From Rhodopseudomonas sp. (lineage in GTDB: Bacteria > Pseudomonadota > Alphaproteobacteria > Rhizobiales > Xanthobacteraceae), in NCBI GenBank assembly GCA_016124795.1, contig WGNB01000008.1, positions 1 to 44,662 of the forward strand: 44,662 bases of DNA, read 5' to 3'. Under the pieces are notes generated by a model. The model did not search any database. It had not been told where the DNA came from and saw only the letters and a list, made by a program, of their open reading frames with translations. Positions 1 to 44,662 of this stretch are shown piece by piece (positions within the stretch are counted from its first letter, which is position 1; each line of letters begins with the position of its first letter). Both the position numbers and the translations under genes were made by a program.

Positions 1-77
1 CGCAACAGACACCCCGCGCTCCCGGATCAGCTTCACCGCCTCAAGCTTGAACTCTCGCGTAAACTTCCGTCTCTCCA
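1..77 (-). CDS. IS3-family transposase OrfA, N-terminal part
   Basis: Translation from the ATG at 77 begins MERRKFTREFKLEAVKLIR and continues with ERGVSVA to the window edge. This is the standard start of the helix-turn-helix protein OrfA (transposase_8 type) of IS3-family elements, which binds the element ends and is normally joined to the DDE integrase OrfB by frameshifting. A GGGAGG ribosome site lies about 10 bases upstream, which supports the start. Only about 26 codons are present, so intactness cannot be judged. Confidence 0.8.
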
Positions 78-155
78 TGACCCACCTCCCGGTTCCATAA
101 AAACACCAATCTCGGTGTCTTCAAAACCGGGTGCAGGCCAAGTGTCGACAAAGGT
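1..155 (-). mobile_element. IS3-family insertion sequence, one end only
   Basis: The window opens inside an insertion sequence whose first transposase frame is read on the minus strand from position 77. The 70-odd bases before its start codon carry a leader of the kind seen at IS3-family ends, with the stretch at about 107-135 reading in the transposase direction as a purine-rich segment and then the ribosome site. The outer boundary at about 155 is a guess, because the other terminal inverted repeat and the target duplication lie outside the window. Confidence 0.55.
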
Positions 156-227
156 GCACTGCAAGCAATTTGACTTTTCCCCTCAGGCTTAATCCCGTAT
201 GAAATTCAATCTGTCACATCGTGAACC

Positions 228-272
228 AGCCTGTAGGATGGGTTAGCGCCGAAGGCGCGCAACCCGCCGCAA
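228..272. repeat. Palindromic intergenic repeat downstream of higA
   Basis: The stretch GGTTAGCGCC-GAA-GGCGCGCAACC folds into a near-perfect hairpin, preceded by CTGTAGGATG. From memory, this hairpin with 'alanine-rich' flanks is a very common interspersed repeat in rhizobial and related genomes. It lacks a T-run on either strand, so it is not a convincing intrinsic terminator, although it sits just after the antitoxin gene. Confidence 0.5.
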
Positions 273-325
273 ATATCGCCAAAGGCCCATGGTGAGTTAT
301 GGCGCGCCTTATCCGCCTGACAATC

Positions 326-613
326 TCACGCCGCATCCGCCGGCCTGACCCTCTTCGCAATCTCGCCGCCCTTGTCGCGCTCGACCACGCCAATGTCGTA
401 TTGGCTCTGCAAGTCAAGCCAGAACTGCGCGCTGTTACCGAAATAGCGCCCAAGCCGCACCGCTGTGTCGGCGGTGATCGAGCGCCGGCCATTGAGAATG
501 TCGGTAACTCGGCCGGAAGGCACGCCGATATCGAGCGACAGACGGTTGGCCGACAGTTTGCGCGCCATCAGTTCGCGCTTCAGCAGACGACCGGGGTGTG
601 ACACGGGAGCCAT
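326..613 (-). CDS. higA: HigA-family antitoxin (addiction module antidote)
   Basis: A 95-residue XRE/Cro-type protein starting MAPVSHPGRLLKREL. The opening 'HPG..L..E' is the signature of the HigA (VapI) antidote family, followed by a helix-turn-helix at about residues 20-55 (LSANRLSLDIGVPSGRVTDI) and the typical RLGRYFG..AQFWLDLQ segment at about 70-85. It should neutralise HigB and repress the shared promoter. It begins 3 bases after the toxin stop at 617, with GAGG as ribosome site about 8 bases upstream. Toxin-before-antitoxin order is the normal arrangement for higBA. Family assignment is firm; activity is inferred. Confidence 0.93.
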   Translation of the reverse strand: MAPVSHPGRLLKRELMARKLSANRLSLDIGVPSGRVTDILNGRRSITADTAVRLGRYFGNSAQFWLDLQSQYDIGVVERDKGGEIAKRVRPADAA

Positions 614-616
614 GAT

Positions 617-904
617 CTATCCTCGGTGGTAATCGACGATCTCAACGTCGTAAGCATCGCCTTTGCGAAACTCAAAACATATGCGCCAGCGTTCGTTCAC
701 CGTCATCGCCCATTGACCACGCCGGTCGCCCTTGAGTTTATGCAGACCGACGCTCTTGAGCGGGCTCAAATCGTTCAGCGATTTCGCCACATTGAGTGCC
801 AACAGCAGATCGATCGCGGCTTCAAAGTCGAGACCGCGTAGCCCGTTCGGTTGCTCGCCGTCCCAAACCTTGCGGGTCACGGAGTTTCGCCACGACCTGA
901 TCAT
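617..904 (-). CDS. higB: HigB-family toxin (RelE-like mRNA interferase)
   Basis: A 95-residue RelE-superfamily toxin. Diagnostic segments are LNDLSPLKSVGLHKLKGDRRG (about 45-66) and WAMTVNERWRICFEF (about 65-80), ending in VEIVDYHRG, a typical HigB C-terminus. Such toxins cut mRNA on the ribosome and are held in check by HigA, encoded directly downstream. The arginine of NERWRICF and the terminal H of DYH match residues usually kept in active members, so the toxin looks intact. The predicted promoter ends so close to the start codon that the message may be leaderless. The pair sits next to an IS end, consistent with a mobile or accessory patch. Confidence 0.93.
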   Translation of the reverse strand: MIRSWRNSVTRKVWDGEQPNGLRGLDFEAAIDLLLALNVAKSLNDLSPLKSVGLHKLKGDRRGQWAMTVNERWRICFEFRKGDAYDVEIVDYHRG

Positions 905-910
905 GGCATT

Positions 911-939
911 AATATACTACGACAAACGGTGAACCGCAA
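911..939 (-). promoter_or_regulatory. Predicted higBA promoter, possibly leaderless
   Basis: On the minus strand TTGCGG (934-939) and TATATT (911-916) are separated by exactly 17 bases. The expected transcription start, 6-8 bases after the -10 box, falls at or next to the higB ATG at 904, leaving almost no 5' leader and no room for a Shine-Dalgarno site. Confidence 0.5.
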
Positions 940-968
940 CGGCATGACAAGGCCACCAAAAGTCGTGG

Positions 969-991
969 ATGGCCGGGACGAGCCCGGCCAT
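969..991. repeat. Short GC palindrome (ATGGCCGGG / CCCGGCCAT)
   Basis: A perfect 9-base inverted repeat with a 5-base spacer (ATGGCCGGG at 969-977, CCCGGCCAT at 983-991). It belongs to the same loose family of intergenic palindromes as the one at 23052-23082. There is no T-run beside it. Confidence 0.5.
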
Positions 992-1035
992 GATGAACGG
1001 GGCCGGCCACCGAGCAGACTATTTTCCTTTTTATG

Positions 1036-1064
1036 TTGACATGCTTCCTATAAGATCGTATACC
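1036..1064 (+). promoter_or_regulatory. Predicted sigma70-like promoter upstream of structured repeat A
   Basis: A perfect TTGACA (1036-1041) is followed after 17 bases by TATACC (1059-1064). Transcription would start near 1071 and run into the structured repeat that begins about 40 bases later. No protein gene lies downstream on this strand before the convergent deacetylase gene. Confidence 0.55.
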
Positions 1065-1112
1065 TATTCATGCCCGCCCCGACGAGAGGGGCCATGAACC
1101 GGTAGCGCCGGC

Positions 1113-1397
1113 TCGTGGGGGACGGGCACGGCGCCCGCGGGCGTGGCTTCGCTGGCCACGCGCTCGGGCGGCGCCGGGGCTCCGCTCGCGGGCACTAAGA
1201 CCCGCCGCCAGGAGCTGGCTGACGGTGCGCGCTACCCGCTTGATGCGGATCAGCCGCCGGAAGCGCGGCCCGGACGCCGGCAAAGACGCCGTGACGGCGC
1301 GCCGACAGGCGCCACGCACTCTGGAAACGGAGTGCGTGAAGCCAACAAGACGCCGCGCCTGTCGGTGCGCCGTCCCCCTCTTCTCGTTGGAAGAGGG
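1113..1397 (+). repeat. Structured intergenic repeat, copy A (candidate non-coding RNA)
   Basis: Non-coding, very GC-rich, matched by copy B at 25618-25910 in the other orientation. The best-conserved core is 1160-1282. Ordered hairpins: P1 GCGTGGC 1141-1147 / GCCACGC 1155-1161; P2 GCGGG 1188-1192 / CCCGC 1201-1205; P3 CCGC 1236-1239 / GCGG 1245-1248; P4, a long stem of 1293-1312 with 1355-1374 (19 of 20 pairs) continuing directly into 1313-1321 / 1330-1338 (9 of 9) with a 16-base bulge on the 3' side; P5 CCCTCTT 1376-1382 / AAGAGGG 1391-1397. Open frames across it are not preserved in frame-plus-length between the copies, so I read it as RNA or DNA structure. It could also be a non-autonomous mobile element. 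Confidence 0.65.
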
Positions 1398-1541
1398 CTC
1401 TCGCTCAAAACCCGGGCGCGCCGCGCCGCGGGAACGATGACGCTCATCCCGATGTCGGACACAGGTCCATGTTCTTTGCATCCGAACCGCCCGCGCCATC
1501 GCAAGCGCGCCGCGTCATTCGTGACGGCGCAACAACCTTGT
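1398..1541. other. Rest of the gap before the deacetylase gene
   Basis: After repeat A the sequence stays GC-rich and holds one more possible hairpin around 1506-1530 (GTCA-TTCG-TGAC at its tip), just past the stop of the deacetylase gene on the minus strand. There is no T-run after it on that strand, so it is a poor terminator. I see no gene here. Confidence 0.35.
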
Positions 1542-2594
1542 CTAGGCGACGTTCAACGGCTTGAAGCCGTTCCACAGCGCGGTGCCGGCGCCCGACATCA
1601 ACACCTTCACATAACGCTGGCGCTGATATTCGCCATTGACCGAGATGCGCGGCAAGGCGGTGAGATGATCGGCATGGGCGGCAAACAGTACGCCCGGCCG
1701 TGTCGTCACCGCGGTCTTGAAGCCGAGTTCGGAAGCGATACGGAATTCGCGCGGGCCGGCCGATGTCGGATCGCCGACCGGATAGGCCAGATGTTGCGGC
1801 CGCTTGTCGAGCGCGGCCTCCAGCACCGAACGGCTCATTTCCATTTCAGCGCGCACCGCATCCTCGCTCGCCAGCTTTTTCAGCATTGAATGCGACACGG
1901 TATGGGCGCCGATCGTCACCAGCGGGTCGCGCGCCAGTCGCGCGATCTCGTCCCAGTCCATGCACAGCTCGCGGCAGATCGCCGGAATATCGACGTGATA
2001 GGTCGCACACAGGTCGCGCACGGTGCGGCGCACCTCGTCCTCGGTCTTCATGCTGCGCAGATAGCCGTAGATCGCGTCATAGAGTTCGCGCTTCTCGCCG
2101 GTCGAGCGGCAATCGAAATATTGCTGCTTGCCCTTGATCAGCATGCCGATCCGGTTGTTCTTGGCGATCACCTGCTCGAGCGCGACCCACCACAATTCGC
2201 CGAGCCGGTCGGGAAAGCTGGTCGGAATATAGAGCGCGTAAGGCAGTTCGTATTTGCGGAACAGCGGGTGGGCGAACTCCAGCAGGTCCTTGTAGCCGTC
2301 GTCGAAGGTGATGCAGACGAAACGCCGCGCGAAATCGCCTTCGACCATCCGCCGGTGCATCTCGTCGAGCGTGATGACATCGACCTTTTGCCGCTTCAGC
2401 CGCCGCAACAGTCCTTCGAGGAAATTCGGCGTCACTTCGAGCAGCCGATTGGGCTGGAAGCCCGATTTCCGCGCCGGGCGAACGTGGTGCAGCGTCAGGA
2501 TCGAGCCGACGCCGCCGACGAACGGCCTGAGCATGTGGTGCAGGCCGGTGAAATACAGCGTTTCCAGGCCGGTGCGGATGATGGTTTTCTTCAT
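1542..2594 (-). CDS. Polysaccharide deacetylase (NodB-type, carbohydrate esterase 4)
   Basis: About 350 residues from the ATG at 2594 (MKKTIIRTGLETLYFTGL); the frame is open further upstream but only to a TTG. The NodB domain is clear: ILTLHHVRP near residue 35-45, then FVCITFDDGYKD near 95, whose two aspartates are the catalytic and metal-binding residues, and GAHTVSHSML near 230, giving the metal-binding His-x-x-x-His pair. Such enzymes remove N- or O-acetyl groups from polysaccharides. There is no signal peptide or membrane segment, so it may act on lipid-linked precursor in the cytoplasm or be secreted by an unseen route. It opens the exopolysaccharide locus, divergent from the acetyltransferase gene, so acetylation level of the polymer is its likely target (inference). 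Confidence 0.88.
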   Translation of the reverse strand: MKKTIIRTGLETLYFTGLHHMLRPFVGGVGSILTLHHVRPARKSGFQPNRLLEVTPNFLEGLLRRLKRQKVDVITLDEMHRRMVEGDFARRFVCITFDDGYKDLLEFAHPLFRKYELPYALYIPTSFPDRLGELWWVALEQVIAKNNRIGMLIKGKQQYFDCRSTGEKRELYDAIYGYLRSMKTEDEVRRTVRDLCATYHVDIPAICRELCMDWDEIARLARDPLVTIGAHTVSHSMLKKLASEDAVRAEMEMSRSVLEAALDKRPQHLAYPVGDPTSAGPREFRIASELGFKTAVTTRPGVLFAAHADHLTALPRISVNGEYQRQRYVKVLMSGAGTALWNGFKPLNVA

Positions 2595-2731
2595 GGTCTC
2601 GCGTTTGGACGGCAGTCCGGTCTCGGACAAGGGCAGCCCGGGCCGAATTCAGGGCAATATCCCAACCCTTTATTGATAATTCTTTGCGACGGTGTGACCC
2701 GCCGCCAGCCCGGGAACGGACATAGCCACAC

Positions 2732-3946
2732 ATGAACGTCGCAGTGCAACGCCCCTTTAACCTTACCTGCGCGGCGACGCCAGGCACCGACACCCGGCTG
2801 GCGCGGGTCGAAGTTTTCACCGCAATGGCCCAGGCCGAGCCCTACTGGCGGCTGCTGGAGACCGCGGAACCGCTGGCGACGCCTTATCAGACCTTCGACT
2901 TTCTCGACCTGTGGCAGCACCGTATCGGCGCCGCCGAAGGCGTCATACCGTTTATCGTCGTCGGTTTCGACGGCCTGGATTCGCCGATGTTCGTCTGGCC
3001 GCTCGGCCTGCGCCGCCGCTTCGGTCTGCGGCAGGTCGAATTCATGGGCGGCAAGCATGTCAATTTCAACGTCGCGCTGTGGCGCCGCGACGCCGCCGCC
3101 GCGATCGGCGAAATCGAACTTCTCGCGATCCTCGCCCAGATCAACGATCAGGCCGACCTGCTGACGCTGGCCAACCAGCCGCTGAGCTGGGGCGGGCTCG
3201 CCAATCCCTTCGCGCTGCTCCCGCATCAGGCCTCGCCCAGCTTTGGCCATAGCGGCGCGCTTCTGCCGGATTTCGAGGCCTGGCTGAACGCCCGCACCAA
3301 CAGCTCCGCCCGCAAGAAGATGCGCAAGAAGGAACGCACGCTGGCCGGCTTCGGCGCGGTGCGGTTTCACAAGGCAGTCGGCCGCGAGCAGATCGAGGCG
3401 ACGCTGGCGAGCTTCTTCGAACAGAAAAGCGCGCGGATGCGCGCACTCGGCCTGCCCGATGCCTACGCCGAACCGGCGGTGCGCCAGTTCATTACAGCGG
3501 CGGCGCTGACGCCCTCGGCCGATGGCAGCACCGTCATCGAACTCTATGCGCTGACGCTCGACGGCGAAGTCATCGCCACGCTCGGCGGCATGGTCGGCAA
3601 TGGCCGGTTCTCCGGCATGTTCAGTTCGATCATTCACGGCCAGTACGGCGCCGAGAGCCCCGGCGAACAATTGCTGTTGTTTCTGGTGCAGGAGCTGTGC
3701 CGCCGCGGCCTGACCACTTTCGATCTCGGCATCGGCGAGGCCCGTTACAAAGGCGTGTTCTGCCCGGACGCCGACCCGATGTTCGACAGCTACTGGCCGC
3801 TGACGCCGCTCGGCCGGGTCGCCGCCACTGGATTGCGGCTGGCCTGCACCGCCAAGCGAACCATCAAGCAGCATCCGCTGTTGTGGTCGCTGGTCATCAA
3901 GGCGCGCCGCCTGCGCGGCCGGCTCGTCGGTCAGACGCCCGGTTAA
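2732..3946 (+). CDS. CelD/BcsL-type GNAT acetyltransferase of polysaccharide synthesis
   Basis: A 404-residue protein with the double-GNAT layout of the CelD/BcsL family (acetyltransferase_6, also found in FemAB-like proteins). The N-terminal half has SPMFVWPLGLRRRFGLRQVEF and the C-terminal half holds the acyl-CoA domain, with SARKKMRKKERTLAGFG leading into AVRFHKAVG and later LLLFLVQELCRRGLTTFDLG near residue 315-335. Members are usually found in exopolysaccharide or cellulose loci, where they are thought to acylate sugar residues. It is divergent from the deacetylase gene and convergent with the wzz-like gene; their stop codons overlap in the palindrome TTAA at 3943-3946. The substrate is not known. 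Confidence 0.82.
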   Translation: MNVAVQRPFNLTCAATPGTDTRLARVEVFTAMAQAEPYWRLLETAEPLATPYQTFDFLDLWQHRIGAAEGVIPFIVVGFDGLDSPMFVWPLGLRRRFGLRQVEFMGGKHVNFNVALWRRDAAAAIGEIELLAILAQINDQADLLTLANQPLSWGGLANPFALLPHQASPSFGHSGALLPDFEAWLNARTNSSARKKMRKKERTLAGFGAVRFHKAVGREQIEATLASFFEQKSARMRALGLPDAYAEPAVRQFITAAALTPSADGSTVIELYALTLDGEVIATLGGMVGNGRFSGMFSSIIHGQYGAESPGEQLLLFLVQELCRRGLTTFDLGIGEARYKGVFCPDADPMFDSYWPLTPLGRVAATGLRLACTAKRTIKQHPLLWSLVIKARRLRGRLVGQTPG

Positions 3947-6183
3947 GCCGCCGCCGCCTGCGCCGCGCCGACCAGCAAGGTGATGTCGGCAAAGCCGCAT
4001 TGCGCCAGCCGGTCGCGCGCCGCCTGGGTCGCCGGATCGGCTGGATCGGCGGTCACCAGCACCGCGCACCGGGCCAGGGGTGCGAAGCGTTCGATCGCCA
4101 CATCCGGCACCGAGCCGGCATCGATCACGACGTAATTGTAGCTCTGCGCCAGCGCCTCGATCACCGTCGCCAGCACCGGCGAGGCCGACAGTGTCGCCCC
4201 GTCGCCGGCGATGTCGCCGGTCGCCACTAGATGGACATTGGACGACTGGTCGCGGGTGATGATGTCGCCGAACGAGACGGTGCCGCGCACCAGCTCGGCG
4301 ATGCCGGGGGCGTCGGGATCGGTCGAGATCACCGACAGGTTCGGCGCGTCGAAAGCCAGATCGACCAGCACCACGGTCGCATCCTGCGCCAGCATGCGGG
4401 CCAGCGTGATCGCGGCATAGGTGGTACCAACATCGCGGCCGGCGCCGGCCAGCGTGACGCTCCGGCCGGCGTCACCGTCGAGCCGCAGATCGAGCGCCAG
4501 TTGTTCAAGCGTGCTCACCGGCAGAGGCGCGACATGCGGCGGCGCTGAGGGCATCGGCATCATCGCTGGCATAACCGGCGGCGACGGCATATATGGTTGA
4601 GCGAAGGGTTGCGCATAAGGCTGCGGCGCGACCGCCGCCGCGATCGGCGCGCCCCCCACCGACGGGACGAAAGCCGGCATCGCAGATGGCGCATAGCCAT
4701 AACCGGCAGCCGCCGGCGGCGTCGCCAGCAGCGCGGCTGTCACCGTAAAGCCAGCCGACAGCATGAACGCGGCAAAGGCGGCAATCAGCACCGACGCGGT
4801 CTTCTTCGGATAAGACGGCTTGAGCGCGGGGCTGGCGCGCGAAATGATCCGGGCCTCGGGCGGAGCGGCATTGATATTGTCGCGCGCGGAAGCTTCCGAA
4901 TATTTCACCAGATAGGATTCCAGCAACTCGCGCTGCGACTTGGCGTCGCGTTCGAGCGCGCGCAGTTCAACGTCCTGCTCGTTGCTTTGCGACGCCTGCT
5001 TTTTGACCTGATCGAGGCTGGCCGTGAGCGATTGCAGCCGGTCGCCGGCGAGCTTGGCATCGTTGTCGAGCTGACGCGCCAGCCGTTCGCCTTCAGTGCG
5101 CTTGGCGCGTTCGACTTCCGCGATCTGGGCGCGCAGTTCCTTGATGCGCGGATGCTGGTCCAGCAACGTGGTCGATTGCTCGGCAAGTTGCGAGCGTAGC
5201 GCGTTGCCCTGTTCGGTCAGACGACGCATCGACTCGGAGTTGGCAATATCGGACGAGTCGATCGGCTGGCCGGACCGGATGAGATCGCGCAACTGGCGCG
5301 CCCTCGCCTGCAAATCGGCCTGCTGACCGCGTGCGGTGGCAATCTGCGAATTGATTTCGCTCAACTGCTGGCTCGGCAGCGAAGTGTTGTTGGAACCGAC
5401 GAACAGATTGGAACGCGACCGGTAAGCTTCAACCTTCGCTTCCGAATTGGCAACCTTGGTCCGCAACTTGGCGATTTCGGTGGCCAGCCAGCTGCTGGCG
5501 GCTCGCGTCTGGTCGGTCTTGGTCGACTGCTGAAGGCTGAGATAAGTCTGGGCAATCGTGTTGGCGACGCTAGCGGCAAGATCGGAATTGGCCGAGCTGA
5601 AATCGATGCCGATCACCCGCGACTTGTCGATGGCGTGGACATTGAGACGATCGTAGAAAGCTTCCAGCGTCCGCTCCTCGCGCGTCATCGCCGAGACATC
5701 GCGCGCCATGCCGAGTAGGCTCAGTACGGTACGCCACGGCGACGAGTCGAACTCCGGCAACTGGTTGAGCTTTTCCTTGGCAATCACCTGACGGGCCAGA
5801 TCGCGCGACAGGATGATCTGGATCTGTCCGATCACGGCTTCGGGGTCAAGCGCGGCACGCTCGTTGGTGCCTTTATCGGCCTCGGCGCGCATGAACACGT
5901 TCTCGCGCGATTCAAGCAGCAGCCGCGCTTCCGACCGGTAACGCGGCGTCATCGCGTTGACCACGACAAAAGCGGCGGTGGCCGCCACAACGGTCAGCGT
6001 GAGGATGCGGGTCTTCTTTTGCCAGACGGCGCGGCCGAGACCGATCAGGTCGAGATCGCCGCCGATGTCGGCGGGCGGGCGGGCGATAACCGGGCGAGTG
6101 GTGGGAGGTATAACCGGCGCGCTCACGGGCGGCACGACCGAAGACGCGGGAGTTGCGGCTTTGGACTTCTTACTGAAAAACAT
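3943..6183 (-). CDS. Wzz/ExoP-type polysaccharide co-polymerase with degenerate kinase domain
   Basis: About 746 residues from ATG 6183 (MFFSKKSKA), with GGAG upstream; a longer frame to 6243 lacks support. Domains in order: Wzz domain with a first membrane helix (ILTLTVVAATAAFVVVNAM) near residue 75, a long coiled-coil periplasmic region (about 150-440), a second helix (ASVLIAAFAAFMLSAGF) near 460, a Pro/Ala-rich linker (about 490-560), then a BY-kinase-like nucleotide-binding fold. Walker A' (VVLVDLAFDAP) and Walker B (YNYVVIDAG) are recognisable, but the Walker A loop reads GAGRDVGTTYA, with Thr at about 587 where kinases have Lys. There is no C-terminal tyrosine cluster. It probably sets chain length and export without autokinase activity. 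Confidence 0.88.
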   Translation of the reverse strand: MFFSKKSKAATPASSVVPPVSAPVIPPTTRPVIARPPADIGGDLDLIGLGRAVWQKKTRILTLTVVAATAAFVVVNAMTPRYRSEARLLLESRENVFMRAEADKGTNERAALDPEAVIGQIQIILSRDLARQVIAKEKLNQLPEFDSSPWRTVLSLLGMARDVSAMTREERTLEAFYDRLNVHAIDKSRVIGIDFSSANSDLAASVANTIAQTYLSLQQSTKTDQTRAASSWLATEIAKLRTKVANSEAKVEAYRSRSNLFVGSNNTSLPSQQLSEINSQIATARGQQADLQARARQLRDLIRSGQPIDSSDIANSESMRRLTEQGNALRSQLAEQSTTLLDQHPRIKELRAQIAEVERAKRTEGERLARQLDNDAKLAGDRLQSLTASLDQVKKQASQSNEQDVELRALERDAKSQRELLESYLVKYSEASARDNINAAPPEARIISRASPALKPSYPKKTASVLIAAFAAFMLSAGFTVTAALLATPPAAAGYGYAPSAMPAFVPSVGGAPIAAAVAPQPYAQPFAQPYMPSPPVMPAMMPMPSAPPHVAPLPVSTLEQLALDLRLDGDAGRSVTLAGAGRDVGTTYAAITLARMLAQDATVVLVDLAFDAPNLSVISTDPDAPGIAELVRGTVSFGDIITRDQSSNVHLVATGDIAGDGATLSASPVLATVIEALAQSYNYVVIDAGSVPDVAIERFAPLARCAVLVTADPADPATQAARDRLAQCGFADITLLVGAAQAAAA

Positions 6184-6354
6184 GACAACTCCAACGCACG
6201 ACGCTACGGCACGGCGGCAATATGCGCGGACTATGGTTGCCACCGGGTTAATTTGGCCGGGAACCGTCGCGCGGCGAAAGGCGATATTAACCGCCGTCGC
6301 CTCTTAATCGCGCCGCTGTTTAGTAGTGAAACGTTCTTCAGCGTGCGGCGGCCC
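6184..6354. promoter_or_regulatory. Divergent intergenic region of the exopolysaccharide locus
   Basis: This 171-base region lies between the start codons of the Wzz-like gene (minus) and the GT4 gene (plus) and must hold promoters for both. TTAA tetramers occur at about 6248, 6288 and 6304, but their spacing does not match a CtrA site. I could not pick out a convincing -35/-10 pair. Confidence 0.4.
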
Positions 6355-7491
6355 ATGACTCCCTTGAACATCCTGCATGTGTTTCGCGCTCCGGTCGGCG
6401 GCCTGTTCCGCCATGTCGCGGACCTCGCCAGGGAACAAGCCACGCGCGGCCATCGCGTCGGCCTGATCGCCGATATCACGACTGGCGGCGAACGCGCCGA
6501 GGCGGCATTCGCGGCGCTGGCGCCGTCACTTGCCCTCGGCATCAGCCGCATCCCGATGACGCGCAACATCGGCCTCGGCGACATCGGCGCGGTCCGCCAT
6601 GTCACGCGCCGCGCCCGCGAAACCAATGCCGACGTTCTGCATGGCCATGGCGCCAAAGGCGGCGCCTATGCCCGCCTGACCTTCGGTCATGACCGTGCCG
6701 TGCGCGCCTATACGCCGCACGGCGGCAGCCTGTTGTTTCCCGCCGACAGCCTTGCCGGCCAGATCTACCTGAAGACCGAAAAGCTGCTGATGCTGCGCGG
6801 CGATCTGTTCATGTTCGAGAGCCAATTCAGCGCCGAGGTGTTCCGGCATAAAGTCGGCACCCCGCGCGGTCTGGTCCGCGTCAGTCATAACGGGGTGTCG
6901 CGCGCCGAATTCGAGCCGATCGTGCCGGTCCCGGAGGCCACCGATCTGGTGTTCATGGGTGAGTTGCGCCCGATCAAGGGCATCGACGTGTTGATTGCCG
7001 CCATCGCCAAGCTGCATGGCCAGGGACGCAAGGTCACGGCCACCCTGGTCGGTTCGGGACCGAGCGAACAGGCCTTGAAGGCGCAGGTCGGGGGGCTCGG
7101 GCTTGCCGATGCGATCCGTTTCCGGTCGGCGATGCCGGCCCGCCAGGCGCTGGCGCTGGGCCGGATCATGACAGTGCCGTCGCGTGCCGAGTCGCTGCCT
7201 TATGTCGTGCTGGAAGCTGCCGCCGGCGGCGTACCGCTGATCACCACCGATGTCGGCGGCATTGCGGAAATCTATGGCCCCCAGGCTTCGGCGCTAATCC
7301 CGGCCGACGACGTTAACGCGCTGGCAACCGCCATCGTCACCATGCTCGATGCCGGCGACGCAAGAGCCGCTTTCGCCGCCACGTTGCGGGATCGGGTTGC
7401 CACCAGCTTCTCGGTCGACGCGATGGTTGATGGCATTCTCAAGGCTTACGGCGAAGCCCTTGACGTTTTGGCGGCCAGCGCGCGCCGTTAA
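6355..7491 (+). CDS. Glycosyltransferase family 4
   Basis: A 378-residue GT-B fold enzyme starting MTPLNILHVFRAPVGGLFRH, the classic nucleotide-free N-terminal opening of GT4 proteins with its glycine-rich GGLFRH loop. The C-terminal donor-binding half shows DLVFMGELRPIKGIDVLI (about 200-220) and the E-x7-E type motif around SRAESLPYVVLEAAAGGVPL (about 282-302). It should transfer a sugar from a nucleotide donor to the lipid-linked repeat unit at the inner face of the membrane. The frame is open further upstream across the divergent promoter region, but homology to the family starts at 6355; a GTG at 6343 is an alternative. The exact sugar is unknown. Confidence 0.9.
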   Translation: MTPLNILHVFRAPVGGLFRHVADLAREQATRGHRVGLIADITTGGERAEAAFAALAPSLALGISRIPMTRNIGLGDIGAVRHVTRRARETNADVLHGHGAKGGAYARLTFGHDRAVRAYTPHGGSLLFPADSLAGQIYLKTEKLLMLRGDLFMFESQFSAEVFRHKVGTPRGLVRVSHNGVSRAEFEPIVPVPEATDLVFMGELRPIKGIDVLIAAIAKLHGQGRKVTATLVGSGPSEQALKAQVGGLGLADAIRFRSAMPARQALALGRIMTVPSRAESLPYVVLEAAAGGVPLITTDVGGIAEIYGPQASALIPADDVNALATAIVTMLDAGDARAAFAATLRDRVATSFSVDAMVDGILKAYGEALDVLAASARR

Positions 7492-7595
7492 CCGGATTCC
7501 GGACAATCCGATAAAGCTTTGTTGAGACTCTTTGCCTACATATTTACCTGATTGAATAACCCCGCTGGCCCGGTGGCCTGCCCACGGCCGGCTCC

Positions 7596-9164
7596 ATGAT
7601 GGCCCGCGCAATGATCGAAGCCGACACTCGCCCCTCGTTAAACGCCACCGGCGCGGCCGTCGTGTTCGACCGATTGCGCGAAGGGCCCCGCCCGGCGGCC
7701 GAAGCCCGCACCCTGTCGCCGCAGGCGCTGGCCATCGCCAACACGATATCGCCGCCGCCGATCTCGCCGATCGTGCTGGCCGGCATCGTGCGCGTCGTCG
7801 AATTCGGCCTGATCGTCGCCGTCGGTCTGGCGATCTTTGCAGCCTATATTGAACCGATTGAAGCGCTATGGCCGCAATATCTGTTGGCCGTCGTCGTGAT
7901 CGCGACGCTGGCTACACTGGCATTCCAGACCGCCGACATCTATCAGGTCCACGCGTTCCGCGGCCATGAAAAGCAATATATGCGCATGGCCTCCGCCTGG
8001 TCGGTGGTCTTCCTGATCGTGATCGGCGCATCCTTCTTCTTCAAGTCCGGCGAAATGTTCTCGCGGTTCTGGCTCGGCGCCTTCTTCATCTGCGGATTGC
8101 CGACCCTGATCATCGACCGCAAGCTGCTTTACTACATCGTGCGCAAATGGACCCGCGAAGGCCGTTTGACCCGGCGCACGGTCATCGTCGGTGGCGGCGA
8201 AGCCGGCGAGCGCGTCATCAAGGAATTGCGCTCGCAGAAAGACAGCGGCATCGAGATTATCGGCTGGTTCGACGATCGCGGCGGCGAACGCGGCAGTGGC
8301 GATTGCGCCGGCGAGCCGAAACTCGGCAGCGTCGACGATCTGGTCGAATTCGGTCGCCGCACCCGCGTCGATCTGGTGATCTTCTCGCTGCCGATTTCCG
8401 CCGAAAACCGCATTCTGGTGATGCTCAAGAAGCTGTGGGTGCTGCCGCTCGACATCCGGCTTGCCGCCCACACCAACAAACTCCAATTCCGGCCGCGTTC
8501 TTATTCCTACATCGGCAAGGTGCCGGTCATCGACGTGTTCGACCGCCCGATCGCCGATTGGGACGTCGTGATGAAATGGCTGTTCGACAAGATCATCGGC
8601 AGCATCCTTCTCATCCTGGCGCTGCCCGTGCTGGCGCTGGTGGCGATCGCCATCAAGCTCGACAGCCCCGGACCAGTGCTGTTCAAACAGAAGCGCTACG
8701 GCTTCAACAACGATCTGGTCGAGGTCTACAAGTTCCGCTCGATGTACATCAACGCGGCAGACGCCAGCGCCAACAAGCTGGTGACCAAAGACGATCCGCG
8801 CGTCACCCGGGTCGGGCGCATCATCCGCAAAGCCAGCCTCGACGAACTGCCGCAATTGTTCAATGTGGTGTTCTCCGGCAATCTGTCACTGGTCGGGCCG
8901 CGCCCGCATGCCGTCAACGCCAAGGCCGAGGCCCGGCTCTATGCCGAAGCGGTCGACGGCTATTTCGCCCGGCACCGCGTCAGACCGGGCATCACCGGCT
9001 GGGCGCAAATCAACGGCTGGCGCGGCGAAACCGACACCCACGACAAGATCCAGAACCGCGTCGAGCACGACCTCTATTACATTGAAAACTGGTCGGTGCT
9101 GTTCGACCTCTACATCCTGCTGCGCACGCCGTTCGCGCTGCTCAAGACCGAGAATGCCTATTGA
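7596..9164 (+). CDS. Undecaprenyl-phosphate sugar phosphotransferase (WcaJ/GumD/ExoY type)
   Basis: A 522-residue initiating glycosylphosphotransferase that places the first sugar phosphate on undecaprenyl phosphate. After a soluble N-terminus there are four membrane helices (about residues 60-180), a Rossmann-like CoA-binding domain with [17 protein letters not shown] near 195-215, then the bacterial sugar transferase domain from about 325: [64 protein letters not shown] and [10 protein letters not shown]. All hallmark motifs are intact. It overlaps the next gene by 4 bases if the TTG at 9161 is used, which suggests co-translation. ATG codons at 7596, 7599 and 7611 are all possible starts. 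Confidence 0.94.
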
Positions 9165-10456
9165 TCACCGCCCGCGATATGGCGTTGCGGGCGGCGCCAA
9201 TGACGCCGCCATTCGCAGCCCCGCCGATCGCTAGCACGGCGCCGGCCATTGCGACGCCGTTCCGCGAGCGTCTGCTGCTCGTCATTCTTTTTATTACCGT
9301 CTTCGCCAGCTCGGTCGGCTTCATCGAACCGTCACCGCATGACGCATTGATGGGCGTGCTCGCCGTCGCGGGCCTGATCGCCGGCGTCCGGTTTCACCGC
9401 ATTCTGGTGGTGCCTTTCGCACTGCTTCTGCTGTGGAATTTTTTCGGCATGATGGCGCTGTTCCGGGTCGACGACCAGGAAATGACCATCCAATACACCG
9501 CCACCTCGATCTACTTGGCAATCGCGGCGATGGTCTTTGCGCTGCTGTTTGCCCAGAACACCATGGCGCGCCTCACCGTGATGCAGCGCGCCTACGTCCT
9601 TACCGCAATCATTTTCGGCATTCTCGGGTGCCTCGGTTACTTCCATGCATTTCCGGGAGCTGAAGTCTTTACCCGCGACGAACGCGCGCACGGCGCTTTC
9701 AAGGACCCGAATGTCTTCGGCCCATTTCAAATCTGGCCGATCCTGTTTTTGGTCAACCGCATGTTGACGCGACGCATCTCGATCTCGGACATGATCGCAG
9801 CGGCGATCATCATGTTCAGCCTTCTGTTATGCTTCTCGCGCGGCGCCTGGTTCCACTTCGTGGTCTCGGCGCTGATCATGATCGCGCTCGACTTCCTGAC
9901 CGCCCCGACCGCGAAGGCACGCATGCGTATCTTCAACCTCAGCGCCCTCAGCGTCATCGCTGTCGCCGCCCTGTTGATCTTCCTGCTGTCCTTTTCCTCG
10001 ATCGGCACCATGTTTACCGAACGCGCCCAACTCATCCAGTCCTACGATGTCGGCTCGGGCGGGCGCTTCCGCCTGCAGGAGCTCGCCCTCGGCGCGGTTC
10101 TGAACTACCCGAACGGGATGGGACCCTTCGAATTCGCACGCGTGCACGGATTGCAGCAGCATAACGTCTATCTGCAGGCCTTTTTGGTTTATGGCTGGGC
10201 CGGCGCAATGGCCTACCTGCTATTGCTGGGCTCGACCGTATGGATCGGCCTGAAAACCGCCTTCGCGCCGACGCCCTGGCAACCTTACGCCATCACGGCG
10301 CTCGCGGTTTTCGTCGGCGAAATTGCCGAAGGCTTCGTCATCGACACCGACCACTGGCGCCATTTCTATCTGTTGCTCGGCATCATTTGGGGCCTCGCGG
10401 CTGCGACGCAGGCCTCGCAAAGACAAACGCCGCGGTTTCCCGCGGCGTCTGCCTAG
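9161..10456 (+). CDS. O-antigen ligase / polysaccharide polymerase (Wzy_C family)
   Basis: Up to 431 residues, start at TTG 9161 overlapping the upstream stop, or ATG 9179. It is a polytopic membrane protein with about ten helices from residue 30 on. Family marks are FKDPNVFGPFQIWPILFL near 175-190, CFSRGAWFHF near 225, and the periplasmic segment with SGGRFRLQELALGAVLNYP near 295-312 and QQHNVYLQAFLVYGWAG near 330. The conserved arginine and HN histidine expected of WaaL/Wzy enzymes are present. In this locus a polymerase role (joining lipid-linked repeat units in the periplasm) is more likely than lipid A ligation, but sequence alone cannot separate the two. Confidence 0.85.
   Translation: MITARDMALRAAPMTPPFAAPPIASTAPAIATPFRERLLLVILFITVFASSVGFIEPSPHDALMGVLAVAGLIAGVRFHRILVVPFALLLLWNFFGMMALFRVDDQEMTIQYTATSIYLAIAAMVFALLFAQNTMARLTVMQRAYVLTAIIFGILGCLGYFHAFPGAEVFTRDERAHGAFKDPNVFGPFQIWPILFLVNRMLTRRISISDMIAAAIIMFSLLLCFSRGAWFHFVVSALIMIALDFLTAPTAKARMRIFNLSALSVIAVAALLIFLLSFSSIGTMFTERAQLIQSYDVGSGGRFRLQELALGAVLNYPNGMGPFEFARVHGLQQHNVYLQAFLVYGWAGAMAYLLLLGSTVWIGLKTAFAPTPWQPYAITALAVFVGEIAEGFVIDTDHWRHFYLLLGIIWGLAAATQASQRQTPRFPAASA
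10417..10448 (-). terminator. Predicted intrinsic terminator of the methyltransferase gene
   Basis: On the minus strand ACGCCGCGG (10440-10448) pairs with CCGCGGCGT (10427-10435) around a GAAA loop, followed by TTTGTCTTTG. It lies about 30 bases past the methyltransferase stop and overlaps the last codons of the convergent polymerase gene. Confidence 0.6.
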
Positions 10457-10476
10457 ACCCGAAGTCCTTCGATCGC

Positions 10477-11376
10477 TTACTTCTTGCAGAGCAGGATCGG
10501 CTGATGCTGGGCGCCGCCCGGCATGTGCACGATTTCACAATCCTTGAAGCCGACCGCGCGACACACCTTGAACAGATAGTCGGTGCGATAAGCCACTGCC
10601 GCTTCCGGCTGCTCGGTCGATTCGACCTGGGCATTGCCAATGGTGTGGCGGAACGTGTGGCGCGTTCCATAAGTCGCGGGCGGGTAATCGAGATTGAAAT
10701 GCGAATGCATGATCGCCCCGCCCGGCTTCAGAACGCGATAGCTCTCCTTGATGTAGTTCTCAAGCTCGGCTTCCAGAACATGGGTCAACAGCGAGTTCGA
10801 GACGACCAGATCGACCGTGTTGTCCGGTTCCGGGATGGTATAATGCGACGTCGCTTCGCCGGCCTGATTATAGGAAACGCTGGCGTGACTTGAATGGTGG
10901 AAACGGAACCGCTCGGCGTCATAGTGGGCCTCGCACCACGCAATGGCTTCGGCATCGATATCGACGCCGATATAGCGCCCCGTGAAAGTCCGGCCGCGGA
11001 AATTATAGTCGCGCAGCCAATGCGCCCACCGGCCGCAACCGGAGCCAATGTCGACAATCGTCGACCCGGCATCGGCGAGCTTCGACGTGAAAACGAACAT
11101 CCAGAAATCACGGGCATGCACCAGGAAGTGAACCTGGTTATTGAGAATGCGATTGCCAACACCGATCCGGATCCGCAGATGGTTCGGCGGCAAATCGCGG
11201 AACTCGGAATAGATCATCCGCGGCACCACGTCGAAGGCATTGACCACGGCCTTGAATAGCGGATTGAAGGTCAACTTCGAGGTCGACGGGAAGATCTTGC
11301 GAATGGCGCGGTCAAAGCTCAGGCCCTTGGCTTGAGGAGCCGCCTGCCGTTCTGGGGTCGTCGATAAATAGGCCAT
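10477..11376 (-). CDS. Class I SAM-dependent methyltransferase
   Basis: About 299 residues from ATG 11376 (MAYLSTTPERQ), preceded by GGTGAG; a GTG 12 bases upstream is possible. A SAM-binding Rossmann fold lies in the second half: motif I IVDIGSGCGRWAHWL, an acidic loop IGVDIDAEAIAW, motif III-like VDLVVSNSLLTHVLE, and RVLKPGGAIMHSHF. The first 100 residues are specific to this group and have no motif I recognise. It resembles methyltransferases that modify sugars or glycolipids, and its place inside the exopolysaccharide locus suggests O-methylation of a sugar or capping of the chain (inference). It is read alone on the minus strand with its own terminator. Confidence 0.85.
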   Translation of the reverse strand: MAYLSTTPERQAAPQAKGLSFDRAIRKIFPSTSKLTFNPLFKAVVNAFDVVPRMIYSEFRDLPPNHLRIRIGVGNRILNNQVHFLVHARDFWMFVFTSKLADAGSTIVDIGSGCGRWAHWLRDYNFRGRTFTGRYIGVDIDAEAIAWCEAHYDAERFRFHHSSHASVSYNQAGEATSHYTIPEPDNTVDLVVSNSLLTHVLEAELENYIKESYRVLKPGGAIMHSHFNLDYPPATYGTRHTFRHTIGNAQVESTEQPEAAVAYRTDYLFKVCRAVGFKDCEIVHMPGGAQHQPILLCKK

Positions 11377-11455
11377 AATGTCACTCACCGGTTATTGGCT
11401 GGAATGTTGAAAAAGCACCGAGATTGAGGGCGCTTTCGCAGCGGGATGCGAATAG

Positions 11456-12400
11456 TCAGGTCACGGGCGGCGCCTCGATCTTATGCGGCGTGTATGCCGG
11501 ACGATGCCCGCCCAGCAGCAGACGCCGCCGACGCAATGCGATCAGCATCGAGAAGAAGCGGTCCGGCAGGACCACCGCCATCAGATAGGCGACTATCGCG
11601 CGCAGAAGCGATACGTGACCCGGATCGTCCCGGCCGGAGCCATCGCGGCTAGCGCGCCATAACCGCCACATCGCCAACGGCCGATAGGCAGGCGCATGCT
11701 TGCGGCGGATCACGCGCCAGATCGCCGCGTGCTTTCCCGACGATTGATTGAACAACATGCCCTGGCTCGACACGTTGTAAATCAGGTAGGGCTCGGGAAT
11801 GGTGACGCCGCGGTAGCCCAAACGCATCAGCCGCAAATAGAATTCCCAGTCCTCGTAGCCGTCGCGCATGGTCTCGTCATAACCGCCAGCTTCCTGCCAG
11901 CAGGATTTGCGCAGCAAGATGCCGGATGGAACCGGATTGGCAAACAGCAGATCGAAGCGATTGAAATGACGTTCGAGCAAGCCTCCGGCGGCACCGGAAA
12001 GCACCTTGTGACACAGCACCATTGCCACATCGGCCGGCGCCGCCAACAGCATCGGAACCGCTTCGGCCAGAAAAGGCGGCGCGAACATATCGTCGCAATC
12101 GAGAGGCAAAACCAAATCGGCATAAGCCTGCGCGATTCCGGTATTGCGTGCCGCCGACAAGCCCTTGTTATTTTGCCGAATAACCCGGATCGAAGGATCG
12201 AGCGCGGCAAGCGCTTGCCGGGTCGCGGGATCGGTCGAGCCGTCATCGACGATGATGATTTCGAAATCCCGATAGGTCTGGCGCGCCAGTGAGTCGAGAA
12301 GCTGCGGCAGGAACGCGCCACCGTTAAAGCACGGCACCACGACACTGACCGCGGGGTGCCCGCCGGTCTCCATCATCGCTGTTTGCCGCTCCGCCGCCAT
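11456..12400 (-). CDS. Glycosyltransferase family 2
   Basis: A 314-residue GT-A enzyme. VSVVVPCFNGGAFLPQLLDS opens the domain at about residue 18; IIIVDDGSTD near 48 binds the nucleotide, LPLDCDDM near 97 is the metal-binding DxD, and DGYEDWEFYLRLMRLGY near 180-196 holds the catalytic-base ED pair. The C-terminal third (from about 225) carries arginine-rich and hydrophobic stretches that could attach it to the inner membrane. It adds a sugar to the lipid-linked repeat unit. It is in the same direction as the methyltransferase gene (80 bases apart) and divergent from the flippase gene. The ATG at 12400 is used; a second at 12376 is possible. Confidence 0.92.
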   Translation of the reverse strand: MAAERQTAMMETGGHPAVSVVVPCFNGGAFLPQLLDSLARQTYRDFEIIIVDDGSTDPATRQALAALDPSIRVIRQNNKGLSAARNTGIAQAYADLVLPLDCDDMFAPPFLAEAVPMLLAAPADVAMVLCHKVLSGAAGGLLERHFNRFDLLFANPVPSGILLRKSCWQEAGGYDETMRDGYEDWEFYLRLMRLGYRGVTIPEPYLIYNVSSQGMLFNQSSGKHAAIWRVIRRKHAPAYRPLAMWRLWRASRDGSGRDDPGHVSLLRAIVAYLMAVVLPDRFFSMLIALRRRRLLLGGHRPAYTPHKIEAPPVT

Positions 12401-12569
12401 CTCACCGCGCCTTCAGGTCCCGATTGATCCATAAATCGTCACGGTATCATGCCCTGCAGACGCCCAAGATTCCCTTAAGCTGCTTGGCCGGGATTTTAGG
12501 TATAGGCGCAAGGTTTCGTTCACCACGAACCTTAAGCAAAAAGTGCCTCGGTTTGGCTAAGCTCCCGCG
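12401..12569. promoter_or_regulatory. Divergent region between GT2 and flippase genes
   Basis: A 169-base, comparatively AT-rich region. It contains CCTTAAGC twice (about 12472 and 12530) and, between them, the imperfect inverted repeat GGTTTCGT-TCACC-ACGAACC (12512-12531). The paired octamers and the palindrome are good candidates for a regulator site controlling both genes. No matching regulator is known to me. Confidence 0.4.
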
Positions 12570-13934
12570 ATGCTGACCAATGCGCCGACGCTTCCCCGAA
12601 AATCGCTTATTCGCCAGCCGCTTCATGCGATCGCCGGTCTGATGTCGCTGCGCTATGGCGCGTTACGGGCAGCAACCGCCGTGGGGGCGATTGCTGCCGG
12701 CCTGATTCAGACCTTCGTATTTGCCCGCGTCTTGTCGCCGCAGGATTTCTCGATCTTCATTCTGATCGGAACATTCGGACTGTCGCTGTGGCTATTCGAT
12801 CTTGGCGCGGCCAAGATTCTGTTCGTACGCCAGCGTCACCGTCATCTGACCGGCGAGGCCGATGGCGAAGTGCCGGCGCAGTCGAGCGCCGTGGTGCTGC
12901 TTTATCTGGCCATCGTCAGCCTGGGCAGCCTTTTGTGTTTTGCGATCACCGCCAGCCATGCCAGCACCGGCGTCGGCCGGGCGGCGGAATACGCTTTGTT
13001 CTTTTCGTTCTCGGCGCTCAACCTCGTCTGGTTTCCATTGCGTAATATCAGCAATGCGATCGACGATTTCATTGCCTTTGAATCGCTGGAAGCGACGCGG
13101 CGTCTTGGCCATATCGGCCTGATCCTGGCACTGCTGATCGGATTGCCCTTGCCAGCGTGTCTGGTGCTGGCGAATGCCTTGTGGCTGCTGTTGCTGGCGA
13201 CTTGTGCCATCCGGCTGATGCGGCGCGACGCGCTGGCGCCGAAAATCGCCGGCACTTTCGGCGCGCTCTCTGCGTTCTGGCACAGCAACCGGGTCTCGAT
13301 CTTGCGCAGCGGCAACTACGCGATGGCCGAGCTCACCGTCTATAATTTCCCCTACATGGTGGTGCCGCTGATGTTCGGCCTCGGCGCGCCAACCATCATT
13401 CTCGATACGGTGTTCAAAGTCTTTCGTGGCGCGACGCTGATCTATGCCGCCGGCCTCGACCCGCTCATCCCGCGCCAGACCCGCGCCTTTGCCGAACGCG
13501 ACGCCAGGACGTTGAAGCAGGCGACGTTGCTCGCAACCATTCTTTGCGCCATCCCGACCGTGACCTTGTGCGCGCTGTTGTGGTTTGCAGGCGACCGCCT
13601 GTTCGCCGCCCTGCTCGGTCCCGCCGCGGTCATGCCGCCGGCGGTGACGCCGATCCTCATTGTCCTGCTGCTGGCCAACATGGCGCAGAACGTCGCGAGT
13701 TGCCTGCTGCAGCACACCGGCTTTTTCCGCGAAATCGCAAGGGTGGCGAGCTTCATGGTGCTGGCGATGGCGGCAATGACCGCGATCGTCGCCATGCTCG
13801 GCCTCGATATCATCGGCTTCATTGGGTCTTATACGCTGGTCTATCTCGCCGGCGGGGTGCTCTATACCGGCTACGTAATCGCTAAGCCCTTTGCCATCGC
13901 GGCCACGCCAAAAGAGCCATCTTTACCGCTTTAA
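12570..13934 (+). CDS. Polysaccharide flippase (Wzx-like, MATE/MOP superfamily)
   Basis: A 454-residue polytopic membrane protein with about 12 hydrophobic helices spread over the whole length. The first (AATAVGAIAAGLIQTFVFARVLSP, residues about 30-54) ends in the 'FARVLSPxDF' turn typical of polysaccharide transporters of the Wzx/RfbX group; another clear match is the central VYNFPYMVVPLMFGLGAPT segment near 255-275. Such proteins move the undecaprenyl-linked repeat unit from the cytoplasmic to the periplasmic leaflet. This completes the Wzx/Wzy-type set with the initiating transferase, polymerase and Wzz-like protein in the locus. Sequence similarity within this family is always low, so the substrate cannot be read from sequence. 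Confidence 0.87.
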   Translation: MLTNAPTLPRKSLIRQPLHAIAGLMSLRYGALRAATAVGAIAAGLIQTFVFARVLSPQDFSIFILIGTFGLSLWLFDLGAAKILFVRQRHRHLTGEADGEVPAQSSAVVLLYLAIVSLGSLLCFAITASHASTGVGRAAEYALFFSFSALNLVWFPLRNISNAIDDFIAFESLEATRRLGHIGLILALLIGLPLPACLVLANALWLLLLATCAIRLMRRDALAPKIAGTFGALSAFWHSNRVSILRSGNYAMAELTVYNFPYMVVPLMFGLGAPTIILDTVFKVFRGATLIYAAGLDPLIPRQTRAFAERDARTLKQATLLATILCAIPTVTLCALLWFAGDRLFAALLGPAAVMPPAVTPILIVLLLANMAQNVASCLLQHTGFFREIARVASFMVLAMAAMTAIVAMLGLDIIGFIGSYTLVYLAGGVLYTGYVIAKPFAIAATPKEPSLPL

Positions 13935-13993
13935 TATCCCGGCAAACGGTTGCGCCGCGATAGAGCCGACCCTATAGTCCGCCGCGTTCCGGT

Positions 13994-14071
13994 CGGGGCG
14001 TGGCGCAGCCCGGTTAGCGCACTAGTCTGGGAGACTAGGGGTCGTGAGTTCAAATCTCGCCGCCCCGACCA
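13994..14071 (+). tRNA. tRNA-Pro (anticodon GGG)
   Basis: Acceptor stem CGGGGCG (13994-14000) pairs with CGCCCCG (14061-14067), followed by A and an encoded CCA. The anticodon arm CTAGT-CTGGGAG-ACTAG gives anticodon GGG, and the T-arm GTGAG-TTCAAAT-CTCGC is standard. It reads CCC/CCU proline codons. No integrase or second copy of its 3' end is visible, so it does not appear to mark a genomic island here. Confidence 0.97.
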
Positions 14072-14098
14072 ATTTTTCCACATTTTCAGCCGAAAACC

Positions 14099-14893
14099 AT
14101 GAATTTTGACGTCAATGGGACGCAGTTTCATGGCCGGGTCGACGGCCAGAGCGGCCCCTGGGTCATCCTCATTCACGGCCTGGCCTGCGATCTGACGATG
14201 TGGGACGAACTGGCGGCGGCGCTAGCGGACCGCTACCGGGTGCTGCGCTATGACGCCCGGGGCCATGGGCAGTCGGCCGCAACACCGGGCGACTACAGCC
14301 TCGATCTGCTGGTGACCGACGCCGTCGCGATCATGGACGTTGCCGGGATCGAGCGGGCCCATATCGGCGGCTTGTCGATGGGCGGCATGGTCACACAGGG
14401 CCTGCTGCTCGACCACCCGGACCGGGTCATCAGCGCCACCATTGCGGATTCCCGCCATACCACGACACCGGCATTCACGACCGCCTGGCTGGAACGGGCT
14501 GAAACCGTCCGCCAGCACGGCGTCGAGGCGGTCGTGGTCTCCACGGTCGAGCGCTGGTCGAGCGCCGGCCTGGCCGAACGGCGTCCGGACCTGATCGCCA
14601 GAATGGAACGGATGGTCCGCGCCACATCGCCGGACGGCTACTGCGGCTGCGCCGCCGCCCTCGCCCGGCTCAATTACGGACCTCGGCTGGGCGAGATCAC
14701 GACGCCGGCACTGGTCATCTGCGGCAGCGAGGACCACGGTGCACCGCCCGAAAATACCCGGCAGATGCACCGGATGATCAAGGGCTCCCGTTTCCTCGAA
14801 ATCGAGCAGGCCGGCCATATCGCCAATATCGAGCAGCCGGCACGATTCAACGCCGCCGTGCGCGACTTTATCGAAGAGCACGACGCCGCCTGA
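14099..14893 (+). CDS. Alpha/beta-fold hydrolase (enol-lactonase-like)
   Basis: 264 residues with a complete catalytic triad of the alpha/beta hydrolase fold: oxyanion strand WVILIHGLACDLTMWDEL near 21-38, nucleophile elbow HIGGLSMGGMV with Ser near 97, acid in CGSEDHGAP near 213, and base in AGHIANIEQP near 240. Overall pattern and length are those of 3-oxoadipate enol-lactonase (PcaD) and related esterases, but without pca genes nearby the substrate stays open. It starts 27 bases after the tRNA-Pro and is convergent with the 3-hydroxyacyl-CoA dehydrogenase gene, the two stops being 3 bases apart. Confidence 0.85.
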   Translation: MNFDVNGTQFHGRVDGQSGPWVILIHGLACDLTMWDELAAALADRYRVLRYDARGHGQSAATPGDYSLDLLVTDAVAIMDVAGIERAHIGGLSMGGMVTQGLLLDHPDRVISATIADSRHTTTPAFTTAWLERAETVRQHGVEAVVVSTVERWSSAGLAERRPDLIARMERMVRATSPDGYCGCAAALARLNYGPRLGEITTPALVICGSEDHGAPPENTRQMHRMIKGSRFLEIEQAGHIANIEQPARFNAAVRDFIEEHDAA

Positions 14894-14896
14894 CGC

Positions 14897-16417
14897 CTAG
14901 TCAGGCGTGTGCAGCGACACTCCGAGCATGGCGCGACGGCGCAGCCAGGTCGTGGCGCGATATTTCGGGTCCTGCGTCAGGGCAAACATCCCGTCGAGCA
15001 CCTTGAGGACCGCGGCGGGGCCGAGAAGATTACCAAGCGCCAGCGGCCCCTTCGGATAGTTCAGTCCGAGTTCGACCGCGGTGTCGATATCGAGCGGCGC
15101 CGCCACCCGCAGTTCGGCGATCCGGCAACCGACGTTCACAATCATCGCCGCGATCCGTTGCACGACAAAGCCGGTACTGTCGTTGATCGCGGTCACCGGC
15201 GCGCCGGTCGCACCCAGCGCCGCTACCGCAGCCCCCAAAGCCTCCGGCGCGGTCAGCGGATTCTTCATCGCCGTGTAGCGCCCCTTGAAACGGCCCAGCA
15301 TATCGACGGCGACCGTACGTGCCGGATCGAGCTTCAATCGCAACGCGGCCGCCGTGCAATCCTCGCCGAGCGGCGTCACGAACAGCACGCCCTCGGTGCC
15401 CGGCGTCCCGCCCAGCGTGACCGCGATCCCGGCCGATTGCAGCAGCGCCGCCAGATCGGCGCCGCCATCCTCATCGGCAACCCAGACCGACACCGGTTTC
15501 GGCTGCGCCGAAATCGCAACGGTCGGCGGGCTGACGGCGGGCGTCGCGGAATAATCGTAGAAGCCCTGCTTGCTTTTACGGCCGAGCAGACCGCCGGCAA
15601 CGCGCACCGCCATCTGCGCCGAGGGCTGATACATCGGCTCGTCGTAGTAGCGCCCGTAAATGCTTTCCATCACCGCATGGGTGACATCGCCACCCACCAG
15701 ATCGAGCAGCTCAAACGGTCCCATCCGGAAGCCGGCCGCTTCCTTCATCAAACCGTCGACTTCGGCGGCGCTGGCAATGCCTTGATCGACGATCCGCAGC
15801 GCTTCCGGCCCGTAAGCACGACCGGCATGATTGACGACGAAGCCCGGCGTGTCGGTGGCGACAATCGGCACCTTGCCGATACGCTTGATGAAGCCAACCA
15901 GCTCCTTGGCCATCGCCGGTTCGCTGCGCAGCCCGGCAATGGCTTCGACGAGCTTCATCACCGGTGGCGGATTGAAGAAATGCAGGCCGCCGACCCGTTC
16001 CGGCTTGGCGCAACCGGCGGCGATTTCCGTCACCGACAAAGACGAGGTGTTGCTGGCGATCACGGCATCAGGCGCGATGATATCTTCGAGCGCCCGGAAC
16101 AGATCGCGCTTGACCGCAAGGTCCTCGACGATCGCTTCGATCACGAGCCCGGCCGGCGCGGCCTCGGCCAATGTCGTCATCGGCTTGAGCCTGGCCATCA
16201 CATCGCGCTTGGCCTCTTCCGTCATCCGGCCCTTGGCAACCTGGCCATCGAGGCCCTTGCCGACAGCGGCGATCGCTTCGGCGACCGCGCCGTCACGCGC
16301 ATCATAAAGCAACGTGGTGATGCCGGCTTGCGCGCAGACCTGGGCAATGCCGCGGCCCATGGTGCCGGCACCGAACACCGCCACAACCAAATCGGACTTC
16401 GAAAGATCGATTGTCAT
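14897..16417 (-). CDS. 3-hydroxyacyl-CoA dehydrogenase (PaaH-like, two C-terminal domains)
   Basis: 506 residues. The N-terminal NAD-binding fold starts VVAVFGAGTMGRGIAQVCAQ, followed by ASNTSSLSVTEIA and the active-site HFFNPPPVMKLVE near 150; the catalytic pair is the His there and a Glu in the segment after TPGFVVNHAGR. A first dehydrogenase C-terminal domain (about 195-290) and a second copy (about 395-500, ending in LNYPKGPLALG) are joined by a divergent Rossmann-like linker. This long form is the one found in phenylacetate and fatty-acid catabolism (PaaH/HbdA type). It lies 42 bases after the enoyl-CoA hydratase gene and the two likely form an operon carrying out consecutive beta-oxidation steps. 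Confidence 0.9.
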   Translation of the reverse strand: MTIDLSKSDLVVAVFGAGTMGRGIAQVCAQAGITTLLYDARDGAVAEAIAAVGKGLDGQVAKGRMTEEAKRDVMARLKPMTTLAEAAPAGLVIEAIVEDLAVKRDLFRALEDIIAPDAVIASNTSSLSVTEIAAGCAKPERVGGLHFFNPPPVMKLVEAIAGLRSEPAMAKELVGFIKRIGKVPIVATDTPGFVVNHAGRAYGPEALRIVDQGIASAAEVDGLMKEAAGFRMGPFELLDLVGGDVTHAVMESIYGRYYDEPMYQPSAQMAVRVAGGLLGRKSKQGFYDYSATPAVSPPTVAISAQPKPVSVWVADEDGGADLAALLQSAGIAVTLGGTPGTEGVLFVTPLGEDCTAAALRLKLDPARTVAVDMLGRFKGRYTAMKNPLTAPEALGAAVAALGATGAPVTAINDSTGFVVQRIAAMIVNVGCRIAELRVAAPLDIDTAVELGLNYPKGPLALGNLLGPAAVLKVLDGMFALTQDPKYRATTWLRRRAMLGVSLHTPD

Positions 16418-16459
16418 TCTTTACCTTCGCTCACTGACCTCTAGCGGTACGATGCAGGA

Positions 16460-17254
16460 TCACTTGCCTTCGTAGACCGGCTTGCGTTTTTCCAGGAAGG
16501 CTTTCATGCCTTCCTTCTGATCCTGGGTGGCGAACTGCAACTGGAACGCCTTGCGCTCGAGCATCAGCGCGGTCTCCAGCGGTGCGTTCAGGCCGGCATT
16601 GACCAATTCCTTGATCTGCAACACCGAAACCGCCGGCATCGCGGCAATTTCCTTTGCCGTCTCGAGCGCCCGCGCCAAAGCTTCGCCGGACGGCGCGACT
16701 TCGCCGACAATGCCCATGGCAAGGGCGTCGGTCGCGCTGAACATGCGCCCGGTCATCAGCAACAGCATCGCCCGCTGCCGCCCGACCAGCCGCGCCAATT
16801 TCTGGGTGCCGCCGCCGCCAGCCAAAATCCCGAGTTTCACTTCCGGCAAACCGAGCTTGGCACTCTCGCCGGCCACGATGATGTCGGCGCAAAGCGCCAG
16901 TTCGAAGCCGCCGCCAAGCGCGTAGCCTTCGATCGCGGCGATCACCGGCTTCGAACAATCCATGATGATGCGCCAGTATTGCTGGATATTGCGCGTCATG
17001 ATCTCGATCGGTCCGGCCTGCGCCATGTCGGCAATATCCGCGCCGGCGGCAAAGACCTTGTCCGAACCGGTGATGATCAGACAGCGGGCTTTCGGATCGG
17101 CGGCATAAGCAAGGATTTCAGCCGCCAGCCGTTGACGAATTTCCAGATTAAGCGCGTTGCGCACCGCCGGACGATTGAGCCGCAGCACAATGATGTCCTC
17201 GGTCGGACGCTCGACCAGAAGACAATCCGGTTCCTGCATGGCGTTTGCGGTCAT
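16460..17254 (-). CDS. Enoyl-CoA hydratase (crotonase family)
   Basis: 264 residues from ATG 17254 (MTANAMQEPD); the frame extends 28 codons upstream without family similarity. The crotonase fold shows VFAAGADIADM (oxyanion hole, about 68-77), GYALGGGFELAL with Glu at about 118, and GLPEVKLGILAGGGGTQ with Glu at about 138. Both glutamates are needed for hydration, so this is a true hydratase rather than an isomerase or hydrolase. It adds water to a trans-2-enoyl-CoA, giving the substrate for the dehydrogenase encoded directly downstream. PaaF-like in pattern, but no other phenylacetate genes are in the window. Confidence 0.92.
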   Translation of the reverse strand: MTANAMQEPDCLLVERPTEDIIVLRLNRPAVRNALNLEIRQRLAAEILAYAADPKARCLIITGSDKVFAAGADIADMAQAGPIEIMTRNIQQYWRIIMDCSKPVIAAIEGYALGGGFELALCADIIVAGESAKLGLPEVKLGILAGGGGTQKLARLVGRQRAMLLLMTGRMFSATDALAMGIVGEVAPSGEALARALETAKEIAAMPAVSVLQIKELVNAGLNAPLETALMLERKAFQLQFATQDQKEGMKAFLEKRKPVYEGK

Positions 17255-17407
17255 AGTGCTGGGCTCCAAACGATCGCCGCGGCAACCGCTGGCGGAGGCT
17301 GATGCGGCAGTACCCCGCAACGCGAGGCACGCCGGCAAGGTCGTAACTACGCTTTTTTGACTATCATGCGGCCGGGCGAGTTGCCAATTCCGGTTCGGCG
17401 ATAAGAC

Positions 17408-18235
17408 CTAACCGCGCCGCGTCAACGCACCGGTGAGCAACTTGCGGCATTCGACCAATTCGTGCAGCGCGGCGTGCAGCTTGCGGACATCGTCGCGGCC
17501 AAGATGGCGGGCCGATTGCTCCACCGGACTCTGGACTTGCGTCGGATGCTGCGGCAAGGGTTGACCGCGCGCCGCAACCGGCATCGGCCGCACCGGCGCC
17601 GCGGGCACAGGCTCCGATCCCATCGCATCATCGTCGTCCGGTTCGAAATCATCCGATTCCGGACGCTTCGGTTCCGGCCTGGCCGGTTCGAAATTGACAC
17701 GACGCTCCGCCGTGCCATGGCCGAGCCGATCGTCGGGATCGATGCGCGGCATCGGCGCCGACTGCAACGGCGGGTCGCGCCGGGCCTCGACATCGTCCTC
17801 ACGATCGCCAAGATCGCGGCCAAGCAGCGACGCCAGCCGGCCGCCCAGACCGCGCGGCTCCAGCAGAACCTCGTCCGGCATCGTCTCGTCGATGACATCG
17901 GCGTCAGCATCATAGTCATCACTGACGTGATCATCGCCGGCGCGATGCGGCTGCGCCGCGCCATCGCGCCAGACCGCCTGTACGAAACCGACGCCCTGCT
18001 CGCGCAAAATCCTTTGCACGCCACGAATGGTATAGCCTTCGCCGTAAAGCAGATGCTTGATGCCGCGCAGGAGATCGATGTCATCCGGCCGGTAATAGCG
18101 GCGACCGCCGCCGCGCTTCATCGGCTTGATGTCGCGAAAGCGGCTTTCCCAGAAGCGCAGTACATGCTGCGGCAGGTCAAGTTCGTCCGCCACTTCACTG
18201 ATGGTGCGAAATGCGTCCGGCGCCTTGCGATCCAA
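17408..18235 (-). CDS. MerR-family transcriptional regulator with long disordered tail
   Basis: About 275 residues. The winged-helix MerR domain fills residues 8-85: [22 protein letters not shown], then [20 protein letters not shown] and [16 protein letters not shown]. The remaining two thirds are rich in Asp, Pro, Arg and Gln, look disordered, and end in a short helical piece ([19 protein letters not shown]). The only in-frame start is a TTG at 18235, preceded by GAGG at good spacing. The gene follows ihfA by 47 bases, an order conserved in Rhizobiales. There are no metal-binding cysteines of the classical MerR effector type except one near the C-terminus, so the signal is unknown. Confidence 0.87.
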
Positions 18236-18282
18236 AGCTGCCTCACTTCCCGTTCGACCCAGACGCTTCTACCGCAACCCGA

Positions 18283-18603
18283 TCAAGCGTGCTCGGCTTC
18301 GTCGGCAACGTCATGACCATTGATACGCTGCTTGAGGATCGCCGACGGCTTGAACACCATCACGCGACGCGGCGATATCGGGACCTCCTTGCCGGTCTTG
18401 GGGTTGCGCCCAATCCGCTGGCCCTTCTTGCGCACAACAAACGAACCAAACGACGATAGCTTCACCGTTTCGCCACGCTCAAGGCAGTCGGTGATCTCTT
18501 TGAGCACCAACTCGACAAGCGATGCGGATTCCGTGAGCGAAAGACCTACCTTCTGGTAGACCGCTTCGCACAAATCCGCCCTCGTTACTGTTTTACCGGT
18601 CAT
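18283..18603 (-). CDS. ihfA: Integration host factor subunit alpha
   Basis: 106 residues from ATG 18603 ([21 protein letters not shown]); the open frame begins 24 codons earlier but homology starts here. The HU/IHF fold is complete: [24 protein letters not shown], then the DNA-intercalating arm with [23 protein letters not shown], whose proline (in NPKTG) inserts between base pairs to bend DNA. It pairs with IhfB (not in this window) to shape promoters, recombination sites and the nucleoid. It lies between fabH and merR, as in relatives. Confidence 0.96.
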
Positions 18604-18742
18604 CGCCCAGCCCAACCCCCGGCGAAGATATCTCGCTGAATTATCGACGATATTAGCTTCAACACAGCCGGTCAACGACGGATTTGGTCGCTAGAGGCCA
18701 CTCGGTTTAAGAATTATCACCAAGATCAGGATACCTCTACGC

Positions 18743-19720
18743 TTACCAGCGAAGCAGCGCCGAGCCCCAGGTAAAGCCCCCGCCCATCGCTTCCAGCAGG
18801 ATCAGGTTGCCACGCTTGATGCGACGATCGGCAACCGCGTCGGCCAGCGCCAGCGGGATCGAAGCCGCTGACGTGTTACCGTGCCGATCGACCGTAATCA
18901 CCACTTTCTCCGGCGAAATCCCGAGTTTATGGGCCGAGCCGTCGATAATACGCTTATTGGCCTGATGCGGCACGAACCAGTCGATATCCGCCGCGGTGAC
19001 GCCGGTGGCTTTGAAGGCGTCGTAAATCACGTCGGTGATCATCGCCACGGCGTGCTTAAAGACCTCGCGGCCTTCCATGCGCAGGTGTCCCACAGTCTGG
19101 GTAGAGGAGACACCACCGTCGACATAAAGCTTGGACTTGTGCTTGCCATCCGAACGCAAATGGGTGGTCAGCACGCCGCGGTCCGCGGCATCGCCGGGCT
19201 GCTCCTGCGCCTCCAGCACCAGCGCGCCAGCGCCGTCGCCGAACAGCACGCAGGTGGTGCGATCGTTCCAGTCGAGAATCCGCGAGAAAGTCTCAGCGCC
19301 GATCACCAGAGCGCGCTTGTGGGCGCCGGTACGCAACATGCTGTCGGCGACCGCCAGCGCATAGACGAAGCCGGAGCACACCGCCTGCAGATCGAACGCC
19401 GCGCCCTGGCTGATGCCGAGACCATGCTGGACGGTCACTGCGGTCGCCGGGAAAGTCTGGTCGGGCGTCGAGGTCGCCAGAATAATCAGGTCGATGGTGT
19501 CGGCCTCGACATGGGCATGTGCGAGCGCGGCCCGCGCCGCATGCAGCGCCAGATCCGAAGTCAATTCGCCGGGCGCCGCGATGTGGCGCTCGCGAATACC
19601 GGTGCGCTGGACGATCCACTCATCGGTGGTCTGCACCGATCCTGCCAATTCGTCATTGGATAAAATTCGCGCGGGAAGATAGCCGCCGCAGCCCAGCACC
19701 ACAGAACGCAATTGGGTCAC
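18743..19720 (-). CDS. fabH: 3-oxoacyl-ACP synthase III (KASIII)
   Basis: 325 residues, the standard FabH length. It condenses acetyl-CoA with malonyl-ACP to start fatty acid synthesis. The Cys-His-Asn catalytic set is intact: AVCSGF (Cys115), [10 protein letters not shown] (His252) and [10 protein letters not shown] (Asn282). The start is a GTG at 19720 whose GTGA overlaps the plsX stop TGA by 4 bases, so the two proteins are translationally coupled and made together, as in most bacteria, linking phospholipid and fatty acid initiation. Confidence 0.97.
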
Positions 19721-20817
19721 TTGGCCGCTCCGCTCACTTGCTCACCCGATGGGCCGGACTGTTCGGCCGTCGGCTCGTTGACGTCGGTGGCGCGGGCTTG
19801 CAGATCGCGCGCCATCGACTGGCCGATCTTGGCGAGAAGTTCGTATCGGATCATATCGTATCCCATGTCGATAGCCGCGGCGAAACCCTCGGCATCGGCG
19901 CCGCCGTGACTCTTGATGACAACGCCATTCAGACCGAGAAAGACTCCGCCATTGGCTTTACGCGGGTCCATTTTTTCACGCAGCGTCTGGAACGCCTGAC
20001 GCGCCAACAGATAACCAAGCCGCGCCATCCAGGTTCGGTTCATAGCCGCACGCAGATACTGTGCGAACTGACGCGCCGTGCCTTCCGCGGTCTTCAGCGC
20101 GATATTGCCGGCAAAGCCCTCGGTGACGACAACGTCGACGGTGCCCTTGCCGATATCGTCGCCCTCAACGAAGCCGCGATAATCAAGATGCGGGAATTTG
20201 CCTTCGCGCAGGATACGGCCGGCCTCGCGCACCTGTTCGAGACCCTTGACCTCCTCGACGCCGATATTCAGCAGACCGACGGTCGGCCGTTCGATGTCGA
20301 ACAGCACGCGCGCCATCGCCGAGCCCATGGTGGCGAGGTGAACCAAATGAAATTCATCGGCGCCGATCGAGGCGCCGACGTCCAGCACCACCGATTCACC
20401 CTTAAGAGTCGGCCACAGGCCGGCGATCGCCGGGCGGTCGATGCCCTCGATCATCTTGAGGTTGAAGCGCGACATCGCCATCAACGCGCCGGTGTTGCCG
20501 GCCGAGACCGCGACATCGGCCTCACCTTTCTTGACGGCGTCGATTGCCAGCCACATCGACGACTTGCCGCGACCATAGCGCAAGGCCTGGCTCGGCTTGT
20601 CATCCATTCGGATGGATACATCGGTATGGGTGAAGGTGGAGCGCGCCTTCAGCCTTGGCAGCTTGTCGAGCAACGGCTCGACCACGGCCTGGTCGCCGAA
20701 CAACAGGAATTCGGTGTCCGGATGACGCACCAACGCCAGATCGGCGCCCGGCAGGACTACCGACGCGCCATGATCGCCGCCCATGACGTCTACTGCGATG
20801 CGGACATTATCTGGCAT
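19717..20817 (-). CDS. plsX: Phosphate acyltransferase PlsX
   Basis: 366 residues, slightly longer than usual because of a charged, Gly/Pro-containing tail after residue 345 ([17 protein letters not shown]). PlsX converts acyl-ACP to acyl-phosphate, the acyl donor for PlsY in membrane phospholipid synthesis. Family marks are [12 protein letters not shown] at the start, [11 protein letters not shown] near 104, [15 protein letters not shown] near 137 and [13 protein letters not shown] near 222. The 215 bases before it (20818-21032) hold no rpmF, which separates DUF177 from plsX in many other bacteria. Confidence 0.97.
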
Positions 20818-21032
20818 GAAGAGAATGCACTCTGGTCGAACCCGATCGGAAGGAGACAGCCGGGCACCGGCTTAGTGAAATCGTCTGACAGGCAGCACCG
20901 GGGGCGGTATCACCTTGACCGCCGGAAGCTTTCTCGTCGACTGGCGATGCACGAAGGGGAACATACCCCCTCGCGCGCCCCTGACAAGCCGGTTCTGCCA
21001 GTTATCATCGGCCGGCAGCATGCCGCCCGAAA

Positions 21033-21704
21033 TCACGTCCGATCGCCTCCGGAACGGTCCTTGAGCGCCGCCAGGGCCGCAAACGGGTGCGGCGTGTCGT
21101 CTTCAACCGCTGGCGGGGCGAATTCGACACCGGCTTTGCGCGGATAAGGATCGATTCCGAGGATCAGAAACTCGGTGGCGATCGCGCCGAGATCGATGGT
21201 GCCGCCGATCAGCGGCTCCGGCGCGTCGTCGTCTGCCGCCTGACGATGCAGGTCCCGATCGCCGGCAGCCGTATCGTCCGAGGCCGATTCGGCAAAGTCG
21301 ATCTCGACCGGCTCGTCGACCTCGTTTTCGATCGGCTCCAGCGTGACGACACAGGTCTGGCCAACGACAGCCCGCACCCGACCGGTGACATGGACCAACT
21401 CGTGGCTGCCGTCTTCGGACAACCGCAGCGCCAGGTCGAGCGTGGCGGTCAGGTCGCGCACAAAGCGGACTTCGGCCAACGCGGCGATGGCGGCGCAGGC
21501 CTCGGGGGTGGCGTGGAGGTCACGGTGCAGACCGTCATCGGGGATGGTGTCGACGGCCAGCGGCACGCTCCAGGGCAGACTGGCGGGAGGGCTGGCGAGT
21601 AGGCCGGACGCCGGCGGCGCATCGCCGCCGCTGTCGCGCCCGCCGACCGAACGCGGCTGCCGGGGGGCGCCTTTCGACGCGGGGTTTTTGGCTTTTTTGC
21701 TCAT
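21033..21704 (-). CDS. DUF177 (YceD-like) protein, large-subunit rRNA accumulation factor family
   Basis: 223 residues. The N-terminus is basic and disordered; the DUF177 domain starts about residue 60. Key marks are VVGQTCVVTLEPIENEVDE (about 114-132), with the cysteine that in many homologues belongs to a CxxC pair, and IATEFLILGIDPYPRKAGVEF (about 178-198) followed by HPFAALAALK at the end. In E. coli and plants the family is needed for 23S rRNA or ribosomal large-subunit accumulation. It precedes plsX and fabH on the same strand, which is its usual setting. Confidence 0.88.
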   Translation of the reverse strand: MSKKAKNPASKGAPRQPRSVGGRDSGGDAPPASGLLASPPASLPWSVPLAVDTIPDDGLHRDLHATPEACAAIAALAEVRFVRDLTATLDLALRLSEDGSHELVHVTGRVRAVVGQTCVVTLEPIENEVDEPVEIDFAESASDDTAAGDRDLHRQAADDDAPEPLIGGTIDLGAIATEFLILGIDPYPRKAGVEFAPPAVEDDTPHPFAALAALKDRSGGDRT

Positions 21705-21767
21705 CTTGGTCCGGTTATATCGTCTGTGATGCGGGCTGTCGCCACCGTGCGGCTGGCGGCCGACGCC

Positions 21768-22310
21768 TCAGGCCGCCGCGGCGGCCGGCACGGGAAAGCG
21801 CAATTGCCCGGCCGCGATCCCGGCCAGTTCCTGGCCGCGCAGCTCACGTACCGCGTCCCGCGTATAGGCCGCAAGCCGTGCCACCAGAGCGGGGTCAACC
21901 GGGGCGCCGCCGTAAACGTTCCGGGACAGGGCCTCGATCAATGCCCGGTCGTCGCCGGCCGACAGCGCCGCCGCATAAGCCTGCGACCGGCCATAGAAAG
22001 CCTCGCCCATGCGCCGCATTTCCTTCGGCACCTTGAGGTCGCTGATCCCCATTTCACGCAGGTTGTCATCCATATCCTGGCAAAAACGGTCGAAAAGCGC
22101 CTGCCCCGGGCTTTCCAGCCGGCCATCGACGGTCAAACGGTCGAGCACCAGCGCCAGATGCAGCAACACCAGGTCGAAACGGCCATTAATCGTGTCCGCC
22201 ACCGCAAAATCGCGGTAAAAGCTCGGCAATCGCGCCTGCGCCACGATCATGCCATACAGGGTCGAAATGGTGTCGGGCCGCTGGTCGCGGCGAAAAAGAG
22301 AAAATACCAT
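21768..22310 (-). CDS. Ubiquinol-cytochrome c chaperone (CBP3/UQCC1 family)
   Basis: 180 residues from ATG 22310 (MVFSLFRRDQRPDTI); the open frame runs 27 codons further upstream with no family likeness. The CBP3 domain is recognised by STLYGMIVAQARLPSFYRDF near 15-34, DLVLLHLALVLDRL near 46-59 and RFCQDMDDNLREMGISDLKV near 75-95, ending with VPKEMRRMGEAFYGR. Mitochondrial homologues assist synthesis and assembly of cytochrome b in the bc1 complex; a similar role in the inner membrane is likely here. It is divergent from bamE, an arrangement conserved in Rhizobiales. Confidence 0.87.
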   Translation of the reverse strand: MVFSLFRRDQRPDTISTLYGMIVAQARLPSFYRDFAVADTINGRFDLVLLHLALVLDRLTVDGRLESPGQALFDRFCQDMDDNLREMGISDLKVPKEMRRMGEAFYGRSQAYAAALSAGDDRALIEALSRNVYGGAPVDPALVARLAAYTRDAVRELRGQELAGIAAGQLRFPVPAAAAA

Positions 22311-22478
22311 TGTCCAGCTTCGCCGGCCTCGGTTGCCCAAGGCCGGTTTAGTCAATGACCGCGCCGATGCAAAGGGCGAATTAAGGGCCATGACGGAACC
22401 GGGCGATTTGCGTTACACGGCATTTTCGGCACGATATCGGCCGGCAGGCGATACCGGCCAACAGGCAAAGTGAGCTTC

Positions 22479-22964
22479 ATGAAGACGACGATTGCGTTGC
22501 GAGCCCCTTCCCCGTCCGGCGCGACCCGACGCTTTGGCCCGGCCGTCATCCTGGCCTGCGCGCTGACCGCGGCGGCCGCGCTGGGCGGCTGCGGCAGCTT
22601 CAGCGAGACCTTGCAACGCGGCTACGTCCTGCCCGAGGGCGCGCTCGAACAGATCCCGGTCGGCGCGACCCAGGAACAGGTGCTGATCGTGCTCGGCACG
22701 CCCTCGACCGTCGCGACCGTCAATGGCGAGGCCTTCTATTACATCTCGCAGAAGGCAGAGCGCGCCGCCGCCTTCATGCCGCACGAGGTTATCGATCAGC
22801 GAGTGATCGCGGTCTATTTCGACAAGGACCGCCGGGTAACGCGGCTGGCCAATTACGGTCTCAAGGACGGCAAGGTCTTCGACTACATGACCCAGACCAC
22901 CGAAACCGGCGGCGAACGTCTGAACTATCTGCGCGGCATCTTCCGCAACATGAAGCTGTGGTAG
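22479..22964 (+). CDS. bamE: Outer membrane assembly factor BamE (OmlA/SmpA lipoprotein)
   Basis: About 161 residues from ATG 22479 ([10 protein letters not shown]); a GTG three codons upstream is also in frame. An extended N-terminus leads to a hydrophobic stretch ([19 protein letters not shown]) with the lipobox LGGC near residue 40, so the mature protein is lipid-anchored at that Cys. The BamE domain is visible in [18 protein letters not shown] near 62-78 and [21 protein letters not shown] near 108-128. It supports the BamA complex that inserts beta-barrel proteins in the outer membrane. An intrinsic terminator follows at 23001. Confidence 0.93.
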
Positions 22965-23000
22965 CGCCACGACCGGCGGCGCATCGCCCCGAACGCAAAA

Positions 23001-23031
23001 AGGCCCGCGCATCGCGCGGGCCTTTGTTTTT
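23001..23031 (+). terminator. Intrinsic terminator after bamE
   Basis: AGGCCCGCGC (23001-23010) pairs perfectly with GCGCGGGCCT (23014-23023) across a 3-base loop, followed by TTGTTTTT. It lies 36 bases after the bamE stop. Confidence 0.92.
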
Positions 23032-23051
23032 ATCCGCTTCGAGAACCGCCG

Positions 23052-23082
23052 CGTCATGCCCGGCCCAAGGCCGGGCATGACG
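23052..23082. repeat. Perfect intergenic palindrome (CGTCATGCCCGGCC)
   Basis: A 14-base perfect inverted repeat with a 3-base spacer (23052-23065 and 23069-23082), 9 bases after the H+-pyrophosphatase stop on the minus strand. It belongs to the GTCATGCCCGGC family of palindromes scattered through Rhizobiales genomes (from memory). It has no T-run, though it could protect 3' ends of the convergent messages. Confidence 0.75.
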
Positions 23083-23091
23083 GCATGGCGA

Positions 23092-25224
23092 TTAGTGCGC
23101 CAGGATCGCCAGCAGCAGCAAGGCCACGATGTTGGTGATCTTGATCGCCGGGTTGACGGCGGGACCCGCCGTGTCCTTGTAGGGATCGCCGACAGTGTCG
23201 CCGGTCACCGACGCCTTGTGCGCTTCGCCACCCTTGAGGTGCTTGACGCCATCCTTGTCGGTGAAGCCATCCTCGAACGACTTCTTGGCGTTGTCCCAGG
23301 CGCCGCCGCCCGAGGTCATCGAGATCGCGACGAACAGGCCGTTGACGATCACGCCGAGCAGCGACGCGCCGAGCGCGGCGAAGGCGTTGGCCTTCGAACC
23401 CGAGGCCCACAGCACGCCGAAGTAGACGACGATCGGCGCCAGCACCGGCAACAGCGACGGCACGATCATTTCCTTGATCGCCGCCTTGGTCAGCAGATCG
23501 ACCGCCCGGGCATAATCGGGCTTCGAGGTGCCGGCCATGATGCCGGTGTTTTCGCGGAACTGACGACGCACTTCCTCGACCACCGAACCGGCCGCCCGGC
23601 CGACCGCGGTCATCGCGATGCCGCCGAACAGATACGGGATCAGACCGCCGAAGATCAGACCGGCGACGACATAGGGGTTCGACAGATCGAAGGAGATCAC
23701 GCCGATACCCTTGAAGTAGGCGACGCCTTCCTTGGTGAAGGCGGCGATGTCGTTGGTATAGGCGGCAAACAGCACCAGCGCGCCGAGGCCCGCCGAACCG
23801 ATGGCATAGCCCTTGGTGACGGCCTTGGTGGTGTTGCCGACGGCGTCGAGCGCGTCGGTATTGTGCCGCACTTCCTTCGGCAGGCCGGACATTTCGGCAA
23901 TGCCGCCGGCATTGTCGGTGACCGGACCGAAGGCGTCGAGCGCGACGATCATGCCGGCGATGCCGAGCATCGTCGTCACGGCGATCGCGGTGCCGTAAAG
24001 ACCGCCGAGCTGATAGGTCGAGATGATGCCGGCAACGATCACGATCGCGGGCATCGCGGTCGACTCGAGCGATACCGCCAGCCCCTGAATCACGTTGGTG
24101 CCGTGACCGGTGACCGAGGCTTGCGCGATCGACACCACCGGACGCTTGCCGGTGCCGGTGTAGTACTCGGTGATCCAGACGATCAGACCGGTGATGACCA
24201 GACCGAGCACGCCGCAGATGAACAGGTTGGAACCGACGATCGGCATACCGTTGGCGGTGCCGATCTTGCCCCAGCCAATCAGGTAGTGAGTGGCGATGGC
24301 CAGGCCGCCGATCGACAGCACGCCGCCGACGATCAGACCCTTGTACAGCGCGCCCATGATCGAACCGTTGGCGCTGAGCTTGACGAAGAAGGTGCCGACG
24401 ATCGAGGTCACGATGCAGGCCGCGCAGATCGCCAGCGGATACAGCATCGCCGAGGCCAGGATCGGCTGACCGACGAAGAAGATCGCGCCGAGCACCATGG
24501 TGGCGACCACGGTCACCGCATAGGTCTCGAACAAGTCGGCCGCCATGCCGGCGCAATCGCCGACGTTGTCACCGACGTTGTCGGCGATGGTGGCCGGGTT
24601 GCGCGGATCGTCTTCCGGAATGCCGGCTTCGACCTTGCCGACCAGATCGGCGCCGACGTCGGCACCCTTGGTGAAGATGCCGCCGCCGAGACGGGCGAAG
24701 ATCGAGATCAGCGACGCGCCGAACGACAGCGCCACCAGCGCGTCGATGACGGTGCGGCTCTCCGGCGACAGGCCGAGCGGGCCGGTCAGCACGAGGTAGT
24801 AAACCGCGACGCCGAGCAGCGCGAGACCGGCCACCAGCAAACCGGTGACGGCGCCCGCCTTGAACGAGATGTCGAGACCGGCGGCCAGCGACTTGGCCGC
24901 GGCCTGGGCGGTGCGGACGTTGGCGCGCACCGACACGTTCATGCCGATGAAGCCGGCGACGCCCGACAGCACGGCGCCGATCAGGAAGCCGAGCGCGGTC
25001 AGGCTGCCGAGCAGGAACCAGAGCCCGATCAGCACAACGACGCCGACCATGCCGATGGTCATATATTGACGCTTGAGATAGGCTTGGGCGCCTTCGGCGA
25101 TCGCGGCCGCGATCTCCTGCATCTTGGCATTGCCGGCATCCGCCGACATCACCGACTGAATGGCCCAAATTCCATAGACGATCGACAACAGGCCGCAGCC
25201 TACGATCACCCATAATGTAGTCAT
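23092..25224 (-). CDS. hppA: Membrane-bound proton-translocating pyrophosphatase
   Basis: 710 residues with about 16 membrane helices. It couples hydrolysis of pyrophosphate to proton pumping. The substrate site is complete: [18 protein letters not shown] near 212-230, [18 protein letters not shown] just after, and the second Asp-rich set near the C-terminus ([16 protein letters not shown]). At the position that separates the two classes the sequence reads [12 protein letters not shown] with Lys467; Lys here (instead of Ala) marks K+-independent enzymes, so this should not need potassium. The structured repeat copy B lies about 390 bases upstream in the same direction. Confidence 0.96.
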
Positions 25225-25617
25225 GGTTGTTTCATCCCCGATTTAAAGAAGAGCTGGCGGGAGATCGTCCCCCGACCCGGCGCCCGGACTGTCGAGGATG
25301 GCCGCTCTCGAAGGGGGCGCTTCACCTCAACCTGATAAATCGCGCGGACCATGCCAAAAACGTCGCAGCAAAGCAACGGCGGAAAGGCGCTGATTCCGTT
25401 GATCCTTTGGACGGTTGGGGACGACTCACCTCTTCGCGCGCCATTGGCTACTCGGCAAAGGCCAACCCACACGCGCTAATCGCGACAGTAAACAAACAAA
25501 CGCCAATGCTTCGCCGCGTCGTCAAACTTTCATATTATCGACTGAATTAACAAATAATCGGCGCGTTTCATCGCCCGTATTGTTCAAGGCCCCGGGCAGG
25601 CCGCCGCTATTATTTCA
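25225..25617. promoter_or_regulatory. Upstream region of hppA
   Basis: About 390 bases with no credible gene. The part at about 25480-25570 is clearly more AT-rich than its surroundings (for example the stretch around TCATATTATCGACTG at 25530-25545) and probably holds the hppA promoter on the minus strand, but no clean -35/-10 pair stands out. Transcripts from the promoter of repeat B would also enter here. Confidence 0.4.
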
Positions 25618-25910
25618 CCCTCAGAAAACACCGAGGGGTGGAGCGCCGCGTGGCGCCACATCGTGAACCGCACCATGCGAGGTGCGCGCGTCCTTTGGCG
25701 AAGGACGCTGCGCCCCGCGGCGCTCCACAGCGGTGTCTGACAGCGTCCGGGCCGCGCTTCTGGCGGCTGATCCGCTCTCGCGGGTAGCGCGCACCATCAG
25801 CCAGCTCCTGGCGGCAGGCCCTAGTGCCTGCGAGCGGAGCCCCGGCGCCGCCCGAGCGCCCGGGATTGCGTATCCCCCAGGCCCGCGGGCACCGCGCCCT
25901 GCTCCACCTC
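25618..25910 (-). repeat. Structured intergenic repeat, copy B (candidate non-coding RNA)
   Basis: Minus-strand counterpart of copy A at 1113-1397; best-conserved core 25742-25860, about 90% identical by eye. Read on the minus strand the same hairpins occur in the same order: P1 GGGAT 25872-25876 / ATCCC 25862-25866; P2 GCAGG 25827-25831 / CCTGC 25814-25818; P3 CCGC 25780-25783 / GCGG 25772-25775 with a GAGA loop; P4, a long branched stem with outer 13-base arms 25716-25728 and 25638-25650 and an inner hairpin 25701-25708 / 25688-25695; P5 CCCTC/GAGGG at 25618-25637. P1 and P4 use sequence unrelated to copy A, while P2 differs by a compensatory G-C to A-T change. Confidence 0.65.
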
Positions 25911-25953
25911 ACAACGCCTCATGAAGCGCCCTCGGATGAGCAGGACAGGAAGG

Positions 25954-25983
25954 ACTATAAGCATAGGACTAGTATCTCGTCAA
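25954..25983 (-). promoter_or_regulatory. Predicted sigma70-like promoter upstream of structured repeat B
   Basis: On the minus strand TTGACG (25978-25983) is followed after 18 bases by TATAGT (25954-25959), 5 of 6 matches in each box. The predicted start near 25947 lies about 35 bases before the repeat, mirroring the arrangement at copy A. Confidence 0.5.
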
Positions 25984-26038
25984 CAGATGCGCAGCGCCTC
26001 GATCCCGTGTATTTTCCACGGCGATAGTCCCCACCTCC

Positions 26039-26479
26039 GTGCATGCCAAAATGCCATCCGTTCGAATCCGCGACAAAGATCCACGGGGCCTTCTCGCTTT
26101 CGACCTGCGGGATATTCTTTCAGCGATTGGGCCGCGTGCTGAAAACTCAATCTGGGCCGTGGCCAATGAATCGTGCACCGGCGAACCGCTCATGGTCGTC
26201 GGCGATTCCGGGGCTCTCGACGAACTCGTCTTATTTAAAAGGACGGTATCCGGTATCCAGCTTTTGGAAATCTTGAAAGGCGTTGAGCAGATTATCTGGG
26301 GCGAGTTCAGCGGCTTCGAAACCACGGCTTCGCTCGACCCGTGGCTCGTGATTGTCGCCTTCGATAGTTCATGGTTTGAGGTCCGGACCGACGACGAACC
26401 GACTTTGGCGCGTCTTAAAGAGCGCTTTGTCGACGTGAGCCCGATCTACCCTTCGCACCCAGACCGCATAACCGGCTGA
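26039..26479 (+). CDS. Hypothetical protein, uncharacterised small family
   Basis: 146 residues if the GTG at 26039 is used, 142 from the ATG at 26051 (MPSVRIRDKDPRG). I do not recognise the family. Visible features: no signal peptide or membrane helix; a likely alpha/beta fold with strands around NSIWAVANESC, EPLMVVGD and the pattern IIWGEFSGFE...DPWLVIVAFDSSWFEVRTDD at about 84-120, where aromatic and acidic residues cluster. That pattern is reminiscent of small cytosolic immunity-type proteins, but this is only an impression. It stands alone, divergent from repeat B and convergent with the MFS gene. Confidence 0.7.
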   Translation: MHAKMPSVRIRDKDPRGLLAFDLRDILSAIGPRAENSIWAVANESCTGEPLMVVGDSGALDELVLFKRTVSGIQLLEILKGVEQIIWGEFSGFETTASLDPWLVIVAFDSSWFEVRTDDEPTLARLKERFVDVSPIYPSHPDRITG

Positions 26480-26779
26480 TCAAAACGAAAAGCCGCAACC
26501 GCTCGGATCGCTGCTTGTCCTCGCAAACCTGTTGCTATGTCAGCCGGGTGAGACCGGCCCGTCGTTACTCACTGGGTCGAGAACTGGATGCCCGTTTGCG
26601 CAAGCATGAGCGGCATTGAACCGCGCGAAATTCATTCCCGTCATTCCGGGGCTGGCCGAAGGCCAGAACCCGGAATCCAGACCCAGCTTCATAGTCGGAC
26701 ACGCCGTTATATGGCGCTGGATTCCGGGTTTGCGCTTTCAGCGCGCCCCGGAATGACGGACGACAGCAGAACGTCTCCG
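26480..26779. other. Intergenic region with a long palindromic repeat
   Basis: A 300-base convergent gap between the hypothetical gene and the MFS gene. Its second half is the repeat at 26638-26760; the first half shows nothing I can name. Confidence 0.5.
26638..26760. repeat. Long nested palindromic repeat, copy 1
   Basis: Outer arms CGTCATTCCGGGG (26639-26651) and CCCCGGAATGACGG (26746-26759) enclose a perfect 14-base inner inverted repeat AACCCGGAATCCAG (26667-26680) / CTGGATTCCGGGTT (26717-26730). A second copy is at 33931-34036. The nested-arm plan is typical of rhizobial interspersed repeats of the 'GTCATTCCGGGGC' type. Confidence 0.88.
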
Positions 26780-28003
26780 CTAAACCGCCGACACTTCGGC
26801 CCGCCGCCGCAGCACGCCCCACAGCAGCAGCGCAGCGGTCAGCAGCACCGCCGGGAATACCAGGCTGTTGATCATCTCCCAGCCGAAATGAGCCAGGATC
26901 TGGCCGGACGAGAACGAGCTCATCGCCATCGCGCCGAAGATCAGGAAGTCGTTGAACGACTGCACCTTGGTGCGCTCCTCCGGACGATGGCAGCCGGTGA
27001 CCATGGTGGTGGCGCCGATAAAAGCCAGGTTCCAGCCGAGGCCGAGCAGGATCAGCGCCGTCCAGAAATGCGCGACCGACGTGCCGGACAGCCCGGCGAC
27101 CGCCGTCAGCGCCAGCAGGATCAGACCGATAACGGTGACGCGGTTGACGCCGTAACGCGCGATGATGCTGCCGGTCACGAAGCTCGGCCCATACATCGCC
27201 AGCACATGCCACTGAATGCCGAGCGTGGCGTCGGTCACCGAATGGCCGCACCCGACCATCGCCAGCGGCGCGGCGGTCATCACCAGATTCATCACCGCAT
27301 AAGCGGTCACGCCGCAGACGACGGCGATAATGAAGCGCGGCGCGCGGACGATTTCGAACAGCGGTCGCCCGCTATCGTTATAACGGGCGATATTCTTCGG
27401 AATATTCACCAGTTGCAGAACGCCGAGCGAAATCAGCGCGAAGACCGACTGACCGAGATAGGTCGCCGCGAATGTGTAAGGCGTCAGCAGGTCAGTGGTG
27501 AAGATGACGAGTTGCGGCCCGAGCACGCCGGCGAAGACGCCCCCGGCCAGCACCCAGGACACCGCCTTGGCGCGATAGGATTCGCTGGCCGTATCGGCGG
27601 CGGCAAAGCGGTAGGACTGGAACGCCGCCGCATAAAGCCCGCCGCAGAACGTGCCGAACAACAGCAACCAGAAATTGGCCGAGATCACCGCGGCGCAAGA
27701 GATCAGCCCGGAGGCCATGCCAAACAAGGTGCCGATCTGAAGCGCATAGCGACGGCCTAGGCGACGCGCCAGCCAGCCGACCGGCAACGTACCGATCCAC
27801 ATGCCCAGCACCATGCAGGTCACCGGCAGGGTCGCCAGTCCCTTGTCGGGCGCGATCACCGAACCGACGATGCTGGCGGTCGAGAAGATGATGGTGTTGT
27901 TGGCGCCGCCGAACGCCTGCGCCACGGCCAGCACCATCGCATTGCGGCGGGCCAGACTGTCGTCATGCCAAGCATGCGGTATTGTCTCGGCGACCGCCGA
28001 CAT
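26780..28003 (-). CDS. MFS transporter
   Basis: 407 residues from ATG 28003 (MSAVAETIPHAW), with GGAGG nicely placed upstream; the open frame continues far upstream without likeness to transporters. Twelve hydrophobic helices are visible. The MFS loop 2-3 signature appears as GWLARRLGRRYALQIG near 78-93, and the family also shows GGLYAAAFQSYRFAAADT near 125-142. The group resembles YfmO/YajR-like drug or small-metabolite exporters, but the substrate cannot be deduced. The gene follows the alpha-hydroxy-acid oxidase gene on the same strand with a 127-base gap, so transport of a hydroxy acid is one possibility. Confidence 0.88.
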   Translation of the reverse strand: MSAVAETIPHAWHDDSLARRNAMVLAVAQAFGGANNTIIFSTASIVGSVIAPDKGLATLPVTCMVLGMWIGTLPVGWLARRLGRRYALQIGTLFGMASGLISCAAVISANFWLLLFGTFCGGLYAAAFQSYRFAAADTASESYRAKAVSWVLAGGVFAGVLGPQLVIFTTDLLTPYTFAATYLGQSVFALISLGVLQLVNIPKNIARYNDSGRPLFEIVRAPRFIIAVVCGVTAYAVMNLVMTAAPLAMVGCGHSVTDATLGIQWHVLAMYGPSFVTGSIIARYGVNRVTVIGLILLALTAVAGLSGTSVAHFWTALILLGLGWNLAFIGATTMVTGCHRPEERTKVQSFNDFLIFGAMAMSSFSSGQILAHFGWEMINSLVFPAVLLTAALLLWGVLRRRAEVSAV

Positions 28004-28021
28004 GATCGAATCCTCCCGGGC

Positions 28022-28051
28022 AAAATCGTTCTTTTCGTAACGATTTTCGTA
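28022..28051. promoter_or_regulatory. Palindrome and direct repeat before the MFS gene (candidate operator)
   Basis: AAAATCGTT (28022-28030) and AACGATTTT (28039-28047) form a perfect 9-base inverted repeat with an 8-base spacer, only 19 bases from the MFS start codon. The octamer TTTTCGTA also occurs twice in direct order (28032-28039, 28044-28051). It could be a repressor site or an mRNA hairpin near the ribosome site. Confidence 0.5.
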
Positions 28052-28130
28052 GCACAGAGCTACTGCCTGAGGCGCAGGTCTGGGTTGAAGCGTTATCCCG
28101 TTGGCTATCGCCCTCCGGGAATACCGTCGC

Positions 28131-29369
28131 CTAGAACTCGATGCGGCCCGGATGCAAGACCTTGGCCGCCCGCGCCTCGGCCGGCGACAAAGCGCCGATC
28201 TGACCAAGCGCGGCGCGCAATTCGTCGATATAGAGATCGATCAGTTGCGCCGGGCCGTCATCGCCGAGCGCGGCCACTGCCCATAAAAACGACTTGCCGG
28301 CAAAGGCGGCATTGGCGCCGAGCGCCAGCGCCCGCATCACGTCCGAGCCCGAGCGCACGCCGCTGTCGAGCACCACGGTCGCCTTCGAACCGACGGCCGA
28401 GACGATGCCCGGCAGGCAATCGATCGACGGCGCGATCGCCTCGATCTGACGGCCACCGTGGTTCGACACCCAGATGCCGTCGACGCCGAGCGACACCGCC
28501 TTTTCGGCGTCGGCCGGATGCAGGATACCCTTGAGCGCCATCGGTCCCTTCCAGCGGTCGCGATAGCGCGCGACCTCCTCCCAGGAAAACGCGCCGCCCA
28601 TTTCGCTGCGCGCGAAATTGATGGTGTCGTTGGTGCCGACATTGCCGGCATAGTGGCGGATGGTGGCGAAACGCGGATAGCCATTGCGCAACAGCGCCAG
28701 CAGCCAGCGCGGCCGGATCGCCATTTCATAGATCATGCGCAAGTTCGGTTTGAACGCACCGCCAAGCCCGGCATAAGTCTCGCGCGAGCGCGTCGTGCGC
28801 ACCGGCACGTCGAGCGTCAGCGCCAGCACCTTGACGCCGGCGGCGGTGGCGCGGTCGACCAGATCGAAACCAATTTTGTGATCGTTCTTGGCGAAACGAT
28901 AAAGCTGCAGCCAGAACACATCCGGCGCGACCTTGGCGACCTGCTCGATGGTCGCGCCGCCGGCGACGCCGAGCGTATAAGGCACGCGCGCGGCCTGCGC
29001 CGCCTTCGCCATCAACAGATCGGCACCCGGCCAGACGATCGACGGCCCGCCCATCGGCGCGATGCCGATTGGCGCGGCGTATCGGGTGCCGAACAGGTCG
29101 ACGGCGGTCGGCGGCAGCTTGTTGGTGACGCCATAATGCGGCACCACCTTGATGTTGTCGAAAGCGTTCCAGTTATGAGCGACGCCGACATCGTTTCCGG
29201 CGCCGGTGTCGCCATATTCGAAGGCAAAGCGCGGCACATGGCGCGGCGCTTCCTTGCGCAGGAAAGCCGAGGTCGGGAACCGCTTGAGGTGTTTCTGGAA
29301 ACGCGGATTGGAGCCCATCGGCAGGAAGGATTGCGTCGCCCCGTTATCGAGCGCGGTCCGGTCGTGCAT
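28131..29369 (-). CDS. FMN-dependent alpha-hydroxy-acid oxidase/dehydrogenase
   Basis: 412 residues from ATG 29369 (MHDRTALDNGATQ); homology does not extend to the longer open frame. It has the (beta/alpha)8 barrel of the lactate/glycolate oxidase family: APIGIAPMG near 99-107, VFWLQLYRF near 151-159, LTLDVPVRTTRSRE near 184-197, MALKGI with the FMN-contacting Lys near 280, and VSNHGGRQ with the catalytic His304 followed by VLDSGVRSGSDVMRALALGA and the phosphate loop near the end. The enzyme oxidises a 2-hydroxy acid to the 2-oxo acid. Unusually long N-terminal part and the partly altered substrate loops argue against simple L-lactate dehydrogenase (LldD), so the substrate is left open. Confidence 0.9.
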   Translation of the reverse strand: MHDRTALDNGATQSFLPMGSNPRFQKHLKRFPTSAFLRKEAPRHVPRFAFEYGDTGAGNDVGVAHNWNAFDNIKVVPHYGVTNKLPPTAVDLFGTRYAAPIGIAPMGGPSIVWPGADLLMAKAAQAARVPYTLGVAGGATIEQVAKVAPDVFWLQLYRFAKNDHKIGFDLVDRATAAGVKVLALTLDVPVRTTRSRETYAGLGGAFKPNLRMIYEMAIRPRWLLALLRNGYPRFATIRHYAGNVGTNDTINFARSEMGGAFSWEEVARYRDRWKGPMALKGILHPADAEKAVSLGVDGIWVSNHGGRQIEAIAPSIDCLPGIVSAVGSKATVVLDSGVRSGSDVMRALALGANAAFAGKSFLWAVAALGDDGPAQLIDLYIDELRAALGQIGALSPAEARAAKVLHPGRIEF

Positions 29370-29487
29370 GGTCGTTTCCCCCTGTCGCCCGGCCGGCTTC
29401 CGACGCCGGCCTTGTCTCACGTCTGATCGATGACTGGTTAGCTGAATATCGCGCCCGGCGGCGCGCCGCCAGCCCGGCGCGCGCATG

Positions 29488-30489
29488 TCAGAAATGGCTG
29501 AAAGCCATCCGCCCGAACGTCAGGTCGCGGCCGTCGCCGTCGCGAAACCGCGTACCGGCGCCGGCCTCGACGATGCCGATCTCGGTGACGGCGACCCGGG
29601 CGGCCATGGCGGCGACCCGGAACCGGTCGACCTTGGCCGGCGGCACGGTGCACAGGATTTCATAATCGTCGCCGCCGGTGAGCGCGGTCTCGAACGCCGA
29701 CGGATCGGCGGCCATCGCCGCCCGCGCCGGTTCCGACAACGGCACCCGCGTCGCGTCGATCATGGCGGCGACGCCGGAGACGCGGGCAAGCTTGGCCAGA
29801 TCGCCGGCGAGCCCATCCGACACATCCATCGCGGCCGATGCGTAATGGCGCACGGCCTCGGCCAGCGCGTTGCGCGGCTGCGGCAGCAGATAGCGCAGCC
29901 GCAGGAACTCATGCTCTTCTTCCGTCAGGCTCCAGGGCGCAGGCGCGCCACCGGCCTGCCGCACCTTGAGGCCCAGCGCGCCGTCGCCGATCGTGCCGGT
30001 GACGAAGACCTTGTCGCCGGCCTGCGCACCGGAACGCCTCGCCATCATGCCATCGGGCACCGAGCCGAACATCGTGACCGAGATCGTCACCGGCCCTGGC
30101 GTGGTGACGGTGTCGCCGCCAAGCAGCGGACATTTATAATGCGCGGCATCCTCGCGCAGACCCTTGGCGAAGGCCTCCAGCCAGGCATCGCTTTGGTCTT
30201 TGGGCAACGCCAGCGACAACAGGAAGCCGAGCGGCGTCGCGCCTTTGGCGGCGAGATCCGACAAATTCACGCGCAAGGCCTTGGCCGCGATCATCTCGGC
30301 CGGATCGTCGTTGAAGAAATGCACGCCGCCGACCAGCGCATCGACGGTCAGCACCAGTTCGCAACCGGCCGGCGGCTTGATCAGCGCCGCGTCGTCGCTC
30401 AAGCCCAACGCGCCGGGATGGCTGGCGACCGGCCCGAAATAACGCGCGATCAATTTGTCTTCGGCGGAGGTGGTGTCGTCGGATGACAT
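29488..30489 (-). CDS. thiL: Thiamine-monophosphate kinase
   Basis: 333 residues, the usual ThiL length, with the AIR synthase-like two-domain fold. It phosphorylates thiamine monophosphate to the active cofactor thiamine diphosphate. Marks: DDAALIKPPAGCELVLTVDAL near 28-48 (metal-binding Asp residues), KALRVNLSDLAAKGATPLGF near 69-88, GDTVTTPGPVTISVTMFG near 123-140, and AMDVSDGLAGDLAKLA near 217-232, GGDDYEILCTVP near 265. It is the last gene of the riboflavin/nusB run, 125 bases after nusB. Confidence 0.95.
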   Translation of the reverse strand: MSSDDTTSAEDKLIARYFGPVASHPGALGLSDDAALIKPPAGCELVLTVDALVGGVHFFNDDPAEMIAAKALRVNLSDLAAKGATPLGFLLSLALPKDQSDAWLEAFAKGLREDAAHYKCPLLGGDTVTTPGPVTISVTMFGSVPDGMMARRSGAQAGDKVFVTGTIGDGALGLKVRQAGGAPAPWSLTEEEHEFLRLRYLLPQPRNALAEAVRHYASAAMDVSDGLAGDLAKLARVSGVAAMIDATRVPLSEPARAAMAADPSAFETALTGGDDYEILCTVPPAKVDRFRVAAMAARVAVTEIGIVEAGAGTRFRDGDGRDLTFGRMAFSHF

Positions 30490-30537
30490 CGCTGCTGATG
30501 GCCTCTCGCCGTTAGGAACCGGACATGACCAACGGTA

Positions 30538-30582
30538 CTGTCATTCCGGGGCGCAAGCCAAGCGGGCGGACACGAAATGACA
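30538..30582. repeat. Degenerate half of the palindromic repeat family
   Basis: GTCATTCCGGGGC at 30540-30552 is the outer-arm sequence of the repeats at 26638 and 33931; a poor partner (CGAAATGAC) lies at 30573-30581. The inner inverted repeat is missing, so this is a solo or decayed copy in the thiL-nusB gap. Confidence 0.6.
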
Positions 30583-30614
30583 AACAACGACCACGCCGAC
30601 GGCGGCCAGCGCGC

Positions 30615-31118
30615 CTAGGCCGCGAACTCTTCCGCGCGCAGCTTGCGCGCCAGCTGGTCGAGCACGGCGTTGACCATGCCGGTCTCGTCGCGCTCGACGA
30701 AGGCGGCCGCGACATCGGCATATTCCGACACCACGACGCGGGCCGGCACGTCGCGGCGATGCTGTAATTCGTAGGCGCCGGCGCGCAAGGCGGCGCGCAG
30801 CACCGCCTCGATCCGCTTCAGCGGCCAGGTCCGTTCCAGAGCTTCGTCGATCATCGGATCGAGCAGCCGCTGGTCGCGCACCACGCCCGAAACAACGTCG
30901 CGGAAGAACGCGGCTTCGGCCGGCAGATATTGCGCGCCCTCGACTTCGCGGCCGAGCCAGTGACTTTCAAACTCGGCGAGAATGTCGTTCAGACCGGAAC
31001 CGGCCAGGTCCATCTGATACAGCGCCTGCACGGCGGCCAGCCGCGCCGCGCCGCGCTTGTTGGCCTTGCGCGCGTCGAGGCCGGACCGTTTGTCGCCGTT
31101 GGAGACGTCACGCGCCAT
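30615..31118 (-). CDS. nusB: Transcription antitermination factor NusB
   Basis: 167 residues with the all-helical NusB fold: RGAARLAAVQALYQMDLAG near 21-39, FFRDVVSGVVRDQRLLDPMI near 72-91, LKRIEAVLRAALRAGAYEL near 98-116, and VVVSEYADVAAAF near 126. NusB, with S10 (NusE), binds boxA of rRNA leaders to prevent early termination. Its ATG shares one base with the ribH stop (TAATG at 31116-31120), so the two are translationally coupled. Confidence 0.96.
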   Translation of the reverse strand: MARDVSNGDKRSGLDARKANKRGAARLAAVQALYQMDLAGSGLNDILAEFESHWLGREVEGAQYLPAEAAFFRDVVSGVVRDQRLLDPMIDEALERTWPLKRIEAVLRAALRAGAYELQHRRDVPARVVVSEYADVAAAFVERDETGMVNAVLDQLARKLRAEEFAA

Positions 31119-31621
31119 TATTTGGTGCTCAACGATTGTTTGAGCGCAATCATCGCCAGAGCGGCACGCGCCGCACCGGCGCCCTTGTTGTGATCGTCGT
31201 CGCCGGAGCGGGCTTTGGCCTGCGCCTCGGTGTCGACGGTGAGAATGCCGTTGCCGAGCGGCAACTGGCGATCAATCGCCAGATCCATCAGACCGCGCGC
31301 CGATTCATTCGACACCAGTTCGAAGTGATAGGTCTCGCCCTGGATGACGCAGCCGAGCGCGACGACGCCGTCATAAGGCGCGCGCTTGTTCTTCGGCGCA
31401 TCGACTGTCATCGCGATCGCCGCCGGCACTTCGAGCGCGCCCGGCACGGTGACGACGTCATAGGTCGCGCCAGCCGCGTCGAGCACAGCGGTCGCGCCGC
31501 GCAGCAGCGCGTCGGCGATGTGATCGTAGAACCGCGCCTCGACAATGAGGATGCGGAGCGCGGCCTTCTTGGCGGCAGCCTTGGGAGCGCGCGTTGCCGC
31601 GGCGCCGGTCTTTTTAGCCAT
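31118..31621 (-). CDS. ribH: 6,7-dimethyl-8-ribityllumazine synthase
   Basis: 167 residues with an Ala/Lys-rich N-terminal tail of about 20 residues before the core ([19 protein letters not shown]). It makes the lumazine precursor of riboflavin. Substrate loops: [13 protein letters not shown] near 58-70, [20 protein letters not shown] near 88-107, [19 protein letters not shown] near 120-138, with the catalytic His inside GETYHFE. It lies between ribE and nusB, the common alphaproteobacterial order. Confidence 0.96.
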
Positions 31622-31699
31622 TCATCGGATTCCTTGTTGAGCCGCGTGGTAGCAAGCACCAGCGGCCGGAACAAGCGCTGTTTGAGCCGTCCCGCCGCG

Positions 31700-32305
31700 C
31701 TAACGCGCCGCCATCAGGCGGGCGGCGTAACGCGCCATGGTGTCGATTTCGAGGTTAACGTCATCGCCCGGTCGCAAAGCGCCGATCGAGGTCACCTGCA
31801 AGGTGTGCGGGATGATCAGGACCGTGAAGGTATCCCCCTCCACTTGGTTGACGGTCAGCGACACGCCGTCGAGCGCGACCGAACCCTTGGCGGCGATGAA
31901 CCGCGACAGCTCCGGCGGCGCGCGCAGGGTAAATTTGGCCATGTCGGTCATGTCATCGCGGCCAATGACGTGGGCGAGGCCATCGACGTGACCGGATACC
32001 ATATGGCCGCCGAGTTCATCGCCGATCTTCAGCGGCCGTTCCAGATTGATCCGGCTGCCGTGCCGCCAGCGGCCGACCGTGGTGATGGCCAGCGTCTCGG
32101 CGGCGGCATCGGCGGCGAACCAGGGCCGGCCGTCTTCCTCACCGGCATCGACCACCGTCAAACAGACGCCGGAACAGGCGATCGAGGCGCCCTCGATCAA
32201 TTCCACGCGCGGGTAGCGGGTAAAGATCGTCAGCCGCGACAGATTATTGGCGCGGGCATCGACCGAACGCACTTCGCCAAGGTCCGTGACAATGCCGGTA
32301 AACAT
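31700..32305 (-). CDS. ribE: Riboflavin synthase, alpha subunit
   Basis: 201 residues, start MFTGIVTDLGEV, the invariant beginning of the family. Two tandem lumazine-binding barrels follow: the first with SIACSGVCLTVVDAG near 41-55, and the second starting near 98 with GGHMVSGHVDG and GSVALDGVSLTVNQVEGD. The enzyme disproportionates two lumazine molecules into riboflavin. Only one base separates its start from the ribD stop at 32307. Confidence 0.96.
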   Translation of the reverse strand: MFTGIVTDLGEVRSVDARANNLSRLTIFTRYPRVELIEGASIACSGVCLTVVDAGEEDGRPWFAADAAAETLAITTVGRWRHGSRINLERPLKIGDELGGHMVSGHVDGLAHVIGRDDMTDMAKFTLRAPPELSRFIAAKGSVALDGVSLTVNQVEGDTFTVLIIPHTLQVTSIGALRPGDDVNLEIDTMARYAARLMAAR

Positions 32306-32306
32306 G

Positions 32307-33416
32307 TCAGCCTCGCTGGTAATATTCGATGCGGTCCGGGCCGATGGTCTCGCTGCCGCGCGATTTCAACATTACGGTCAAATCGTCGAGCGACATGCCT
32401 TCGAGCGGGCCGATGCCGGTCTCGCCGACCGTGCGTTCGCCGTGCAGCACCACGGCCTCGTCGACCAGATCGGCACCGACAAAGCTAGCCGCCACCGTCG
32501 GGCCGCCTTCGACCATCAACCGGGTGATGCCCTGGTCGGCCAGCACTCTCAGCACCTCGGCAAGATCGAGCTTGCCATCGGTATCGGCGACACGGAACAC
32601 CTTGCAGCCCTTGTCGACCAGAATCTCCTCGGCCATCTCCGAACTGGCGCGCGAGGTAAAGACCCAGGTCGGCGTATCCTTCACCGTCGAGACCACCGAC
32701 AGCGACACCGGCACCACCAGCCGGGCGTCAAGCACGATCCGGATCGGCGAGCGTTCGAACAAGCCCGGCAATCGTGACGTCAATTGCGGATTGTCCGACA
32801 ACACCGTGCCGATGCCAACCAGGATGGCGTCGTTCTGCGCCCGCATCATGTAGACGCGCTCATTGGCTCCGACTTCGGTGATCGCGACCTGCTTGCGGCC
32901 GGCGAGCCCCGCCTTGCCGTCCTTCGACACCGCCAGCTTGAGCGTGACATGCGGCCGCGACTGCCGGATGCGGGCGAAGTGGCCGGCATGCGCAAGCGCC
33001 GCCTCCTCCGCGCACAAGCCGACATCGACGGCGATGCCGCGTTCGCGCAAGCGCGCATGGCCCTGCCCGGCGACTTCCGGATTGGGATCCTCGATCGCCG
33101 AAACGACGCGGACAATACCGGCCTTGATGATGGCATCGGCGCAAGGCGGCGTTTTGCCTTCATGCGAACACGGCTCGAGCGTGCAGTACAAGGTCGCGCC
33201 CTTGGCGAAACGCTTGGCCTGCTGCAGGGCCTCGGCCTCGGCATGCGGCCGGCCGCCGGGCTGGGTATAGCCACGCCCGACGATGACGCCGTCCTTGACG
33301 ATGACGGCGCCGACCGCCGGGTTCGGCCAGGTATTGCCAAGGCCGCGCCGGCCGAGCGCCAGCGCCAGCTTCATGAAACGGATATCGTCGGCGGAAGTGT
33401 CCGCGGTCTCAGTCAT
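32307..33416 (-). CDS. ribD: Bifunctional riboflavin deaminase/reductase
   Basis: 369 residues. N-terminal deaminase (1-150) has the zinc site: GGRPHAEAEAL near 57-67, and TLEPCSHEGKTPPCADAI near 81-98. C-terminal reductase (about 155-369) has ITEVGANERVYMMRAQNDAIL near 175-195, where the NADPH domain starts, and MVEGGPTVAASFVGADLVDE near 300-320. It performs the second and third steps of riboflavin synthesis from GTP. It lies 12 bases after nrdR. Confidence 0.96.
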   Translation of the reverse strand: MTETADTSADDIRFMKLALALGRRGLGNTWPNPAVGAVIVKDGVIVGRGYTQPGGRPHAEAEALQQAKRFAKGATLYCTLEPCSHEGKTPPCADAIIKAGIVRVVSAIEDPNPEVAGQGHARLRERGIAVDVGLCAEEAALAHAGHFARIRQSRPHVTLKLAVSKDGKAGLAGRKQVAITEVGANERVYMMRAQNDAILVGIGTVLSDNPQLTSRLPGLFERSPIRIVLDARLVVPVSLSVVSTVKDTPTWVFTSRASSEMAEEILVDKGCKVFRVADTDGKLDLAEVLRVLADQGITRLMVEGGPTVAASFVGADLVDEAVVLHGERTVGETGIGPLEGMSLDDLTVMLKSRGSETIGPDRIEYYQRG

Positions 33417-33428
33417 TCTCTATCCCGG

Positions 33429-33917
33429 TTATTTGCGGTCCGGCGCGACCGGCCGTGGACCGGCATCGTCATCGGACAATTCATCGAGCGCGGCGCGGAA
33501 ATCCTTGACCTCGCCGAAATTGCGATAGACCGAGGCAAAGCGCACATAGGCGACGTCGTCGATCTCGCGCAGATGCGCCATCACGCTTTCGCCGATCGTC
33601 TCCGACGACACTTCGTTCTCGCCCGCGCTTTCCAGTTCGCGCACGATCTTGGAGACTTCCTTTTCGATGCGTTCCGGATCGACCGAACGCTTGCGCAACG
33701 CGATCTGCACCGAGCGCATCAGCTTGTCGCGGTCGAAGGGCACGCGACGGCCGTTGCGCTTGATGACGGTGAGTTCGCGCAACTGCACGCGCTCGAACGT
33801 CGTGAAGCGGAAATTGCAGGTCAGGCAAACGCGCCGCCGGCGGATCACCGCCGAGTCCTCGGTCGGCCGTGAATCCTTGACCTGGGTATCGAGGCTTCCG
33901 CAACTCGGGCAACGCAT
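33429..33917 (-). CDS. nrdR: Ribonucleotide reductase repressor NrdR
   Basis: 162 residues. The zinc ribbon opens [18 protein letters not shown] and closes with [17 protein letters not shown]; four cysteines at 3, 6, 31 and 34. The ATP-cone follows from about residue 48 ([19 protein letters not shown]). NrdR senses ATP/dATP and represses ribonucleotide reductase genes. It heads the riboflavin run, after the repeat that separates it from glyA. The C-terminal dozen residues are non-conserved. Confidence 0.97.
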
Positions 33918-33930
33918 GTTGTTATTCCCT

Positions 33931-34036
33931 CGTCATTCCAGAGCACGCCGCAGACGTGAACCCGGAATCCAGATACAGGCACCGCGTCCGGTTCTGGATT
34001 CCGGGTTCGGCCCTGCGGGCCGCCCCGGAATGACAG
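33931..34036. repeat. Long nested palindromic repeat, copy 2
   Basis: Same plan as 26638-26760: outer arms CGTCATTCCAG (33931-33941) and CCCCGGAATGACAG (34023-34036), perfect inner arms AACCCGGAATCCAG (33959-33972) and CTGGATTCCGGGTT (33994-34007). The inner loop is much shorter than in copy 1. It fills the glyA-nrdR gap. Confidence 0.88.
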
Positions 34037-34061
34037 AATGTGCGAAACGACCGCACGATCT

Positions 34062-35339
34062 TCAATCCTGATAGATCGGAAACTTCGCCAGCAGATCCTT
34101 GACCTTGCCGCGCACGGTCGCCTCGACCAGCGAATCCTCGTCGACGCCCTTCTGCGATAGCACATCGAGCACTTCGACGATCATCTCGCCAATCTGGCGG
34201 AACTCGGCCTGACCGAAACCGCGGCTGGTTCCGGCCGGAGTTCCGAGCCGAATGCCGGAGGTCACTGTCGGCTTTTCCGGATCGAAGGGAATGCCATTCT
34301 TGTTGCAGGTGATATGGGCGCGGCCGAGCGACAGTTCGGCGACCTTGCCGTTCAGGCGCTTGGGCCGCAGATCGACCAGCATCAGATGGGTGTCGGTGCC
34401 GCCGGAGACAATATCGAGGCCGTTCTTTTTCAGGGTCTCGGCCAGCACCTGGGCATTGTCGACGACATTTTTGGCATAGGTCTTGAAGCTCGGCTGCAAG
34501 GCTTCGCCGAAGGCGACCGCCTTGGCGGCGATAACATGCATCAGCGGACCGCCCTGCATCCCGGGGAACACCGCCGAGTTGATCTTCTTGGCCAGCGCTT
34601 CGTCGTTGGTGAGGATGACGCCGCCGCGCGGACCGCGCAGCGTCTTGTGCGTCGTCGTGGTCACGACATGCGCATGTGGGAACGGCGACGGATGCGCGCC
34701 GCCGGCGACCAAACCGGCAAAGTGCGCCATGTCGACCATCAGGTAAGCGCCGACTTCGTCGCAGATCTCGCGGAAGCGCTTGAAGTCGATGATGCGCGGA
34801 TAGGCCGAGCCGCCGGCGATGATGAGCTTGGGCTTATGCTCCCTGGCGAGCTTTTCGACCTCGTCCATGTCGATACGCTGATCGTCGCGCCGCACATTAT
34901 ACGGCACCGGCTTGAACCATTTGCCGGACAAATTGATCGCCATGCCGTGGCTGAGATGACCGCCGGCGGCGAGATTGAGCCCCATGAAGGTGTCGCCGGG
35001 CTGCATCAGCGCGAAGAACACTTCCGCGTTGGCCGAAGCGCCGGAATGCGGCTGGACATTGGCGAAGCCGCAGCCGAACAACTTGGTTACCCGGTCGATC
35101 GCCAGCTGTTCGGCGATATCGACATACTGGCAGCCGCCGTAATAGCGCTTGCCCGGCAACCCTTCGGCATATTTGTTGGTCAGCACCGAACCCTGCGCTT
35201 CCAGCACGGCGCGCGAGACGATGTTCTCCGACGCGATCAGCTCGATTTCGTCGCGCTGGCGACCGAGCTCCTTGCCGATTACATCGGCAATTTCGGGGTC
35301 AACGTCGCGCAAAGGGGCCGAAAACATCGAGACCGGCAT
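34062..35339 (-). CDS. glyA: Serine hydroxymethyltransferase
   Basis: 425 residues from ATG 35339 ([15 protein letters not shown]), with GGGAG upstream; the longer frame is unsupported. A PLP enzyme that interconverts serine and glycine while loading tetrahydrofolate. Marks: [20 protein letters not shown] near 35-54, [18 protein letters not shown] near 70-88, [17 protein letters not shown] near 203-219, the PLP lysine in [15 protein letters not shown] near 229-243, and [19 protein letters not shown] near 355-373. No riboswitch-like structure was seen in the 140 bases before it. Confidence 0.97.
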
Positions 35340-35482
35340 CAGATTTCTCCCGGCGCCGGCTATCGAATCGGCGCTGACTGTCCAGGGTGAACGGAATGAA
35401 CCAGCGATTAGCATATCGCTTTCAGGCCGCCAAGCGCTGGGATACCGCCGGCGTCCAAGCCGCAATATCTAGCGGATTCCGG

Positions 35483-35683
35483 CTAGTCGCCGCCGCGCGC
35501 CAGCCGCGCCTTCAGCTTGGCGAGCGCCAGCCGGTGCAGATCCGCGCGCGACGCGCGGGCCGGGCCGATCGCCGTCACTTCGATACCGGTGCGTGCATCG
35601 ACCGCGACGACCTTGGCGCTGCCGCCCACGATCGTGATCTCGAAATAGACTTCGCCTTTGCCGTTATCGCCGCTGTCCGCCAT
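35483..35683 (-). CDS. Small conserved protein (resembles DUF6898)
   Basis: 66 residues, soluble, no cysteines. The pattern GEVYFEITIVGGSAKVVAVDA then TGIEVTAIGPA and LHRLALAKLKARLAR matches, from memory, a small Rhizobiales family (DUF6898) found next to glyA. A beta-meander followed by one C-terminal helix is likely. Function unknown. It precedes glyA on the same strand with a 143-base gap. Confidence 0.75.
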   Translation of the reverse strand: MADSGDNGKGEVYFEITIVGGSAKVVAVDARTGIEVTAIGPARASRADLHRLALAKLKARLARGGD

Positions 35684-35737
35684 CGCGTCCCCGCCCCGGC
35701 GCGAGCATAGACGACGGCGCCCTGGCCCGCGAACGAC

Positions 35738-35772
35738 AAAAAGCCCCGGCCGGGGGAGGAGCCGGCCGGGGC
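35738..35772 (-). terminator. Intrinsic terminator of the LdtR-like gene
   Basis: GCCCCGGCCGG (35743-35753) pairs perfectly with CCGGCCGGGGC (35762-35772); on the minus strand the stem is followed by TTTTT (35742-35738). It lies 33 bases past the regulator's stop. Confidence 0.88.
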
Positions 35773-35805
35773 AAGTCGATACGCCTATACGCGAGGAGAC
35801 GCGGC

Positions 35806-36318
35806 TTAGAGACGGTAGAGAATCTGGTCGGTCCAGAAGCGCTCGAGCCGGTGCAGCGACTTGTTGAGAGTCGCGAACTCGTCGGCATTGATGCCGCCGA
35901 CCTGTTCGACCGTGCGAACGTGCTTCTGATACAGCGCGTCGACAATGTCGCGAACGTCCTGGCCCTTGGCGGTCAGCTTGATGCGGACCGAGCGCCGATC
36001 GACACGCGAGCGCTGATGATCGAGGAACGCCATCTCGACCAGCTTCTTGAGGTTATAGGAGACGTTGGAGCCGAGATAGTAACCGCGCGTGCGCAGTTCG
36101 CCCGCGGTCAGCTCCTTGTCGCCGATATTGTACAACAGAAGTGCCTGCACCGAATTGATATCGGACCGGCCACGACGGTCGAACTCGTCCTTGATGACGT
36201 CGAGCAGCCGGCGATGCAGCCGCTCCACCAAGGTCAATGCCTCGTGGTAAAGAGGTTGGATGGTGTCGAACCGAGCCTCGCGCTCGCCCGGTTCGACCGT
36301 CTTGACGACGGCTTTCAT
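35806..36318 (-). CDS. MarR-family regulator, LdtR type
   Basis: 170 residues. The winged helix-turn-helix runs from about 55 to 125: INSVQALLLYNIGDKELTAGEL, then the recognition region GYYLGSNVSYNLKKLVEMAFL and the wing DHQRSRVDRRSVRIKLTAKG. A C-terminal helix pair (VRTVEQVGGINADEFATLN) completes the dimer interface. The sequence fits the LdtR group of Rhizobiales, which controls an L,D-transpeptidase and stress or motility genes; no such target lies in this window. The leader of about 130 bases is AT-rich and contains GGTCG-TTTT-CGACC (36343-36356), a possible self-binding site. Confidence 0.88.
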   Translation of the reverse strand: MKAVVKTVEPGEREARFDTIQPLYHEALTLVERLHRRLLDVIKDEFDRRGRSDINSVQALLLYNIGDKELTAGELRTRGYYLGSNVSYNLKKLVEMAFLDHQRSRVDRRSVRIKLTAKGQDVRDIVDALYQKHVRTVEQVGGINADEFATLNKSLHRLERFWTDQILYRL

Positions 36319-36532
36319 GTCTAACGCCCCTTAAGTTTTGGTGGTCGTTTTCGACCGTTGACGAGGCCCTGTTCTTCCTCGTCCCTCTGACACCAAACTA
36401 CATGGGGGCCATCTAAAATCGGTTTAAATAACACCATAAAGATTAGGTTTATTTACAAGGGTGAACAATCCGTTGAGCTTTCAATTGCGCGCGCGAACGC
36501 AAGAATTGATTCACCACGCCGCTTCCGGAACG
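36319..36532. promoter_or_regulatory. AT-rich promoter region of the LdtR-like gene
   Basis: The stretch 36400-36470 is the most AT-rich in this part of the window (TTTAAATAACACC, AGGTTTATTTAC). On the minus strand it reads into the regulator gene and is the likely promoter, with TTGTAA at about 36456-36461 as a possible -35 box but no clear -10 at 17 bases. A long untranslated leader of about 100 bases would follow. Confidence 0.4.
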
Positions 36533-36679
36533 CCCTCGAACCGGACGGATCATGCCGGAAAAACCGGTTTCCGTCGCGTCGCGGTCCGGACATGCCGAAC
36601 AAATCCTTGCGGCGACGATCGCCAATTCGGCGCCGGCGGCCATCGACGGCCCGGTATTTTTCGTCAAATGTAAATCTTT
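36533..36679 (-). pseudogene. Decayed 3' fragment of a 3-hydroxyisobutyrate dehydrogenase gene
   Basis: Translated on the minus strand, this 49-codon stretch runs KDLHLTKNTGPSMAAGAELA to TETGFSGMIRPVRG and aligns without gaps to the last 49 residues of the intact dehydrogenase at 36866-37750 (KDLRLAQDAAKSVAAKTELG to ETDFSGIIRFVRG), 25 of 49 identical. DNA also aligns collinearly without gaps. The stop codon after VRG is lost, and nothing upstream of KDL matches. This is the remnant of a duplicated or paralogous gene end lying directly downstream of the intact one. Confidence 0.82.
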
Positions 36680-36865
36680 GTCTCGGCCGTGGCGCACCGC
36701 AGCGAACGCAAAGCGCACTTGCACTCGCCGTCGGCGCAGGACATCGGAAGCCGAAAGGCCACAACAATGCGTTGTTATCGACGCGACATGCGCCGCATGT
36801 GTGCCGACATACGCGTCTTGCGCGTCGCGGCAACCATGGTTGACGAGACGCTAACCGCGCGTTGA
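36680..36865. other. Spacer between the fragment and the intact dehydrogenase gene
   Basis: Unrelated to the dehydrogenase. It holds small inverted repeats such as ACAAC-AATGC-GTTGT (about 36762-36776) and GCGACATGCGCCGCATGTGTG (about 36783-36803). No gene or terminator is evident. Confidence 0.4.
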
Positions 36866-37750
36866 TCAGCCGCGCACGAAACGAATGATGCCGGAGAAGT
36901 CGGTTTCCGCCGCGCCGCCGTCGGCATAAGCCGCATATATCCTTTCGGCGTCGGCGCCCAATTCGGTTTTGGCGGCCACCGACTTCGCGGCATCCTGTGC
37001 CAGCCGCAAATCCTTGAGCATCATCGCGGCGGTGAAGCCGGCCTGATAATCGCGGTTGGCCGGCGACGTCGGTACCGGTCCCGGCACCGGACAATAGCTC
37101 GTCATCGACCAGCATTGCCCGGAGGACTTCGACGCGATGTCGAACAGCTTCTGATGGTCGAGGCCGAGCTTCTCGGCGAGCACGAAGGCTTCCGACACCG
37201 CGATCATCGAAATGCCGAGGATCATGTTGTTGCAGATCTTGGCGGCCTGGCCGGTGCCGGCATCGCCGGCATGCACGATGGTCTTGCCCATCTTCTGCAG
37301 GATCGACTCGGCGCGCACGAAGGCCTGGGTCGAACCGCCGACCATGAAGGTCAAGGTTCCGGCGCTGGCGCCGCCGACGCCGCCGGACACCGGTGCGTCC
37401 AGCATCAACAGCCCCTTGCCGGTCGCGGCGGCGGCGACCGCGCGCGCGCTTTCGACATCGATGGTCGAGCAGTCGATCAGCAGCGTGCCGGCATTGGCGT
37501 TCTCGACGATGCCATTGGCGCCGAGATAGACCTCGCGGACATGCTTGCCGGCTGGCAGCATCGTGATGACGACGTCGGCGCGCGACGCGGCGACCTTGGC
37601 AAATTCGACCGGCGTGCCGCCGGCCTCCTTGAATTTGGCGACCGACGCCGGATTGAGATCGACACCTTCGACCTGATGTCCGCCCTTGATCAGGTTGATC
37701 GCCATCGGCAATCCCATATTGCCGAGCCCGATAAATGCGATCCGCGCCAT
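36866..37750 (-). CDS. mmsB: 3-hydroxyisobutyrate dehydrogenase
   Basis: 294 residues. It oxidises 3-hydroxyisobutyrate to methylmalonate semialdehyde in valine breakdown. Marks: IAFIGLGNMGLPMAINLIK at the start (NAD-binding loop and family signature), DAPVSGGVGGASAGTLTFMV near 118-137 (substrate-binding), GTGQAAKICNNM with catalytic Lys171, and the C-terminal KDLRLAQDAAK. It is the last gene of the operon that starts at 40523. A decayed copy of its own 3' end lies 187 bases downstream. Confidence 0.94.
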   Translation of the reverse strand: MARIAFIGLGNMGLPMAINLIKGGHQVEGVDLNPASVAKFKEAGGTPVEFAKVAASRADVVITMLPAGKHVREVYLGANGIVENANAGTLLIDCSTIDVESARAVAAAATGKGLLMLDAPVSGGVGGASAGTLTFMVGGSTQAFVRAESILQKMGKTIVHAGDAGTGQAAKICNNMILGISMIAVSEAFVLAEKLGLDHQKLFDIASKSSGQCWSMTSYCPVPGPVPTSPANRDYQAGFTAAMMLKDLRLAQDAAKSVAAKTELGADAERIYAAYADGGAAETDFSGIIRFVRG

Positions 37751-37855
37751 GCCGCTCTCCCCTGCTGAGTTATCTTCGTTATCGTTATGTGGTCGTAATT
37801 ATCGCCTTCGCCGTCGCTATCATCGCTGTCGCCGTTGCAACTGTCGATCGCGCCG
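37751..37855. other. Low-complexity spacer in the valine operon
   Basis: 105 bases with a run of related short units (TTATCTTCGTTATCGTTATG, then TCGCCTTCGCCGTCGCTATC) at about 37769-37835. It looks like slippage-expanded sequence. No terminator is visible, so read-through into mmsB is likely. Confidence 0.45.
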
Positions 37856-38305
37856 TCACTCCGGCTGCTCTTTCGCCGCCTGCACCGCCAGCCAAAGATA
37901 AAGCCCGAGCAGCGCGCTTTCCAGCAGCACGGTGAGGAAGGCACGCCCGAACACCTGCGGAAAGAAGATCTCCACCGCCAGCATCGAGGCGACCGCGGTC
38001 AGCCAGATCACCGCGCCCCAGGCCGCCGCGAGCCACAAACCGACCGCAGCCACCAGATCGAGCACGGCGAAGAACACCGTCGCGGTCTGCCAGGCGATCG
38101 AATGGCTTTCGAAAAGATCATTCGGCCCGACGCCGATGCCGCAGACCCGCGACCAGTGATAAAGACCTTTCAGCATCGACAGTCCGGCCATCACGCGCAG
38201 GAACAGTACCATCCGGCGGGTCCAGAGCCCGACGCCGTCGTCGTTGTCCTGCTCGTGAACCGGATCGAGCGTGTTCGGGTCGTCGCTGACAAAGCGTTCT
38301 CTCAT
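37856..38305 (-). CDS. Small membrane protein of unknown function (resembles DUF6163)
   Basis: 149 residues with four hydrophobic helices: about 31-47 (MVLFLRVMAGLSMLKGLYHW), 72-94 (TATVFFAVLDLVAAVGLWLA), 97-113 and 121-141 (FLTVLLESALLGLYLWLAVQ). The pattern FLRVMAGLSMLKGLYHW and WQTATVFFAVLDLVAAVGLW matches, from memory, DUF6163 of Rhizobiales. Its ATG overlaps the stop of the 3-hydroxyisobutyryl-CoA hydrolase gene by 4 bases, which ties it to the valine operon by translational coupling; no role in valine metabolism is known. Confidence 0.8.
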   Translation of the reverse strand: MRERFVSDDPNTLDPVHEQDNDDGVGLWTRRMVLFLRVMAGLSMLKGLYHWSRVCGIGVGPNDLFESHSIAWQTATVFFAVLDLVAAVGLWLAAAWGAVIWLTAVASMLAVEIFFPQVFGRAFLTVLLESALLGLYLWLAVQAAKEQPE

Positions 38306-39378
38306 GACAGATCGAGTTCTCCGCCGTCGCGCGCCTCGTCGAGCGGGGCGAAATGGCGTTCCACTTCGCTGTCGCCGATCAGCGCGAGTTGCGCTGGCTG
38401 CCAGCGCGGCGCGTTATCCTTGTCGACAATCACGGCGCGCACGCCCTCGTAAAAATCGTGGCCCCTGATGACCCGCGACACGATGCGCATTTCGGTGCGC
38501 ATGCAGGTCGCGAAATCGAAAGTTCCGCCGCGCCGCACCTGCGCCAGCGCCAGCTTCAGACTGAGCGGCGATTTGGTTCGCATCAGGGCCGCGGTGCTCG
38601 CCGCCCAGTCGGCGTTATCGCCGCCGGCCGCCTCGCGATCAAGGGCGTCGAGGATGGCCTCCACGCTGTCGCCGGCAAACAGCCAGTCGATTGCGCCGCG
38701 TTGCGCGAAGACCGGACCGTCGCCCTCACCCCCGCCGGCCGGCTCAGCAAAGGCCGCGAGCAAGGCGTCGACCGATACCGTGCCGGTGAGACCGTCGAGC
38801 AGATCGGCAAAGCGCGCCGAAGGAATGCGATGGGTGGCGATCCCGGCCGCCAGGCTGTCGGCGGCGCCGAAGCGCTGGCCGGTCAGGGCGCAGAAGGTTC
38901 CGATCTCACCCGGCATCCGCGGCAGGAACCAGGTCGCCCCGACGTCGGGAAAGAAGCCAATGCTCACCTCCGGCATGGCGAAGGAGAACTTGTCGCCGGC
39001 GACGCGATGCGAACCATGCACCGAGATGCCGACACCCCCGCCCATGACGATGCCGTCGATCAGCGCGACATAGGGCTTGCGGTAGTTCTTGATGACGGCG
39101 TTGAGCGGATATTCGTCGCGCCAGAACTGCAAGGCCTTGTCGTAATGCCCGGTCTCGCCGAGATCGTAGAGCGCACGAATATCGCCGCCGGCCGAGAACG
39201 CCTTGCCGCCATTGGCGCGGATGACGACGCGGGTGATCGCCGGGTCGTCGGCCCAGGCGTCGAGTTGTTCGCGCATCGCCAAGACCATGTCATGGCTGAC
39301 GGCGTTCAGCGCTTGCGGCCGGTTGAGCGTGATGATCCCAGCCGCGCCCTGGCGCTCGAACAGAATGTCATCGGTCAT
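38302..39378 (-). CDS. 3-hydroxyisobutyryl-CoA hydrolase (HIBCH)
   Basis: 358 residues from ATG 39378 (MTDDILFERQGAAG); the longer frame is unsupported. This is the long crotonase variant of valine degradation that frees 3-hydroxyisobutyrate from CoA. Marks: KAFSAGGDIRALYDLG near 58-73, GIVMGGGVGISVHGSHRVA near 104-122, and the HIBCH-specific FAMPEVSIGFFPDVGATWFL near 128-147 with catalytic Glu and Asp. The C-terminal extension has LKLALAQVRRGGTFDF and RMEMRIVSRVIRGHDFYEGVRA-like helices seen only in this subgroup. It starts 5 bases after the acyl-CoA dehydrogenase stop. Confidence 0.93.
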   Translation of the reverse strand: MTDDILFERQGAAGIITLNRPQALNAVSHDMVLAMREQLDAWADDPAITRVVIRANGGKAFSAGGDIRALYDLGETGHYDKALQFWRDEYPLNAVIKNYRKPYVALIDGIVMGGGVGISVHGSHRVAGDKFSFAMPEVSIGFFPDVGATWFLPRMPGEIGTFCALTGQRFGAADSLAAGIATHRIPSARFADLLDGLTGTVSVDALLAAFAEPAGGGEGDGPVFAQRGAIDWLFAGDSVEAILDALDREAAGGDNADWAASTAALMRTKSPLSLKLALAQVRRGGTFDFATCMRTEMRIVSRVIRGHDFYEGVRAVIVDKDNAPRWQPAQLALIGDSEVERHFAPLDEARDGGELDLS

Positions 39379-39383
39379 GCCGA

Positions 39384-40523
39384 TCAATTCCCCAGCATCG
39401 CGCGGCCGATGATCATCCGCATGACCTCGTTGGTGCCTTCGAGAATCTGATGCACCCGCACGTCGCGGAGCACCCGCTCGATCGGATGATCGCGCAGGTA
39501 ACCGTAGCCGCCATGCAGTTGCAGGCAACCGTTGACCACGTTGAAGCCGGCATCGGTCGCCAGCCGCTTGGCCTGCGCCGCCAGCCGGGTCGCCGCCGGC
39601 TCTTTATCGCCGACCGCGACCGCGGCGCGATGCAGCAGCAGGCGCGCGGCGTCGATCTCGGTAGCGAAATCGGCGACGCGAAACTGCAAGGCCTGGAAAT
39701 CGGCGATGCGCGAACCGAATTGCCGGCGCTCTTTCATGTAGTCGATCGTGCGGTCGAGACAGAACTGCGCCCCACCCAGCGAACAGGCGGCGATGTTCAA
39801 CCGGCCGCCGTCGAGGCCGGCCATGGCGATGCGGAAGCCCTGGCCTTCGCTGCCGATCAGGTTCTCGACCGGCACCCGGCAATTCTCGAACATGACCATC
39901 GCGGTCGGCTGCGACTTCCAGCCGAGCTTTTTCTCGCGCGCGCCGAAGCTCAGGCCCGGCGTCCCCTTCTCGACAATGATGCAGGAGATGCCGCGCGGTC
40001 CGGCCTCGCCGGTGCGCGTCATCACCGCGTAGACGTCGGAGACGCCGCCGCCGGAGATGAAAGCCTTGGCGCCGTCGAGCACATAGAAGTCGCCGTCGCG
40101 CCGCGCCTTGGTGGTCAGGCTCGCGGCATCCGAACCGGCGCCCGGCTCGGTCAGGCAATAGCTGGCGAAGTGCTCCATGGTGCAAAGCTTGGGCAGGAAA
40201 CGCGCGCGGGCCGCCTCGCTGCCATAGGTGTCGATCATCCACGCCACCATGTTGTGGATCGAGATATAGGCGGCGGTCGAGGTGCAGCCTTGCGCCAGTT
40301 CCTCGAAGATCACCGCGGCGTCGAGCCGGGTCAGCGCCGAGCCGCCGACATCTTCCTTGACGTAAATGCCGCCGAAGCCGAGGGCTGCGGCCTCGCGCAG
40401 CGTCTCGACCGGAAATACTTCGCCTTCGTCCCAGTCCCGGGCCAAGGGCATCATCGCCTCGCGGGCGAATTGCCGGGCAGTCGACTGGAAGGCGCGCTGA
40501 TCTTCGTTAAGGGAAAAATCCAT
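39384..40523 (-). CDS. Isobutyryl-CoA dehydrogenase (acyl-CoA dehydrogenase family)
   Basis: 379 residues from ATG 40523 ([17 protein letters not shown]). It has the three-part ACAD fold with FAD-binding [14 protein letters not shown] near 121-134 and [16 protein letters not shown] near 150-165, [17 protein letters not shown] near 258-274, [16 protein letters not shown] near 327-342, and the catalytic-base glutamate in [12 protein letters not shown] near 356-367. The match to ACAD8-type isobutyryl-CoA dehydrogenases, plus the following HIBCH and MmsB genes, assigns it to valine breakdown. It is divergent from hemB. Confidence 0.9.
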
Positions 40524-41737
<1,214 letters not shown>

Positions 41738-41831
41738 CAAGCCGATCCCGTGTCGTTTGCCCGACGCGCCGTCGCAGCAGCGACGACCACGACGGGCAGC
41801 GGCGCACCTTCTCAACGACCGGTCCGCTCAG

Positions 41832-41869
41832 CCTTCGAGGCCCGCGACACTCGCACCTCAGGATGACGG
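41832..41869. repeat. Interspersed repeat unit (CCTTCGAGG ... CCTCAGGATGACGG)
   Basis: CCTTCGAGGCCCGCGACACT then CGCACCTCAGGATGACGG lies in the 174-base gap between hemB and the CoxL-like gene. It matches, from memory, an abundant Rhizobiales interspersed repeat with arms CCTTCGAGG/CCTCAGG. Imperfect palindrome, no terminator features. Confidence 0.6.
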
Positions 41870-41911
41870 CGCGCGGTCAAGACCTTCCACTACAACAGTC
41901 AGGCTAGCATC

Positions 41912-44218
41912 ATGGGTGAATTTGCTATCGGTCAGGGCGTATCGCGGTTCGAGGACCCGAGGCTGATTCAGGGCGGCGGCAGCTATACCGACGACGTTCA
42001 GTTGCCGAACATGGCGCATGGCATCGTGCTGCGCTCGCCGCATGCTCATGCCAAGGTGCTCTCGATCAACACCGAAGCCGCCAAGGCCGCGCCCGGCGTG
42101 CTCGCGGTTCTGACCGCCGAAGACTTCAAGGCGCATGGCTATGGCGACCTGCCTGTGCCCGGCGGCCTCAAGCGCCGCGGCGACCAGCCGATGTACAAGC
42201 CGCGCTATCCCATTCTCGCCGACGGCGTGGTGCGCTGGGTCGGCGACGGCGTCGCCTTCGTGGTCGCCGAAACCGTCGCGCAGGCGCTCGACGCTTCGGA
42301 ACTGATCGAAGTCGAATTCGAGCCGCTGCCGGCGGTCACTTCGACCGCCGAAGCGGTCAAGCCCGGCGCGCCCAAGGTCTGGGCCGACGCCCCGGACAAC
42401 ATCAGCTTCGTGGCGCTGTTCGGCAACAAAGCCGCCACCGACGAGGCCTTCGCCAAGGCCGCGCATGTCGTCAAGGCGCATTTCGACATCAACCGCGTCA
42501 CCGCCGCGACCATGGAACCGCGCGGCGCGGTCGGCGACTATCACAAGGGCGACGGCCGCTACACCATTTACACCGCGATCCAGCGTCCGCATCCGACCCG
42601 GCCGGAACTGGCGCAGGTGCTCGGCGTGCCGGAAAGCAAGGTCCGGATCGTGACCGGCGACACCGGCGGCTCGTTCGGCATGAAGTCGCCGATCTTCAAC
42701 GAAACGCCGATGGTGCTGCTTGCTTCGAAGATCACCGGCCGGCCGGTGAAGTGGATTTCGACCCGTTCGGAATCCTTCACCAGCGACGCCCAAGCCCGCG
42801 ACAACGTCACCGACGCCGAACTCGCGCTTGACAAGGACGGGCACTTCATCGGCATGCGGGTGAAGACGGTCGCCGCGATCGGCGCCTATCTGCAAACCGC
42901 GATGCCGGCGTTTTTCCTCAATGCCGGCACGCTGGCCGGCGTCTATCGCACCCCGGCGATGGATGTCGACATCACGGCGGTGTTCTCCAACACCAACCCG
43001 ATCCGGCCCTATCGCGGCAACGGCCGCCCCGAAGCGGCTTACGTCATCGAACGAATGGTCGATATCGCCGCCGATGAACTCGGCATCGATCCGGCCGAAC
43101 TGCGCCGCCGCAATTACGTGCCGCCGTCGGCGATGCCGTTCAAGACCGGCCTGACCTTCACTTACGACTCGGGCGAGTTCGAGAAGAACATGGACCTCGC
43201 GCTCGAACTGGCCGACGCCAAGGGCTTCAAGGCGCGCAAGGCGGAATCGCGCAAGCGCGGCAAGCTGCGCGGATTCGGTCTGTCCAACACCATCGAACGC
43301 GCCGCCGCCGCCTCGACCGAAGGCGCCGAAGTGCGCTTCGACCGCTCCGGCTCGCTGACCTTGATCTCCGGTTCGGACAGCCAGGGCCAGGGCCACGAGA
43401 CGGTGTTCAAGCAATTGGTCTGCGACCGGCTCGGCATCGATCCGAACGAAGCGCAATATATGTCCGGCGACACCGACCAGCTGTTCTACGGCGAAGGCAC
43501 CGGCGGCTCGCGTTCGGCGACCATGGCCGGCTCGGCCTTCCACCTGGCGACCGAGAAGATCGTGACCAAGGCCAAGACCATCGCCGCCTTCAATCTTCAG
43601 GTCGAGGAAGGCGACATCAAATATGAGGATGGCGTCTTTTCATCGAACAAGACCAACCAGACGCTGTCGATGAAGGAAATCGCCAAGCTGGCGGTGCAGC
43701 CGGCGAAAGTGCCGAAAGGCATGGAGGTCGGCCTGACCGCGGCGGCGTCCTATACCGCGCCGGTCGACAACTTCCCGAACGGCTGCCACGTCTGCGAAAT
43801 CGAAATCGACGTCGAGACCGGCAAGGTCGAGATCGTCCGCTACGCGGTGGTCGACGACGTCGGCACCGTGATGAATCCGAAGCTGCTGCACGGCCAGATT
43901 CACGGCGGCATCGCGCAAGGCGCCGGCCAGATCCTGATGGAAGACATCCACTTCGATTCCGAAGGTCAGATCACCACCGGATCGTTCATGGATTACGCCA
44001 TGCCGCATGCCCATGACTTCCCGACCATGAAGGTGGAAGCCAACCCGGTGCCGACCAAGACCAACCCGCTCGGCGTCAAGGGCGCCGGCGAAGCCGGCTG
44101 TGTCGGCGCGATGCCCTGCGTCGCCAATGCGCTGGTCGACGCCTTGTCGGAATTCGGCGTCAAGACCATCGAGATGCCGATGACGCCGGAGAAGGTGTGG
44201 CGGCTGATGCAGCGCTAG
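41912..44218 (+). CDS. CoxL-like molybdopterin-binding subunit (xanthine oxidase family, form II)
   Basis: 768 residues. Molybdenum hydroxylase large subunit: DPRLIQGGGSYTDDVQLPNM near 12-31, the Mo-site loop DTGGSFGMKSPIFNE near 250-264, and the catalytic Glu727 in KGAGEAGCVGAMPCVANAL. The loop diagnostic for CO dehydrogenase reads PYRGNGRPEA at 366-375; true (form I) CO dehydrogenase has AYxCSFR with its active-site Cys, so this is a form II enzyme of unknown substrate. The [2Fe-2S] (CoxS) and FAD (CoxM) subunits that normally flank the gene are not in the window; on the upstream side is hemB, downstream a convergent gene. The start at 41912 fits the family N-terminus. Confidence 0.9.
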   Translation: MGEFAIGQGVSRFEDPRLIQGGGSYTDDVQLPNMAHGIVLRSPHAHAKVLSINTEAAKAAPGVLAVLTAEDFKAHGYGDLPVPGGLKRRGDQPMYKPRYPILADGVVRWVGDGVAFVVAETVAQALDASELIEVEFEPLPAVTSTAEAVKPGAPKVWADAPDNISFVALFGNKAATDEAFAKAAHVVKAHFDINRVTAATMEPRGAVGDYHKGDGRYTIYTAIQRPHPTRPELAQVLGVPESKVRIVTGDTGGSFGMKSPIFNETPMVLLASKITGRPVKWISTRSESFTSDAQARDNVTDAELALDKDGHFIGMRVKTVAAIGAYLQTAMPAFFLNAGTLAGVYRTPAMDVDITAVFSNTNPIRPYRGNGRPEAAYVIERMVDIAADELGIDPAELRRRNYVPPSAMPFKTGLTFTYDSGEFEKNMDLALELADAKGFKARKAESRKRGKLRGFGLSNTIERAAAASTEGAEVRFDRSGSLTLISGSDSQGQGHETVFKQLVCDRLGIDPNEAQYMSGDTDQLFYGEGTGGSRSATMAGSAFHLATEKIVTKAKTIAAFNLQVEEGDIKYEDGVFSSNKTNQTLSMKEIAKLAVQPAKVPKGMEVGLTAAASYTAPVDNFPNGCHVCEIEIDVETGKVEIVRYAVVDDVGTVMNPKLLHGQIHGGIAQGAGQILMEDIHFDSEGQITTGSFMDYAMPHAHDFPTMKVEANPVPTKTNPLGVKGAGEAGCVGAMPCVANALVDALSEFGVKTIEMPMTPEKVWRLMQR

Positions 44219-44275
44219 GCGGCGCACCGGTCTCGGCGGGACGCGGACAAAGCCGCCCTCCCGCCGTAACCATCG
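44219..44275. other. Convergent gap between coxL-like and ilvA-like genes
   Basis: CGGCGGG (about 44234-44240) and CCCGCCG (about 44260-44266) can pair across 19 bases between the two convergent stops. With no T-run it is a weak terminator candidate. Confidence 0.35.
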
Positions 44276-44662
44276 CTATTCCGCGTTGCCGGTGCCAAGC
44301 CGCACGGGCTGATAGCCATCCACGGCCATCGCCGCCATGACTTCGGCGGCATGAACGGCGTCGCGGGTTTCGACGGTGACGTCGAGCTTGGCGCCCTTGG
44401 CCGGCACGTCGAGCAGCAGGCGGCGATGCTCGACTTCGAGAATATTGGCGCCGAGTTGACCGAGCCGGGTGGCGATGGTGCCGAGCACGCCGGGCTGATC
44501 GGGAATGGTGAGCCGGAACGAAATGATCCGGCTTTCGCGGTCGAGTTCGCGCACCATGATCGAGGCCAGGATGCGCGGATCGATATTGCCGCCGCACAGG
44601 ATCAGGCCAACCTTCTTGCCGGCAAAACGCGCGGGTTCGCTCAACAGCGCGGCAAGCCCGGC
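44276..44662 (-). CDS. Threonine dehydratase (threonine ammonia-lyase), C-terminal part
   Basis: About 129 codons; the gene starts beyond the window. The visible start (AGLAALLSEPARFAGKKVGL then ILCGGNIDPRIL) is the end of the PLP-dependent serine/threonine dehydratase domain, and the rest (DRESRIISFRLTIPDQPGV, LGTIATRLGQLGANILEVEH) is one ACT domain. This layout, a single ACT domain after the catalytic domain, is that of the shorter threonine dehydratases. It deaminates threonine to 2-oxobutyrate. The first frame start seen (TTG 44644) is internal. Confidence 0.9.
   Translation of the reverse strand, partial: AGLAALLSEPARFAGKKVGLILCGGNIDPRILASIMVRELDRESRIISFRLTIPDQPGVLGTIATRLGQLGANILEVEHRRLLLDVPAKGAKLDVTVETRDAVHAAEVMAAMAVDGYQPVRLGTGNAE

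Follow-up and report, generated by a model that had tools for sequence, protein, structure and literature searches.

What is the sequence that occurs twice, once on each strand, in the 44,662-nucleotide stretch of contig WGNB01000008.1 of Rhodopseudomonas sp. analysed here (the window, meaning that whole stretch): an RNA gene, the leader of a neighbouring gene, a mobile element or an inert repeat? A preliminary description, made from the letters of the window, had proposed a promoter-linked structured repeat in two copies, A and B, and had suggested that it represents a new family of non-coding RNA.

Two copies of a structured unit

Both copies were present as described, but a covariance model of the core (R1) gave 15 matches in the genome, not two, and the conserved unit proved longer than the stretches initially drawn. 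The unit placed at 1113-1397 in copy A extends to about 1036-1436 (+), and that placed at 25618-25910 in copy B runs from about 25983 to 25569 (-). The parts of the two copies are as follows.

1036 to 1064, plus strand: promoter-like site of copy A, TTGACA-N17-TATACC, with TCCTA in the spacer (from the sequence)
1071 to 1436, plus strand: copy A, an A-type RNA, both ends inferred from the stretch conserved in relatives and paralogues
1072 to 1127, plus strand: 5' domain of copy A, GCCCGCCCC...GGGGGACGGGC closing a CCGG-TAGC-GCCGG hairpin (from the sequence and A-type relatives)
1125 to 1296, plus strand: seven-helix core of copy A (model R2, 130.7 bits, E = 6.2e-22)
1410 to 1436, plus strand: 3' domain of copy A, a nested hairpin CCCG[GGCGC..GCGCC]GCGGG (from the sequence and A-type relatives, by eye)
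25955 to 25983, minus strand: promoter-like site of copy B, TTGACG-N17-TTATAG (from the sequence)
25569 to 25948, minus strand: copy B, a B-type RNA, ends inferred from conservation in paralogues and hppA-linked orthologues
25726 to 25898, minus strand: seven-helix core of copy B (model R2, 129.2 bits, E = 1.2e-21)
25569 to 25603, minus strand: 3' H-type pseudoknot of copy B, GGCC..GCCCG..GGCC..AACAATA..CGGGC (from 35 distinct tails)

The promoter-like sites lie where they had been placed, and the hairpins that had been reported were also recovered. P1 is a variable first hairpin found in both copies, P2 carries a compensatory change (GCGGG/CCCGC in A, GCAGG/CCTGC in B), and P3 keeps its stem with a changed loop (CCGC-TTGAT-GCGG in A, CCGC-GAGA-GCGG in B). 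The identity of about 90% over about 120 bases that had been estimated by eye holds for the core, where 1160-1239 and 25780-25859 are 94% complementary over 80 nt and 1245-1287 and 25733-25775 are 88% complementary over 43 nt (both ungapped), but gapped BLAST gave 81% over query positions 12-200. The predicted folds of A and B lie 6.7 and 5.4 sd, respectively, below those of mononucleotide shuffles.

Covariation of the core and of the 3' end

The features of the two copies had together been taken as a sign of selection on RNA structure, and larger alignments, in which covariation is far above shuffled and slid controls, make us almost certain that such selection operates. From 154 loci we obtained 94 complete cores, 64 of which were kept. 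Alignment A1 holds 36 of these 64, aligned by sequence alone and omitting mainly those with long insertions; in a 42-pair structure it has 97.5% standard pairs, against 36.6-48.5% when one side of the structure is slid, and double changes in 23 of the 42 pairs. Alignment A2, made from 85 chosen loci that include other families, was fitted to the model, a procedure that favours the structure; in its 82 distinct sequences the share of paired cells is 95.0%, against 39.5-45.1% when slid, and double changes occur in 37 of the 42 pairs. Measured against tree-simulated alignments, four pairs scored above every one of the 60 nulls, with E = 0.08 for a fifth, and these pairs lie in three hairpins. Covariation was weaker in a full-length alignment of B-type copies, in which only P6 and one pair of the 3' arm had E < 0.05 and poorly pairing column pairs scored similarly (E = 0.08 and E = 0.6); we attribute this weakness to misaligned variable hairpins.

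B-type copies end in a covarying H-type pseudoknot: in 35 distinct sequences among 41 tails, 8.71 of its nine pairs are formed, compared with 7.30 (sd 0.14) when partners are swapped. A-type copies end instead, by eye, in a nested hairpin. The P5 octaloop, with its ACUANGA motif, shows few changes across families. A CsrB-like sponge, with GGAG in P6, was considered and dropped; the P6 loop is not conserved in several other families. There is no shared reading frame, as each frame is open in at most 24 of the 64 cores, and core lengths fall into all three classes modulo 3.

Copy number and distribution

The family consists of structured RNAs of roughly 370-420 nt, and the conserved unit runs from a -35 box to a compact 3' domain. 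BLAST found 18 matches in the genome of the window, two being pieces of one copy, and matches in 14 of 40 genomes, this one included. Within the genus, model R1 matched at least once in 33 of the 43 genomes, with 0 to 26 copies per genome. A broader model, R2, matched 23 of 397 sampled genomes of the order, our own included (22 of the 396 others), from eight families; in a sample of the class, our own genome alone matched among 337 (0 of the 336 others). Stricter filters were applied wherever more than 40 genomes were searched, which makes absences in those searches soft. One genome (G015) had no match in the genus-wide search, yet showed one in the survey of protein loci described below, and relatives in the same family (g18) had no match in the order-wide R2 search. 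A pattern scan of genomes returned at least 109 stretches, many of which, for example in Streptomyces, were unconfirmed by nhmmer. The single pattern match on a viral contig (L334) lacked a model match and was taken as chance.

Some paralogues are nearly identical although their flanks are unalike, such as L281 and L282 (94% over 438 nt). In genomes G010 and G182 the similarity between paralogues sets in near the -35 box and stops close to the 3' domain; some matches in G004 extend past the unit and, by eye, include other repeats. Five copies in the genome of the window lie at contig ends (G000 contigs C24, C67, C40, C70 and C7), so these repeats probably break assemblies.

Promoter-like sites

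Promoter-like sites lie upstream of 42 of the 64 copies, where shuffling predicts 1.0, and a downstream control gave none of 64; other copies have, by eye, a second promoter-like sequence beginning CTTATCCCC. We regard the copies as very probably transcribed independently. Palindromes such as TCCTA-N3-TAGGA lie between the -35 and -10 boxes of the promoters of L133, L082 and L053, and could be a possible operator common to copies.

A four-cysteine protein gene follows some copies

Within the genus, an ORF of roughly 105-150 codons that carries a CX4CRRX3C..C motif lies behind many of the A-type copies, and the motif also occurs behind RNA copies in other genera and families. The product, here called Cys4, is a small, arginine-rich protein, and thirteen such proteins share four invariant cysteines. 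No significant family was found for it in Pfam, NCBIfam, PADLOC, PHROGs or PDB sequences, and its AlphaFold model is poor (pLDDT 64.4).

A protein profile, seeded from the neighbours of the RNA, matched 26 of 43 genomes of the genus and 21 of 397 in the order, with one match in each of the latter. In the genus, 23 genomes have a protein match at E < 1e-9, and every one of them also has RNA matches. Ten others have RNA matches but lack a protein match at that threshold, which means that the protein is either not always needed or not always found. Eight genomes of the order have both RNA and protein, compared with 1.2 expected, a count to be read with the seeding of the profile in mind. When we surveyed 30 of the 35 protein matches in the genus, an RNA copy lay just upstream, on the same strand, at 25, with 172-437 nt between the end of the core and the matched protein stretch. 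Four of the five misses have less than 400 nt upstream before the contig ends; the fifth (G008) is a true miss, a protein gene with no RNA upstream. At the level of the order, RNA lies upstream at E < 1e-3 in eight of 21 protein loci, and at three more the best RNA match is rightly placed with E of 0.07-0.1; at L343, L344, L347 and L349 a look-alike promoter or 5' domain was seen by eye only. Eight loci (L369, L373, L380, L382, L383, L384, L346 and L353) were not among the RNA matches listed before the protein search; all eight have the RNA, which counts against seeding bias. The linkage of the RNA to the Cys4 gene suggests an RNA-protein partnership.

Copy A itself has no Cys4 gene in the window; the strong protein match of this genome lies on contig C38, next to a different A-type copy (L003, L335). 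One genome (G041) has eight RNA matches and one protein match. Five A-type copies (L004, L129, L057, L035 and L045) are followed by a different ORF, beginning MSTLLISHPAC, a 101-aa piece of which had no Pfam match at E <= 1e-8.

Neighbouring genes

The preliminary description held that copy A, with no gene after it on its own strand, is not a simple leader. The next gene (1542-2630) is indeed on the minus strand, and the statement holds for both A and B; some A-type copies in relatives, however, precede a same-strand protein gene. With ORFs called by a crude criterion, the GC content at codon positions, the nearest downstream neighbours were 36 on the same strand and 17 on the opposite one in a first survey (27 and 26 upstream) and 33 and 23 in a second (27 and 25 upstream). 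Copies are without strict orientation to their neighbours, and the fixed same-strand position 5' of genes that would mark a cis-regulatory element was found in neither survey. A HigB-like toxin ORF (PF05015) lies near copy A, at 617-904 on the minus strand of the window.

Several sites are shared between genomes. The RNA lies upstream of hppA at 15 of 30 hppA loci, our own included and one being partial at a contig end, and near the deacetylase gene beside copy A at 12 of 30 loci, our own included and some being partial. Several genomes without the RNA at hppA hold another gene there, and the block adjacent to hppA is similar in genomes with and without the RNA; we infer that this block is a promoter. 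In two families an RNA copy sits between serS and an upstream gene that is homologous in the two (58% over 267 aa) and that we take to be tatC. These old shared sites and the constraint on the fold speak for a function that keeps the copies in place.

A motif like GCTGTTTGACAATTGAATCGG, which we take to resemble the boxA of rRNA operons, lies within 450 nt downstream on the same strand of 17 of the 64 copies (for example L118, L012 and L033), compared with one of 64 upstream and none of 64 on the other strand, the motif having been chosen after it had been seen. By the crude ORF call, most copies with this motif face a convergent gene. For a comparison with rRNA leaders we sought 16S genes in three genomes of high completeness (G000, G004 and G010) and matched none of the three; these genes may be masked or missing from the sequences searched, and the name boxA is therefore provisional.

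A proposed role, and its rivals

We lean towards the explanation that copies A and B are independently transcribed structured RNA genes that act as RNA, probably as a component of a ribonucleoprotein with the Cys4 protein. The promoter would start transcription at the first stem, and the transcript would fold into the 5' domain, the seven-helix core with its ACUANGA loop, a long 3' arm and the compact 3' end, a nested hairpin in A-type copies and a pseudoknot in B-type copies. Many RNA-only copies are often found in a single genome, together with one or a few copies that have the Cys4 gene behind them on the same strand. The protein would bind the RNA, and perhaps metal as well; we consider the chances of direct contact between protein and RNA to be evenly balanced. 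The copy ahead of the Cys4 gene would serve as an autoregulatory leader, and copies that lack the protein gene, A and B among them, would act in trans as RNAs of that ribonucleoprotein.

Since the copies do spread, the foremost competing explanation is a dispersing mobile element. Here the copies with a protein gene would be autonomous, the RNA-only copies non-autonomous and the RNA part of the mobility machinery, which would fit a copy number of 0 to 26 within one genus, the near-identical paralogues with unlike flanks (L281/L282) and the five copies at contig ends. However, sites are common to many genomes and shared between families, no transposase was found among ten neighbours scanned with Pfam (other neighbours being inspected by eye), no target duplication was noticed by eye, and the family, copies A and B included, has no match in the plasmid and phage collections; we consider this explanation unlikely. 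A palindromic repeat of the REP or MITE kind, inert and without a function as RNA, would likewise be interspersed, multi-copy and palindromic, and other REP-like repeats do occur in the window. It is disfavoured because of the covariation, with double changes across families, and the conserved unpaired loops, promoter-like sites, pseudoknot and fixed neighbour gene make it very improbable.

Two other rivals give the RNA a regulatory role. It might be a cis-acting leader or attenuator of the downstream gene, as the same-strand excess of the first survey (36 against 17) and the A-type copies before the Cys4 gene would suggest; the second survey (33 against 23), the many copies that face a convergent gene, copy A among them, and the hppA gene, which keeps its own upstream block with or without the RNA, make this quite unlikely. 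Alternatively, the RNA-only copies might be decoys, with no other activity, for an RNA-binding protein that regulates the leader of its own gene. That a genome has many RNA copies for one or a few protein genes would agree with this, but the complexity and conservation of the cores seem greater than a decoy would require, and we think it improbable. The ribonucleoprotein reading that we prefer could also be taken further, to an order-wide system new to biology in which the RNA and Cys4 pair form the hub of up to 26 dispersed RNAs with shared ends and cores that can differ; we put this forward tentatively, as something that may well prove too bold. The RNA at the hppA site of genome G008 is a case of family ends with an unmatched core. 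This RNA-like unit (L157), upstream of hppA, has the promoter, 5' domain and 3' pseudoknot of the family and a core that neither the family model nor the profile matched, and is possibly a core swap.

Relation to known RNAs

The proposal of a new RNA family has survived comparison with the curated collections. Rfam 15 has no match to copies A and B; in the window only a tRNA reached the gathering score, the region of copy A gave seven matches at E <= 5, all sub-threshold, and eight loci at E <= 1 gave two sub-threshold matches, elsewhere. We recognized no description of the present RNA in published work, judged mostly from listings. The family appears to be new, since no curated RNA or protein family that we searched matches it. 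A large RNA with many copies per genome, a fold maintained in several families of the order and a link to an undescribed protein family points to an RNA-protein process that has so far escaped description.

As a kind, this large ornate RNA with a dedicated neighbour protein resembles OLE with OapA. OLE is a large, elaborate, conserved bacterial RNA with a dedicated protein partner, OapA; ROOL and GOLLD are similarly large, elaborate and conserved. The present RNA differs from all three in having no Rfam match, and hence no homology to OLE by that search, in its many copies per genome and in its different order, and from OLE also in that its neighbour is a cysteine-rich small protein, not OapA. 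Type III toxin-antitoxin systems (ToxIN) similarly have a structured RNA directly before a small protein gene, but most of our RNA copies have no protein gene, and no relatedness to toxins was seen: PADLOC gave no family for three Cys4 proteins and Pfam none over the cut-off.

Bradyrhizobium BjrC is a multi-copy rhizobial small RNA. Other small RNAs of alphaproteobacterial rhizobia, such as Bradyrhizobium BjsR and the alpha-r families, include some with several imperfect copies (PMC5082802). In contrast to BjsR, BjrC and the alpha-r families, the present RNA is much larger, has up to 26 copies, ends in a 3' pseudoknot in its B-type and is linked to a protein gene, BjsR being set apart by its description. 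Two candidate structured RNAs of Rhizobiales have been listed, Rhizobiales-2 as RF01723 and Rhizobiales-1 with no Rfam number (PMC2864571). The present family, which matched no Rfam family, is unlike Rhizobiales-2 as listed, and it might conceivably be identical to the Rhizobiales-1 candidate. Interspersed structured repeats of the same order, Br-REP1 and Br-REP2, are short palindromes as printed (PMC5082802), whereas the present unit is about 400 nt long, with promoter, core and covariation. The window also carries paired REP-like repeats, at 26638-26760 and 33931-34037, which resemble Br-REP2 in its printed form (PMC5082802).
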